The translations under genes and the position numbers were made by a program. The notes under the pieces were generated by a model that worked only from the letters and a program-made list of their open reading frames with translations, had not been told where the DNA came from and ran no database searches. 49,084 nt of DNA, taken from positions 1 through 49,084 of the forward strand of contig CANHQR010000022.1 of the NCBI GenBank assembly GCA_947462815.1, read 5' to 3'. Of the stretch, positions 1 through 49,084 are shown in pieces; position 1 is the stretch's first letter; each line of letters starts with the position of its first letter. This DNA is from Pseudobdellovibrionaceae bacterium (GTDB taxonomy: Bacteria > Bdellovibrionota > Bdellovibrionia > Bdellovibrionales > JAMPXM01).

Positions 1-138
1 CCCGGACCGACCATCAGCACCCTCGGTCTAGGGCCGAATGAACCTGTTGCGGACAACAAGTCCGCCGAAGGTCGCGCCCAAAACCGCCGCGTTGAAATCG
101 AAATCAGCGTCGATGAAAGCAAGGTTCCCAAGTCCTGA
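1..138 (+). CDS. OmpA-family C-terminal domain protein (3' end only)
   Basis: An open frame runs from the first base of the window to a TGA at 136-138, giving 45 residues of a protein that begins upstream. The stretch reads ...GPNEPVADNKSAEGRAQNRR followed by VEIEISV. This is the usual end of OmpA/Pal/MotB peptidoglycan-binding domains: a Gly-x-x-x-P-x-ADN segment, then the invariant EGRAxNRRVEI. Such domains hold peptidoglycan non-covalently in the periplasm, either anchoring an outer-membrane barrel or lipoprotein or contacting a flagellar stator. Only the C-terminus is visible, so the type of N-terminal part (barrel, lipoprotein or membrane segment) cannot be told. Confidence 0.8.
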   Translation, partial: PGPTISTLGLGPNEPVADNKSAEGRAQNRRVEIEISVDESKVPKS

Positions 139-356
139 GTCCCGCCCAACGAGTTGATCGGCGGGATTTTCACCGACTCGGCACCTGCCTCAAGGCGAGC
201 CGGGTCGGGATCACGGGCCCACCAGCGGCTCGCCATAAGCCCACCGCCCGTCCACAAGCGAAGTCTGGCAAATTACTCTGGAATTCCTCAAAAATCGGAG
301 TAGTCTGAACCAGGTTTGAGACAGCCCTGAAGAAGATACGAACGCGAGGAGGACCT

Positions 357-626
357 ATGGGTCTTGGCGTGTGGGAAATTGGTCTGATTGTATTCGCAGC
401 GCTTTTGGTTTTTGGACCGAAGCAACTCCCTGGCCTTGGCAAGTCCCTTGGGCAGGCGATTCGCGGTTTGAAAGATGCTATGAGCGAAGCGCAAAATGCG
501 ATGAATGAGGCATCATCCGATTCGACTTCAAAGACGGCGAGCAAAGCGCAGATTCGCGATGCCGAGCCGATCACCAGCGAAACCGAGAGCGAAACTTCGG
601 CAGAAAAGCACACGAACAAAACTTGA
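357..626 (+). CDS. tatA: Sec-independent protein translocase TatA/E
   Basis: A protein of 89 residues with the standard TatA layout. It has a short N-terminal membrane helix (about residues 6-21, WEIGLIVFAALLVFGPKQLP). The FGPKQLP hinge follows, then an amphipathic helix (GLGKSLGQAIRGLKDAM) and a long acidic, Ser/Thr-rich tail typical of cytoplasmic TatA tails. TatA oligomers form the passage for folded proteins carrying twin-arginine signals in the inner membrane. The start is supported by GAGGAGG ending five bases before the ATG. No tatB or tatC is in the window, so this looks like a lone tatA gene. A protein with an SRRSLL signal is encoded about 7 kb downstream (7239-7739), a possible client by inference only. 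Confidence 0.9.
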   Translation: MGLGVWEIGLIVFAALLVFGPKQLPGLGKSLGQAIRGLKDAMSEAQNAMNEASSDSTSKTASKAQIRDAEPITSETESETSAEKHTNKT

Positions 627-700
627 ATCTCGACGGGGGACTCTCGGCTCGAAACTGACTTTGAGCCTGAAGAGCTTCACTACAAATTAGGCAAAGCTGC

Positions 701-1243
701 ATGGATTCGCAAACGCCCAAAGTCTCGACCTCAAGTGAAATTCACATTCGCCTCCTGATCACAGGGGGCACCTTTGACAAAGAGTATAACGAGCTCACCG
801 GACAGCTTTTCTTTCGAGACACACACGTTCAAGACATGCTGGATCTTGGCCGCTGCCGCGTGGGTGTCACCGTTGAAAAGCTGATGATGCGCGACAGTCT
901 TGAAATGACCCAGGAGCATCGCTCGGAGATCCGCGAGGCCTGTCGGAGGAGTCGCGAAAGCCGAATCGTCATCACACACGGCACCGATACGATGGAGCAG
1001 ACAGCTCGATGCCTCGGCGAAGCCAATCTCGACAAGACCATCATTTTAACAGGCGCAATGGTACCTTATAAATTCGGAAGCTCCGACGGACTTTTTAATC
1101 TCGGAGCCGCCATCGCGTTGGCGCAAGCTCTTCCGCCCGACATCTATGTCGCGATGAACGGACGTTTTTTCATCTGGAGTAACGTCACCAAGGATCGACA
1201 AACCGGCGAGTTCAAAGAGCTCGCACGCGCCCCCGACCGCTGA
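701..1243 (+). CDS. Asparaginase-like protein, single N-terminal domain
   Basis: A protein of 180 residues matching the N-terminal half of the L-asparaginase/glutaminase family. TGGTFDKEYN (from residue 21) carries the first catalytic Thr, HGTDTM (residues 93-98) carries the second Thr-Asp pair, and TGAMVPYKFGSSDGLFN follows. Full-length asparaginases are about 320-350 residues with a second, smaller domain that completes the active site from a neighbouring subunit. That domain is absent here and the reading frame ends cleanly after ELARAPDR. Short single-domain relatives exist in bacteria, so this may be an intact small family rather than a truncation. Asparagine hydrolysis is plausible but unproven. 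It lies between tatA (74 bases upstream) and proB (19 bases downstream) on the same strand. Confidence 0.75.
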   Translation: MDSQTPKVSTSSEIHIRLLITGGTFDKEYNELTGQLFFRDTHVQDMLDLGRCRVGVTVEKLMMRDSLEMTQEHRSEIREACRRSRESRIVITHGTDTMEQTARCLGEANLDKTIILTGAMVPYKFGSSDGLFNLGAAIALAQALPPDIYVAMNGRFFIWSNVTKDRQTGEFKELARAPDR

Positions 1244-1262
1244 CCCAAGCGAGGTAGATCCC

Positions 1263-2270
1263 ATGAAAAACTCTCGGCGCCCCACCCGGATCAACGAAAG
1301 GCAGAACGAACGCATCTGGGTCATTAAGGCAGGCTCACAAATGGTCGTGGAAGGAGGCCCACTGCTCATTCGCGATTGGATGCGGCAGGTGGCCTCACTC
1401 CAAAAAGATGGGATTCGCGTTGTTTGGGTGACCTCGGGTGCGATCGCCTCGGCTCGTGAACGCTTACCGCAATTCTCATCGGCCCAATTTTCATCAGTGC
1501 AAAGCTCGACTCCCGGGGACGCAGCACGAACCTCATCGGCCTCACCTTCGAAGACCCGCGATCTACCCACCCAGCAAGCTCTATCCGCACTGGGGCAAAT
1601 TTTCGTGATCGAGCAGTACAAACTCGCACTAGAAAATTTAGGCCTTCAGGCGGCACAAGTCCTTCTTACGGCGGAAGACATTGCTCATCGATCCCGAAGG
1701 CAAAATTTGACCAACACTCTTCGCCGTCTCATCGATTGGCGAGCCATCCCGATTCTCAACGAGAACGACGCCGTTTCGACAGCCGAAATACAATTTGGCG
1801 ACAACGATCGGCTCTCGGCTCTCGTGGCTCGAGCCATCGGCGCGGAGCGACTGATCATTCTCACAGACATCGACGGTCTTTACGATCAAGACCCTCGCCA
1901 GAATCCCAACGCGAAGTTATTGACCGACATTGCCCGAGTTCAAGCTCGACACATTCAGAGCGCGTCCAACGCTCCGGGAAGTTCGCGAGGCAAAGGCGGC
2001 ATGCTCAGCAAGCTCATCGCCGCCCAGCTAGCGGGTCGAGACGGGATCCCCGTGCATTTGGTCAAAGGCGATCTCGCTAAAGTTCTGCTTCGAATTCAAG
2101 TCTCAGTGACTGAGGCCGATGAATCCCATCCCGGAACACGTATCCTCAACTCTCGCCCTACAACTTGGCGCCGAGCTGAGCGGAAACAAAGCACAGGCAA
2201 ACGGCAACGGGGCGCCTTGAAGTCGAACGCGCTTCGGACTCCGCTGCGCCGAAGGAAGCGAACCCCATGA
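1263..2270 (+). CDS. proB: Glutamate 5-kinase
   Basis: First enzyme of proline synthesis, phosphorylating glutamate to gamma-glutamyl phosphate in the cytoplasm. It has 335 residues with an amino-acid-kinase fold: VIKAGSQMVV near residue 20, VTSGAIASARE at 57-67, the NENDAVSTAEIQFGDNDRLS substrate loop, TDIDGLYDQDP, and GKGGMLSKLIAA. The common C-terminal PUA domain is missing. In its place is a short, very basic tail (RRAERKQ...RTPLRRRKRTP). Residues about 70-100 are a Ser/Ala/Thr-rich insertion beginning with imperfect five-residue repeats (QFSSA, QFSSV, QSSTP). The start has GAGGT seven bases upstream. The TGA overlaps the ATG of proA (ATGA), so the two are translationally coupled. Confidence 0.9.
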   Translation: MKNSRRPTRINERQNERIWVIKAGSQMVVEGGPLLIRDWMRQVASLQKDGIRVVWVTSGAIASARERLPQFSSAQFSSVQSSTPGDAARTSSASPSKTRDLPTQQALSALGQIFVIEQYKLALENLGLQAAQVLLTAEDIAHRSRRQNLTNTLRRLIDWRAIPILNENDAVSTAEIQFGDNDRLSALVARAIGAERLIILTDIDGLYDQDPRQNPNAKLLTDIARVQARHIQSASNAPGSSRGKGGMLSKLIAAQLAGRDGIPVHLVKGDLAKVLLRIQVSVTEADESHPGTRILNSRPTTWRRAERKQSTGKRQRGALKSNALRTPLRRRKRTP

Positions 2271-3586
2271 CCAAATCTCTCGAGACCCAATTGGTACAAC
2301 TCAAAGCTTCAGCGACACGCCTTGCGCAATTGTCGCGCGCCGAAAAAGACTCCGTCCTTCGGCAGCTCGCCGATCTGTTGATTCGCCAAGAAAAGAAACT
2401 CCTCGAAGCCAACGCCCTGGACTTAGATGATCTCGATGCAGGTCGACCCGCCGCCTTTCGCGATCGCTTGACCTTAACGCCTCAGCGCATCGAGCAAATG
2501 TCCAAGAGCCTGCATGCCGTTGCGGATCTCTTTGATCCCGTGGGTGAGCTCGTGGATGAGCGAGAGCTCGAGAATGGCCTCATCGCTCGTCGAATTCGCG
2601 CCCCGCTTGGGCCGATTTTCATGATCTTTGAAAGTCGCCCAAACGTCATCACCGAGACGTTTTCGCTCGCCTTCAAAAGCGGTAACCCCATCGCCCTTCG
2701 TGGTGGCTCCGAGTCGCAAGCGACGGCGGCTTGTCTCTACGATATGATCGCGACGGTCCTGCCTCGTGATCTCAACTGCTTCGTTGGCTTACAAGACTAT
2801 GATCGTGCGCTCGTCAATCGACTGCTGAAAAGATCCGATGTTTTTGATGTTTGCGTGCCTCGTGGCGGAGATGCTCTCATCGAACTCGTCACTCAAGAAT
2901 CTAAGATGCCGGTGATCAAAAACGATCGCGGGCTTTGTCATCTCTATGTCCACGCCGATGCCGATCGCAAGATGGCCGAGGAGGTTTTGATCAACGCCAA
3001 GGCCCAGCGTCCTGGAGTTTGCAACGCGGTCGAAACCCTGCTGATCGATCAAGCCTGGGGACGCGATGCCAGCCGTGTACTGATTCAAAGTCTTCGCCAT
3101 CGACATGTCGAACTTCGCATGAGCGAGGAAGCGCTACGCTTCCTGGGCCTCGAGGGCGAGGCCCAAAACATCAGTGAAGATGCCGCCACGTCATCTGAAT
3201 CCGAATCGGCAAAGCTCAGCACGAAGAGCTCGATTCGTCGCGCTCGCCCCGAAGACTTTGACACGGAACACTTGGACCTCATCCTCAACGTGCATATCGT
3301 TGAAAATCTTGATTCGGCGCTCGAGCACATCGCCCGACATGGCTCGCGACACTCTGAATGCATCATTACGAAGAACCAAGCCGCCGCACGACGCTTTCAA
3401 AATGCCGTCGACGCGGCTTGCGTTTACTGGAATGCCAGCACGAGATTCACCGATGGCTATCAACTCGGCCTAGGTGGCGAGCTGGGGATCTCGACACAGA
3501 AGCTTCATGTGCGGGGGCCTGTTGGTCTTCGCGAGCTCACTTCGGTGCGCTGGGTGATTGACGGCCAGGGTCAAGTTCGCCCCTAG
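2267..3586 (+). CDS. proA: Gamma-glutamyl phosphate reductase
   Basis: Second enzyme of proline synthesis, reducing gamma-glutamyl phosphate to glutamate semialdehyde with NADPH. It has 439 residues in the aldehyde-dehydrogenase-like fold. Visible hallmarks are RAPLGPIFMIFESRPNVITE (about 111-130), SGNPIALRGGSES, CVPRGGDALIE, VIKNDRGLCHLYV, and the catalytic cysteine in AKAQRPGVCNAVETLL (Cys252). The C-terminal half keeps HGSRHSECIIT, DAACVYWNASTRFTDGYQLG and the LGGELGISTQKLHVRGP signature. An acidic Ser-rich insertion lies at about 297-331 (SEDAATSSESESAKLSTKSS), just before the DFDTEHLDL segment, which makes the protein slightly longer than typical versions (about 415). It is coupled to proB by an ATGA overlap. 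Confidence 0.93.
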   Translation: MTKSLETQLVQLKASATRLAQLSRAEKDSVLRQLADLLIRQEKKLLEANALDLDDLDAGRPAAFRDRLTLTPQRIEQMSKSLHAVADLFDPVGELVDERELENGLIARRIRAPLGPIFMIFESRPNVITETFSLAFKSGNPIALRGGSESQATAACLYDMIATVLPRDLNCFVGLQDYDRALVNRLLKRSDVFDVCVPRGGDALIELVTQESKMPVIKNDRGLCHLYVHADADRKMAEEVLINAKAQRPGVCNAVETLLIDQAWGRDASRVLIQSLRHRHVELRMSEEALRFLGLEGEAQNISEDAATSSESESAKLSTKSSIRRARPEDFDTEHLDLILNVHIVENLDSALEHIARHGSRHSECIITKNQAAARRFQNAVDAACVYWNASTRFTDGYQLGLGGELGISTQKLHVRGPVGLRELTSVRWVIDGQGQVRP

Positions 3587-3675
3587 TCATCTCCACAATC
3601 AAGTCACAGTCTCAACCTGAGACGGAACGGCCCACAAAAGGTCTGTGACGGTTCATCCATGGAGCGGCGTTGATC

Positions 3676-3723
3676 GGCCAGATATTAGGCCAGTTATTAA
3701 GCCAGATATCTAGTCCATATCGG
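3676..3723 (+). repeat. Degenerate 12-bp tandem repeat, four units
   Basis: The 309-base gap between proA and the kinase gene contains four head-to-tail units of about 12 bp: GGCCAGATATTA, GGCCAGTTATTA, AGCCAGATATCT and AGTCCATATCGG. They lie about 170 bases before the kinase start. The gap also has a small hairpin just after proA (GTCTCA-ACC-TGAGAC at 3609-3623) nested inside a wider inverted repeat (GTCACAG at 3603 and CTGTGAC at 3643), which could be a weak terminator. I see no coding sequence in the gap. A replication-slippage origin or a regulator-binding array are both possible. Confidence 0.6.
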
Positions 3724-3895
3724 GCCGATTCGCTCCCTCTCGGGCTGACCAAATTGAGGACCTCCGCCCACCGATCGAAAGCCGGCTCTGGCGGTGTTGG
3801 TCTTCATCAATACGTCGAGGCAAAATCCCTCGTCGTCTCAAGTTGAGTCGCTGATTCTCATAAAATTAACTCGCGTAGATTCCGATAGGCATTCG

Positions 3896-5995
3896 ATGTC
3901 AGATCAAGGGCAATCTCCCCCGCATGGCAAAGCCGGACCCTCGACGGGTTCGCAACTCACGCTTCCCCAAACCTGGGGTCGCTTCACCGTTTTGAAGAAA
4001 CTCGGCGAGGGCGGAATGGGCGAGGTCTTTTTAGCTGAAGACCTTCAAACCAAAAAACGCGTGGCCCTGAAAACCGTATTCAAAAACCTCATGGAAGACA
4101 CCGACGTTCGCAATCGATTTGCGGCCGAGGCCAAAACGCTGGGGCAGGTGTCACATCCCAACGTCGTCGGACTGATCGATTGGGGCATCTTTAAAGACGG
4201 TCCGTACGCGAATGGTCACTACATGGCCATGGAGTATATCGACGGCATTTCTTTGCATAGCTTGATTCGCCAGCACCGACTCTCGCTCATCGATATGCTG
4301 GCGATTTGTCGCGAGGTCGCCGTGGGCCTGGCCGCCTGCCACCGCGCCAACATCATCCATCGCGATCTTAAGCCTGCCAACGTCATGATCGACCGCGAAG
4401 GTCGCGCCAAAATCATCGACTTTGGGATCGCAAGGCCTGCGAGCTTCGCCGACGGCGGAAGCGACGAGCGCGGCTTTCGCACCAAGACCGGAATCGTGAT
4501 TGGTACCGTCAACTACCTCGCACCCGAGTTACTCGCCGGAGCGACAGCCAATCCAAAGACTGACATCTATGCTCTGGGTTTGCTGATCTATGAAGTCTTC
4601 GCCGGCACCACCCCATTTAAGAGCGAGAGCTCCTTTGAGACCATGAAAAAGGTCGCTCAAGAGAATCTCGGTTGGCCCGAACCCCTGGTCGATGTCTCAC
4701 CTCCCGGACTTTTTCAATTGGTGGCGAAGCTCTCCGCAAAAAAACCCGAGCGGCGACTGGAAAGCGCTGATGAGGTCGCTGGAGAGATTGAAAAAATTAT
4801 GATGGAGCCGATGCCGGTGGCCCTCTCGCAGTCGGCGCGCTTCGATCGCGATTACAGGTGGTCACCAACTTTGCTTGAGAAACTAAAAAACGCCCAACTG
4901 CGGTCTTGCGAGTTTGCTTTTGTTCTCACGCGGGCGACACATCTGGCGACGAGCAGAGGCCTTCAGGTGGAGGTCACGCAGCGAGGGGCCTTGATCGATG
5001 AAAAAATCATTGAACAAGCCGTCCAAGATTATCAGCGCGCCCGACAAGAGGCCGCGCAAGCTCGTGCCGCTCGTATTAAGGTTCAAGCGGCAGCCAACGC
5101 AGGGGTCTCGCCCGAATCTTCAGCACCTAAACTGAACCCCCTCGCAACTGGACAACCGCGGTTGGGCTCAGGCCCCCACGCCGTAGCGACACCCGCTCCA
5201 AGTGGAAGCAGCAGCCTTAACTTTATGCAGTTGGTGCTGGCGATGGGCGTGGCGAGTGCCGTCTTGGGAGGAGGACTTTGGTGGTGGAAGTCTCTCAAGG
5301 CCACAGGGCCCGCCCAGGAAAGTACGCAGGCTTCGCAAACACCCGCGACGGGCAACGATCAGAAGCCAGACTCAAATGCACCGGCTCGAACGCGGCGAGG
5401 CGCGACGGAAGAGCTGCTCACCGAGGCTCGCCCGGCTCGCGGTGCATTTTACTCGTATCGTATTTTAGGAACTTCAGCAGCCGGTGTTCCGATCTCGAGA
5501 GAGGAGTCGCGTGTGGCGACGACCGTGCTCTCCGACTCGACGGTTTGGAGTTTGGACTCCCAGCAAACTTGCGCTTTAGGCCGATTCGCAATTCCCAGCG
5601 AGGCTTTCTGCAATCCGCTTTCGGGAGACTTCAGGCCGCCGGCCAGTATTGAAGGCAATCCCGATGGCTTGTTTCCGCTCGAAACGGGCAAACGCAATTC
5701 ATTCAAAATTCGCCGCCAAGATCAATCGCAAGAAAACATCAATTGCGGCGTGCTCGGCACGGAATCAATTGAAGTTTCGGGGCGCGGCTTCATCACCCAC
5801 TGGAAAATCGAGTGCACGCGCTTTTCAACCGACAACATCAGTCGCCATGAAGTTTATTGGTTCGCACCCGGATTCGGTTCTTGGACCAAGCTGGAAGCCA
5901 AAACAACCATGCCTCCCCCGGCCAGCATTGTCGGTGCGCCGCCTCCGACGGTGACCATGCTGACTTACTCTTTGATCGGCTACCAGGCGCCGTAA
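3896..5995 (+). CDS. Membrane-anchored Hanks-type Ser/Thr protein kinase
   Basis: With the ATG at 3896 the protein has 699 residues; an in-frame GTG at 3794 would add 34 residues of unconvincing sequence. The cytoplasmic kinase domain spans about residues 29-300. It has a Gly-rich loop GEGGMGEVF (38-45), catalytic Lys59 (VALK), HRDLKPAN with Asp157, DFG at 175-177 and GTVNYLAPE, so all core residues for an active kinase are present. An Ala/Gln-rich linker follows, then one membrane segment at about 441-464 ending in WWWK. The extracytoplasmic domain of roughly 200 residues has several cysteines and does not look like PASTA or another domain I know. The topology resembles PrkC-type signalling kinases with an unrecognised outer sensor. 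No phosphatase gene lies nearby. Confidence 0.9.
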   Translation: MSDQGQSPPHGKAGPSTGSQLTLPQTWGRFTVLKKLGEGGMGEVFLAEDLQTKKRVALKTVFKNLMEDTDVRNRFAAEAKTLGQVSHPNVVGLIDWGIFKDGPYANGHYMAMEYIDGISLHSLIRQHRLSLIDMLAICREVAVGLAACHRANIIHRDLKPANVMIDREGRAKIIDFGIARPASFADGGSDERGFRTKTGIVIGTVNYLAPELLAGATANPKTDIYALGLLIYEVFAGTTPFKSESSFETMKKVAQENLGWPEPLVDVSPPGLFQLVAKLSAKKPERRLESADEVAGEIEKIMMEPMPVALSQSARFDRDYRWSPTLLEKLKNAQLRSCEFAFVLTRATHLATSRGLQVEVTQRGALIDEKIIEQAVQDYQRARQEAAQARAARIKVQAAANAGVSPESSAPKLNPLATGQPRLGSGPHAVATPAPSGSSSLNFMQLVLAMGVASAVLGGGLWWWKSLKATGPAQESTQASQTPATGNDQKPDSNAPARTRRGATEELLTEARPARGAFYSYRILGTSAAGVPISREESRVATTVLSDSTVWSLDSQQTCALGRFAIPSEAFCNPLSGDFRPPASIEGNPDGLFPLETGKRNSFKIRRQDQSQENINCGVLGTESIEVSGRGFITHWKIECTRFSTDNISRHEVYWFAPGFGSWTKLEAKTTMPPPASIVGAPPPTVTMLTYSLIGYQAP

Positions 5996-6100
5996 AACGG
6001 GATCGACTCGATCCGCGCTTGATCTTGAAAATCAATTCGTGTTTGAGTCTCGCCGATGCCCAAACCAGCCGGCCGAAACCTCATTTGCGAGCTTCGATTT

Positions 6101-6208
6101 GCAACCATGATTGCAACCATGACTGCAACCATGACTGCAACCATGATTCCAACTGTGACTGCAACTATGGTCGGAGCGGTGGTTGAAGCGATGCTTGGAG
6201 CGGTAATC
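6101..6208 (+). repeat. 12-bp tandem repeat array carrying serial ATG codons
   Basis: Nine consecutive 12-bp units start at 6101. The first four are nearly identical (GCAACCATGATT or GCAACCATGACT) and the next five decay progressively (CCAACTGTGACT, GCAACTATGGTC, GGAGCGGTGGTT, GAAGCGATGCTT, GGAGCGGTAATC). Twelve is a multiple of three, so every unit keeps the reading frame of the downstream protease gene. In-frame ATGs fall at 6107, 6119, 6131, 6143, 6167 and 6191. The array therefore gives a ladder of possible translation starts before the protease signal peptide. Confidence 0.8.
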
Positions 6209-6967
6209 ACACCGCTCTTCCGCAGGCTCTTTCTCGCTCTCGCTGCGACTTTCGTTGGCTTGACCGGAGCTCGTGGGACATCGGCTGAGGCCGCCACGTC
6301 GACGATTTCTCAGACGGTCAGCACAGCCTGCGCCGCTCCGAATTGGACCTGCTGGCAATCGGCCATCGGCATCCAGGTGTTTGATCAAAGCGGGCTTGTC
6401 AGCACCTGCACGGGCGTCGCGGTGAGTGCGCAGCACATTCTCACAGCAGCGCATTGCACGCAGATTGCGATGACCGGCCGACGCCTGATCTGGCGTTTGA
6501 GTTCGCTTGAAAATCTGAATACGACTGACCCCACAACGAGGCGCTCCACCGCTACGGATCTTCGTGTCTTGAATCCTCCCATTCATCGACATCCTCAGTA
6601 CGATCCTCGCCAATCCAGATTTCATTTTGACTGGGCGATCATCGAAGTCGCGCATCGCTTTCCTCGCGTTCGTGTTTGGCCTCAAGCTTGGCCCATCCCA
6701 CGAGGACAAAAGCTTCATCGCATCGGCTACGGCGGTCGCCCCAATGCGCAAGGCGAACTGGAAAATCGACGCACTTGGATCACCAGTTTTCTCAATCACG
6801 ATCTCAGTGCGGCGGACGAATTTCTTGAGTCGCAAGATGCCTTAGGCGTTCCGGGCGACTCGGGTGGACCGATCTTTGTTTGGCATCAAGGCCAAGCCTG
6901 GCTCGTCGGCTTACATTCAACATGGGACCCTCAGCTTGGTCTCAGCTTTGCCCCACGACTTCGCTAA
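6191..6967 (+). CDS. Secreted trypsin-like serine protease (S1 family)
   Basis: From the ATG at 6191 the product has 258 residues. It has a signal peptide with a basic FRR patch, a hydrophobic LFLALAATFVGLTG core and a likely cut after TSAEA. The chymotrypsin-fold triad is visible: His88 in ILTAAHC, Asp147 in FDWAIIEV and Ser224 in GDSGGP. Paired cysteines are consistent with an exported enzyme. It is probably an endopeptidase acting in the periplasm or outside the cell. The start is uncertain. A ladder of in-frame ATGs within the 12-bp repeat array, and another at 6056, would add up to 45 residues ahead of the signal peptide. None has a clear ribosome-binding site. I chose the start that leaves a normal signal peptide. 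Confidence 0.82.
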   Translation: MLGAVITPLFRRLFLALAATFVGLTGARGTSAEAATSTISQTVSTACAAPNWTCWQSAIGIQVFDQSGLVSTCTGVAVSAQHILTAAHCTQIAMTGRRLIWRLSSLENLNTTDPTTRRSTATDLRVLNPPIHRHPQYDPRQSRFHFDWAIIEVAHRFPRVRVWPQAWPIPRGQKLHRIGYGGRPNAQGELENRRTWITSFLNHDLSAADEFLESQDALGVPGDSGGPIFVWHQGQAWLVGLHSTWDPQLGLSFAPRLR

Positions 6968-6987
6968 CAATCAGCCCGACCTTCGTC

Positions 6988-7239
6988 GTGAGTGAGCTTC
7001 GAGACCTCTCTCGCATTGAGCCCTCAGAAAAACCGGCGTCTCAGTTTGACTCACTTCGCATCACTCTTTTGAGCGATCGCCCGGGTTTTGGGAACTCGAC
7101 CCTCGATCAACGCCGACGTTGTCTCAATTTGACTGAATTTTGGGCAAAATCCAAAAGGGCGTTGGGCGTTCAGCTATTCCGACGAAGTGAGGGATGCTGG
7201 CTTGCAATCAACTCCGCGTCTTGGTTACCATTTAAATAG
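6988..7239 (+). CDS. Possible small protein at the head of the 7-11.5 kb operon
   Basis: An open frame from a GTG at 6988 to a TAG at 7237-7239 would encode 83 residues, ending NSASWLPFK. Its stop overlaps the GTG of the next gene by one base (TAGTG), like the tight junctions further down the same operon. Codon choice resembles that of the neighbours. Against it: there is no good ribosome-binding site, no recognised family, and the gap could simply be the leader of the operon. A promoter-like pair (TTGCAA at 7202 and TACCAT about 18 bases on) also lies inside it. I report it as a weak candidate because it would be the natural position for a small substrate peptide or accessory protein. Confidence 0.3.
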   Translation: MSELRDLSRIEPSEKPASQFDSLRITLLSDRPGFGNSTLDQRRRCLNLTEFWAKSKRALGVQLFRRSEGCWLAINSASWLPFK

Positions 7240-7739
7240 TGGCAGAACGTAATGCGGATTTGGCTTTGATAACTCCCTCTCGTCGATTGAGCCGTCGTTC
7301 ATTGTTGACCAACTTTGGTTTGACGAGTTTCGGCTTAGGCGGCCTGGGCCTCGCCCAACTTCCCTTTGTCCTCACCGGAAAAAAATTGTCCGCTCGGCTG
7401 ACCATCGAACTTCCTGAAGGCTACTCGCAAGCGCAGTTCGAAAAGGACGTGCCGCTTTGGGCGGACGTGGATGCCCTTCGCGACACTCTTCGCCGCTATG
7501 TTCATCAAGGTCAACTGACCCATGTCTCCAAAGCCTTTCGCAATACGGAGTCGTTGAGCGGCGTGATCGGCGGCCAGTCTCGATCTCATTTCGTTTACGA
7601 ATTTCAGTTTGCGACCGCGCAAGATTTCCTCAAGTTTTTCACACAGGTTCGCGCTCAGGGGCTGGTGAAACTCGAGGAGCGAGCGCGGCTCGGTCTTCGC
7701 GCCGCCTTGAGCGTCAACGGACTCACCATCCAGTGCTAA
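7239..7739 (+). CDS. Hypothetical exported protein with Tat-like signal
   Basis: A protein of 166 residues starting at a GTG. Its N-terminus contains two Arg pairs (PSRRLSRRSLL), then a hydrophobic, Gly-rich stretch (NFGLTSFGLGGLGLAQLPFVL). The SRRSLL element fits the twin-arginine consensus S-R-R-x-F/L-L, suggesting export of a folded protein or membrane anchoring by the Tat system. The mature part, about 125 residues (ARLTIELPEGYSQAQFEKDV...), has one cysteine near its end and matches no family I recognise. It is the first secure gene of the overlapping operon. Its stop at 7739 lies beyond the GTG of the next gene at 7733, so the two are probably translationally coupled. Confidence 0.65.
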   Translation: MAERNADLALITPSRRLSRRSLLTNFGLTSFGLGGLGLAQLPFVLTGKKLSARLTIELPEGYSQAQFEKDVPLWADVDALRDTLRRYVHQGQLTHVSKAFRNTESLSGVIGGQSRSHFVYEFQFATAQDFLKFFTQVRAQGLVKLEERARLGLRAALSVNGLTIQC

Positions 7740-8410
7740 ATATTAAAGTCGATCGACTCGCTGAGCTGACAGACCCTGAGCGGTCAGCTGCCATCGATCT
7801 TCTCACTCGGCGAACCCAGTCGATGAAAATGCCCTTTCGATTGGACAAGTTCCTGGCCGCCGATCCGGAGCTTCAGCTCTCGCCGCATCATCAGCCTGAA
7901 CTCCGCTACCAACTTTGGTGCGCCAGCGTAAATGCTGAACCCTCCTATGTGTTGGGCACCTGGACCTGGGGCAAGATGCCCTATTTCTCTTTCATCAATC
8001 TGCGTGGCTTTCTGAATTTTCCCGAGGCTCGCGGCCAGATTCTCAATGAACTGTTTCGACATACGCTCGAATACCATCATGCCCACGGCAGGTTTACGTT
8101 TTACTACGCGACTCGACTTCGCCCCTTCCAAAAGCAGCACCTCCTCGAGGCTGGCGAATTGGCGCCTGTGCGCGGTATTCCTGTTTTTGAGCGCTATGAC
8201 TTCACAGTTGAAGCGGAGCTCGCGCCAGGAGCCGCTCCCTTGTTCGAGTACCAATCCACCATGCTTCAGTTCCTCGAAGGAGAATTGGGTTTCTGGTTTA
8301 AGCGTGGTAGCCTGAAGCCCGAGTTTTTGCTTCCCTATTGGGAGTCTTTGACGGTGAAGCCACTTCGCGACGCGGGTGAAAAACAAACTCAAAAGGACGT
8401 GGGCCGATGA
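7733..8410 (+). CDS. Unknown 225-residue protein, possibly GNAT-like
   Basis: The frame is open further upstream, but the sensible start is the GTG at 7733, which overlaps the end of the previous gene by seven bases. The product has no signal peptide or membrane helix and should be cytoplasmic. It is rich in aromatic residues (WTWGKMPYFSFINLRGF, FTFYYATRLRPFQKQHL). Its second half, with the IPVFERYDFTVEAEL strand pattern, is loosely like acyl-CoA N-acyltransferases (GNAT fold). I cannot point to a convincing acetyl-CoA loop, so this is only a suggestion. The position between a Tat-signal protein and an Asp-hydroxylase-like oxygenase, with overlapping ends on both sides, argues that it is part of the same process. 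Confidence 0.6.
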   Translation: MLNIKVDRLAELTDPERSAAIDLLTRRTQSMKMPFRLDKFLAADPELQLSPHHQPELRYQLWCASVNAEPSYVLGTWTWGKMPYFSFINLRGFLNFPEARGQILNELFRHTLEYHHAHGRFTFYYATRLRPFQKQHLLEAGELAPVRGIPVFERYDFTVEAELAPGAAPLFEYQSTMLQFLEGELGFWFKRGSLKPEFLLPYWESLTVKPLRDAGEKQTQKDVGR

Positions 8411-9279
8411 TGTCGCCCAAAGGTCGATCCAATCCTAACTCAGCTCAGGTCAAGTCGGACCCGATGGCAGACCAAAGCGAGTCAGCTTCCATTTTGCAAC
8501 TCGGCACAGGCTTAGATCATGAGTTCATCGATCGTTGGTATGCACCGCAAACTCCCTGGCCCAAAATTCGACCGGCATTTTTGAAGCTTCCCCATTCTTA
8601 CAGCTTCGATCTGGAGCGCGCGCAAGCTGAGTTTCGAAAAGTCGCCGAGACCTATCCGCTGAAACCCTTTGAGATTCTCAGTGCAGAGGGGCGGCGTCGA
8701 CCTCGTCGCAGCTACCGCGGACTTGGACTCACGGCTCGAGCCGAGGCCGCCGATCCTCTCTATGACGCCTTGGATCTCTACGGTCCCGGCGGTCAACCTC
8801 TGTCGATCTACCACACCTTTGCGGGATACTCAGAGAAGCGGCCAGGCGCGGAACGCGAAATTGCCACGCTCGACGAATCCGGCTTCGCCTTGGAGACTTC
8901 AGCCAGCACACCTTTTTTCCACGAGATTCTCTCGCGCTTCAAAAGTCCGCTCACGAAAGTCCGCTTTCTCGAACTGCTCCCGCGAGGCCTTATCCCACCT
9001 CACGTGGATTTCCCCTACTATCAAGGAATTCGCGTGCACGCGACGCTCGAATCCAATCCCGATGTTTACTGGGAGGTCGACGGCGAGCAGTTTCAAATTC
9101 CTTGTGATGGAAACTTCTACTGGTTCGACACTGGCCGCTATCACGCCGTGAAAAATGCCGGGCCATCCACGCGCGTGGTGTTGAGCGTGAACCTCTCGGT
9201 TTACTTTAATCGCGATGGAAGCGTTCGCCATTCTCATCACGAGTCCCTCGAAGACCTGATCGCGCGAGGTGAAGTGTGA
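8407..9279 (+). CDS. Aspartyl/asparaginyl beta-hydroxylase-like 2-oxoglutarate oxygenase
   Basis: A protein of 290 residues with the double-stranded beta-helix signature of non-haem iron, 2-oxoglutarate-dependent oxygenases. PPHVDFPYYQGIRVHATL supplies the metal ligands His199 and Asp201 in the region typical of the Asp/Asn hydroxylase family. FDTGRYHAVKNAGPSTRVVL supplies the distal His246 and the 2-oxoglutarate-binding Arg256. Relatives hydroxylate Asp/Asn side chains in proteins, free amino acids, or lipid A acyl chains (LpxO). No membrane helix is seen, so the enzyme should be soluble. The substrate cannot be read from sequence. The ATG overlaps the previous stop (ATGA) and its TGA overlaps the next GTG (GTGA). 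The neighbouring desaturase makes an acyl-chain substrate one option. Confidence 0.75.
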   Translation: MMSPKGRSNPNSAQVKSDPMADQSESASILQLGTGLDHEFIDRWYAPQTPWPKIRPAFLKLPHSYSFDLERAQAEFRKVAETYPLKPFEILSAEGRRRPRRSYRGLGLTARAEAADPLYDALDLYGPGGQPLSIYHTFAGYSEKRPGAEREIATLDESGFALETSASTPFFHEILSRFKSPLTKVRFLELLPRGLIPPHVDFPYYQGIRVHATLESNPDVYWEVDGEQFQIPCDGNFYWFDTGRYHAVKNAGPSTRVVLSVNLSVYFNRDGSVRHSHHESLEDLIARGEV

Positions 9280-10205
9280 CTCGACTCACGCCGACGCCTC
9301 GACGCCTGCAACTCGTTTGTGTTATGGCTGCGATCACCCAACTCACCTGTGGCGTTTGGCAAGTCGTCGATATGGGGAAAATCGACCGCGCAGCTCTCAC
9401 CCAGAACCTGGCTCTCGTCTTCGTGGGCTATTGGCTTGTTTTTGGCTGGGGTGTTGCCATCGGGCTACATCGAGGGATTTCCCACCGGCGCCTCAATCAC
9501 AATTCCATCGCAATGTGGATTTGCACTTACTTTGGAACCTTGGCCGTGCTCGGGCGACCTATGGAATGGGCCATCGTTCACCGTGTGCATCATCAATTTT
9601 CCGACTCACCTGACGATCCCCACTCCCCTCAACATGCGGGCTTTTGGAGGGTCTTTCTGAACACTTGGACGCTGAGCCCTGCTCAACAACGCCATCTCGC
9701 AAAGCCGAGTCTCGCTCGCGATCTGGTCAGTTCTCGTCCCATTCAATTTTTTCAGGTGTATTATTGGCCGACGATCTTCGTCACTTGGAGCATCATTCTG
9801 CTTGTCGGGGGCTACTCGGCCTGGATCTCGTTGGCCGCTTGGCCCGCAGCTCTCTCTCTTTTGAACACCTCGATTGTCAATGCGCTCACGCACCGCCAGG
9901 GTGAAGTCCGAGATCTCCCCGCCCTTGGGCTACTCACTCTAGGTGAGACTTATCATCGCGCCCATCACCTCGAACCGTCTCGTCAGAATTACTCAGGTCA
10001 AGGCCGTTTGGATCTCACAGGGATGACCTTGGACTTCGGGCAAAAGATCATGAACCTCAGCCGAGGCCTCACTTCGCGCCGTTCAACCCAAGAGCTCGCG
10101 CCGGATCGTTCCGATGCGCCTGATCTTGGCCGTAACTCAATCGATACTTCTCATCGTCAAATCCCCCACCTGCCCCATAGCCTTCGAAAGGAGGTGATCT
10201 CATGA
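9276..10205 (+). CDS. Membrane fatty-acyl desaturase
   Basis: A protein of 309 residues with the three histidine boxes of the integral-membrane, di-iron acyl desaturase family: HRGISH at 65-70, HRVHH at 102-106 and HRAHH at 227-231. Four hydrophobic stretches (about 13-31, 45-63, 80-95 and 162-200) fit the usual hairpin topology, with the active site on the cytoplasmic face. The arrangement is closest to delta-9 acyl-CoA or acyl-lipid desaturases. These insert a cis double bond using oxygen and an electron carrier; none is encoded here. The start is a GTG overlapping the previous stop, preceded by GAGGTGAA. The roughly 50 residues after the last hydrophobic part are polar and basic. It sits between an oxygenase and a radical SAM gene, so it may be pathway-specific rather than general membrane tailoring. 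Confidence 0.85.
   Translation: MTRLTPTPRRLQLVCVMAAITQLTCGVWQVVDMGKIDRAALTQNLALVFVGYWLVFGWGVAIGLHRGISHRRLNHNSIAMWICTYFGTLAVLGRPMEWAIVHRVHHQFSDSPDDPHSPQHAGFWRVFLNTWTLSPAQQRHLAKPSLARDLVSSRPIQFFQVYYWPTIFVTWSIILLVGGYSAWISLAAWPAALSLLNTSIVNALTHRQGEVRDLPALGLLTLGETYHRAHHLEPSRQNYSGQGRLDLTGMTLDFGQKIMNLSRGLTSRRSTQELAPDRSDAPDLGRNSIDTSHRQIPHLPHSLRKEVIS
10187..10200 (+). promoter_or_regulatory. Unusually complete Shine-Dalgarno sequence
   Basis: AAAGGAGGTGATCT precedes the radical SAM ATG, with seven bases between GGAGG and the start codon. Thirteen of its fourteen bases are complementary to the conserved 3' end of bacterial 16S rRNA (GGATCACCTCCTTT). Most start sites in this window show only four to six matching bases. 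It lies inside the end of the desaturase gene, so it should give strong, partly independent translation of the radical SAM protein within the operon. Confidence 0.85.
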
Positions 10206-11155
10206 GCGGTGTGATCGCCAAACGCATCGAACCCATGCAGGTCGATGTTCAAGAGATTCCCTTCGCCGAACTCAACGAGCCCCTTCGCTACTTTGAAGTT
10301 GAGCCTGAAGACTCGAAGTTCTACACCGTCGGCGTCGACGTTACCCATCGCTGCAATATGGCCTGTGCAAATTGTTACAGCCCCATTCGCGACCTGCCGG
10401 ACGTGTCTAAAGAAGATTTGATTCGCTTTTTCTCGCGCCTCGGACAACGCACGGAAATTCGCCTGACGGGCGGAGAACCCACACTTCGAGCCGATCTCCC
10501 CGAACTCTTTCGCGCGATCATTGATCATGGCCATCGCGCCAGCCTGATGACCAACGGTCTCAAGCTCGCCGACAAGGCCTACACAGCTGAATTAAAAGGC
10601 TCGGGCCTTAAGTTTGTGGCACTTTCGGTGAACGGCGCTGATCGCGATGATGTCTACAAGAAACTCGATGGCCAAGCTTGTGCAAACAAAAAAATGCGCG
10701 CTCTAGAGAACATGGCTGAGCTAGGATTTTTCCTAAACCTCAATTGTATTCTCGCCAAAGGTATCAACGACGATGCCCCGGCTCGCCTTCGCGAAAAACT
10801 TAAGGATCTGGGCTCGCACGGGACACTTCGATTTCGCAACATCGGTAAACTCGGCCGCCACATGACCGGCGACAATTGGACCTTCGATGAAATGATTGAC
10901 CTTGTGACCGATGCCTTTGGTGTGGATCGCCGCTTGGCAGAAGAGTCCAAACTCGTGAACGGCTTTGAAGAAGAACACAACGTCCTCTTCCCCGTCGACC
11001 CCAAACGCAAGTACTCCACAACTTGGATCAAGATCACGGATTGGCGGCCGAGCGAAAATTCGATTCCGGATCCTAAGAGCATTCGCCGAGGTCGTATGAC
11101 CAAGAACTTCAAGGTTGCCCCCTTCTTTGAACACGCCAAAATTAACGGCTGGTGA
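10202..11155 (+). CDS. Radical SAM enzyme
   Basis: A protein of 317 residues with a canonical radical SAM core. The CxxxCxxC cluster motif is CNMACANC (Cys51, 55, 58), the SAM-binding GGEPT is at 90-94, and MTNGLKL and LSVNGAD strands follow. The order and strand pattern resemble MoaA/peptide-modifying radical SAM proteins. The C-terminal part lacks the extra cysteine clusters of SPASM or Twitch domains, so it probably carries a single 4Fe-4S cluster. It should be a cytoplasmic enzyme making a 5'-deoxyadenosyl radical on an unknown substrate. The ATG overlaps the desaturase stop and has an exceptional ribosome-binding site. Its TGA runs into the region of the acpS start. It does not match MoaA, HemN, BioB or LipA in key segments. 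Confidence 0.85.
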   Translation: MSGVIAKRIEPMQVDVQEIPFAELNEPLRYFEVEPEDSKFYTVGVDVTHRCNMACANCYSPIRDLPDVSKEDLIRFFSRLGQRTEIRLTGGEPTLRADLPELFRAIIDHGHRASLMTNGLKLADKAYTAELKGSGLKFVALSVNGADRDDVYKKLDGQACANKKMRALENMAELGFFLNLNCILAKGINDDAPARLREKLKDLGSHGTLRFRNIGKLGRHMTGDNWTFDEMIDLVTDAFGVDRRLAEESKLVNGFEEEHNVLFPVDPKRKYSTTWIKITDWRPSENSIPDPKSIRRGRMTKNFKVAPFFEHAKINGW

Positions 11156-11172
11156 TACGAGGACAAACGACA

Positions 11173-11547
11173 TTGATTTACGGTCACGGGATCGACATGG
11201 TGGAAGTTCGTCGCATTCGCGAGATTTTGGAACGCGAAGGTTCGCGTTTTGAAACTCGCATCTTTAGCGCGGATGAGATCGCCTACTGCCGAAGCCTCAA
11301 AGACCCCTTCCCGAGCTTCGCGGCGCGCTTTGCAGCGAAGGAAGCCTATAGCAAAGCCTTGGGGATCGGCATTCTAACGAGTGGACCACCTCATCAGATT
11401 GAAGTGATCCGCGACGACCGAGGCGCACCTCACCTGCGTCTCAGCGGAGTCCCCCTCGAGCACCTGCAAAAGCTCGGCGCTCAGAAGACTCTCATCAGCC
11501 TTGCCCATGAGGGAGAATACGCCATCGCCAGTGTGATCTTGATCTGA
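11173..11547 (+). CDS. acpS: Holo-[acyl-carrier-protein] synthase
   Basis: AcpS moves the 4'-phosphopantetheine arm of CoA onto a conserved serine of acyl carrier protein, making it active for fatty-acid or polyketide work. The product has 124 residues, the usual family length. It shows the N-terminal IYGHGIDMVEVRRI, with the metal-binding Asp, and FAARFAAKEAYSKALG, with the catalytic-site Glu. The chosen TTG start at 11173 gives the normal MIYGHGID beginning and has GAGGA nine bases upstream. A GTG at 11152, overlapping the radical SAM stop, would add seven residues. It ends the operon. It may be the housekeeping enzyme, or may prime a carrier protein used by the preceding genes; no carrier-protein gene is visible here. 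Confidence 0.9.
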   Translation: MIYGHGIDMVEVRRIREILEREGSRFETRIFSADEIAYCRSLKDPFPSFAARFAAKEAYSKALGIGILTSGPPHQIEVIRDDRGAPHLRLSGVPLEHLQKLGAQKTLISLAHEGEYAIASVILI

Positions 11548-11558
11548 GCGCAGGCGAA

Positions 11559-13652
11559 TTAACGAAATACGACCCAGTCCAACTTCTGCGAGGACACGCT
11601 CTGACCTTGCATGAGCTTTTCGACAGTTTCGAGATTGAGTCGAGTTTCTCGCTGTCCGTGTTGGCGTTCCGCGCGTTCAAACACCGACTTGGCCCAGGCG
11701 AGATCCGACATGTTGAGTCCTCCACTGAGGCTCGAACGGAACATGATCGCCAAGGCCCGGTGATGTTCGGTGGTGCCATCCATCTGCAAGTAACGATTGA
11801 ATTCGTTCCCAGCACGCGCGTCTTTCATGTCGGCATAGAGCCGAGCACGCATGTAGGTGAAGTTGGGCTCATTGACATTCTCTTGATCGAAGTCTCGAAC
11901 ACTTTGATCCAGATGGGCTAAGGCCTTCGCTTTTTGACCGCGTTCATAGGCCAAGCGTGCCAAGACATAGCTTTCCATACCGCGCAGAAGACGCGGCCGC
12001 CCACCCAAAGTCTTCGCCCGACCGATCCCGACAAAGCGAACTTCTCGCCAAGAGGGATCTGCCTCAATACCGATGTAAGTGGAATGCGGGGCCGGCGAAG
12101 CATCACCCGTCGTCATCCAAATCTGGCGCTGGGCAGGAATCATAATCGTGGACATCACGCCATAAGCCTTCGTGGCTGTGGTGCCGAAAGCTTGGAAACG
12201 CCCTTCAACATCTTCTTGATTGGCCAACTGATCAAAGGACTCTTGCAAACTCCAGGGCGACGCACCTGCGGCCCGCAAACGCTGAAAACGTTTTTCCATC
12301 GTCTGTAGACGCACTTCTGTTTCCAGCTTCTTATGCAAGTTCGGAAAGTAAGCATAGGGCGCCTGAGCGGGATCAAAGAAGTGGTTGCTTTGCCCCAAGG
12401 GCTCAGCCCGCACACGACGCGAAAGGCTCACGCCTCCTTCGGTCAACTCGATGGAGGCCGACTCACCCGTCTTCGCATCCGAAATCAAAATCGTCCACGA
12501 TGCCATCGACTTCACACTGCGCGCGATGCGAAGCGCCTCATCAAGACTTCGCGCCTCGCGTAAAATTCGTTCTTGCAGCGCGGGAGCCATAGCCGTTGTA
12601 TTGGCAGCACCCGAAACCTGCGTCCGAGCCGAGTACATCTGATGCAACGACACCGAAATGCCGGCCTCATTGGTGCCTGACACACCTCCCGGATAAATCA
12701 AACCCGCAGAACCCGACGCGAGATACGCGAGTCGGCCCGTTTCGCGCACTAAAAAGATCACAGGATGCTGACTCCATGACCGCATCAACTCGCCATCCAA
12801 ATTTCGTCCGTGTACGAGGCCGATGGAACTGAGCAACTTACCGTTCGATGAGGTCTCTGGAACCACAAAACCCGTGCATCCCAATTTGAAGGGGGTCTTT
12901 CCTTCGACAATGCTCCCGATCCCACCAAACAAGCCGCCGACGAATAGCCCGAGTGGCGCACCAATCACCGTCTGCAATGGGCAATAGCGAAGCGAGGTGC
13001 GCAACATCGAGCCCGACTCGTTCATCGCATCCAGAGTGTTCGCCAGCTCGATGCCGACCGCCGCAAATTTTAAATCGTCAGGACTAAACTTCGGTGTGCG
13101 CCCCAGACGTCGCATTCGCAAACTGTAGCCTTCATAATACGCGTCCACCGACGCTCGAAACTCATCGCTGAGCGAGCCGTACAGGTGGTTCGTCAGACAC
13201 TTGGTGATTCCAAGAATCGTCGGCTGCACCAAAAGCGACTGCTGACTCACGCCATAGTTCACATGATCTATGGACTCGTGAATCACACCACTTTCCGCAT
13301 AATCACCCAAAAGCTCCCCATGGGCGCGAGCGATCTCGCGATGACTCCCGCTGAGCACGGCGACGAAGAGCCGATTTTCGCGGTTGACGATGAGTCGGCG
13401 ATCACCTTGCGGAACGGGGGCTCGACCTCGGCATTCATAAAGCCTTTGTTCACCGCGAGCCCCACTGGTTCGCAGGGGATTCTGTAGGTCACAATCATAG
13501 CCCTGGGGTACTAAGGGGAGAAGTGTTTGAGTGCGGCCATTGACCGGAACAAGTCCTCCAAGGAGGAGAACTCCTACGAGAATTTTCCCAGGAAAAACAC
13601 CACGAACGAACCAAGAGAAATTACGAATTCGAGCCGAGAGCCGTGGACACAT
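11559..13652 (-). CDS. Exported C45-type acyltransferase/peptidase with helical C-terminal repeats
   Basis: A protein of 697 residues. A hydrophobic segment (KILVGVLLLGGLVPV, about 23-37) after a basic N-terminus acts as signal peptide. The core resembles the penicillin acyl-transferase (peptidase C45, Ntn-hydrolase) family: FKLGCTGFVV with candidate nucleophile Cys259, then HGRNLDGEL (281-289), TGRLAYLASGSAGLIYPGGVSGTNEAGISVSLHQ as a broken-up match to the usual G-x-SG-x-NE-x-G-ISV segment, and a later ASIELTEGG. In family members, cleavage before the cysteine frees an N-terminal nucleophile that forms or breaks amide bonds. The last 150 residues (LARLAYERGQKAKALAHLDQ onward) look like TPR-type helices. 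AAGG lies nine bases before the ATG. The gene converges on acpS with only 11 bases between. Confidence 0.75.
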   Translation of the reverse strand: MCPRLSARIRNFSWFVRGVFPGKILVGVLLLGGLVPVNGRTQTLLPLVPQGYDCDLQNPLRTSGARGEQRLYECRGRAPVPQGDRRLIVNRENRLFVAVLSGSHREIARAHGELLGDYAESGVIHESIDHVNYGVSQQSLLVQPTILGITKCLTNHLYGSLSDEFRASVDAYYEGYSLRMRRLGRTPKFSPDDLKFAAVGIELANTLDAMNESGSMLRTSLRYCPLQTVIGAPLGLFVGGLFGGIGSIVEGKTPFKLGCTGFVVPETSSNGKLLSSIGLVHGRNLDGELMRSWSQHPVIFLVRETGRLAYLASGSAGLIYPGGVSGTNEAGISVSLHQMYSARTQVSGAANTTAMAPALQERILREARSLDEALRIARSVKSMASWTILISDAKTGESASIELTEGGVSLSRRVRAEPLGQSNHFFDPAQAPYAYFPNLHKKLETEVRLQTMEKRFQRLRAAGASPWSLQESFDQLANQEDVEGRFQAFGTTATKAYGVMSTIMIPAQRQIWMTTGDASPAPHSTYIGIEADPSWREVRFVGIGRAKTLGGRPRLLRGMESYVLARLAYERGQKAKALAHLDQSVRDFDQENVNEPNFTYMRARLYADMKDARAGNEFNRYLQMDGTTEHHRALAIMFRSSLSGGLNMSDLAWAKSVFERAERQHGQRETRLNLETVEKLMQGQSVSSQKLDWVVFR

Positions 13653-13800
13653 AAGCGTGACCTTTCATCGATAGGCGGGGTGCCACAATTTAAGCCATTT
13701 TGCTTTTTGACGCGAGGACCTTGTCTTGAGACTGACAAACTTGTCGCCGCCTTGTCGCCCTTGACTCCTCGACCTCATGAGCGTGTCTTCGACAAAGGCA

Positions 13801-13829
13801 ACAGCGAGATGAACTCCTCATCTCGCTGT
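13801..13829 (-). terminator. Perfect 12-bp hairpin after the 13917-15572 gene
   Basis: ACAGCGAGATGA, a five-base loop (ACTCC), then TCATCTCGCTGT form a perfect 12-bp stem. It lies about 90 bases past the stop of the leftward gene. Read leftward it is followed by TGCCTTTGTC, a weak U-rich tail, so terminator efficiency is uncertain. The same gap also holds three copies of GGTGATC between 13865 and 13901. Confidence 0.55.
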
Positions 13830-13916
13830 CAACTCGATCGACAATCGAAAAAATATTTCAAAAGGTGATCGGTAGCTCGGTGATCATGAGGTAGGTGATC
13901 ATCGGGCCGGCCATCA

Positions 13917-15572
13917 TCAGTAAGACTTCAAGTAAGCTCTCACGTCCACATCTGGCGCCCGATCCACGCCACTTCCGGGCGCTCTCGCCTGCAGCTCGCG
14001 GAGATCAAAGTTCATGCGTGCATCGTAAGTGCGTTCCAACTGATTGCGCAGACGTTGCTCGGCCGCATACCAAGCTCGCTTCACTTCACCGTCGCGGCAG
14101 CTCGAAAGCTCACCGGGCTGCGAAGCACCCCAGCGATGCTCCACGCAGTGATAAGGATCAAACGACATCGCAAACAATCTCTCGACGGCGTCATTAAAGT
14201 TCAAAGCCACCCGGCCGCCATCCGATTTCACATACTCAAACTGGCAAGCCGCTGCCGTTTGATCATACGCAGCAAGAAGATCGGCGACCAGATGAGATCC
14301 GCTGTACTCCACCCGCGGGCTACCTTGACGATGGAGGTTCACAAACTCCTCGGTTCGATCTCGAAGTTCCTTAAACGACGTCTTCAAGCGCGCGTCGCGA
14401 GACGGTGTCGAGTAGGACTCCCACTCGCCATGTGTTCCGTAGATGTTATCTGGCAAACGTGGAGGCTGAGCTTTTTCGTGCAGACCATTATCGATGGCCG
14501 CTTGTACGGCGAGGACGCGGTCTTTTAAGTCATCACACAAGGCCGTCATCATGTTTCGAAGCTCATCGACAGGCTTGTAGCGAAGATCTCCGACGGCCAT
14601 GCGCGAGCGGACAAAGTCGTAATAGTCCACCACTTGCCCGGCGATCTCGAAAGTCCCTTTCGACCAACGACCGTCGCGAGATCGTGTTGTGCCGTAGAAC
14701 TGTTCCGTCGAAAAATCCGCGAGCTCAGCATGTCGCGCCATCACGATGCGACCGCCGATGTAATGACCCGACGAGTTTCTCTGCGCGCCAACCAGCTGGA
14801 GCGGGCGCCAATTCTTAAAGCCAGCACCCATTCCGGGGTTAGCGCGAGCGAATTTCTTTCCGTAAGTTCCGCGCGTCACCGAGTTGTCGGGGTGCGCGTC
14901 CATAAAGCGAACGCGGCCATCGGCCTCGATCTTGTACACCACCGCCACGTGGCCGTTGGGATCATAAAGCAGGCTTCCCGGATGAAGTGATTCGCGATCA
15001 ATTTTCACCGCATAAAAGTCGGGAAGCCCTGGCGACTCAAGATCCGGATCGAAGCGAAACATCGCCGAGTTCACCGTGTTCAACATTTGATTCAAAGTCG
15101 CGATTCCCGGAAGAGGTGCGCCAGTCTGAATGATGTCACGTCGAGAGACCACCTTATTGCCACGCGGACTGTAGCGCAGGTTGGCACCGACGCCATCAGC
15201 CGTCGCGACAGCACTCACGTAGGAAAACGGCAAACCATTTTTCCAAGCGAAGTAGGCGCGAAGTGCATAGGGAAACTTCGCGCAATCGGACCAGAAGCGA
15301 ACTCCTGGTGCATCCGAGGCACGATAAGGATTGGCCGCATTCTTCAAGCAAGAGTCCACCGTGTTGCAGTTGGTTTCACCCAGCGCCTGTACGAATTCCC
15401 CGTAGTTTTTCTCATCGGTCGCCGACCACTGCGTTTTGGTGATGGCCCAAGTCGCCCCTTGAGCCGAAGCGTCCGATGTCGCCAAACTGCTTCCCAATGC
15501 GACACCGCCAAGAACAAATGACGCCAGCGCGTGCGAGGCTCTCGCAAGTCCAGCCTTTGCGTGAAAGGACAT
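13917..15572 (-). CDS. Secreted papain-like (NlpC/P60-type) protein
   Basis: A protein of 551 residues with a signal peptide (ALASFVLGGVALGSSLATSDASA, cut near residue 38). The first half has a possible cysteine-peptidase layout: Cys97 in RFWSDCAKFPYALRAYFAW, His208 in DPNGHVAVVYKIEADGRVRF, and polar DAHPDN at 225-230. The order C...H...D/N with GHVAVVY is that of CHAP/NlpC-P60 amidases, which cut peptidoglycan stem peptides. The match is structural-pattern level, not a clear family assignment. The C-terminal 250 residues are helical, charged, hold several cysteines and are unrecognised. GGAG lies eight bases before the ATG. The upstream 287-base gap holds the divergent start of the beta-propeller gene. 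Confidence 0.6.
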   Translation of the reverse strand: MSFHAKAGLARASHALASFVLGGVALGSSLATSDASAQGATWAITKTQWSATDEKNYGEFVQALGETNCNTVDSCLKNAANPYRASDAPGVRFWSDCAKFPYALRAYFAWKNGLPFSYVSAVATADGVGANLRYSPRGNKVVSRRDIIQTGAPLPGIATLNQMLNTVNSAMFRFDPDLESPGLPDFYAVKIDRESLHPGSLLYDPNGHVAVVYKIEADGRVRFMDAHPDNSVTRGTYGKKFARANPGMGAGFKNWRPLQLVGAQRNSSGHYIGGRIVMARHAELADFSTEQFYGTTRSRDGRWSKGTFEIAGQVVDYYDFVRSRMAVGDLRYKPVDELRNMMTALCDDLKDRVLAVQAAIDNGLHEKAQPPRLPDNIYGTHGEWESYSTPSRDARLKTSFKELRDRTEEFVNLHRQGSPRVEYSGSHLVADLLAAYDQTAAACQFEYVKSDGGRVALNFNDAVERLFAMSFDPYHCVEHRWGASQPGELSSCRDGEVKRAWYAAEQRLRNQLERTYDARMNFDLRELQARAPGSGVDRAPDVDVRAYLKSY

Positions 15573-15859
15573 GAGTTGATCTCCAGAATTCTCTAAGGGG
15601 CGGGATGGGACAGCGGTTTCTCACGTCTGAACCCGCCTGTCAACGCGCTGCGTAATTTTCCCATACCTCGCCGAGCTTGGCACAAAGCTCGCACTCACAA
15701 CGAATTGCGATCCTCACATTTTATCCTTGAGCCGGAACCCCAGATGGAGTGGACGCCTTCGGCCTTGTCCTCAGTTCGATGTTGTGACCGAGCCTGAAAC
15801 TCGGCGGCGAACTTGATGACGAGCCCGATATCTCAAGGAATTTCATCGAAAGGCCCCTC

Positions 15860-17395
15860 ATGTTTTGGCTGTGTTTCTCCTCACCCCGATCGCCCCTCAT
15901 TGGCTCAACTTTAGGGCGGTCGCGAGTCGCTTCGATCACTGCACATCGAGCAAAACTTATCTTTGCGGTCTGCATTCTCTTCCTCACGAGCGCCTTCTCC
16001 GCGCCGACGGCTCACGCGCAAACTTACTCGAGCGTCACACCCGCTAGCGTCGGTGAAGCTTGGGGACAGACGTTGGGACTGACAATGTTTCGCGGGAATC
16101 CCACACGAAGTTTCTACGGCACGGGGCCCTTACCTCGACAAACACCTCGCCAACTTTGGCGCTATCCCGATCGCCCCATGTGCTCGGAGTCTTGCGTGGG
16201 TCAGCAGTGCAGCACCTGGTGTGGAAGCGGATGGACGGGACAACCAGTGGTGTGGGAACGACCAGATGGCATCACCGAGGTGATTTTTGGAGCCTACGAT
16301 CGGCAGGTACATTTCGTCGACGCGAGCACCGGACGCCCTACGCGCGCGCCATTTCCGACAGGTGACATCATCAAAGGATCGGTCACCTTGGATCCGGACG
16401 GCTTTCCTCTTTTGTATTTTGGTTCGCGCGACAACAAGTATCGCGTGCTGGCCCTCGATCAGGAGCCCGTGCGCGAGGTCTACTCGCTCCATGCTCACCA
16501 AGTCGCGCGACGATTTTGGAACGATGACTGGGACGGCAACGCCAGCATTGTTGAAGATCGACTTTTTATTGGTGGCGAAAACTCATGGTTCTATGTCGTG
16601 AAGCTCAATCGTTCCCGCGACCCTCAAGGCCGGGTCCGCGTGCAGCCGGAGATCGAAGTCCAGATGCCCGGGTGGACGGCCGAAATGCAACGCCAGCTCG
16701 GCAACAACATGCTCTCCATCGAGTCGTCCGTCGCGATCTTCGGTAACCGCGCCTACTGGACCAATTCCGGCGGCATGGTGATCGGCGTGGATTGGACCCG
16801 TGTCAAAAACAAACAAGCCGAGATCGTCTTCACGTATTGGGTGGGTGACGATGTGGATGCGACTCCCGTGATCGATGAGCGCGGCCATCTGTACATTGCC
16901 GTTGAGTATGAATTGGAGCAAGGTCGCGCTCAGCGCGCCAGTCGCCAGCGCATCGAAGAAGTCGGTCAACTCATCAAGCTCGATCCGCACAATACGCGAA
17001 ATCCCAAACTCTGGTCGATCGCTATTCCCCCGCGCGGAGGCGATGGCAAGGGTGGAATTTGGTCAACGCCGGCCTTAGATCTCAAGCGCCATCAACTCAT
17101 CGTCACCACTCATCCCGGCGATCTGCTCATCTTGGATCGAGACACCGGTCGCGAGAAACATCGCCAGCGGCTCGGCTTCCACGAGTGGAGCTCCCCGATT
17201 GTGATCGGCGATGACCTTTTGCTCGGCCGCTGTCAAAAGACGGGCCTTGAAATGTGGGACCTGTCGAGCCCCATGCTGACCAGCCTGTGGTCGACTCGCT
17301 CGCCGACAGGTTGCGTGGAAAGTACTCCCGCCGTTTGGCGCGGCCGAATCTATGTGGGCTCTCGCGATGGCTACTTCTACGCGTTCGGTCCGTAA
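15860..17395 (+). CDS. Exported beta-propeller (PQQ-like repeat) protein
   Basis: A protein of 511 residues with a long basic N-region and a hydrophobic core (KLIFAVCILFLTSAFSAPTAHA, cut near residue 53). The mature part is built of repeated blades with the pattern x-GS-x-D-x-x-Y/F-x-ALD or GG-x-x-x-W-F/Y: FGAYDRQVHFVDASTGR, YFGSRDNKYRVLALD, FIGGENSWFYVVKL, VTTHPGDLLILDRDTGR and VGSRDGYFYAFGP. This is a PQQ-like/BamB-like eight-blade propeller with no sign of quinone ligands. Four clustered cysteines (CSESCVGQQCSTWC, about 105-118) are unusual and may form disulfides. The function is likely binding or assembly in the periplasm or outside the cell; the substrate is unknown. It has AAAGG six bases before the ATG. 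Confidence 0.8.
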   Translation: MFWLCFSSPRSPLIGSTLGRSRVASITAHRAKLIFAVCILFLTSAFSAPTAHAQTYSSVTPASVGEAWGQTLGLTMFRGNPTRSFYGTGPLPRQTPRQLWRYPDRPMCSESCVGQQCSTWCGSGWTGQPVVWERPDGITEVIFGAYDRQVHFVDASTGRPTRAPFPTGDIIKGSVTLDPDGFPLLYFGSRDNKYRVLALDQEPVREVYSLHAHQVARRFWNDDWDGNASIVEDRLFIGGENSWFYVVKLNRSRDPQGRVRVQPEIEVQMPGWTAEMQRQLGNNMLSIESSVAIFGNRAYWTNSGGMVIGVDWTRVKNKQAEIVFTYWVGDDVDATPVIDERGHLYIAVEYELEQGRAQRASRQRIEEVGQLIKLDPHNTRNPKLWSIAIPPRGGDGKGGIWSTPALDLKRHQLIVTTHPGDLLILDRDTGREKHRQRLGFHEWSSPIVIGDDLLLGRCQKTGLEMWDLSSPMLTSLWSTRSPTGCVESTPAVWRGRIYVGSRDGYFYAFGP

Positions 17396-17434
17396 ATCAT
17401 GTCGCCCGTTGTAAAACGGGCGACACGATTTACG
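17391..17434. terminator. Bidirectional hairpin between convergent genes
   Basis: A 20-position stem with a single A-C mismatch. CGTAAATCAT then GTCGCCCGTT forms the left arm, GTAA the loop, and AACGGGCGAC then ACGATTTACG the right arm. The left arm includes the stop codon of the beta-propeller gene. The next gene ends at 17447 on the other strand, so the hairpin can serve both directions. The outer AT-rich part gives short U-containing tails but no true U-run. Confidence 0.8.
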
Positions 17435-17446
17435 GCTCGTTGAGAC

Positions 17447-17821
17447 TCAGGGCAATCGAACCGTGACGGGTTGTCCGCTGGGAGCTGAAATCTTGAGGCT
17501 TCCGCGCTCGAAGTAAGAATCCAACAAGCCGAGCTCTCGCAAAGTGAAGGTCACAGTTTTCGAAATGAGAGCCTCACAGAAATCATCGACCGTGAGATCC
17601 ACCAAGTTCGCCTCACATTTTACGGGAAAAGTCTCAAAGCAACCCTGAAGCTGAAGTTCAAAGCTGTGCTCTTTGCATCCACCGCCGTAGGTGACATCCA
17701 TTTCTAAAACGGCCTGTTGCCCCGAGCCAAGCACCTTGGCTCCGAGGATCTCCAGAGCCGAGGCCGAAGCGGCGAAACCCACGAGAGCAACCAACAAAGA
17801 CGACTTGATCAATCGCGACAT
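17447..17821 (-). CDS. Small secreted four-cysteine protein, function unknown
   Basis: A protein of 124 residues with a clean Sec signal peptide (MSRLIKSSLLVALVGFAASASA, cut near residue 22). The mature part is about 100 residues, beta-rich in appearance (VLEMDVTYGGGCKEHSFELQ), with four cysteines that could form two disulfides in the periplasm. I do not recognise the family. AAGGAG lies eight bases before the ATG, a strong ribosome-binding site. It shares the hairpin at 17391-17434 with the convergent propeller gene. Confidence 0.75.
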   Translation of the reverse strand: MSRLIKSSLLVALVGFAASASALEILGAKVLGSGQQAVLEMDVTYGGGCKEHSFELQLQGCFETFPVKCEANLVDLTVDDFCEALISKTVTFTLRELGLLDSYFERGSLKISAPSGQPVTVRLP

Positions 17822-18144
17822 AGCTCATCTCCTTTTTTAAAAAAACTTTCTGTTGGGAAGCAAAGCCGTGCCTCGGAGTCTCACGCGATTCGACTCCATA
17901 CCAGTCAAGATCCGAACTAAGTCGGCGATGTGATTTTTTACCGCTCAACTCTGAGCGCCTTGCGCCTTCGGCGACGGCTTGTCGTGAAAATAGTTCAGTT
18001 CCTCTCGACGATGGATTCGCTCAAGGCACATCCGTCCCAACATCCATCATCCAACACACCTTAGGCCGAGAGGCCTCCGGCGACTTCCTCCCCAGGCCGT
18101 TTCACTCGACAAAGACACCGATTCTCTGCGAGACTCCAGAGTTC
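17822..18144. other. Gap between divergent genes, no gene seen
   Basis: The 323 bases between the small secreted protein and ogt contain the strong ribosome-binding site of the former and an A/T run (TTTTTTAAAAAAA at 17832-17844). No convincing open frame or RNA gene is present. Promoters for both flanking genes should be here, but none stands out. Confidence 0.5.
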
Positions 18145-18663
18145 ATGAAAGCGACTCGAAAAATCAGCTCACCCCTTGGCTCCTTAGTCCTTGAGGCCTC
18201 GCTACAAGGGCTAACTCGCATCGCGTTTTCCTTGGCGAATGCTCGGGATCTCAAAAGCCTTCGAACGAAGGGTGATTTGCAGGAGCAAAAGTTGAGGCGC
18301 CGCCTGCAAGAGCATCTCGATCTGGCGGAGCGAGAGCTTGAGGCCTACTTCTCCGGTCAACTCACCCAATTCAGCGTGAGCCTTGACGTGCAAGGCGGAA
18401 CGGACTTTCAACGCGAGGTTTGGCAAGCCTTAAGCAAAATTCCCTATGCACAAACTTGGAGCTACAAAGATTTGGCCCACCACGTGAAGCGACCAAAGGC
18501 CATGCGAGCCGTCGGTTCAGCGAACGGTCGAAACCCCTTACCGATCATCATTCCCTGTCATCGAGTGATTGCGGCTGATGGCGGCATCGGCGGATACGGA
18601 GGCGGTCTCGAGCGAAAGCGCAAACTGCTCGCGATCGAGCAGTTTGCCTTTCTCCCCGCTTAA
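18145..18663 (+). CDS. ogt: Methylated-DNA--protein-cysteine methyltransferase
   Basis: A suicide repair protein that takes the methyl group from O6-methylguanine onto its own cysteine. It has 172 residues, normal for Ogt-type enzymes. The active-site segment is PLPIIIPCHRVIAADGGIGGYGGGLERK, given here in parts: IPCHRV with acceptor Cys138, then GGYGGGLERKRKLL. The DNA-binding helix-turn-helix is FQREVWQALSKIPYAQTWSY with KRPKAMRAVGSANGRNP. There is no Ada-type regulatory domain. The stop overlaps the stop of the convergent OMP gene by four bases. Confidence 0.95.
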   Translation: MKATRKISSPLGSLVLEASLQGLTRIAFSLANARDLKSLRTKGDLQEQKLRRRLQEHLDLAERELEAYFSGQLTQFSVSLDVQGGTDFQREVWQALSKIPYAQTWSYKDLAHHVKRPKAMRAVGSANGRNPLPIIIPCHRVIAADGGIGGYGGGLERKRKLLAIEQFAFLPA

Positions 18664-19292
18664 AAGCGATACGACATGTGCACCATGGGCAGCATAAAAC
18701 TGCGCGCATAGGTGATGGTGTCCAAGGTTGTTCCCGTTACACGCTCGTTAAAATTCGATGTGTGGTAAACGAGGTACATTCCCAAGCGGAAGTTTTCGCT
18801 CATCGGCGCGCCATAACCAAAATCAACTTTGTAGCCACTGCCACGCCACTTCTGTTCAGCACCTCCACCCAAGGCTTTGAAGGTGGCATTGCCGATCAGG
18901 AAGTAGGTCGCATGAACGGACCAAGTCCGATCTTTACTGAAGTACCATTTAAACTGCGGCCCCATTTCCGTGGAGGCATAGGTTTCTGGGGTTCCGGCTC
19001 CGCTGGATGTAGAGCGAGTTGAGTAAGCCCAGCCGACTTGGAACTCGCCCTTCTTATCCACATCAAAGCCGATTGCGACATCCATGAGCGTGGAAGTATT
19101 CGTGGCTGTGGTGTCCACCTTGGTGGAGTCGTTCAAATACAAGAAGTTGAAGTCCACAAACAACGCGGCCGAGGCCACTGGCGCCACACCGAACATCCCG
19201 ATCGCCAACGCGATGGCACAAAGCGCACGCCCACCATGTTCGCTCAAACTTCGATGGAAATTGATTTGCATGGATGAGGTGAGGTTTTTCAT
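18660..19292 (-). CDS. Outer-membrane beta-barrel protein
   Basis: A protein of 210 residues from an ATG at 19292; a TTG at 19322 would add ten. The signal peptide (ALCAIALAIGMFGVAPVASA) ends near residue 42. The mature part alternates polar and hydrophobic residues in strands (FVDFNFLYLN, TLMDVAIGFDV, EFQVGWAYST, MGPQFKWYF, WSVHATYFLIG, FRLGMYLVYHT). It ends in VHMSYRF, the C-terminal Phe recognised by the BAM machinery. A small eight-stranded barrel of the OmpW/OmpX size class is likely. Substrate and role are unknown. Confidence 0.75.
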   Translation of the reverse strand: MKNLTSSMQINFHRSLSEHGGRALCAIALAIGMFGVAPVASAALFVDFNFLYLNDSTKVDTTATNTSTLMDVAIGFDVDKKGEFQVGWAYSTRSTSSGAGTPETYASTEMGPQFKWYFSKDRTWSVHATYFLIGNATFKALGGGAEQKWRGSGYKVDFGYGAPMSENFRLGMYLVYHTSNFNERVTGTTLDTITYARSFMLPMVHMSYRF

Positions 19293-19405
19293 CACCTGCT
19301 GTATCGGAATGATGCGTCTCAACTTGAACGAGACCGAGGCCTAGCTCGTCCGTCGCGATGGCCAGAAGCCTGCAAGCCAGAAGCCCGCAAACCAGAATCT
19401 CGCAA

Positions 19406-20158
19406 CTATCGCAACAACATCTCGCGCACTTCATGAGCCCGGAGGTGGGGTGAGCCACCGAATTCTCGCGCTCCCCGCCCGCTCACTTCAATTTGCGCGA
19501 GATTTGCTCCCCGGCGCTGCAGATCGCGAAGCAACCAAAGCATTCGCCACGACTCTGGTCGGTAATGACCACTGATGTCGCTTAGCCGGCGAATTTGTCC
19601 ATCCAAAAAGGCGACCGTTCCCGCAAACTTCACGGCACCACCGGCGAGCAAACTCGAGTGGTGATAACGACCTCGCTCTTCAAACGGCAGCACGAACCAT
19701 CGATTTTGAGGATCGATCACTAAAAGCGCTTCCTCAAAACTCAAAAACTCTTCATCAAAGCGCGAGTTCATTCGCCGTCCCGCAGAGTCGACAAAGCGTC
19801 CCTCGGCATTCAACCGCACTCGGTAAGCTTCTCGCTCAGCTTCAGTGAAGTATCTCACCCGCCAAGGCGCACGTGTCACAGGATCTGTATACTCGCCACG
19901 TTCTTCGCCCTCGTACTCGGCCAGACGCTGCAAAAGTGGCGGCGAACTCGACTGCACATAAGGGGCAAAGAAAACTTCACAGCGAGGTGTCGCCCACGCA
20001 GGATCGGAACACGCTCCAATCAGGGCGAATAGAACCCGCAAGCCGGTGGCGATGCCGGCGGCCGAAGACCGAAAGTGGCTGAGCCTTTGGATTCTGTCGG
20101 GCCAGATGTGGAGCCAATGGCTTAGCCCGATCCAAAACTTATGCGAAACTTCACCCAC
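19406..20158 (-). CDS. Exported hypothetical protein with SGHYRPE motif
   Basis: A protein of 250 residues from a GTG with GAGG nine bases upstream. A long N-region precedes a hydrophobic segment (GLRVLFALIGAC) ending in a possible lipobox (IGAC) and an alternative cut after AWA. The mature part is charged and ends with a recognisable block: HHSSLLAGGAVKFAGTVAFL, then DGQIRRLSDISGHYRPE and a helical end. The FAG-x-V...G-x-I-x-x-x-SD-x-SGHYRP pattern also occurs in C-terminal regions of assorted bacterial toxin-like and uncharacterised proteins. No catalytic residues can be assigned. The start is not certain. Confidence 0.6.
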   Translation of the reverse strand: MGEVSHKFWIGLSHWLHIWPDRIQRLSHFRSSAAGIATGLRVLFALIGACSDPAWATPRCEVFFAPYVQSSSPPLLQRLAEYEGEERGEYTDPVTRAPWRVRYFTEAEREAYRVRLNAEGRFVDSAGRRMNSRFDEEFLSFEEALLVIDPQNRWFVLPFEERGRYHHSSLLAGGAVKFAGTVAFLDGQIRRLSDISGHYRPESWRMLWLLRDLQRRGANLAQIEVSGRGAREFGGSPHLRAHEVREMLLR

Positions 20159-20513
20159 AACTCACGACCTCAGAGCGGCGGAACAACGGCTCAACTGATT
20201 CCAGAGATCGGGAACCACCCTCGATCCTGGCAGCCGGATCCGCTCACACTTAAAAAGCCCCTTATGGCAAAGGGACCGGACTCTGTGCAGTTGCTAGCAT
20301 TGCAAGTCTTAGGTCAGCTTCGGCAAAGAGCGAGCGCAAATAAAACGCCAGACCAGCCTGAGTCTCGGCTCAGCGAGCGACAAAAAGCGCACATTTTCGG
20401 CAAAAAGGTGGCTTCAATGGGGCATAAAATTGGCCTGGCATGAATCTCAAAAAACGATCGAAGCGAGTCAGCGCCAACGTCTTTTCCTTGCGCCGACCCA
20501 ATTCCCTAGCTTC
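20159..20513. other. Gap without a supported gene
   Basis: The 355 bases between two leftward genes hold a rightward open frame of 100 codons that I do not believe: no ribosome-binding site and no protein-like composition. A small stem (CCCTT-ATGGCA-AAGGG, 20261-20276) might end the upstream gene. Nothing else stands out. Confidence 0.45.
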
Positions 20514-21995
20514 TCAGCGAAGCTCCATGGCTGTCGCCCACCCACCCATCGACAACTCGAGGCCTTGCGTGAGGTACTGCAAAACATCTCGCGACGTGTA
20601 CTCCAAGCTACCGGGACGAAGAATTCGACCGACGAGATTCAAGTCATCGCCTGCAGTGAGTAACGGCAATTCGGCCTCGCCCCACGACTGCACTTGCGCC
20701 ATGCCGATATCGGCCATCAGCGCGTTGCAGAGACACTTCTTGCCAGCCGTGTCCTCGGCCGAGCCCGACTTCTTCACCCAATCATCCACAGGCTCAGCCG
20801 GGCAACGATAGCCAATCCGACCGCTCGCCGAATCCTTGTAAGCGTGGCGCAGATACCCCAGGTCACAAATTCGGCGACGCTGGAGATACACCGACTCCTC
20901 GGCCACCGTGCCCGTTAAGCGCACAGCTTTAAACGGAAAACCTGTCGGTGACGAATGCGGATCCGTATACACCCAACCGTTGTCGGGACGCTCTCCGGCC
21001 GCAATCCGCATCAGCACTTCCCGTCGAAGTTCAGGCTTGAGTCCGGACTCTTCCGCAAATGCGAACAACGTCCCCACTTGGATGCCCGCTCCGCCCGCCG
21101 CAAGAACCTCACTCAGCACTTCCGGAGTGGCCTTAGATCCCGCCATATAGAACGGCAAACCTAAAGCCGCCATGTCTGCCATATCGACTTCGTCGCGCTC
21201 GCCGTAAATCGGTTCACCTAACTCGTTCAACTTCATCGGTCCACGTGGAGGCGCATTGTGTCCGCCCGCCAAAGGTCCCTCAACGATAAAGCCATCCACA
21301 CGTCCCGTCGCTTTTTTCATCAAGCTCTGAGCGAGCACAGCTGAAGAAACGATGGGGAAGAACAAGGGACGCTTCAGAGCCGGGAGCTGCAGTCCACCCA
21401 TGACGCGTACTGGATCAAACTTCGTCACGACCTCTTCGCTTGCACCGACAACAGGAATCTTCAGGCTCGCCTCTTTGTGCTCGGCCATCAGATCCAAGGC
21501 ACCTGGAATCTCACGGGGAATGCCGGCGCCCATCAACACGTAGTCGACATCAGCTAACATCGCCCCATAAAGGCAAGCGAGGTTGGGAAGCTGGATCTTT
21601 TCGAGCAAATTCACGCCCACCAGTCCGGCATGGCCCTGCTTCGCCAACCAAACTTCAGCAAAAGACGCGGCGACGGTCAGCTGGAGCAGCGGGAGAGGCG
21701 ATTCAATCGCAAACATGGGCGAGCGTTTATAGCTCTGCCCCGGGGGACGGCCAGCTTCGAGATAGTAGTTATCGAGAATTTTCTGCGCGATCTCAGCTGA
21801 GGGAAAGGCCGCCAAAGCCTTTCGCATCCAACCTCCGGGATCGCCGTCCTGCAAGCGACGAACGAGAACGGAGTTAATCGCGGTGGCCGAGACAACTCCC
21901 AACTGACCGAGACGCGAAACAGTTCGGGCGAGGCGCCAGTCCGAGACGGCGATGCCCATTCCACCTTGAATAACGATCGGATGCGTTTTCTGCAT
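20514..21995 (-). CDS. Nitronate monooxygenase-like FMN protein, long form
   Basis: A protein of 493 residues starting MQKTHPIVIQGGMGIAVSDW, the classic TIM-barrel beginning of the nitronate monooxygenase/FabK/PfaD family. A His in VEGPLAGGHNAPPRGP and the phosphate-binding AGGAGIQVGTLFAFAEESGL fit the FMN site and active-site His. Unlike 320-residue enzymes it carries a C-terminal Cys-containing extension: RRRICDLGYLRHAYKD, IGYRCPAEP and KKCLCNALMADIGM. That segment recurs in a long-form subgroup and may bind a metal. The frame is open for 45 more codons upstream (to a TTG at 22130), but the internal ATG gives the family-typical N-terminus. The substrate is unknown. Confidence 0.8.
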   Translation of the reverse strand: MQKTHPIVIQGGMGIAVSDWRLARTVSRLGQLGVVSATAINSVLVRRLQDGDPGGWMRKALAAFPSAEIAQKILDNYYLEAGRPPGQSYKRSPMFAIESPLPLLQLTVAASFAEVWLAKQGHAGLVGVNLLEKIQLPNLACLYGAMLADVDYVLMGAGIPREIPGALDLMAEHKEASLKIPVVGASEEVVTKFDPVRVMGGLQLPALKRPLFFPIVSSAVLAQSLMKKATGRVDGFIVEGPLAGGHNAPPRGPMKLNELGEPIYGERDEVDMADMAALGLPFYMAGSKATPEVLSEVLAAGGAGIQVGTLFAFAEESGLKPELRREVLMRIAAGERPDNGWVYTDPHSSPTGFPFKAVRLTGTVAEESVYLQRRRICDLGYLRHAYKDSASGRIGYRCPAEPVDDWVKKSGSAEDTAGKKCLCNALMADIGMAQVQSWGEAELPLLTAGDDLNLVGRILRPGSLEYTSRDVLQYLTQGLELSMGGWATAMELR

Positions 21996-22451
21996 GTTCA
22001 GTTGTTTTTGCTGGGATTTAGGCAATGAGTCAATGCCCCTTTCGACCAACCGCAAAGCCTCTTTCGCCCCCGGAGAGAACTGAAAACCCAAAGATTGCGG
22101 CACCCTAGAGACTTTTATGACTTCATACAATCTTCACCCTGCACCTCAGTTCCTAACCGGCCGTCGCTGCGCCCAATCCTGGATAGCTGTAGCCAACCTC
22201 TCGTCCTCATTGCGCCAGGGAGCCTGCTAGAAAATTCCAACTCAAATCAGGACATGTCCGACTTCTCGAGGTGCGTCAGCGCGACAAGTCCTAAAAGCGC
22301 GGTGATCTCGCTCACAGAGACTCGACATCGGCCACCGAGCGAGCGAAACGGCCTCAGCACGATCACAACAACTCGAGCCTTGGCCACCGAGTCGCACCCA
22401 AAACGACTCGCTCAGCTGAGGTCTTGAAACAACAAACTCGTAGGGGGTTTT
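21996..22451. other. Upstream region of two divergent genes
   Basis: These 456 bases separate the flavoprotein from the first four-cysteine protein. The leftward frame of the flavoprotein stays open to 22130, so up to 45 codons here might be coding. The remainder shows no convincing gene. GGCCACCGAG occurs twice (22330-22339 and 22382-22391) ahead of the rightward gene. Confidence 0.4.
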
Positions 22452-22763
22452 ATGAAGAAGCTTTTGCTCGCAGCCGTTTTGGGTACTTCGATGAACGCGT
22501 TCGCAGCACAGTACGTGACTGTGGAAGTTTGCAATGGTGGAGAATCTGGCCAAGAGTGCCGCATGGTGACTTACCGCGTGCGCGAAGCGAGCGCCCCGGT
22601 TGTTGAGGCTTGCACCGTCGCTCACGGCGAAGCCGCGACAAAGCCCTGCCCCACCGTGACGGGCGTTCCCGGCTGGCTGAAGAGGCTGAACGAAGCTTTC
22701 GCCAAAGCAGGCTTCAAAGCTCCGGAAACAACTGAAGCTGAGCTGAACGGCGGACCGAACTGA
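22452..22763 (+). CDS. Secreted four-cysteine protein, paralogue A
   Basis: A protein of 103 residues with a short signal peptide (MKKLLLAAVLGTSMNAFA, cut after 18). The mature part has cysteines at 27, 36, 54 and 66 within VTVEVCNGGESGQECRMV, EACTVAHGEAATKPCP and VPGWLKRLNEAF. The gene at 23825-24133 encodes a clear paralogue: the same VTVE-x-C-x-x-GESG-x-ECR start, HGEA, PCP and WLK-x-LN-x-AF blocks, and identical spacing between all four cysteines (8, 17 and 11 residues). I know no family name. Two disulfides in the periplasm or outside the cell are likely. GGGGG precedes the ATG. A hairpin terminator follows at 22806. Confidence 0.8.
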   Translation: MKKLLLAAVLGTSMNAFAAQYVTVEVCNGGESGQECRMVTYRVREASAPVVEACTVAHGEAATKPCPTVTGVPGWLKRLNEAFAKAGFKAPETTEAELNGGPN

Positions 22764-22805
22764 TCTTTGAGTTTGGCTCTCCCAAAGACAAAATTTGACC
22801 CGCAA

Positions 22806-22831
22806 ACGGACAGCCCCCAAATGCTGTCCGT
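22806..22831 (+). terminator. Hairpin after four-cysteine gene A
   Basis: ACGGACAGC, an eight-base loop (CCCCAAAT) and GCTGTCCGT form a perfect 9-bp stem 43 bases past the stop codon. It is followed by ATGTCTTTAAG, a modest U-rich tail. It separates the first paralogue from the regulator-like gene. Confidence 0.65.
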
Positions 22832-22880
22832 ATGTCTTTAAGTCGCCGGAGGTTCGGGGGCTGTATCAGGAAACATCAAG

Positions 22881-22911
22881 ACCCCGGGTGAATTTTCAAT
22901 ACCCCGGGAGA
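22881..22911 (+). promoter_or_regulatory. Direct repeats ACCCCGGGWGA, candidate operator
   Basis: ACCCCGGGTGA (22881-22891) and ACCCCGGGAGA (22901-22911) are spaced exactly 20 bp, close to two helical turns. They lie 63-93 bases ahead of the start of the HTH-like gene. This is a position expected for autoregulation. The assignment is inference from position and repeat only. Confidence 0.45.
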
Positions 22912-22973
22912 CTTTGCAGTCCGTCGCTCGAAACCTCGGTACTCGTCGCCAGCCGTATAAGGAGTTGCGTTCT

Positions 22974-23828
22974 ATGTACGAGTGGCAAGAGTTCAGGTCG
23001 TCTCTTGAAACTCCGAAGCGAACGACGCCTCGTCGCGCGCGAACCCGCCGCTCGCCGACGCTGATGGCGCAAGTCGCTGCGGATCTGGCTGCCTATTTAA
23101 CGGCGAGCAAAGAGTCCGACCATCAATCTGGACCGTCCCCACGTCGCCTGAATTTCATGGCGCGAAAGACGGGTCTGCACGCCGAGACTTTACATCGACT
23201 GCTTCAGCAGCAGACCTCGCCAACCGCCGTTACTTTGCTCAAAATCTATCGTCATTTGCTGGGCGTGCAAGACGACCGCGAACTTCTCCCTCGGCTTCCT
23301 GAGTTGGCGCGCGGCTTCTTAAAGACCCAACACCCAATTCTCATGCAGGAGTCCCGACGATCGCTCCGCGAAGATTTGGCTGAAAAGCTCATTGCCAATC
23401 CGGTCGCTCTCGAAATCTACCTCTGGTGCGGTACCGGTCCCGTGAAGCGTTCAGCCCTTCGAGCTCGCTTTGGCGTCTACGGCTTGCAGATCGTCGATGA
23501 CCTCATTCACGATCAAATCTTGATGGAAGTTTCAGCACACGAGGTGGCTTGGGGTCAGGTGGAGATCAGCCCGACGCTTGAACTTCTTCACCGCGCCGGA
23601 CTTCGTTTGGCGGAGCAATATGTGCGACCCCATCTTGGCTATGAGACAAGTCACAATCATTTCGGCTTCTTTGTCGAGGCACTCTCTCACGAGGCCTACC
23701 AAGCTTGGCTCAAAATCGACGCCGAAGCTTACCGACAGAAAATTGAACTCGCACAAAAACCGCAAAGTCGCGGACAGATCCGCTCTTTCACCTATTCCGT
23801 CGTGGATCAAATCTCGGAGTCGCTATGA
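22974..23828 (+). CDS. HTH-type regulator-like protein
   Basis: A protein of 284 residues. The start at 22974 is set by AAGGAG nine bases upstream; the frame is open 20 codons further but lacks a site. The N-terminus is basic (TPKRTTPRRARTRR). It is followed by an XRE-like helix-turn-helix pattern: LNFMARKTGLHAETLHRLLQ, then TSPTAVTLLKIYRHLLG. The rest is helical (YLWCGTGPVKRSALRARFGV may be a second winged-helix-like unit), without membrane segments or known catalytic motifs. It is probably a cytoplasmic DNA-binding regulator. It resembles, only loosely, the TIGR02147-type regulators of Fibrobacter and Bdellovibrio. Its TGA overlaps the ATG of four-cysteine gene B (ATGA), so regulator and secreted protein are co-translated. 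Confidence 0.65.
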   Translation: MYEWQEFRSSLETPKRTTPRRARTRRSPTLMAQVAADLAAYLTASKESDHQSGPSPRRLNFMARKTGLHAETLHRLLQQQTSPTAVTLLKIYRHLLGVQDDRELLPRLPELARGFLKTQHPILMQESRRSLREDLAEKLIANPVALEIYLWCGTGPVKRSALRARFGVYGLQIVDDLIHDQILMEVSAHEVAWGQVEISPTLELLHRAGLRLAEQYVRPHLGYETSHNHFGFFVEALSHEAYQAWLKIDAEAYRQKIELAQKPQSRGQIRSFTYSVVDQISESL

Positions 23829-24133
23829 ACTCATGTCGCGTTAGCCTCATCTTGCTGATCGCTATCCTTGTGACTCTCCCGGCGTTGGCCGGTTGGGGTG
23901 GCTCTGGAGGGGGCCATCGGCACGAGGCGCGACGAAGGGTGACCGTTGAAATTTGTGATTCGGGCGAATCCGGCACCGAGTGTCGAAGCGTGCGCTATGA
24001 AATTCGACCGCCCAATGATCCACTCCCCGAAATTTGCTGGACCACGCATGGAGAAGCGGCGATGGTTCCTTGCCCAAAGACAACGAGCGTGCCGCTTTGG
24101 CTCAAGCATCTTAATCAAGCCTTTACCAATTGA
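23825..24133 (+). CDS. Secreted four-cysteine protein, paralogue B
   Basis: A protein of 102 residues, a paralogue of the product of 22452-22763. It has a signal peptide (LILLIAILVTLPALA, cut near 22), a Gly/His linker (GWGGSGGGHRHE), then VTVEICDSGESGTECRSV, CWTTHGEAAMVPCP and VPLWLKHLNQAF. Cysteines 44, 53, 71 and 83 have the same spacing (8, 17, 11) as paralogue A. The conserved GESG, HGEA and PCP blocks suggest a shared fold and role. It is translationally coupled to the HTH-like gene, whereas paralogue A has its own terminator. Function unknown. Confidence 0.78.
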   Translation: MNSCRVSLILLIAILVTLPALAGWGGSGGGHRHEARRRVTVEICDSGESGTECRSVRYEIRPPNDPLPEICWTTHGEAAMVPCPKTTSVPLWLKHLNQAFTN

Positions 24134-24246
24134 GCTTTGTGGTCTGTGGCGGGGCTCGCTCTTGGTCTATGTTACCCGGAAGTCGATGAGTTCAATCACG
24201 ACGTCGAAGTCTGTTCGGCATGCATAAATTGGGCTCTTGATCGCGC

Positions 24247-25065
24247 TCAAGCCCACCGCGCCAAAAAGACTCGGGTATCGTAACTCATCCGCACACGTCC
24301 CTCGCTCGAAGCACAAGCTCGAAAAATCTCCTCGAGCTCGTCTTGCATCCGTGCAAATCCCGCATCACCTCGCCCCGGCATGTAGGAGGAGCTCGCGACT
24401 CGCCCCACCAGCGATTCCCAGTCCAAGTCTTGATGGCTCTCCCAGGACCGAGTTCGCATCGGTGATCCACCTTCAGAGAGAAACTTGCTCAGGCGCGACT
24501 CATCCCATTGCTTGTGATTCACTTGCGCATAATCAAGGCCTCTTCGGACCAGTAAATCTTCATAGCGCTCTAGAAACTCAGTGCCGGTTGTGCGTCGGTC
24601 ATTCCACAGCATGGCCACAATCCCGGGCCGGCGAAGAAGACGTTGGAATTCAAGGCGCGTCGCTTTGGGCTCAAACCAATGAAAGGCTTGTGCAGCGAGA
24701 ATCAAACCGACTGAAGCGGCGGCGAGGCCCGTCGCCTCGGCCGAACCGTTGACCACTCTCAACTCAGCTGCTGGCTGAGTCCCCTGCCGCCAACCATGTT
24801 GTGCGAGCAGAGCTTCGCGCATTTCGGTATTGGGCTCGACGGCATCGACAGCGAAACCTGCTTGCAACAGATGCTCAGTGGAAATCCCCGTGCCGGCGCC
24901 GATGTCGGCGGCGCGAAGGGTAGCCCCTTCACAGGCTTCAACTTCTTCACGAAGCCATTGAAAAATCTCGGTCGCATATCGCGGCCGATAGCGGACATAA
25001 TCCGTCACGCGAGAGCTAAATCGATCTTTGGCATTTTCAATCTGGCCCGGTGTTTGGGACTTCAT
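24247..25065 (-). CDS. Class I SAM-dependent methyltransferase
   Basis: A protein of 272 residues from the ATG at 25065; an upstream extension to 25155 is open but less likely. The N-terminus FSSRVTDYVRYRPRYATEIF and the SAM-binding motif AADIGAGTGISTEHLLQAG are followed by VEPNTEMR (the acidic residue binding the ribose) and LILAAQAFHWFEP. This set is typical of the Methyltransf_11 group of small-molecule methyltransferases found across bacteria. The AQAFHWF motif in particular fits a well-populated but largely uncharacterised subfamily. The protein should be cytoplasmic. The substrate cannot be inferred from the neighbours. Confidence 0.88.
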   Translation of the reverse strand: MKSQTPGQIENAKDRFSSRVTDYVRYRPRYATEIFQWLREEVEACEGATLRAADIGAGTGISTEHLLQAGFAVDAVEPNTEMREALLAQHGWRQGTQPAAELRVVNGSAEATGLAAASVGLILAAQAFHWFEPKATRLEFQRLLRRPGIVAMLWNDRRTTGTEFLERYEDLLVRRGLDYAQVNHKQWDESRLSKFLSEGGSPMRTRSWESHQDLDWESLVGRVASSSYMPGRGDAGFARMQDELEEIFRACASSEGRVRMSYDTRVFLARWA

Positions 25066-25162
25066 GCGCACACCCTCTCGCGACACATGAAGATTCGCAC
25101 AAGTCTGAGCGCCGCGCCAAGCCTCAGCTTTGAGGTCTCGACGTCGCGCGCTCATTCAGAAC

Positions 25163-25651
25163 TTAGGGACGGAGTCCAAGATCATGCAGTTCAATACGCT
25201 TTCGCTCGTGATGCCCTAAGCTTAAGACGAGGCTTCGCACTTCGCGTTCGCCGGAGCGATCCGCCGTCTGAATCAAGGTTTGATTGATCGCGGCCTCATT
25301 GTCGCGATCGTGACCGACGGCGACCCGCAACACCATGCGAGCCGGACGCTTTTCGCCTGCCGCATTTTGCACAGTGAACTCGGCAATATAATCTTCCACG
25401 AGTTGCCCCGTGATGGCACGAATCGCTGGTCGTAGATCGGCGCGATGGGTTTCACGCTCACGTAGATCGAGAGTTCCCGGTAACATTTCAAGTCCCGCCG
25501 GCTGCAACACGCGGCGCGCACTCATCTTCGCATAGGCGTGCAACATCTCGCTCGCCACCAGTTCCGAGGCTTGCGCCACACTGCCGACGCTCATGGCGAT
25601 CGTGCTGATCGCTCCCACCCACATCCATTTCAAACTCATCACGCGATTCAT
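25163..25651 (-). CDS. Exported hypothetical protein
   Basis: A protein of 162 residues from the ATG at 25651, with AAAGGA nine bases upstream. The signal peptide (WMWVGAISTIAMSVGSVAQA, cut near 28) is followed by a mature part of about 130 residues with mixed charge. It contains a strand-rich half (YIAEFTVQNAAGEKRPARMVL and RVAVGHDRDN). There are no cysteines in the mature part. No family is recognised. It lies 97 bases upstream of the methyltransferase on the same strand. Confidence 0.6.
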   Translation of the reverse strand: MNRVMSLKWMWVGAISTIAMSVGSVAQASELVASEMLHAYAKMSARRVLQPAGLEMLPGTLDLRERETHRADLRPAIRAITGQLVEDYIAEFTVQNAAGEKRPARMVLRVAVGHDRDNEAAINQTLIQTADRSGEREVRSLVLSLGHHERKRIELHDLGLRP

Positions 25652-25944
25652 CGTGGTTGTTCCTTTGATACAGTTTATCTGATTCGGATTTCTCGCGCTC
25701 AACGACCCGACGGGCAGCCCAACAGACGACCCGGTCATTTGCGTTGAGTTCAGCGCACTTCGTCCTATTCCTTAAGCAAAGCAATCCGCCCTCCAGGCTG
25801 ATCGAGAGGCCAAATCGACCACCTTGCAGCTCCCTGGAGACGCATCGCTCTTTGGCCACTTCACCCCAAAGGTCTTTCAAGTTGTTGGGCGCAGTTACGG
25901 CCCTCTTTTGATGAACAAAGCCCCGTGTTGAGAACAAACAAACG

Positions 25945-25973
25945 TTGACGGCCGATCGCCTCGGGCGTACTGT
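25945..25973 (+). promoter_or_regulatory. Sigma-70-type promoter of the initiator tRNA gene
   Basis: TTGACG at 25945-25950, a spacer of exactly 17 bases, and TACTGT at 25968-25973. The tRNA begins 21 bases after the -10 element, so transcription would start a dozen or so bases before it. The rest of the 342-base gap from 25652 holds no gene that I can support. Confidence 0.65.
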
Positions 25974-25993
25974 CACCGCTCGCTTTTGACGAT

Positions 25994-26070
<77 letters not shown>

Positions 26071-26422
26071 ATTTTCAGAACATCCGAACATCAATCCCAA
26101 CCAGCCGAAATCAGGGTTCTGGTTCTTCTCACTTTATGGTGGGTTTTCACCAAAGCCCAACCTCTAGGCCCTCTGATGAAGCCGCCCATCAAGCGACTCA
26201 TTAAGCCGACGCTGTACCCACGGTCATTCATGCTGTTGGCGCCGTGTTTTGATCGCGGTGTATGCGCGCACCTCGCAAGGATCAGCGAGCACGGTCAACA
26301 CCGGATGCTCCCGCGATCAGTGGCAATTCCTCTCGCCTGAACCACTTTCCAACGCAAAAGTTCCGACCGGAATTTTGAATTGGATCTGCCCGGCCATCTC
26401 GATCACCGCACTCGCCGAGTCG
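26071..26422. other. Gap after the tRNA, no gene supported
   Basis: The 352 bases between the tRNA and the end of the leftward tocopherol-cyclase-like gene have open frames on both strands (26249-26509 rightward, 26317-26631 leftward). Neither has a start site or family match. GGTG-GGTTTT-CACC at 26141-26154 is a possible weak terminator stem for the tRNA. Confidence 0.4.
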
Positions 26423-27577
26423 TCACTGAGGTGCGCAGGCCAACATGTAAGCCGCGCCGAACTCCAGCGCCGCGTTGTCAAATGTGAAGGACTCCAATCG
26501 GCGACGTGAGAAGAAGTCGTTTCGGTAAACGTCCACGCGAATTTTCGCACGGAAGGATTCGATTCCCCCATTGGCTTGATAGCCTGAATCCGTGGGGATG
26601 GACACGTACGAAAAGGAATCTGGCGGCGCAATCGCCTTCAAGGTCATTCGATAGTCGCGATTGGTCGCTTCGAGTTCAAACTCCCCAGCACAAGAGTTCG
26701 AGCGAAATTGAAATTGCGTCGATGGATCAGAGGGTGGCGAGAAGAGGTAAGCGTCGCGACCCTTACGAAAACCGACGACAAAACTGTTCACGTTGATGAG
26801 CCGAAGATCCAGTAAGCCCCCCGCCACCGCGAGGCTCGCCTCACCATCTGAGCTCAAGCCCTGCAACCACATCCAGGCTTTGGGAAAAACCTCACCCCAG
26901 TTCTTCTCTTGATGAAGAAATCCCTCACCCTCAATGACAACGGGCAGGTCACCTCGATGATCGGTCAGGCGATAAGATGCCCGACCTCCCGTATTGTCGA
27001 CATGCCAGTAAAGGGGAAGGCCAGGAATCAAGTTCAATAAACCCCAAGGCCCAAGCCCCAGCCAATCCGGCCAAGCTCGTCGCTCGTGAGCTTGAATTTC
27101 CAATTGCAGCGCAGATTGACGAATCAAAACGCGCGATTCGGAGAGCTCCGCCTCCGAGGTCGACCAAACGAAGCTTTCGTCTCTCGCTCCGGACGCAACA
27201 CGTGGCGGGCTCAAGCGTCGAACCCGATGATCCGTGGGATAGGCCTCATCAGTTCGCGGCGAGCTTTCATCCGGAAGCTGAATGAGGGTTGCGAGATAGC
27301 CCGGCACGGGGGCACCATCTTGATAGGCCGAAGTGGCAATCACAACGATCGAAACCTGTCGAGCGGGATCATAGAGACGGTAATACCAGCCCTCAAACCA
27401 CGGTCCTCGAGTCGAAACCGCATGCGGGGGCATAAGCTCTCCCCAGGCCCGAGAATCTGAATTCTCCTGAGCTTGGCTTGAGGCCGACGGAAAGCCTGTG
27501 CCACACACCAAAAGCAGCACGACGAGTGAGCTCAGAAATCGCCTCAGTCTCGCTTGGATGTTAGCAGATGCCGGCAT
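26423..27577 (-). CDS. Exported tocopherol-cyclase-like protein
   Basis: A protein of 384 residues. The signal peptide (FLSSLVVLLLVCGTGFPSASSQA) ends near residue 36. The mature part carries the hallmarks of the tocopherol cyclase family. RGPWFEGWYYRLYDP near the start corresponds to the plant/cyanobacterial FEGWYF block. LPLYWHVDNTGGRASYRL and LHQEKNWGEVFPKAWMWLQG correspond to the conserved E-KNWG...FP-x-x-W-x-W-x-Q block. Plant and cyanobacterial enzymes (VTE1) close the chromanol ring of vitamin E. Many bacterial relatives have no tocopherol pathway, and no other pathway gene is visible here, so the substrate is open. The predicted export is notable. The start has GAGG four bases upstream. 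Confidence 0.75.
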   Translation of the reverse strand: MPASANIQARLRRFLSSLVVLLLVCGTGFPSASSQAQENSDSRAWGELMPPHAVSTRGPWFEGWYYRLYDPARQVSIVVIATSAYQDGAPVPGYLATLIQLPDESSPRTDEAYPTDHRVRRLSPPRVASGARDESFVWSTSEAELSESRVLIRQSALQLEIQAHERRAWPDWLGLGPWGLLNLIPGLPLYWHVDNTGGRASYRLTDHRGDLPVVIEGEGFLHQEKNWGEVFPKAWMWLQGLSSDGEASLAVAGGLLDLRLINVNSFVVGFRKGRDAYLFSPPSDPSTQFQFRSNSCAGEFELEATNRDYRMTLKAIAPPDSFSYVSIPTDSGYQANGGIESFRAKIRVDVYRNDFFSRRRLESFTFDNAALEFGAAYMLACAPQ

Positions 27578-27594
27578 GTCACCTCACCCCTTTG

Positions 27595-27651
27595 GTTCGT
27601 TGATGGTGATGGATAGCATGAGCAGATCGAGAGTCCACCATCAACCAACCC
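27595..27651. repeat. 15-bp inverted repeat upstream of the tocopherol-cyclase-like gene
   Basis: GGTTCGTTGATGGTG (27595-27609) and CACCATCAACCAACC (27637-27651) pair at 14 of 15 positions across a 27-base spacer, 18 bases upstream of the leftward start at 27577. It could be a regulator-binding site or form a stem in the divergent region. The remainder of the 501-base gap to the sod gene has only an unconvincing 121-codon frame (27701-28066) and no RNA gene that I can support. Confidence 0.6.
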
Positions 27652-28078
27652 GGGAAATGTGCCCGCATCGAGATGAGGATGAAATACAAATCAAATCACA
27701 ATGAAGCCGAAGAATATCATGCAGAAATGCCTCGGTCGCTCGTTCCGTGTAGATTCTCCGCCGCATTCGGCAAACTCAAAGAGAACTAAAGAAGTCGATC
27801 ACTCCCCCCGCTCGACGAGCCATCACGAGCCGGCCGACAGAAGTGACCTCGAATGCGAAAATCAGCTAGAATCGTGCATTAAGTCTGTGTGTTTTCTCAG
27901 CGATTCGAGCTTTCCAAGACTTCGTCGAGTTGATACCTTCGCAAACTTCAGGGAAGCTTCCTTGATGTATTCTGACCTCACATCGATTCTGAGGGGCCTG
28001 GAACGATGCTGTTGGGGAATCGTAACCCACCATTTGAGATACCCCCTTTTCAGATTTAACCCGTGAGATGGAGATGAC

Positions 28079-28774
28079 ATGTTCAAGTTAAAGAAGACCC
28101 TTTGGATCTTGATGACGATCGCCTTCTCTTCGTTGGCCGACGCTCAATCCCGACGTGAGCTCAATGCTCTTCAGTCGCCCTTTTCACTCCCCGCACTATC
28201 CTATGCCGTTGAAGCTCTCGAGCCCGTGATCGATCGCGAGACGATGAGCTTGCACCACGGCAAACATCATCAAGCTTACGTGGATCAACTTAATAAAGCC
28301 TTAGGTGACAACAAGCTCACGCTCCTCGATGTCCTCAAGCGTACGCGCGAGTTTCCCCCGGCCGTTCGCAATAATGGCGGTGGCCACTGGAACCACGCCT
28401 TCTTCTGGACGGTGATGAGTCCCGCCGAGAAGTCGGGTGCTCCGAGCCAAAAGCTCGAAAAAGACCTCATCGCCAACTTCGGCTCCGTCGAGCAGTTCAA
28501 GGCTGAGTTTGAAAAGCAAGCCCTCGGAATTTTTGGCTCGGGCTGGGCCTGGCTGATTCGCACAACGGACGGCAAACTCAAAATCACGACGACCGCCAAC
28601 CAAGACAATCCCCTCATGGACATTGCGATCGAGCCGGGCCAACCGATTTTGGCTCTCGATGTCTGGGAACACGCGTACTATGTGAACTACCGCAACAAGC
28701 GCGCCGACTACGTCAAAAACTTCTGGAAGATCGTCAATTGGGCCCAGGTCTCAAAGTATCACGCTGAAAAATGA
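28079..28774 (+). CDS. sodA: Exported superoxide dismutase, Mn-type
   Basis: A protein of 231 residues that converts superoxide to oxygen and peroxide. The signal peptide (LKKTLWILMTIAFSSLADA, cut near 22) places it in the periplasm or outside; most Fe/Mn SODs are cytoplasmic. The metal ligands are His59 (SLHHGKHHQAYV), His106 (GGGHWNHAFFW), Asp194 and His198 (LDVWEHAYYVNY). The Gly-Gly-His context and ANQDNPLM, with its Gln, are typical of manganese or cambialistic enzymes rather than FeSOD. GGAG lies five bases before the ATG. The gene stands alone, with a long upstream region. The symbol is given for enzyme type, not orthology. Confidence 0.92.
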   Translation: MFKLKKTLWILMTIAFSSLADAQSRRELNALQSPFSLPALSYAVEALEPVIDRETMSLHHGKHHQAYVDQLNKALGDNKLTLLDVLKRTREFPPAVRNNGGGHWNHAFFWTVMSPAEKSGAPSQKLEKDLIANFGSVEQFKAEFEKQALGIFGSGWAWLIRTTDGKLKITTTANQDNPLMDIAIEPGQPILALDVWEHAYYVNYRNKRADYVKNFWKIVNWAQVSKYHAEK

Positions 28775-28841
28775 TGCTTTAATTCTGCCTGACGCCGCCA
28801 ACGAAAATCGGCGGAGCCTCGAGGGACCCGTCCTCGCTGAA

Positions 28842-29369
28842 TTAGCTCTCCGCAATCTTGTGCGAGCTATGCAGCACTTTTTCGGTGTAGGCCAACATCA
28901 ACGTCGAGAACAAAAACACGACGTGAATGACGATCTGCCACTTCACCTGCTCGAAATCTTTGTTGCTGATATTGATAAAGCTCTTGAGCAAATGAATTCC
29001 AGAGATCCCGACAAGTGCCCCCGCAAGCTTCACCTTCAAGGTTCCTGCATCCACCTTCTCAAGCCAGTCGGGACGATCTTCATGGTCGTCCAAGTGCATA
29101 CGACTCACAAAAGTGGCGTAGCCGCCGATGATCACCATCACGAGTAGATTCAGAACCATGCAAATATCCACCAAAGTCAGGATGCCCAACATCAGCAACT
29201 CTTCGCTGATCGTCGACACAGAGGTGGCAAGATGCAAAAGCTCAATCAGAAACTTGTAAGTGTACAATCCTGAACCCACGATCAGGCCCAAATAAACTGG
29301 CGCCTGAACCCAGCGGCTCGCAAAGATGAGTTTTTCGAAGGCGTTCTCGAGGGGTTTCCGAATCGACAT
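28842..29369 (-). CDS. UPF0114 (YqhA) family membrane protein
   Basis: A protein of 175 residues with three or four membrane helices (about 20-40, 57-80, 118-132, 147-163). It begins ENAFEKLIFASRWVQAPVYLGL, matching the ESRW-x-QAP-x-Y-x-GL signature of YqhA-type proteins, and has the conserved DICMVLNLLVMVIIGGYATFVSR. The family is widespread, sits in the inner membrane and has no established function. GAGG lies seven bases before the ATG. It converges on the sod gene. Confidence 0.88.
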   Translation of the reverse strand: MSIRKPLENAFEKLIFASRWVQAPVYLGLIVGSGLYTYKFLIELLHLATSVSTISEELLMLGILTLVDICMVLNLLVMVIIGGYATFVSRMHLDDHEDRPDWLEKVDAGTLKVKLAGALVGISGIHLLKSFINISNKDFEQVKWQIVIHVVFLFSTLMLAYTEKVLHSSHKIAES

Positions 29370-29488
29370 TGTTGGGCCTCATGCACTTTAGAAAAATTGG
29401 CGCCACTTTAGACAAGTCTTGGGCGATCTGATCAAGTCCGGAATCTAGTGTTTGACGCGACCCAAACTCAAGGCTCCAATCCTAAAAC

Positions 29489-30910
29489 ATGACAGTCGTC
29501 ACGCCCCCTCCGAACCACCCCGACTCGAACGACAAGCCGTTGTTCAAAGCGTGGTGCCGCTGGAAGACCCTGCTGGCTCTCGCCTGGCCGCTGATCGTCG
29601 CCAACAGCTTTTGGAACATTCAACTCACGATCGATCGCGTATTCCTTGGCCATTTCTCCACCGAGGCACTGGGAGCGGCGATGGCCGTGATGGGCGTGTT
29701 TTGGGTGCCGATGGCGCTCTTACAAGGCACGGCCAACTACGTGATGACTTTTGTGGCGCAGTACTACGGTGCCAAAGAAAACGACAAAATCGGCGCGGCC
29801 GTCTGGCAGTCGCTGTATGTCTGTCTTTTTGGGGGCCTGACCTTTTTTCTGCTCGTCTTTCTTTCGCAGCCCTTCTTCGCCATGGTCGGCCACTCCGCAA
29901 ACGTGCAGGCTCTCGAGGTTGAGTACTTCGATTCCCTAACTTACACAGCCTTGCCGACAGCCCTCGTTGCAGCCGTGAGCGGATTTTTTACGGGGCTAGG
30001 TCGGACGCGCACCGTCATCGGCCTTAACCTGATCGGCATGCTCCTCAATGCCTTGCTCGATTGGCTGTTGATCTTTGGCAATTGGGGATTCCCCAAGCTC
30101 GGTGTGGCGGGTGCCGGCTACGCAACGGCGATTGCCACTTATGCCGCGGCCATTTACGGACTTGTACTCCTGTTCCAATCAGCTCACGAGCGCGACTTTC
30201 GCGTGCGAAGCGCTTGGCGAATCGACTTGCAGCTGTTGAGACGTTTTCTCAAATACGGCTTTCCAAGCGGCCTCCAGTGGGCTTTTGAAGGTCTCGCCTT
30301 CACCGTGTTCCTCATCATCATGGGCCACATGCGCGACGGCGATGCGGCTCTTGCGGCCAGCAGTATTGGCGTCACGGTTATGATGCTCTCGGTGCTCCCC
30401 ACCATGGGCGTGGCGCAAGCGGTGATGACACTGTCGGGTCAACATTTGGGTGAGAAAAAACCCGACGAAGCGGCGCGAGTCACCTGGGATGGCGTGCAGA
30501 TCTCTTGCCTCTACATGCTCGTGATGGCCGTGAGCTTCTTCACGATTCCGGAGTTCTATTTGAATTGGTTCAAGAACGAACAAAACCAAGCCCTCTGGTC
30601 CCAAGTCAGCGTTTTTGCCGCACAGATCTTGAAGCTCGTCGCCATCTTCACGACTCTCGACAGCATTTATCTGAACGTCTCGTTTGCGCTCAAAGGAGCA
30701 GGCGACACGCGCTTTGTCTCGGCTCTCGCGCTCATTCTACCTTGGCCCACCTTTGTGTTGCCCACGTACCTGACCCGAGCTCACGAACACGCCCTCCTCT
30801 TGAGTTGGGCTTATGTGGCGCTTTATTCGCTCGTCATTTGCAGTGTGTTGATTTGGCGTTTTCGCCAAGGACGATGGCGCACAATGAGCGTCATCGATCC
30901 CAGCTCCTGA
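29489..30910 (+). CDS. MATE family multidrug/metabolite exporter
   Basis: A protein of 473 residues with about twelve hydrophobic helices in two homologous halves. It contains the MATE signatures LALAWPLIVANSFWNIQLTI, DRVFLGHFSTEALGAAMAV, SGFFTGLGRTR and, in the second half, GFPSGLQWAFEGLAF and TLSGQHLGEKKPDEA. MATE proteins export cationic drugs or metabolites from the cytoplasm using a sodium or proton gradient. There is no adjacent regulator and the substrate is unknown. The start has no strong ribosome-binding site. Confidence 0.92.
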   Translation: MTVVTPPPNHPDSNDKPLFKAWCRWKTLLALAWPLIVANSFWNIQLTIDRVFLGHFSTEALGAAMAVMGVFWVPMALLQGTANYVMTFVAQYYGAKENDKIGAAVWQSLYVCLFGGLTFFLLVFLSQPFFAMVGHSANVQALEVEYFDSLTYTALPTALVAAVSGFFTGLGRTRTVIGLNLIGMLLNALLDWLLIFGNWGFPKLGVAGAGYATAIATYAAAIYGLVLLFQSAHERDFRVRSAWRIDLQLLRRFLKYGFPSGLQWAFEGLAFTVFLIIMGHMRDGDAALAASSIGVTVMMLSVLPTMGVAQAVMTLSGQHLGEKKPDEAARVTWDGVQISCLYMLVMAVSFFTIPEFYLNWFKNEQNQALWSQVSVFAAQILKLVAIFTTLDSIYLNVSFALKGAGDTRFVSALALILPWPTFVLPTYLTRAHEHALLLSWAYVALYSLVICSVLIWRFRQGRWRTMSVIDPSS

Positions 30911-30929
30911 GTTGCCCCAAAACTATCTA

Positions 30930-30955
30930 AATTGGCTCTCTGAATTGGCCTTCTG
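30930..30955 (+). repeat. Two-unit 13-bp tandem repeat
   Basis: AATTGGCTCTCTG is followed directly by AATTGGCCTTCTG, then AATT, filling most of the 47 bases between the convergent MATE and trhO genes. It does not form a hairpin terminator. It looks like a slippage product and may have no function. Confidence 0.55.
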
Positions 30956-30957
30956 AA

Positions 30958-31977
30958 TTAAGGCCCGCGACGCGGTCGCATTTCACCCAAGCGCTGCGGC
31001 TTGCCCTTTGCACCTGGCGAGCGCAGCCAATGATGATGGCAGTTTTTGGAACAAGTCGCACCGACGATGCGCGGTTCGGCATCCGCCGTCTGGGCGCCAA
31101 AGCAATCATCACAAAGCACGGCCGGAGAATCGCAACGGACGCAGTAAATCGCGTGCTCAGCGGGCTGACCGCAGTGGGGGCAAGAAGAGTAATGATGCGA
31201 GGCCTGTCCATCACCATCGACCGCCACGCGTTGATCGAAGACGAAGCATTCGCCCTTCCACAGGGAAGGCGATTTGGAGGCCGGAAATTGATCGATGTAA
31301 TTGAGGATTCCGCCATCGAGTTGGTAGGCCTCTTTGAATCCCCGCTCTTCAAACAGCCGAATGGCCTTCTCGCAGCGAATCCCACCCGTGCAGAAGATGT
31401 AGGTCGGCTGTGTGGGATCAATCGCGCCGGCCTGTATTCGCGCATCGAGCCATTCAGGAAAGTCGCGAAATTCATCAATCTCAGGGCAAATCGCATCGGC
31501 AAACGTACCAATGGAGGTCTCGTAAGTGTTTCGAGTGTCGATCACTTGTTTCACGGGCCGCTCCGACAAATGCTTGTGCCATTCGCTCGGCGGCAAGTGA
31601 GTCGGCGTGTGCGGCGCCAGCGGTTGTAAATCCGGCCGCCCTAGGGTCACAATCTCCGGTCGAACCTTCACGACGAATTTAGCGAAAGGTTCTTTCTCAC
31701 CCGGCTCAACCCACGTCGTTTTGATGTTGTCGAAGCCCGGAACCGCCAAGATCTCAGCGACCTCGCCAACAAAAAGATCCAAACTCTTGTTGCGCCCACA
31801 CAGTGTCGTGTTCAGGCCCTCACGTCCCAGGATCGTCAGCCCCCGCACCTCATGGCGCCCGGCGGACTCGTGCAAACGCGTTTCCACTCGAATCAGTTCT
31901 TCGTGAGAGAGCGACTGAAAGCGATAGAAGGTGACGACCTTAAGTTCATCGTGAGTTCGGTGGACGGGGCCTTTCAT
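30958..31977 (-). CDS. trhO: tRNA uridine(34) hydroxylase (rhodanese-like)
   Basis: A protein of 339 residues of the YceA/TrhO (UPF0176) family. TrhO hydroxylates wobble uridine 34 in certain tRNAs, the first step to 5-methoxy- or 5-carboxymethoxyuridine. An N-terminal ferredoxin-like part (VVTFYRFQSL, LTILGREGLNTTLCG) is followed by a rhodanese domain with the conserved loop FCTGGIRCEKA (Cys196 and Cys202). A C-terminal Cys-rich part follows: HYSSCPHCGQPAEHAIYCVR, then CDDCFG and CSKNCHHHW, which may bind zinc. The length and order match the family well. It is a cytoplasmic single gene. Confidence 0.93.
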   Translation of the reverse strand: MKGPVHRTHDELKVVTFYRFQSLSHEELIRVETRLHESAGRHEVRGLTILGREGLNTTLCGRNKSLDLFVGEVAEILAVPGFDNIKTTWVEPGEKEPFAKFVVKVRPEIVTLGRPDLQPLAPHTPTHLPPSEWHKHLSERPVKQVIDTRNTYETSIGTFADAICPEIDEFRDFPEWLDARIQAGAIDPTQPTYIFCTGGIRCEKAIRLFEERGFKEAYQLDGGILNYIDQFPASKSPSLWKGECFVFDQRVAVDGDGQASHHYSSCPHCGQPAEHAIYCVRCDSPAVLCDDCFGAQTADAEPRIVGATCSKNCHHHWLRSPGAKGKPQRLGEMRPRRGP

Positions 31978-32138
31978 AGGACTCGCAAGTTAACGCGACC
32001 CTGTCGGCTCTGCAACCCTAGGGTCATCGGCACCTGGGAAAAGGGGTCAAAATTTCTCGCTTTCTCGGCGTACGCAAAGTAAAACGGGCTCAATCCAGAG
32101 ATGGCAACTGACTCCCGATACCCGACTTGAGGAAAATT

Positions 32139-32894
32139 ATGGCCGACCTTCGCGCTGAAATCCTGTCTCTGAACATCGGGCACCCTCGTCCGCATGAGTT
32201 CAACGGCCGAAGCGTCGTCTCCTCGATGGTCAAGACGCCTGTCCCCGGGCCGCTACAAGTCGACTTCACTGAGATTCACGATAATTCTTTTGCCCAGCCT
32301 CAATACCACGGTACGCCGGACTCCATCGTCTATGCTTACGGACTGAAGTCCGCTCAAAGCTTCGTCGAACGCTTGGGCCGAGATCGCTATGACATCGGCT
32401 CAACGGGCGAAACCCTCACCGTCGATGATTTGGATGAAACCCAGGTTCACGTGGGCGATGTTTTCCAGGCGGGCGAGACCCAACTCGTCGCGACTTTTCC
32501 GCGCATCCCCTGCGGCAAAGTCAGCATTTGCCTCAAACACGAGGACGGTCAACGTGCGATGCAAGAGTGCCTCCGCAGCGGCGTGTACTTCAGAGTTCTT
32601 AAACCAGGGCGCATTGCACGAGGCGACCGTCTCGAACGCGTGCGCGCCTCCAACGTTCACTTGCCAATCGCCGAAGTCTATCAAGTCGTCGTGCAGAATC
32701 TCACCCCGCAAGCTGATCAGCTGGCACGCGCCGAGGCCTCCGGCTACTTTCCCGCCCGCATGTTGACCAAATGGAAAACCCTGGCGACAGCTCGCCAGCC
32801 TTCTGAACCTCTCACGCCTCAAGATGGTTTGAACTCGATTGCTTTAAAATCTGTTGCTTCAAACTCCGCTCCACGCCAGGTGCCCCATGATTGA
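32139..32894 (+). CDS. MOSC domain protein (YiiM-like)
   Basis: A protein of 251 residues. The ATG at 32139 has GAGGA five bases upstream, better than the TTG at 32127. Residues 40-165 form a MOSC beta-barrel: AQPQYHGTPDSIVYAYGLKS, GSTGETLTVDDLD, HVGDVFQAGETQLVATFPRIP, with the conserved Cys in RIPCGKV, and the YFRVLKPGRIARGD ending. MOSC proteins handle molybdenum-cofactor sulfur chemistry or reduce N-hydroxylated compounds; YiiM-type forms act on 6-N-hydroxylaminopurine. The C-terminal helix region fits YiiM. It overlaps the prfC start by eight bases, so the two are coupled. Confidence 0.88.
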   Translation: MADLRAEILSLNIGHPRPHEFNGRSVVSSMVKTPVPGPLQVDFTEIHDNSFAQPQYHGTPDSIVYAYGLKSAQSFVERLGRDRYDIGSTGETLTVDDLDETQVHVGDVFQAGETQLVATFPRIPCGKVSICLKHEDGQRAMQECLRSGVYFRVLKPGRIARGDRLERVRASNVHLPIAEVYQVVVQNLTPQADQLARAEASGYFPARMLTKWKTLATARQPSEPLTPQDGLNSIALKSVASNSAPRQVPHD

Positions 32895-34506
32895 TCCACA
32901 ATCTCCAACAGGCCGCGAGATCTTGCGCCGTCGCACTTTTGCTATCATCTCTCACCCCGATGCAGGAAAGACCACGCTCACGGAAAAACTCTTGTACAAC
33001 GGCGGCGTGATTCACGAAGCCGGCGAGGTGAAAGGCAAGGCTGGGACCAAGGCTGCAACTTCGGATTGGATGGCTCTCGAACAGCAGCGAGGTATCTCGA
33101 TCACGTCATCTGTCATGCAATTTGATTACAAAAATCTGCGTGTGAACTTGCTGGATACTCCTGGGCATAAAGACTTCGGCGAAGACACCTACCGAACCCT
33201 TGTCGCCGCCGACAGCGCTTGTATGCTCATCGACGTCGCCAAGGGCGTCGAAGATCGAACCAAAAAGCTTTACGAGGTTTGTCGTCTTCGAAATATCCCG
33301 ATCTTCACCTTCATCAACAAGTGCGATCGCGAAGGCAAGGTGCCTCTCGAGCTGATCGACGAAATCGAGTCGACTCTCAAGATGAGCTGCTGGCCGGTGA
33401 CCTGGCCTGTCGGCTTGGGCGGTCTCTTTTTTGGTCTGTACCACCGCACTCGCAAAATGGTTTACCCTTATGCCGGTCCTCATGACGATCAAGACACGAC
33501 ACCGATCTCCGTCGCTGAAGTGAAAAATCCGGCTGACCATCCAGAACTGCAAAAGCGTCTGCGCCCTGAGGTTCTGGACATGCTCCGTGAAGAAATCGAG
33601 TTGGTCGATGGGACGCTGGGCGAGTTTGATCACCAAGCCTTCCTCGATGGACGACTCAGTCCCGCAACTTTTGGCTCCGCCAAAAACGATTTTGGTGTGG
33701 ACTTGTTCTTGGATCTTTTCACCGAGTGGGCACCGCCTCCAGCACCACGCAAAACGCGCTCTGGCGATCTCAGCGAAGTGGCGCCACTCAATGACGATTT
33801 CACGGGCTTTGTATTCAAGATGCAAGCCAACATGGATCGCAAGCATCGCGATCGCGTCGCCTTTGTACGAATCTGCTCGGGAAAGTTCGAGCGAGGAATG
33901 AAGGTGCACCACATGCGACTGGATCGTGAAATTCGCCTCGCATTCTCCAATCAGTTTGTCGCACAAGAGCGAGAGACGGTGGATGACGCCTACGCCGGCG
34001 ACATCCTCGGGCTCAACGATACCGGTAATTTTCAAATCGGCGACTGCATCACAAGTGGCAAAAAGGTTCTCTTTGAAGACATTCCGAAGTTTTCTCCTGA
34101 GCTCTTCGCTCGACTCGCCGTCAGCGATGCGATGAAGCGCCAAAAACTGCAAAAGGGCCTCAAACAACTCTCCGAAGAGGGCGCCATTCAGCTTTTCATT
34201 GAACCCGCGATTGGACATCAAGACCCGATCGTGGGTGTGGTCGGCGAACTGCAGTTCGAAGTGCTGATCTATCGCCTACAGGACGAATACAACTTGGACG
34301 CGCGACTTGTCAGACTGCCGTACAAGGTCGCTCGGTGGCCGAAGAAGGATGGCCTTCCCATCGACAAACTCAATGGCGGACTTTCGATCTATCGCGACAT
34401 GAACGAAAATCCCGTCGTCTTGCTTGAGCAGGAGTGGGATCTCAATTGGGCCAAGAAGGAAAATCCTGATATTGAGTTCGCGACGTCGATCGCCAGTCAG
34501 CGCTAA
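32887..34506 (+). CDS. prfC: Peptide chain release factor 3
   Basis: A GTPase that recycles RF1/RF2 from the ribosome after termination. The product has 539 residues, normal for RF3. GTPase motifs are SHPDAGKTTLTEKLL (G1), the QQRGISITSSVMQF switch region (G2), LLDTPGHKDFGEDTYRT (G3) and FINKCDRE (G4). Domains II/III follow (FVFKMQANMDRKHRDRVAFV, VGVVGELQFEVL). A start at 32854 would overlap the MOSC gene by more; the ATG at 32887 gives the family N-terminus MIDPQSPTGREILRRRTFAI. It converges on the lipase gene. Confidence 0.96.
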   Translation: MIDPQSPTGREILRRRTFAIISHPDAGKTTLTEKLLYNGGVIHEAGEVKGKAGTKAATSDWMALEQQRGISITSSVMQFDYKNLRVNLLDTPGHKDFGEDTYRTLVAADSACMLIDVAKGVEDRTKKLYEVCRLRNIPIFTFINKCDREGKVPLELIDEIESTLKMSCWPVTWPVGLGGLFFGLYHRTRKMVYPYAGPHDDQDTTPISVAEVKNPADHPELQKRLRPEVLDMLREEIELVDGTLGEFDHQAFLDGRLSPATFGSAKNDFGVDLFLDLFTEWAPPPAPRKTRSGDLSEVAPLNDDFTGFVFKMQANMDRKHRDRVAFVRICSGKFERGMKVHHMRLDREIRLAFSNQFVAQERETVDDAYAGDILGLNDTGNFQIGDCITSGKKVLFEDIPKFSPELFARLAVSDAMKRQKLQKGLKQLSEEGAIQLFIEPAIGHQDPIVGVVGELQFEVLIYRLQDEYNLDARLVRLPYKVARWPKKDGLPIDKLNGGLSIYRDMNENPVVLLEQEWDLNWAKKENPDIEFATSIASQR

Positions 34507-34518
34507 ACCGTTGACGGC

Positions 34519-35784
34519 TTAACCCTCGCCTTGAGGCACTTGTCGCTGGGTGAGACGTGAACGCTCTCGATCTCGGCGAGCCATCGCCTCGAGCACTCGT
34601 TCGTCCGCAAACGCGCTGATCGCTTGGGTTACCCAGTCGGCGATGCGTAGCCCGCGCGATTCATTGGCGCACACCTGCATCGGGTTAGTTCTTTCGAGCG
34701 AGCCTCTCAGCGTCGACATACGATGGGCCGTGAGCGGACGGTGTACACCTGGCCCCGGAAGGTCGACCACTTGTCCGAAATGGCGTCCCAAGCGGCTGAC
34801 CACGTCACCTTGCGTTCGGTAGTGAACCGACTCCTCGACCATCTGACGCCGTACAATTCGATGATCGATGGCAACTCCATAATAGGAGTCGTCGACGGGA
34901 CGTGGACGGGATCCAGAAAGATACTGACCACCTTGAATTCTTCGCTCGTGTTCTCGATCCCGCCGTTGAGTGATCTCCTCCAAGCCTCGGCCTCCGAAAG
35001 CATTGAAGGTCACCAATCGCAAACGCCCGCGCGGCCGATCTGCGCTGCCCGATCGCTCGAACTCCCGAAGAATCTCATCCGCAAGATCCGAGGCAAAGCC
35101 TTGCGCAAGCCCGCCGCCGAGCGAATGTCCCGTAATGACGACATCATGACCTCGATCCAAAATCTGTCGAATCTGTCGCCTCACCTCTTGGCGACGATCG
35201 AAAAACTGGTCGCTGCCAAACGATAAATCGCTACGCAGATCCGAAAGACTCTCTGTGCCTGCGATCGCAAACACATAAGCCTGTGTCAAATCATCGGGCC
35301 TGAGCAGCATGCTTTGAATGTCAGAAAAGTCTCCTCGCGATTCCGCTCGCACTGTTTGATAGCCAGGCGGGGCCTCGAGACGATAGACGGCTTCGGAGGC
35401 ACGCGCCGCTAGTTTGTGGAACTCAAATTGGCGAGCTTGGCAGCGTTCGATCTGGGCTCGGTAACGTTGGCCAACTTGCGAGGCCCAGGTGCGGCGAGTT
35501 TCTTGAAGAAGAGCGATACGGATGTCTTCTAGGCGCTTGGCCTGATCCGTGAGGGCAACTCGTTCAGGCCGAAAGCACTCGACCTCGGGTAGCAAGACTC
35601 GTTGGGCAACAGCTGGCATGGCTTGACTGACACCAGCCAATCGATAATCAGCCCAGATCCGATGAGCGAGCTCATTGCGACATTCGGGAAAGAGGTCCGG
35701 AGTCTCACAGGTTTGGGCCAAAGCTGTTCGGCCTTCGCCAAACACGAACAGAATGACGCCACACACGTACAGAAGAGAGCGCAT
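34519..35784 (-). CDS. Secreted class-3 lipase-like protein
   Basis: A protein of 421 residues with a signal peptide (LLYVCGVILFVFGEGRTALA). A helical region of about 110 residues is followed by an alpha/beta-hydrolase core of the fungal class-3 lipase type: YVFAIAGTESLSDLRSDLSF, then RGHDVVITGHSLGGGLAQGF with nucleophile Ser in GHSLG, then LRLVTFNAFGGRGL and a later HRIVRRQMVEES. The order matches lipase_3 enzymes that hydrolyse acylglycerols or phospholipids. The catalytic Asp and His cannot be assigned with certainty. A cysteine-rich N-terminal part (CETPDLFPEC) may form disulfides. No ribosome-binding site is obvious. Confidence 0.8.
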   Translation of the reverse strand: MRSLLYVCGVILFVFGEGRTALAQTCETPDLFPECRNELAHRIWADYRLAGVSQAMPAVAQRVLLPEVECFRPERVALTDQAKRLEDIRIALLQETRRTWASQVGQRYRAQIERCQARQFEFHKLAARASEAVYRLEAPPGYQTVRAESRGDFSDIQSMLLRPDDLTQAYVFAIAGTESLSDLRSDLSFGSDQFFDRRQEVRRQIRQILDRGHDVVITGHSLGGGLAQGFASDLADEILREFERSGSADRPRGRLRLVTFNAFGGRGLEEITQRRDREHERRIQGGQYLSGSRPRPVDDSYYGVAIDHRIVRRQMVEESVHYRTQGDVVSRLGRHFGQVVDLPGPGVHRPLTAHRMSTLRGSLERTNPMQVCANESRGLRIADWVTQAISAFADERVLEAMARRDRERSRLTQRQVPQGEG

Positions 35785-35867
35785 GATCGCTTTTCGGCCA
35801 AACGGAGACTCGACTCAAGTCGCGGTCCAGAGTGTTTCGAACTGAGACACTCTGACGCAGGACGAGT

Positions 35868-36968
35868 TCATTTGGGTCGAGAAAGTCGCTCGGCCACGTG
35901 AATCTCGAGAGGCGCCCAGTGCATCACTCCTTGGCGGCCAAGATACTCCACAATCGACATCGTCGAGATGACCTCGCCGATTTGATACATGTGCGCATAA
36001 GGCTGCTCACTTGAACGGATTTTCACGTAGGGAACAAGGAGTCCCGCGCCGGGCAAGAGCGCCAATCGTTGCTTGCCCCAAAACGCAATGGTCGTCGGAC
36101 GATAGTTCGTCGCCTTCAACAGCTGCTGAGCCTGAGAGCGATTCTTCACCTCGCCGAGCGGCTTGAGAGCGGCCGCCAGGACTTCAAGCACCCACTGGTT
36201 AGAGTTTTGTTCTTTGGTGTTTTTCCAACTTGAGACCGCATTGTAGTACTCACCGTTGAAGGCCATAGCAGATCGCGTGTTCATCACCAAGGCTTCGACA
36301 CGATCTTGAATCTCTGGTTTCAACACCACAAATTGCGCGCGCAGCTCATGCGGATCATCGCTAAAGAAGCGGCCCATTCCCTCATCCCAAAGGAGGGGCT
36401 TGTTGTAGTCCAGCCCCTCTTTTTTCTGACTTTCATCGACACATGGACGAAGCTGGTGACGAAACCACCAGAACTCCTGCTGACCATTTTCATTTCGACC
36501 CGCGGGATGATGACGTAGCAAAATGCCCATATGCGAATACTTCATCGGCCGCTTGGGATCGGCAAAACGTTTCACAGCCTCTTGGAAGACTTGATAGTTG
36601 TCGCGAGTCCCTCGCTCAGAATTGTAAGGCACTTCGGCTTCGGCGAGCTCAGCGATCCGCTGCGGCGTCAAAACGCGACCGCGCTGATCAACATCTTTGA
36701 GAACTTGAAGCTCATCAAAGTTTTGACCAGCACGAGAGACGAGAATGACCTTGAGATCTTTGCCGGTTTCTTTTTTGTAGGCTTGCGCCAATCGTTCAAT
36801 TTGCAGCTCGGCGACGACCTGCATCTTCATCGCATCAGCAATCATGCCATCGGAGGGTGACTTCACTTTGCATTCGCCAGCCTGAGCCTGCGACGACAGT
36901 GAGCTGAAACCAAACCCCACACAAAGAGCCAAAGCGATCAAGACCTTGCGGTTCATGCTTCGTTTCAC
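35868..36968 (-). CDS. Secreted DUF2145 family protein
   Basis: A protein of 366 residues from a GTG at 36968, the only start with a good ribosome-binding site (GGAGG seven bases upstream). It gives MKRSMNRKVLIALALCVGFG with a normal signal peptide cut near SSQAQA. The mature part matches DUF2145: a helical start, ILVSRAGQNFDEL, KYSHMGILLRHHP, a WWFRHQLRPCV strand with Cys, GRFFSDDPHELRAQFVVLKP, and the NSNQWVLEVLAAAL block. The family occurs in many proteobacteria, is exported and has no known activity. The Ser/His/Cys pattern hints at a papain-like fold, which is inference. A perfect hairpin lies between this gene and the upstream one. Confidence 0.78.
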   Translation of the reverse strand: MKRSMNRKVLIALALCVGFGFSSLSSQAQAGECKVKSPSDGMIADAMKMQVVAELQIERLAQAYKKETGKDLKVILVSRAGQNFDELQVLKDVDQRGRVLTPQRIAELAEAEVPYNSERGTRDNYQVFQEAVKRFADPKRPMKYSHMGILLRHHPAGRNENGQQEFWWFRHQLRPCVDESQKKEGLDYNKPLLWDEGMGRFFSDDPHELRAQFVVLKPEIQDRVEALVMNTRSAMAFNGEYYNAVSSWKNTKEQNSNQWVLEVLAAALKPLGEVKNRSQAQQLLKATNYRPTTIAFWGKQRLALLPGAGLLVPYVKIRSSEQPYAHMYQIGEVISTMSIVEYLGRQGVMHWAPLEIHVAERLSRPK

Positions 36969-36975
36969 AGGACCA

Positions 36976-36980
36976 CCTCC
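36976..36980 (-). promoter_or_regulatory. Ribosome-binding site that fixes the DUF2145 start
   Basis: GGAGG on the leftward strand, seven bases before the GTG at 36968. The nearby ATG at 36956 is 19 bases from it and has no site of its own. The longer frame to 37085 would run into the terminator of the upstream gene. Confidence 0.75.
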
Positions 36981-37017
36981 GGAATGAGCGAATTGCGAAT
37001 ACGTCTCAGCGATAAAG

Positions 37018-37048
37018 ATTCGGGCGGCCCACGACCGGCCGCCCGAAT
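37018..37048 (-). terminator. Perfect 12-bp hairpin terminator
   Basis: ATTCGGGCGGCC, a seven-base loop (CACGACC on the + strand) and GGCCGCCCGAAT form a perfect stem starting 13 bases past the stop of the 37061-37702 gene. Read leftward it is followed by CTTTATCG. It is the cleanest hairpin in the window along with those at 13801 and 17391. Confidence 0.8.
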
Positions 37049-37060
37049 TCAAATTAAGTC

Positions 37061-37702
37061 TTAGTAACCTGACTCTTGCGGCCAATCCGACGCGCGCACG
37101 TCGAGATCTCGCACAACGTGCGAACCGAACGTCTTAGCGGCGCGACCGAGCGAGCCAATCATCATTTTCGATCCTTCGCTGATTTCGCCCGATGCCATCA
37201 TCTTCGAACCTGTTACGGAGTCCGTGACGATCACAACGCCCGAAGCCGAGGTTGCGATGACGAGGTTGCGACCAACCAACAACAACGTCTTCGCGGCATC
37301 CAAAGAGGCCGAGCCAACAGCTGTTGAAGCGTCGAACGAGAAGTTCACGACAAACAAAGTCCCGGAACGAACGTGCTTGAACGTCACTTGTACCAATCTA
37401 ACCGATGCCGAAGCGGCCGACTCAACTTTCTCAACCGTGTAGTTGCCAGCCTGCGAAATCGCACCCGAAGTGGATTTTGCCGAGTCGACGGTCATATCGA
37501 ACAGAGCCGAAAGACCTTTGCCGCTCAAGCGGACGCCGTCTTTCGAGAACTGAACTGAATTCTTGCCGAGTTCTTCTGCGGCCTTCACCAAGCCCTGAAC
37601 CGAGTCAGCGGAAACTTCGCTGGCGGCCTGGAGCGAGTGGGCGTGAGCGTTCAGAGCAGTCGTTGCGACCATCGCAGCGACGAGAGCGGTGACCTTCTTC
37701 AT
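37061..37702 (-). CDS. Secreted Ala/Ser/Val-rich protein, function unknown
   Basis: A protein of 213 residues with GGAGGAAAT directly before the ATG, one of the best ribosome-binding sites here. It has a signal peptide (KKVTALVAAMVATTALNAHA, cut near 21). The mature part is low in complexity, rich in Ala, Ser, Val and Lys, with alternating helical stretches (EVSADSVQGLVKAAEELGKN, DGVRLSGKGLSALFDM) and a small repeat (GSKMMASGEISEGSKMMIGS). There are no cysteines. It has its own strong terminator. High expression of a structural or surface-associated periplasmic protein is a reasonable inference; I know no family. Confidence 0.75.
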   Translation of the reverse strand: MKKVTALVAAMVATTALNAHAHSLQAASEVSADSVQGLVKAAEELGKNSVQFSKDGVRLSGKGLSALFDMTVDSAKSTSGAISQAGNYTVEKVESAASASVRLVQVTFKHVRSGTLFVVNFSFDASTAVGSASLDAAKTLLLVGRNLVIATSASGVVIVTDSVTGSKMMASGEISEGSKMMIGSLGRAAKTFGSHVVRDLDVRASDWPQESGY

Positions 37703-37776
37703 ATTTCCTCCTTCAAGGAATGAAGTTATTGATTACCCCGATGCATTTGGCCGAGCTCCCCTCCGCCCTTGGAAAG

Positions 37777-37861
37777 GCTGTGACCTAATCTCGGCTTGCA
37801 CCGGAACCAGCACGGCTCATCCGCACTGATTGTATTGAATGGCGCTGTGATCAAATCTCGG
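37777..37861 (+). repeat. Two 18-bp direct repeats in a divergent promoter region
   Basis: GCTGTGACCTAATCTCGG (37777-37794) and GCTGTGATCAAATCTCGG (37844-37861) match at 16 of 18 positions and start 67 bp apart. They lie in the 369-base gap between the leftward secreted protein and the rightward histidine kinase. Paired copies in such a place suggest binding sites for one regulator. The gap otherwise shows only short overlapping frames that I do not accept. Confidence 0.6.
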
Positions 37862-38071
37862 ACCATGATCAGGTGTTGCGGACTGGCCACACCTAAGCCC
37901 CTCGAAGGACTGCAAAAAGAAAATTGGATAGAGTCGAGGAACTCGCTTGAACTTCGGATTCTCTGAAAGCTTTACGGTCGAAAATTTCACAGCCGCACAA
38001 GCGACACCACGGCCCACCCCAATCGGTGACGCTTGTTTGCCAACCCGAAATGCTCTTAAAATCGTTCTCAT

Positions 38072-39202
38072 ATGCAATCCCTTTCATCTACAAGCGCATC
38101 GCCGAGCTTTTGGGAGAAGCAAAAGTGGCTTGTCCTCGTCGTCACTCTGGGCCTCGTCGCGATCTCGACGACTTCGTCCCTGCTCTGGGTTTGGAGCGAC
38201 CTCCAACGCCAGGCCCATGCGCATTTCAAAGTGTGGGAGGAAGACATCAGTGAGGAATTGCTAGTACCTGAGAAACTGTCGGAAGCTCCTCTCAAGGATA
38301 AGGTCCTGGCACACTGGCAAGGCCTCGCGCCTTGGACGATCGTGCGATCGAAGGCCTGCGAGGGGAACGAACTGAGCTTTCGATTGCCTCTCAGTCTTTA
38401 CGGAACGACATCCCAAGAGCTTTGGATTTGCAGCACCCCATCGGCACTCTTTTTGGCGACAGCACGATCTCCGCAAGGCACGGCCATGCTGCTTTTGACT
38501 CTACTCATCGGAGGCGGGGTGGGCCTTTGGAGCTGGTGGAGTTGGCAGAAATCGCGGCTGACTGAGCTCGAAATTCAGGCCCATCGTCGCCAGTCGCTCT
38601 GGAGTGAACGCTTGGCGCATGATCTACGCTCGCCCTTGATGGGTCTACGGAGTCTCGAAGAGGATTGGCCCTCTGATTCCAAACCCCTGTTTCTGGCGAC
38701 CCTCAAGCGCCTCGAAGGTATGGCGGATCAACTCTTGCACGACGGCCGCCGACTGGGGACTTCACGTTCGCTTCGGCAAAGCTTGAAGACGGTGCTCGAA
38801 GAGCTGGCGACGAGGTTCAAGACGGCTCGACAAACTCAAATCATCGATCAACTCGGTCGAGACGAACTCATTGATGAAGATGTCGAGCGAGCTCTTCATG
38901 CCCTTCTCAACAATGCCTTTCAGGCCAGCGAAGATCGGCCGGTGAAAGTCCATCTTTTCAGTGAGGAGGACTTCATTCGCGTCTTGATTCGAGATCAAGG
39001 ACCTGGCCTCAGCGAAGAACTGCTGAAGCGCCTCGGTCGGGAGCGTCTCGCTCCGAGTGCCGACAAAGTCGAAAGCCGCGGAGTGGGCGCATGGAGCGCG
39101 GGAGAAACAGCTCGAGCCCGCGGAGGCGATTTAAAGTTTCGACCAGCTCATCCGCATGGGCTCGAGACCGAATTCTCGATTCGTCGCCTCGGAGGGACAT
39201 GA
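38072..39202 (+). CDS. Orphan sensor histidine kinase
   Basis: A protein of 376 residues. Two membrane helices (about 19-41 and 137-156) frame a periplasmic sensor region of roughly 95 residues with two cysteines. The dimerisation segment has the phospho-acceptor His183 in RLAHDLRSPLMGL. The ATPase part has ALLNNAFQAS (N box), IRDQGPGL (G1) and GVGAWSAGETARARGG (degenerate G2). No response-regulator gene is adjacent. There is no HAMP-like linker of normal length between TM2 and the H box. No ribosome-binding site is obvious before the ATG. The divergent gap upstream carries paired 18-bp repeats. Confidence 0.85.
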   Translation: MQSLSSTSASPSFWEKQKWLVLVVTLGLVAISTTSSLLWVWSDLQRQAHAHFKVWEEDISEELLVPEKLSEAPLKDKVLAHWQGLAPWTIVRSKACEGNELSFRLPLSLYGTTSQELWICSTPSALFLATARSPQGTAMLLLTLLIGGGVGLWSWWSWQKSRLTELEIQAHRRQSLWSERLAHDLRSPLMGLRSLEEDWPSDSKPLFLATLKRLEGMADQLLHDGRRLGTSRSLRQSLKTVLEELATRFKTARQTQIIDQLGRDELIDEDVERALHALLNNAFQASEDRPVKVHLFSEEDFIRVLIRDQGPGLSEELLKRLGRERLAPSADKVESRGVGAWSAGETARARGGDLKFRPAHPHGLETEFSIRRLGGT

Positions 39203-39203
39203 T

Positions 39204-40181
39204 TTAGGGACGCGAGGCTTCGTCGATCACAAATCCCATTTCTTCTTCAACTGTTTTTTTCACTTTTAGGACAGGAGATCGCGGCGACTTGACCGACGAA
39301 CTTGCGATGGCGCCGTAGCGATCCACCGGACTGTGCGAATGAGCCTCGGATGGACCTGGCAAGATCAGAATATTCGCTCGGCGCGGACCACATGAGACTT
39401 GAATTGGCGTCGCTTCACGCACAGTCTCGATCGGCATCAGGGTGAGAAGATCCCCATCGGTTTGCGTGCGAATGGACGTCGCAAGGCGGCCAAGGCTCTG
39501 CAGATCCACCTGTGTGATCGTGCAAGGAAACTGAATCTGCAAACTATGACCGACTGAGAGACGATATCCCTGAGCTGCGACAGGATCTGATCCCGCGCTT
39601 GGACCATTCTCCACCTCATCTCCCGGAGTTGTCTCAATACTCCAATCCCTAATACGAAGGCCGCGAGTGTGCCGAAGATCTCGATGGGTCATTTCAATTT
39701 CCCAAAGCTGGCGGATCGGCAGGCTCAACTTTCGTCGCGAAGTTCCGGGGCGTGTCTCCTGAAGCTCCAGATGGCCGAGGACTCGATACCGACGCTCACC
39801 GATCTGCTCCACACGCTGCACATGCAGGCGTTGCTCCACGTCGTGTCGTTCAATCTTGGTCATCGCCGCTCGATACTCATCCTGAAGTCGCTCTTGCAGC
39901 TGAGGTCGAAACTGCTCCCAGGCTCGCGTGCGAGATTCACGCGCCGAGTTCGAATTGTAGTCCAGCCACGCGCGACTCATATCGAGCAAATACATTAACT
40001 CATCCGCTCTTTGTAGCAGCTGAGTTTCTTGCTGAGTCGTGAGTGACAGTTCAACGCCTGCGATGCCGACGTCGGACTTCGAAACGAACCACCAAGCTCC
40101 ACACCAACCGGCGAGAAAGGCAGCCGTCAAAGCGAGGCAAAAACCGAGCGTCGCCTGAACCCGTATCGGCGCCCCCTTCAT
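39204..40181 (-). CDS. Inner-membrane protein with VirB8/TraE-like domain
   Basis: A protein of 325 residues with one N-terminal membrane helix (ATLGFCLALTAAFLAGWCGAWWFV, about 9-32). A periplasmic region of about 150 residues follows. Its helix-then-strand pattern (DYNSNSARESRTRAWEQFRP, RHDVEQRLHVQRVEQIGERR, YRVLGHLELQ, LPIRQLWEIEMTHRD) is reminiscent of TraE/VirB8 proteins of type IV secretion. A second region contains VSCGPRRANILILPG and a charged tail (VKKTVEEEMGFVIDE). No other secretion genes are nearby, so the similarity may reflect fold only. The ATG overlaps the previous stop by four bases. This is the last gene of a three-gene operon. Confidence 0.5.
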   Translation of the reverse strand: MKGAPIRVQATLGFCLALTAAFLAGWCGAWWFVSKSDVGIAGVELSLTTQQETQLLQRADELMYLLDMSRAWLDYNSNSARESRTRAWEQFRPQLQERLQDEYRAAMTKIERHDVEQRLHVQRVEQIGERRYRVLGHLELQETRPGTSRRKLSLPIRQLWEIEMTHRDLRHTRGLRIRDWSIETTPGDEVENGPSAGSDPVAAQGYRLSVGHSLQIQFPCTITQVDLQSLGRLATSIRTQTDGDLLTLMPIETVREATPIQVSCGPRRANILILPGPSEAHSHSPVDRYGAIASSSVKSPRSPVLKVKKTVEEEMGFVIDEASRP

Positions 40182-40735
40182 CGGCGCGACTCGCGATCGT
40201 CCTCTTGGAGAGGTAAAATCTCGAGCAATTGATCCTCATGAACCAGCTGTCGATCGCCTTCCCTGCGCCATCGGTCGATCTTATAGAGCTTCCACTGCCC
40301 TTTACCATCGGCCGTCACACCCGTCTGACGACCATCCTTGGCGTCACCCAGCTCGCTGTCGCGCAAGCCCGACTTGAATCGACCCGTACCCTCTTTAAGA
40401 AGTTGCATCGGCCCCTGGCGAAGCAAATCAAATTGAGCTTTCAGGGCCGCATTTTCAAGCTGCAGGGTTTTGAGTCGCTCTTCATCGCTGATGGCGTATT
40501 GGGTGACCACCATAGTGGCGAGGGCACTGAGTGCCCCCCAGTAGATCGCATGGAGCTCTTTTCTCTCACCACTCGGTGCAGCCTGATGGCCGATGACGGC
40601 GCCCCCAGCAAATGCGCCAGCGGACCAGGCGAGGCGCTGCTCGCGCAGCTCGCGATGCGCACAACCTGAGCTCACCAGCACCATTCCAAAAGCCACCAGC
40701 ATCCTAAGACCGGATCGCTTCAATACCCCATCCAC
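40178..40735 (-). CDS. Lipoprotein of the 41.7-39.2 kb operon
   Basis: A protein of 185 residues from a GTG at 40735, one base after the stop of the previous gene and preceded by GGGGAG. The signal ends in a lipobox (MVLVSSGC). After the cysteine come AHRELREQRLAWSAGAFAGG and a membrane-like or glycine-rich segment (IYWGALSALATMVVTQYAI). A coiled-coil stretch (SDEERLKTLQLENAALKAQF) follows, then a basic C-terminal domain. TraV-type outer-membrane lipoproteins of conjugation systems have loosely similar sizes, but no cysteine motif supports that. No family is recognised. It is coupled to both neighbours. Confidence 0.6.
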   Translation of the reverse strand: MDGVLKRSGLRMLVAFGMVLVSSGCAHRELREQRLAWSAGAFAGGAVIGHQAAPSGERKELHAIYWGALSALATMVVTQYAISDEERLKTLQLENAALKAQFDLLRQGPMQLLKEGTGRFKSGLRDSELGDAKDGRQTGVTADGKGQWKLYKIDRWRREGDRQLVHEDQLLEILPLQEDDRESRR

Positions 40736-40736
40736 T

Positions 40737-41675
40737 TCAGCTCCCCACACATCGATCCAAGCTCACACTTCGATTCTGCCCATTGTAGGTGACAATACCG
40801 CCGCCGCAACTGGTGATGGAAAGTGCAAAGCTTCCCGTCGAGGAACAGCTTCCGGACCAAGTCCCGCTGCTCGCACAGGTGCATCCCGCCGACCACTGAA
40901 CATTTTGTGGCGTCATCGTGCAGGACTCACCGGTCAGATTGTTCGTGAGGCGAAGCGTGCCACCGCTGAGACTTCGTCCGCTGCGGCGAGTGCCGATCAC
41001 CGTGATCGCCGTGGTGGTTGTGGTGGTGAGATCCACCACACTTCTTCCACCACTGGTGATGATGCGACGAATCCCATCATTTTCATAGTTGAACACCTTG
41101 TTGGTACCTGAGCCTGAAACCCAAGTCAGCACCTGCCCTAAACTTCCCGACTTAGTGACTGAAAGTGTGCCGCCGGCTCCGCCCGCTAGGGTAAAATTGG
41201 GACTGCGGCGAATGCTCCCACCCGTGCCGGTCAACGTACAGCTCACCGCCGAACCAACCCAAGTGAGATCCACAGTTCCTGTGAGCACATACGCGCCAGC
41301 CAAAGTGCAGCCGCCAAAATTACGCTGCATAAAGTTCGCCGTACATGCCGAGTAGCCTTGCCCATAGCAAGTGGCAGCATGAGCCTCGGGCATGAGGCGC
41401 TTCCAGATCGCCAACATATTTGGAGATGAGCTTCCGTTCCTCGGAGTCTGCAGCGACAACTCTCCTGAAGCCCCGCCTGCCTCATCAATACCGGCCATCG
41501 CGTCGCCCACTGTACGGGCCAATTCATCCGCGATCACAAGCTCACTTGTTCCCGAATCCTGAAGAAGGCCCTGACAGCCGCTCGAGGCCATCAGGCATAA
41601 GGCGCAAAAACTCAGATTGAGCCATCGAAGGAGAGTTCCGCACCGCTGGCGATCGTGAAGAGTTCGAGCAGGCAT
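40737..41675 (-). CDS. Cys-rich lipoprotein, first gene of a three-gene operon
   Basis: A protein of 312 residues from an ATG at 41675; a TTG at 41714 would add 13. The lipoprotein signal ends LCLMASSGCQ. A linker of about 70 residues precedes a Gly/Thr/Ser-rich beta-type domain with about ten cysteines (ATCYGQGYSACTANFMQRNF, CTLAGAYVLTGTVDLTW, VSCTLTGTGG, SGTWSGSCSSTGSFALSITS). The VDLTTTTTTAITVIG run is notable. The pattern suggests disulfide-stabilised beta sandwich repeats exposed at the surface. I know no family. The downstream lipoprotein and membrane protein follow with near-zero spacing. Confidence 0.65.
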   Translation of the reverse strand: MPARTLHDRQRCGTLLRWLNLSFCALCLMASSGCQGLLQDSGTSELVIADELARTVGDAMAGIDEAGGASGELSLQTPRNGSSSPNMLAIWKRLMPEAHAATCYGQGYSACTANFMQRNFGGCTLAGAYVLTGTVDLTWVGSAVSCTLTGTGGSIRRSPNFTLAGGAGGTLSVTKSGSLGQVLTWVSGSGTNKVFNYENDGIRRIITSGGRSVVDLTTTTTTAITVIGTRRSGRSLSGGTLRLTNNLTGESCTMTPQNVQWSAGCTCASSGTWSGSCSSTGSFALSITSCGGGIVTYNGQNRSVSLDRCVGS

Positions 41676-41941
41676 AGATGCTTTTACGGTGACATAGCTC
41701 CGACCTCGGGCCAAGGGGTGGCCAGCTCAGCTGGCCCACTTGCGTAGTCTTGATGCAATCGGAGTAAAATGGGCCACTTCATTGTGCTCGCCCCAAATCA
41801 TCGGCCTGGCCCCATCGGTCCGGCGGATGATCGGGCCCGTCGCAATATGGTTAAGTGATCAGAATTACTTGTTATTTTGGACTTTCCAGCACAATCAATG
41901 GGCCCAGTTTTGGCCTCATCAGGCTCCCGAAACCGCTCACG

Positions 41942-42244
41942 TTAGTTGGAAACCTCGATCACACCGTCTTCGGCGTTGAACTTTAAAAGTCCCTGACTCT
42001 GCAGCTTGCGTACTTCGCGGATGAGTTGAGACACCTGCGAAGGTGTGGAGTGATCGGGGATCACGAGAGCATATTCAACCCCTCCGCCAGAGCCCGACGC
42101 AGACTGAAGATTAGGGTCTTCGGCATTGAAACTCGCAGAACTGGACGACTCAGAAAGTGCGGACTCGGAAGCTGCCAAATTGGAAGTTTTGGCCGAGGCC
42201 AGAAATGGCATCAATGCACTGAGGACCAGCAAAGAGTTTTTCAC
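41942..42244 (-). CDS. Small exported Ser-rich protein
   Basis: A protein of 100 residues from a GTG at 42244, preceded by AAAGGTGAG; a second GTG at 42259 would add five. The signal peptide (KNSLLVLSALMPFLASA) is followed by a very Ser/Ala-rich linker (ASESALSESSSSASFNAEDP). A small folded-looking end follows (YALVIPDHSTPSQVSQLIRE, VRKLQSQGLLKFNAEDGVIE). The mature part has no cysteines. No family is recognised. The 266-base gap on its downstream side contains a perfect stem GGCCAG-CTCAG-CTGGCC (41720-41736). Confidence 0.6.
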   Translation of the reverse strand: MKNSLLVLSALMPFLASAKTSNLAASESALSESSSSASFNAEDPNLQSASGSGGGVEYALVIPDHSTPSQVSQLIREVRKLQSQGLLKFNAEDGVIEVSN

Positions 42245-42380
42245 GCACTCACCTTTCACCTAAAGTTTTGATCGAAAACGGTTCCGTCCGTTCCGCTCGA
42301 TTCCTCTCCCACACCATCGAAGCGGTTCACGCCCGAGGAATCGAAGAGCCAGAATAACAGGCGATGGGATCGCCCTGCGA

Positions 42381-42670
42381 CTGTTAGAATTCTGACAGCG
42401 ACTTCCTACAGAGGACGGCGGTGAGCTCAAAGGAGCAGCTCCTCAGCTCGGACATTGTCTCCAGGTACCGCTGTGTGGCTTCGGTCACTGGGGCCACAAA
42501 AGCCCTACAAATTGAGGCCGTGCTTCGCCTCATCAGGAGCGCCCCAACTAAGCATGTTTTTCCAAACCCCGCGTTTGACGCAGAGCTTTTGCGGCCGAGG
42601 CTAGCGCCGCTCAAAAGTTCGATTAAACCCTGACCACCTCAGAAGCCTCTTAAGGGGCAAAGGTCTTTTT
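42381..42670 (+). ncRNA. Candidate structured RNA (unassigned)
   Basis: Nearly the whole stretch folds. Helices by eye: 42415-42422 with 42467-42474 (8 bp, one GU), enclosing 42423-42427/42445-42449 and 42450-42453/42457-42460. Next is 42475-42479/42484-42488 closing a cUUCGg tetraloop. Then 42489-42494/42541-42546 encloses the 6-bp hairpin 42513-42518/42527-42532. A 13-bp hairpin follows (42583-42595 with 42606-42620, two-base bulge). A last stem 42645-42649/42654-42658 is followed by TTTTT at 42666-42670. An 18-bp near-palindrome (CTGTTAGAATTCTGACAG, 42381-42398) marks the left side. It matches no RNA family I know. Opposing open frames (42421-42633 rightward, 42384-42614 leftward) use codons such as AGG that are uncommon nearby. 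The rightward one has a possible GAGG site, so a small protein is the main alternative. No folding program was run. Confidence 0.4.
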
Positions 42671-42697
42671 ACGTTACCTTCACAGGGGAGGACACTC

Positions 42698-43495
42698 ATG
42701 TCGTCGAAGTTTTCGCGACCCATCGTCGCCGCATTCGCACTTTTCACCACAGCTGCTTTGGCAGCAACCGTGACCGTTGCCGAGATCAACGCGAAGGTTG
42801 CGGGCCTTTTGGCTCAGGCCAATGACGCCAACACCAAAATCGAAGCTAGCTTTTCGCAATTGGCTGTCGACAGCGTTCGCGCCACTCAGTTTGGCGCCGC
42901 TTTGCACGCCGAAGAAATTGGCACGCGTCTGGTGAAATTCGACGCAGAAGGCGATTACGAGTATGTGACTCTTGCGACAGGCGATGAACCGCGCTTCTCT
43001 GCAAAGGTCGCGCTCGAAATGGATTTTGTTGGCGCCTTCGGTCAAGAGGTCGTCAATGAGATCGCGGGCGACATCGAATCGATGGCCATGAATATTGTGA
43101 AGGACTTCACAGCTGAATATGGCGCAGCGGCTCAGGCGCAAATCGCGATCGAAAATCTGCAGCGAGACCCTCAAGGCAACATCGTTACAGCTCGAATCAA
43201 GTTTGATGGCGTTGTGGACTTCAGCCAGCTGCCGGCGACAAAGCCATTGCGCGATGTCGAACTCAAGGAAATTCACGCTGTGATTGACGTGAACTTCCAG
43301 GGGCAACAAGGCGCTCGTCTCGAGGTGTCGGGCATCATGAATCCCGCCTACCGCAGCTTCCAAGCCGATCAAACCGGTTTGAAGGAACTCATCGAAGGCT
43401 TACTCGCCGACGACATGGAGGCCTATCAAACCATCACGCAGATCTTAGGCTTCGCCGCCGCGGGCATGGAGTGGCTGTCGAACACCAAGCCCTAA
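42698..43495 (+). CDS. Secreted hypothetical protein
   Basis: A protein of 265 residues with GGGGAGG seven bases before the ATG and a clean signal peptide (FSRPIVAAFALFTTAALA, cut near 22). The mature part has no cysteines, is mildly acidic, and mixes helices (VTVAEINAKVAGLLAQANDA, FGQEVVNEIAGDIESMAMNI) with strands (HAVIDVNFQGQQGARLEVSG). It ends in a helical region. I do not recognise a family. A proper intrinsic terminator follows. The strong initiation site, signal peptide and terminator suggest a well-expressed periplasmic or secreted single-gene unit. Confidence 0.78.
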   Translation: MSSKFSRPIVAAFALFTTAALAATVTVAEINAKVAGLLAQANDANTKIEASFSQLAVDSVRATQFGAALHAEEIGTRLVKFDAEGDYEYVTLATGDEPRFSAKVALEMDFVGAFGQEVVNEIAGDIESMAMNIVKDFTAEYGAAAQAQIAIENLQRDPQGNIVTARIKFDGVVDFSQLPATKPLRDVELKEIHAVIDVNFQGQQGARLEVSGIMNPAYRSFQADQTGLKELIEGLLADDMEAYQTITQILGFAAAGMEWLSNTKP

Positions 43496-43523
43496 AAGAG
43501 GTCGTGAAGTTGAGTTTTTTATG

Positions 43524-43560
43524 GCCCAGCCCAAACAGCGGCTGGGCTTCTTCTTTATTC
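43524..43560 (+). terminator. Rho-independent terminator
   Basis: GCCCAGCC, an eight-base loop and GGCTGGGC form a perfect 8-bp stem, followed by TTCTTCTTTATT on the rightward strand. It begins 28 bases past the stop of the 42698-43495 gene. The U-rich tail overlaps the last codons of the leftward SAM-hydrolase-like gene. Confidence 0.85.
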
Positions 43561-44553
43561 GAGCTCGATCGTCCATGACGGTCCACTTGCGATTTTGTGT
43601 TGGACCGCGAAGTTTCGCATATTGAGAGCCAAGGAAAAATCGAGGAGCGAGTTGTAGTAGCCGAGAGTCTGTCCCTCGGGAACGCCGCCGAATGTCTCCA
43701 CGATCGGCACTTCCCCTCTCCACACACGACGGCCCGAATTCTTTATGGTCACTTTGATTTTCGATCGGCCGTTGCGCCAAGACTCCAACATGGTCTTGGG
43801 AATGTTGCTCCACACATTTCCATACATCGGATCGAGGACGGGAATCATACCCATCAAGCGCGATCCGTTGATAGCCGCACGCTGGTAGGAGATTCGCTGA
43901 ACTTCGCTTCGTGTCGGGCCCAAGTCCTCGAGTCTGGTTTGTCCAGAGGCCAAACGCGCCCCCACGTAGGCGTAGAGATCTCGGCCATGGAAGGTGTAAC
44001 TTTCTTCAGAGCCTTTGAGGCGCTGGCGAGACTCTTCAATTTGTACGACCTTCGATAAACCAAGATCCTCGGCGATCAGCGTGAAGAGACCATTGTCAGG
44101 ACCAACCAAAATATGCCCGCTCTTTGTTTCGAGTGCCACGCTCAAGCGCTGAGTTCCCACTCCTGGGTCCACGACATTCACAAAGACAGTGCCGGCCGGC
44201 CAGTAGGCGACGGTTTGCTTGAGTCGATAGGCGCCCGACCAAATATCGTAGGGCGGGACGTGATGAGTGAGATCATAGATTTTGATCGCTGGCGAAACTC
44301 CGTGAGCCACTCCCCGCATAGCGGAGACCGCTCCGTCGAACTCGCCAAAGTCCGTCATGAGCACTAACGCACGAGATGGCGACGCTGTGTCGGTTCGGCC
44401 GGCGCTCGCGCATCCCATGAGGCTTCCGAGACTCATGGTGGATATGAGAACGCACAAACTGAGCCGAATTCGGATCCAGATGGAGTTCCGACGATCACGA
44501 GAAAGGGCGAGCGCGGGCTTTGGAATCAAGGGGCCTCCTAGAAGTGATCTCAT
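43555..44553 (-). CDS. DUF62 (SAM hydrolase family) protein exported as a lipoprotein
   Basis: A protein of 332 residues. Family motifs are complete: LMTDFGEFDGAVSAMRGVAH, VNVVDPGVGTQRLSVA, VGPDNGLFT, YTFHGRDLYAYVGA and VLDPMYGNVWSNIP. Members split S-adenosylmethionine to adenosine and methionine, or add halide in the fluorinase/chlorinase branch. Here the core is preceded by a signal with a lipobox (MSLGSLMGC), unlike the usual cytoplasmic forms. The ATG at 44553 has no ribosome-binding site. A TTG at 44529 with AGGAGG four bases upstream is an equally good start, and both keep the signal. The halogenase-specific loop cannot be judged by eye. Confidence 0.82.
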   Translation of the reverse strand: MRSLLGGPLIPKPALALSRDRRNSIWIRIRLSLCVLISTMSLGSLMGCASAGRTDTASPSRALVLMTDFGEFDGAVSAMRGVAHGVSPAIKIYDLTHHVPPYDIWSGAYRLKQTVAYWPAGTVFVNVVDPGVGTQRLSVALETKSGHILVGPDNGLFTLIAEDLGLSKVVQIEESRQRLKGSEESYTFHGRDLYAYVGARLASGQTRLEDLGPTRSEVQRISYQRAAINGSRLMGMIPVLDPMYGNVWSNIPKTMLESWRNGRSKIKVTIKNSGRRVWRGEVPIVETFGGVPEGQTLGYYNSLLDFSLALNMRNFAVQHKIASGPSWTIELE

Positions 44554-44786
44554 GAAGTGTTGCTTTCCGTCCGAGGTGCTAATCCCTTCAAAACTATAGG
44601 GCCAAGATCAGAAAGAGACGAGCCCCATGCTAAGGCGCTGACTGAGCCACTTTCACCGAGACCGAGCTCCGGATGCGCTGCGGCAACAGTGGGGCTCCCC
44701 GGAAAAAATCGCCAGTGGAGTAAAGGCTCGCTTGCTTCGCCTCCTCGACCGCATTACCGCTCGGTTTAAATCGTGCCGGAGGGACT

Positions 44787-45824
44787 ATGACGTCGAAGTT
44801 GAGTCTGGGTTTGAAACGAATCTTCAGTCTTACACTTGTGGTCCTTGCCATCGCGAGCGCCGGGATTCGGGGCTCTGTGGCCCAGGCCACAAGTCTCGGA
44901 GGGTCGCGCACTCCCGCGGAGACCTCGACCGATTCGCTGATCAAAGTGGGTCCCGGACAAATCGTCAGCTATCGAGCGATGATTGTCGATGCGACGAAAC
45001 CCACTTTCATTTTTATGCCCGGCATTTACCGAGGCTGGTCAGCCCAAGACCCCGTGATCGTGAATTTACAAAAGCGTGGGTTGAACGTCGTGACGATGGA
45101 ATTTTCAACACACTACCAAAGCTTTCGTTATCTGAGCGAGCTTCCACACTTTGCTGGCGGTTCTCGCCTTGACCGAAAAATCTTCGCTGATGAAGTTCAA
45201 GCCGTGGCCCAGGCCGTGGCTCGATCGCATCGCGTGAGAAACTTTGTTCCCGTCAGCTTGTCCTACTCGGGAATCGTCACCGAGAAACTGGATCCGGGGG
45301 TATTTCCTCTCGCGATCGAGACAGCGCCCCAGGGACGATTTGATGAGACCAATGAGATGGCCGCCCGCATGGGTGAAGCTTGGATGAATTGGGTGAGCAT
45401 GATTCCGCTTTACGGTCCGATCTATGCGGAATCGATGAAGGTGCAGGCTTTCTTCACCTACTGGTCGGGCATGGTGGCCCAGATGTCAGCGGCTCGTCCC
45501 GAGTTTCGTAACCCTCAGATGGCCAGCTTGCAGACCCAAGCCTGGGTGTCGATGGCCAGGGCCGCGGAAGACTTCGATCTTCGAAATCAAAATTGGACGG
45601 CCTCGCCGAAGCGAGTTTGGATCCTTGGTGAACGCGAAGAAGAGCCGCGCGCGACTTATCAAAAAGAAGCTGTAGCCAACTACTTGAAGACACTTTCACC
45701 GTCAGCAGTGAATCGTGAAATCTACGGTCGTCGAGGCGTCATCGTAATTCCACGTGCAGGCCACATCGTGCCGAGCGACGAGCCCGAGCTTTACGTGGAA
45801 GCTCTTGAACAGGTTTTGAACTGA
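44787..45824 (+). CDS. Secreted alpha/beta-hydrolase-like protein
   Basis: A protein of 345 residues with GGAGG four bases before the ATG and a signal peptide (IFSLTLVVLAIASAGIRGSVAQA). The fold pattern is alpha/beta-hydrolase: PTFIFMPGIYRGW for the oxyanion strand, GLNVVTMEF, then VRNFVPVSLSYSGIVTEKLD as nucleophile elbow, VWILGEREEE with a candidate acid, and IPRAGHIVPSDEPE with the catalytic His. The elbow reads S-L-S-Y-S-G, so the first Gly of the usual G-x-S-x-G is a Ser and the nucleophile choice is ambiguous. Substrate unknown. Confidence 0.75.
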   Translation: MTSKLSLGLKRIFSLTLVVLAIASAGIRGSVAQATSLGGSRTPAETSTDSLIKVGPGQIVSYRAMIVDATKPTFIFMPGIYRGWSAQDPVIVNLQKRGLNVVTMEFSTHYQSFRYLSELPHFAGGSRLDRKIFADEVQAVAQAVARSHRVRNFVPVSLSYSGIVTEKLDPGVFPLAIETAPQGRFDETNEMAARMGEAWMNWVSMIPLYGPIYAESMKVQAFFTYWSGMVAQMSAARPEFRNPQMASLQTQAWVSMARAAEDFDLRNQNWTASPKRVWILGEREEEPRATYQKEAVANYLKTLSPSAVNREIYGRRGVIVIPRAGHIVPSDEPELYVEALEQVLN

Positions 45825-45853
45825 CACAGTTCACATCAAGCTTTGCTCTTGAA

Positions 45854-46735
45854 TCACACGCTGTCCAGTTTCCCGCTGGACGGCGCCGACCAAGACAGGG
45901 TGGCCATAGAAATCGACGCATTCTGAATACCCCGTATGAGCACTCGGGCCTCTTCATCTTGTCGCACCGATGCGAGGATGGGAAACAAGGGCCACAGATG
46001 CTCGGCCGTCGGGTGAGCGCGCTGAAGACCTTCGGGGATCAAACTGAGAAGCCTCATGCCCGGCTTCCAATTAAGAATTCGATGCAGGATCTCTTGCTCA
46101 AACTTTTCCGCCCAGCCCACGGACGACGCCTCCCCTCTCGGCGATTGAGAGGCCAGTCCGTCCCTTTCGCTGAGGTCACCCGACATATCGACCTCATGAA
46201 GATTGTGGACCAAGTTGCCGCTCGCCAACACGAGCCAACCCAGATCGCGAAGCTTCGAGAGACCTTCTCCCAATCGCTGTGCAACCGACTCCAGTTGTGT
46301 ATCATTCGATGGAACAGGAAGGCTGATCGGGATGATGATCGGTGAGCCCGGCTGAGGCTTTGGCCACGCATGCATAAGCACCGACCACGCACCGTGATCC
46401 AGCCCCCAATTGGTGGTGATTCGCGCTTGGAGAGTTTTGGCAACCTCATCGGCCGCCAATTCATCACCCCACGCCTGATATGCGGAGCGACTAAGGCTCG
46501 CGGGGAATCCGTAAAAATCATTAATTTTGGGAAGTTCAGGAAGCGATACCACTTCAACTTCTCGGCTCAAGTGATGCGCTGAAATGACCAGAATCCCGCG
46601 CGCCTGCTGAGCTCTCGGACGAGCCCGCCACCTTTCACCCTCCGCACGCCACGCGCGAGTGAAACGATTCTCGGCCAGAGCATTCATCGGGTTTCCATGT
46701 CCGAAGAAGAGGGCCGGCTGGCGCTGGAAATTCAT
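45854..46735 (-). CDS. ygiD: 4,5-DOPA-extradiol-dioxygenase-like protein (LigB/YgiD family)
   Basis: A protein of 293 residues from the ATG at 46735; the frame is open 12 codons more. Metal-site motifs of the class III extradiol dioxygenase family are present: ALFFGHGNPMNAL, ILVISAHHLSREVEV, NDFYGFPASL, TTNWGLDHGAWSVLMHAWP and LVLASGNLVHNLHEVD. YgiD-type enzymes open the ring of DOPA and other catechols with a non-haem metal. Length and order match E. coli YgiD. It should be cytoplasmic. The neighbours give no pathway context. Confidence 0.9.
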   Translation of the reverse strand: MNFQRQPALFFGHGNPMNALAENRFTRAWRAEGERWRARPRAQQARGILVISAHHLSREVEVVSLPELPKINDFYGFPASLSRSAYQAWGDELAADEVAKTLQARITTNWGLDHGAWSVLMHAWPKPQPGSPIIIPISLPVPSNDTQLESVAQRLGEGLSKLRDLGWLVLASGNLVHNLHEVDMSGDLSERDGLASQSPRGEASSVGWAEKFEQEILHRILNWKPGMRLLSLIPEGLQRAHPTAEHLWPLFPILASVRQDEEARVLIRGIQNASISMATLSWSAPSSGKLDSV

Positions 46736-46848
46736 GACAATCTCTCTTCCCTTAGATGAATCTGCGTCCAAAACTGATTTAAGGCCACGAAGCAGACCGA
46801 CGAGAAACCATCGGTCCGCCTCGAACCAAGTCTCGTCCGATCAAACCC

Positions 46849-47487
46849 TCACTTTTTTCGCTGAGCCGCTTGGATGTTGAGGGTGAGGGTCACCTCGTCA
46901 CCAACGACGGGTCCGACTTCCACAACTTTCGACCACGTCAGACCGAAGTCTTTGCGATTGATCTTCGCCGTCGCCTTGAAGGCCGCTTTCGTATTTCCGT
47001 ACATATCAGCGGCCGAGCCCAAGCACTGAGCGTCGAAAGTCACCTTCTTGGTCACTCCCTTGATCGTCAGATCACCCACGAGCTTAAACTTTTGCGCCGA
47101 ACCCTGGATGTCGGTGCTCTTAAACGTCATCTTTGGATGCTTCTCCACATCAAAAAAATCGGGGCTTCGCAAATGATCATCGCGATCTTTGACAGCCGTG
47201 TCGACACTCTTCATGTCGACACTGGCACTCACCGACGACTTCGCAAAGTTCTCGGCAATCTGCATTTCTCCGGACAGTTGGGTGAAACGACCCTCAACTG
47301 TGGAAATCACGAGGTGCGGAATTTCAAAGCCCACCTTCGAATGCATGACATCCAAATCATAAACTCCCGCCGCAGGAACTTGAGGCTTTTTCGCTGCGGC
47401 CTGTTCCATACCCAGCGACCATCCGGCCAAAGTCGCCACAGTGACCATCGCCAGACTAAGCTTCAAAAACGACTGTTGTGTTTGCAT
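46849..47487 (-). CDS. yceI: YceI family periplasmic lipid-binding protein
   Basis: A protein of 212 residues with AGGAG six bases before the ATG and a signal peptide (LKLSLAMVTVATLAGWSLG). It is a lipocalin-like YceI barrel: GVYDLDVMHSKVGFEIPHLV, STVEGRFTQLSGEMQIAENF, SVSASVDMKSVDTAVKDRDD, HLRSPDFFDVEKHPKMTFKS and the INRKDFGLTWSKVVEVGPVV end. Relatives bind isoprenoid quinones or other amphiphiles in the periplasm. It is divergent from a LysR-type gene with repeats between them, so regulation by that protein is likely. Confidence 0.93.
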   Translation of the reverse strand: MQTQQSFLKLSLAMVTVATLAGWSLGMEQAAAKKPQVPAAGVYDLDVMHSKVGFEIPHLVISTVEGRFTQLSGEMQIAENFAKSSVSASVDMKSVDTAVKDRDDHLRSPDFFDVEKHPKMTFKSTDIQGSAQKFKLVGDLTIKGVTKKVTFDAQCLGSAADMYGNTKAAFKATAKINRKDFGLTWSKVVEVGPVVGDEVTLTLNIQAAQRKK

Positions 47488-47682
47488 TTTGTCTCCTAGA
47501 TTCTCTCGTGCGTCGAGGCGCCGTTGTTAACATCCCTACGATCCCATTCACTTGACCTCGCAGTCGGGACTTGCAGAACAGACGTCCTAACAAACTCCTC
47601 AACCGCGAACAGAAGTAGTTTCGGGCATTTTTGTTTATTGCATCAGGAGACACTTTTGAGAGACACTGTTGCCATAAAAAGA

Positions 47683-47704
47683 ACAATCAGAATTGTCTCA
47701 GAAT
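47683..47704 (+). promoter_or_regulatory. Candidate LysR-type operator
   Basis: ACAATCAGAATTGT (47683-47696) has inverted arms ACAAT/ATTGT around four bases. Overlapping it, TCAGAAT is repeated at 47687 and 47698, spaced 11 bp, one helical turn. It sits 12-33 bases before the GTG of the LysR gene in the divergent region shared with yceI. Binding by the neighbouring LysR protein is inferred from position. Confidence 0.5.
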
Positions 47705-47715
47705 GAGAGGAACGC

Positions 47716-48612
47716 GTGGACCTCAACCGACTCGCTCTCTTTGTACAGCTCGCCGAATCCGGAAGCTTCACCCAAGCCGCACTGAAGCTTCGCCAACCGA
47801 AGAGCCGGGTATCGCGGCAACTCAAAGATCTGGAGCGCGAACTGGGTTTGAGTCTGGTTTACCGTACCACGCGACAGTTTCAGCTCACGGATGCAGGTCG
47901 CGAACTTTACTCGCGAGCCAAGGAAGGGCTGCAAATTATTGAATCGGCCGCCCAGTCGGCCGAGGATCGACGCCGAGATGTTCGTGGTCGCATTCGCATT
48001 ACAGCGCCAGAAGACTTTGGCCTGGCACTTCTCAATCCGCTCATCATTGAGTTCTCCAAATCTCATCCGCACGTGGAGTTCGATCTCATTTACTCAGGAG
48101 AAGTCCGCGATCTCGTCAAAGAGGGCATCGACCTTGCGTTTCGATTCGGACGCCTCAAAGACTCAAGCTTGCTGCAAAGGCGCCTCGGCCGGCCCCACTT
48201 TCTCTTCGCGGCATCGCCCCACCTGATCGATCGACTCGGCCCATTAAGTCGACTTGAGCAGTTGGAACACTTTCCATTTCTTGAGTTCACACCGCTTCTC
48301 GGCCTCAGTGTGAGTCGCGGCATTGTCGATCGCCGCGACGGCTCAAGGCAAAAGTGGAGCCCCAAAGCACGACTTCGGATGAACTCTTTGCTATCACTTC
48401 GCGACCTCGCGATCGCGGGGCATGGGATCACGACCCTGCCCGAGTTCTTAGTGATCGACCAACTCAAAGTTGGCACTCTCGTTCACGTGCTCAAGTCCTA
48501 TAGTCTGGATTCCGCGCCTCTGCACTTGGTGAGTCCACCCGCATCGAGGTCGCAAGCGCTCGCCATTCGCAATTTCGCTGAATTTTGTATCGAGCGACTA
48601 AAAGATCTTTGA
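47716..48612 (+). CDS. LysR-type transcriptional regulator
   Basis: A protein of 298 residues starting at a GTG with GAGAGG five bases upstream. The N-terminal winged HTH is canonical: MDLNRLALFVQLAESGSFTQ, then AALKLRQPKSRVSRQLKDLE. The effector domain (VRGRIRITAPEDFGLALLNP, VDLAFRFGRLKDSSLLQRRL) is of the two-lobe periplasmic-binding type, closest to the AaeR/DsdC-like LysR group common in Proteobacteria. It probably controls the divergent yceI gene and itself. The effector is unknown. Its end overlaps the convergent gene by 15 bases. Confidence 0.93.
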   Translation: MDLNRLALFVQLAESGSFTQAALKLRQPKSRVSRQLKDLERELGLSLVYRTTRQFQLTDAGRELYSRAKEGLQIIESAAQSAEDRRRDVRGRIRITAPEDFGLALLNPLIIEFSKSHPHVEFDLIYSGEVRDLVKEGIDLAFRFGRLKDSSLLQRRLGRPHFLFAASPHLIDRLGPLSRLEQLEHFPFLEFTPLLGLSVSRGIVDRRDGSRQKWSPKARLRMNSLLSLRDLAIAGHGITTLPEFLVIDQLKVGTLVHVLKSYSLDSAPLHLVSPPASRSQALAIRNFAEFCIERLKDL

Positions 48613-49084
48613 GTCCATGTTCGACGGCCGAACTGAACCCTGTCGCTTCTGCCGCTGAACGCGTTTTCGACCCTTGATCGGCTGGCGCAACCTTCGACGT
48701 GGCGACAAGACGATGGACAACTCTTCGCCAGCAGCTGACGAGTCGCCCAACTCCGGCTCTGATTTCATATTTGAACTTAGAGAAGAGTCCGTCGGCGCCT
48801 TCTTTGCGAGCACACGCTGACGCATCGCCTGAGCTTCAAGTCGCGTCCGGCGCTTGGCGGCCGCCAGTTCACGACGACGAGCCTCGAGCTGTTCCGCGCT
48901 GACGGAGCCGCCACGCAAGTGCTGTTCGGCCTGCAACAACATGTCTTGTAGACTACGGTCCGGAAGGCGAGCCCCCTCTGTCGCTCCGCCAGAGGCCAGT
49001 CGTTCGCGTATCACTTGCGACTTCATTCCGCCGAAGAATTTAAAAAATCCTCGAGCGACCAGGGCGATCACGATGAGTGTGACC
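48598..49084 (-). CDS. Membrane-anchored basic protein (5' end outside window)
   Basis: The leftward frame is open through the window edge. It reads VTLIVIALVARGFFKFFGGM at the start of what is visible, a membrane helix, followed by about 140 charged residues with an Arg/Gln/Ala helix (EQLEARRRELAAAKRRTRLE) and a basic C-terminus (RRLRQPIKGRKRVQRQKRQG). A GTG at 49071 could be the start, but it would cut the membrane helix, so the gene probably begins beyond the edge. No family is recognised. Confidence 0.6.
   Translation of the reverse strand, partial: VTLIVIALVARGFFKFFGGMKSQVIRERLASGGATEGARLPDRSLQDMLLQAEQHLRGGSVSAEQLEARRRELAAAKRRTRLEAQAMRQRVLAKKAPTDSSLSSNMKSEPELGDSSAAGEELSIVLSPRRRLRQPIKGRKRVQRQKRQGSVRPSNMDSKIF

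What the first reader, a model, noticed from the sequence alone, without database searches (positions are those of the whole stretch)
22452..24133. Paralogous secreted four-cysteine proteins flank an HTH-like regulator
The two proteins keep the same cysteine spacing (8, 17, 11) and the blocks GESG-x-ECR, HGEA, PCP and WLK-x-LN-x-AF, while the rest diverges. One copy is translationally coupled to the regulator-like gene. A small secreted effector or signal family with a dedicated regulator is a testable idea.
Basis: partly seen in the sequence, partly recalled or inferred. Interest (0 to 1): 0.65.

Follow-up and report, generated by a model that had tools for sequence, protein, structure and literature searches.

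The report
Self-regulated exported-protein cassette of predatory bacteria
Two related exported proteins flank their own DNA-binding regulator in a bacterium of the Bdellovibrio order, and the same three-gene plan, with a private paired DNA site in front, recurs in its relatives with other exported proteins, which points to an unstudied self-controlled export circuit.

Summary
The window holds two paralogous Sec-type exported proteins (E 2e-27, Cys spacing 8/17/11 in both) around an HTH protein, and the second gene overlaps the HTH gene by ATGA. It is one case of a wider rule. The HTH protein belongs to a divergent branch of the TIGR02147/DUF4423 group found in 31 of 141 genomes of the order. 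In 38 of 49 loci its stop codon is coupled to an exported product. In 30 of these the predicted mature protein starts with a glycine-rich run (GGSGGG, GGGSAGGSG), against 0 of 27 upstream exported proteins. Where the downstream product is full-length and a same-strand exported gene precedes the regulator, the two are paralogues (6 of 6). In Bdellovibrio the downstream product is only a glycine-rich peptide of about 20 residues. A tandem palindrome, GGACA-N0/10/11-TGTCC with two copies 30-32 bp apart, lies upstream of these cassettes. It is absent from control loci and from all five solo homologues without this regulator. So "dedicated regulator" is well supported by comparison. "Small secreted effector" is only partly supported: export is predicted, destination and activity are unknown. 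Best reading: an autoregulated exported-pair cassette. A Gram-negative peptide-feedback circuit is possible but unproven.

The parts
22250..22259 (.). Palindrome GGACATGTCC, first half of a proposed tandem operator, 202 bp before the small1 ATG
   Evidence: Only two exact matches of this 10-mer in the whole genome, the other inside a predicted ORF; homologous sites in other cassettes
22282..22291 (.). Second, weaker copy CGACAAGTCC (2 mismatches), 32 bp further on
   Evidence: the same 30-32 bp spacing in both KLAP46 cassettes and in Bdellovibrio-genus cassettes
22452..22763 (+). small1: exported 4-Cys protein, 103 aa; predicted signal peptide residues 1-18, shared domain about residues 22-83
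22806..22831 (.). Inverted repeat ACGGACAGC-N8-GCTGTCCGT between small1 and the regulator: terminator-like hairpin or third operator site (same half-sites GGACA/TGTCC)
   Evidence: not exceptional by itself against shuffles in this gap (0.12), but hairpins recur in the same gap of relatives
22974..23828 (+). Regulator, HTH (XRE-like) N-terminal part, divergent member of the TIGR02147/DUF4423 group, 284 aa from ATG
   Evidence: ribosome-binding-site-like AAGGAG before ATG 22974
23825..23828 (+). ATGA overlap of regulator stop and small2 start (translational coupling, inferred)
   Evidence: overlaps or near-overlaps of this kind recur in relatives
23825..24133 (+). small2: exported paralogue of small1, 102 aa; predicted signal peptide residues 1-22, shared domain residues 39-100
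23891..23914 (+). Glycine-rich run GWGGSGGG at the predicted mature N-terminus of small2, absent from small1
   Evidence: 30 of 38 downstream against 0 of 27 upstream proteins

Best explanation
A dedicated, autoregulated three-gene cassette. The HTH protein (divergent TIGR02147/DUF4423 type) binds a private tandem palindrome upstream of small1, as two dimers three helical turns apart, and sets the cassette's transcription. Much of the transcript ends at a hairpin after small1, so small1 is made apart from, and probably in excess of, the regulator. Read-through gives regulator plus small2, whose translation is coupled to the regulator by the ATGA overlap. Both small proteins leave the cytoplasm by Sec. 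small2 carries the same domain behind a glycine-rich N-terminus, which probably marks or tethers it differently from free small1. Shown by sequence: the genes, paralogy, overlap, palindromes and their co-occurrence with this regulator, and the glycine-rich asymmetry. Inferred: that the regulator binds the palindromes, the sign of regulation, actual export, and the roles of the two exported forms.
For: Same trio twice in KLAP46 with different neighbouring genes. Downstream coupled exported product in 38 of 49 loci of the regulator family. Coupled exported products of 250 aa or less: 33 of 49 loci against 0 of 29 TetR loci from the same order, p 3e-10 (loci are related, so p is indicative). Glycine-rich start 30/38 downstream against 0/27 upstream, p 2e-11. 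Paralogy of the flanking pair in 6 of 6 cassettes with a full-length downstream protein: z 10.8-58 in five and 72% domain identity in KLAP46 C80. Palindrome: 25 exact sites in 31.6 kb upstream of core regulators against 1 each in TIGR02147 and TetR controls, and those two at other spacers. In the genome of HD100 size the only tandem pair is at the cassette. Absent before five solo small homologues without this regulator. Tracks the HTH sequence class, 17/18 against 1/10. Purifying selection on small proteins and on the 40-aa peptides.
Against: No binding, expression or secretion data. Signal peptides were called by a home-made heuristic. The profile link to TIGR02147 is weak (P 2.7e-4 directly; 4e-10 through an intermediate group) and fails for the window protein alone. 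The window gap hairpin is not exceptional and lacks a strong T tail. The operator was found by eye in these same loci before it was counted. Part of the regulator family (VSEPTLRR type) has no such palindrome and often no downstream partner. Both structure models are of low confidence.
Confidence: 0.68

Rival explanations
1. Peptide-feedback (signalling) circuit that works like PlcR-PapR, NprR-NprX or Rap-Phr of Gram-positive bacteria: the coupled exported product, or a fragment of its glycine-rich part, is sensed by the regulator or by neighbouring cells and feeds back on the cassette.
For: In Bdellovibrio-genus cassettes the coupled product is a 39-49 aa pre-peptide with about 20 mature residues, under purifying selection; a regulator directly followed by, or overlapping, an exported pre-peptide gene is the layout of those systems (own knowledge).
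Against: No TPR domain was detected in the regulator; Foldseek alignments to ComR, PlcR and PrgX are insignificant (prob 0.03-0.08). In the window the product is a 102-aa folded-domain protein. Glycine-rich, low-information peptides are unusual pheromones. No peptide-import evidence was sought.
Confidence: 0.17
2. The exported pair are predation factors acting at the prey envelope, and the regulator merely times them in the life cycle; the glycine-rich run is only a linker or surface-retention feature.
For: Narrow distribution in an order that includes the Bdellovibrio predators; in three B. bacteriovorus-like genomes the cassette is followed by a gene resembling the MAT fibre proteins (fibre family in PMC10769870, the resemblance judged by eye).
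Against: The MAT neighbour is not general. No enzyme, toxin or adhesin family was matched. Whether this MAG organism is a predator is unknown.
Confidence: 0.3
3. Chance neighbourhood: recent tandem duplication of an exported gene around an unrelated HTH gene, no functional link.
For: Most of the 141 genomes lack the 4-Cys family, and solo copies exist.
Against: Same order and coupling twice in KLAP46 and, with other exported families, in many genera; private operator.
Confidence: 0.04

Closest known systems
TIGR02147 (Fsuc_second) / DUF4423 regulator-like proteins of Fibrobacter and Bdellovibrionota
   Same: Length, HTH-plus-C-terminal layout collinear over 226 columns, abundance in the order, frequent coupling to an exported gene (15 of 30 loci)
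   Different: Window protein does not reach the TIGR02147 model in the family scan or own-genome search; link only by profile-profile comparison through an intermediate group; partners of TIGR02147 are mostly lipoproteins with a GTxTGNP motif
RRNPP peptide systems (PlcR-PapR, NprR-NprX, Rap-Phr, Rgg-SHP)
   Same: HTH regulator gene directly followed by, or overlapping, a gene for a small Sec-exported product
   Different: Gram-negative host, no TPR domain detected, product often a full domain, second exported paralogue upstream, tandem palindromic operator
hit locus protein Bd0108 (NF053838; PMC3818213, PMC4267844)
   Same: Small exported protein of a Bdellovibrio relative
   Different: Match is E 0.09, far below cut-off and over the N-terminal 40 residues, mostly signal peptide; closer relatives give none

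Membership tests
TIGR02147 / DUF4423 | Score over the curated cut-off of the family model | tested here: not met
   Not listed for the window protein in Pfam or NCBIfam at E up to 1, nor in the own-genome search at E up to 1
TIGR02147 / DUF4423 | Full-length collinear homology with members | tested here: inconclusive
   hhalign core family against TIGR02147 set P 2.7e-4 over 226 columns; intermediate group to TIGR02147 P 4e-10; core to intermediate 3e-37; TetR control 0.009 over 26 columns; window protein alone no signal
RRNPP peptide-regulator systems | C-terminal TPR peptide-binding domain | tested here: not met
   No TPR in Pfam; fold search without significant full-length match, model of low confidence
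RRNPP peptide-regulator systems | Secreted peptide re-imported and bound by the regulator | not testable with these tools
   Needs binding and reporter experiments
RRNPP peptide-regulator systems | Regulator gene next to an exported pre-peptide gene | tested here: met
   Overlapping exported product in the window and in most relatives; 39-49 aa pre-peptides in Bdellovibrio-genus cassettes
hit_Bd0108 | NF053838 cut-off of 40 bits | tested here: not met
   13.3 bits

The most novel reading that the evidence does not exclude
A Gram-negative counterpart of Gram-positive peptide feedback: in Bdellovibrionota a family of non-TPR regulators each senses its own coupled, Sec-exported glycine-rich product, and the upstream exported paralogue acts as output or competitor.
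Probability: 0.15. Interest if true: 0.85.

Novelty: new variant of a known kind. Interest (0 to 1): 0.6.

Why it matters
The full-text search found a single paper naming TIGR02147 or DUF4423, in one table line, although 59 of 60 sampled genomes of this order carry such proteins, some of them more than 20. The cassette gives a concrete handle on a branch of that group: a candidate operator, a coupled exported partner and a paralogous pair, present in a genome that has the size of B. bacteriovorus HD100 and so testable in a laboratory strain. If the coupled glycine-rich peptide feeds back on the regulator, it would be an unexpected peptide circuit in a Gram-negative predator.

Tried and rejected
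Bd0108/hit membership: rejected, chance signal-peptide match. Weak own-genome hits on contigs C73 and C76: no matching open frame, chance. Cassette at the ubiE/DAHP-synthase site of the own genome, where KLAP46 has one: absent. Relatives in viral contigs: none. Structure of small1: pLDDT 50, not used further. Solved-structure search for the small family: none. The palindrome as an RNA hairpin: unlikely, because GGACATGTCC has no loop. A general operator regulon: not supported, the other GGACATGTCC sites of both genomes lie in coding sequence or at an ORF start. A looser tandem pattern was too unspecific to interpret. MAT fibre linkage as a general rule: rejected. Literature on peptide signalling in Bdellovibrio: none found.

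Full report
OBSERVATION. The small proteins are paralogues: 56% identity over 66 residues, E 2e-27, Cys spacing 8/17/11 in both. The HTH gene most likely starts at ATG 22974, which follows AAGGAG. It ends at 23828 and overlaps small2 by ATGA. The shared domain shows far fewer non-synonymous than synonymous differences between relatives, so both genes are real and constrained.

RELATIVES OF THE SMALL PROTEINS. The family is narrow: 6 of 141 genomes of the order. The window's genome has the pair. MAG KLAP46 (Bdellovibrionota; G010) has two complete trios, small1 - regulator - small2, next to quite different genes. RIFCSPHIGHO2_01_FULL_40_29 (G053), G012, G119 (twice) and G122 have solo members without this regulator. 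In G012 the solo gene is followed by a TIGR02147-type HTH gene and then by another exported protein. Cys spacing varies between members, and the copies in G119 and G122 keep only the first two Cys. The C-GESG-C loop is therefore the core and the later Cys are optional.

THE REGULATOR FAMILY AND ITS RULE. A profile of the regulator finds relatives in 31 of 141 genomes. I read 49 loci. In 38 the regulator's stop codon lies within 40 bases of the start of an exported product, usually overlapping as ATGA or TAATG. In 30 of these 38 the first 20 predicted mature residues hold a glycine-rich run, against 0 of 27 exported proteins encoded upstream. Three forms of the downstream product occur. In the window, KLAP46, G070, G068 and G062 it is signal peptide, glycine-rich run, then a paralogue of the upstream exported protein. 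The upstream families differ between genera, so the paired plan, not one protein family, is what is conserved. In Bdellovibrio-genus genomes it is only a signal peptide plus about 20 glycine-rich residues, for example RGGGSAGGSGNSSPKNGSNK. One of these genomes, G039, has 3,782,950 bases, the size that I recall for B. bacteriovorus HD100. pN is well below pS for these peptides, which indicates that they are translated. In other genera an unrelated exported protein follows. As a control, TetR genes of the same order have 8 of 29 coupled exported products, all of 258 aa or more and mostly of outer-membrane-efflux type by eye, none small. Counts are of related loci, so p values are indicative only.

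REGULATOR RELATIONSHIP. The window protein matches no curated family. By profile comparison its family aligns with TIGR02147 proteins over 226 columns (P 2.7e-4). It is linked more firmly through an intermediate group (3e-37 and 4e-10), whereas TetR aligns over 26 columns only. I read this as a divergent branch, not as proven membership. The N-terminal fold is XRE-like at low significance.

CANDIDATE OPERATOR. GGACA-N0/10/11-TGTCC sites, usually two 30-32 bp apart, lie 90-205 bp before the upstream exported gene. The window has GGACATGTCC at 22250 and CGACAAGTCC at 22282. KLAP46 C81 has two perfect copies 30 bp apart, and C80 has two imperfect copies 32 bp apart. There are 25 exact sites in 31.6 kb upstream of core regulators. 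The TIGR02147 and TetR controls have one exact site each, at other spacers. The window's only two exact sites in 49 kb, over all spacers from 0 to 15, are both in this cassette. In the HD100-size genome five exact N10 sites exist and the only tandem pair is at the cassette. GGACATGTCC occurs twice in the window's genome, the other copy inside a predicted ORF. It is absent upstream of five solo small homologues. It tracks the HTH sequence class, 17 of 18 loci with an H-x-K/E-T recognition segment against 1 of 10 without. A site that follows the regulator rather than the exported family is what one expects of that regulator's operator. The motif was first seen by eye in these loci, and binding was not shown.

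HAIRPIN. Most cassettes have a stable stem-loop between the upstream gene and the regulator. In KLAP46 C80 and C81 it is followed by T runs, like a terminator, and the gap folds better than shuffles in most loci (z -1.2 to -4.8). In the window the corresponding repeat (22806-22831) carries the GGACA/TGTCC half-sites and a weak T tail, so it may be an operator, a terminator or both.

HOW IT MOST LIKELY WORKS. The regulator controls its own cassette through the tandem site. small1 is made from a mostly terminated transcript. Regulator and small2 come from read-through and coupled translation. Both small proteins are exported, and small2 differs by its glycine-rich start. Whether the pair acts on prey, on the cell's own envelope or as a signal is open. 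Peptide feedback in the manner of PlcR-PapR is a fair rival, because the gene layout matches, but no TPR domain was found. All of these steps beyond the sequence features themselves are inference.

Right on the facts and on the dedicated regulator, and too narrow in scope. The effector or signal part remains untested, and homologues do not always neighbour the HTH gene.

LIMITS. Signal peptides come from a heuristic, not SignalP. Gene starts are inferred. Structure models are poor. Many genomes are MAGs.

Noticed in passing
L111-L116 (TIGR02147 loci of the order): TIGR02147 regulators are often coupled (ATGA) to small lipoproteins that carry GTxTGNP right after the lipobox Cys; 10 of 30 loci have a coupled exported product under 250 aa against 0 of 29 TetR loci.
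   Followed up: partly
L129: A TIGR02147 gene flanked by two similar exported proteins, the downstream one with an added GTSTGNP motif: the same plan as in the window.
   Followed up: no
L061, L068, L069: In three B. bacteriovorus-like genomes a gene beginning APNTLTYQGRI, resembling MAT fibre proteins, lies a few hundred to about 1,150 bases downstream of the cassette.
   Followed up: partly
G000:C3:13360-14124 (L039): Another TIGR02147 gene of the same genome overlaps a large exported protein that starts GPTKVGNGDDGGDLEAG, again with a Gly/Asp-rich start.
   Followed up: no
window 26423-27577 (-): ORF with a tocopherol cyclase domain (Pfam E 1.5e-14) and a likely signal peptide, unusual in this order as far as I know.
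   Followed up: no
window 28079-28774 (+): Fe/Mn superoxide dismutase with a hydrophobic N-terminus that looks like a signal peptide.
   Followed up: no
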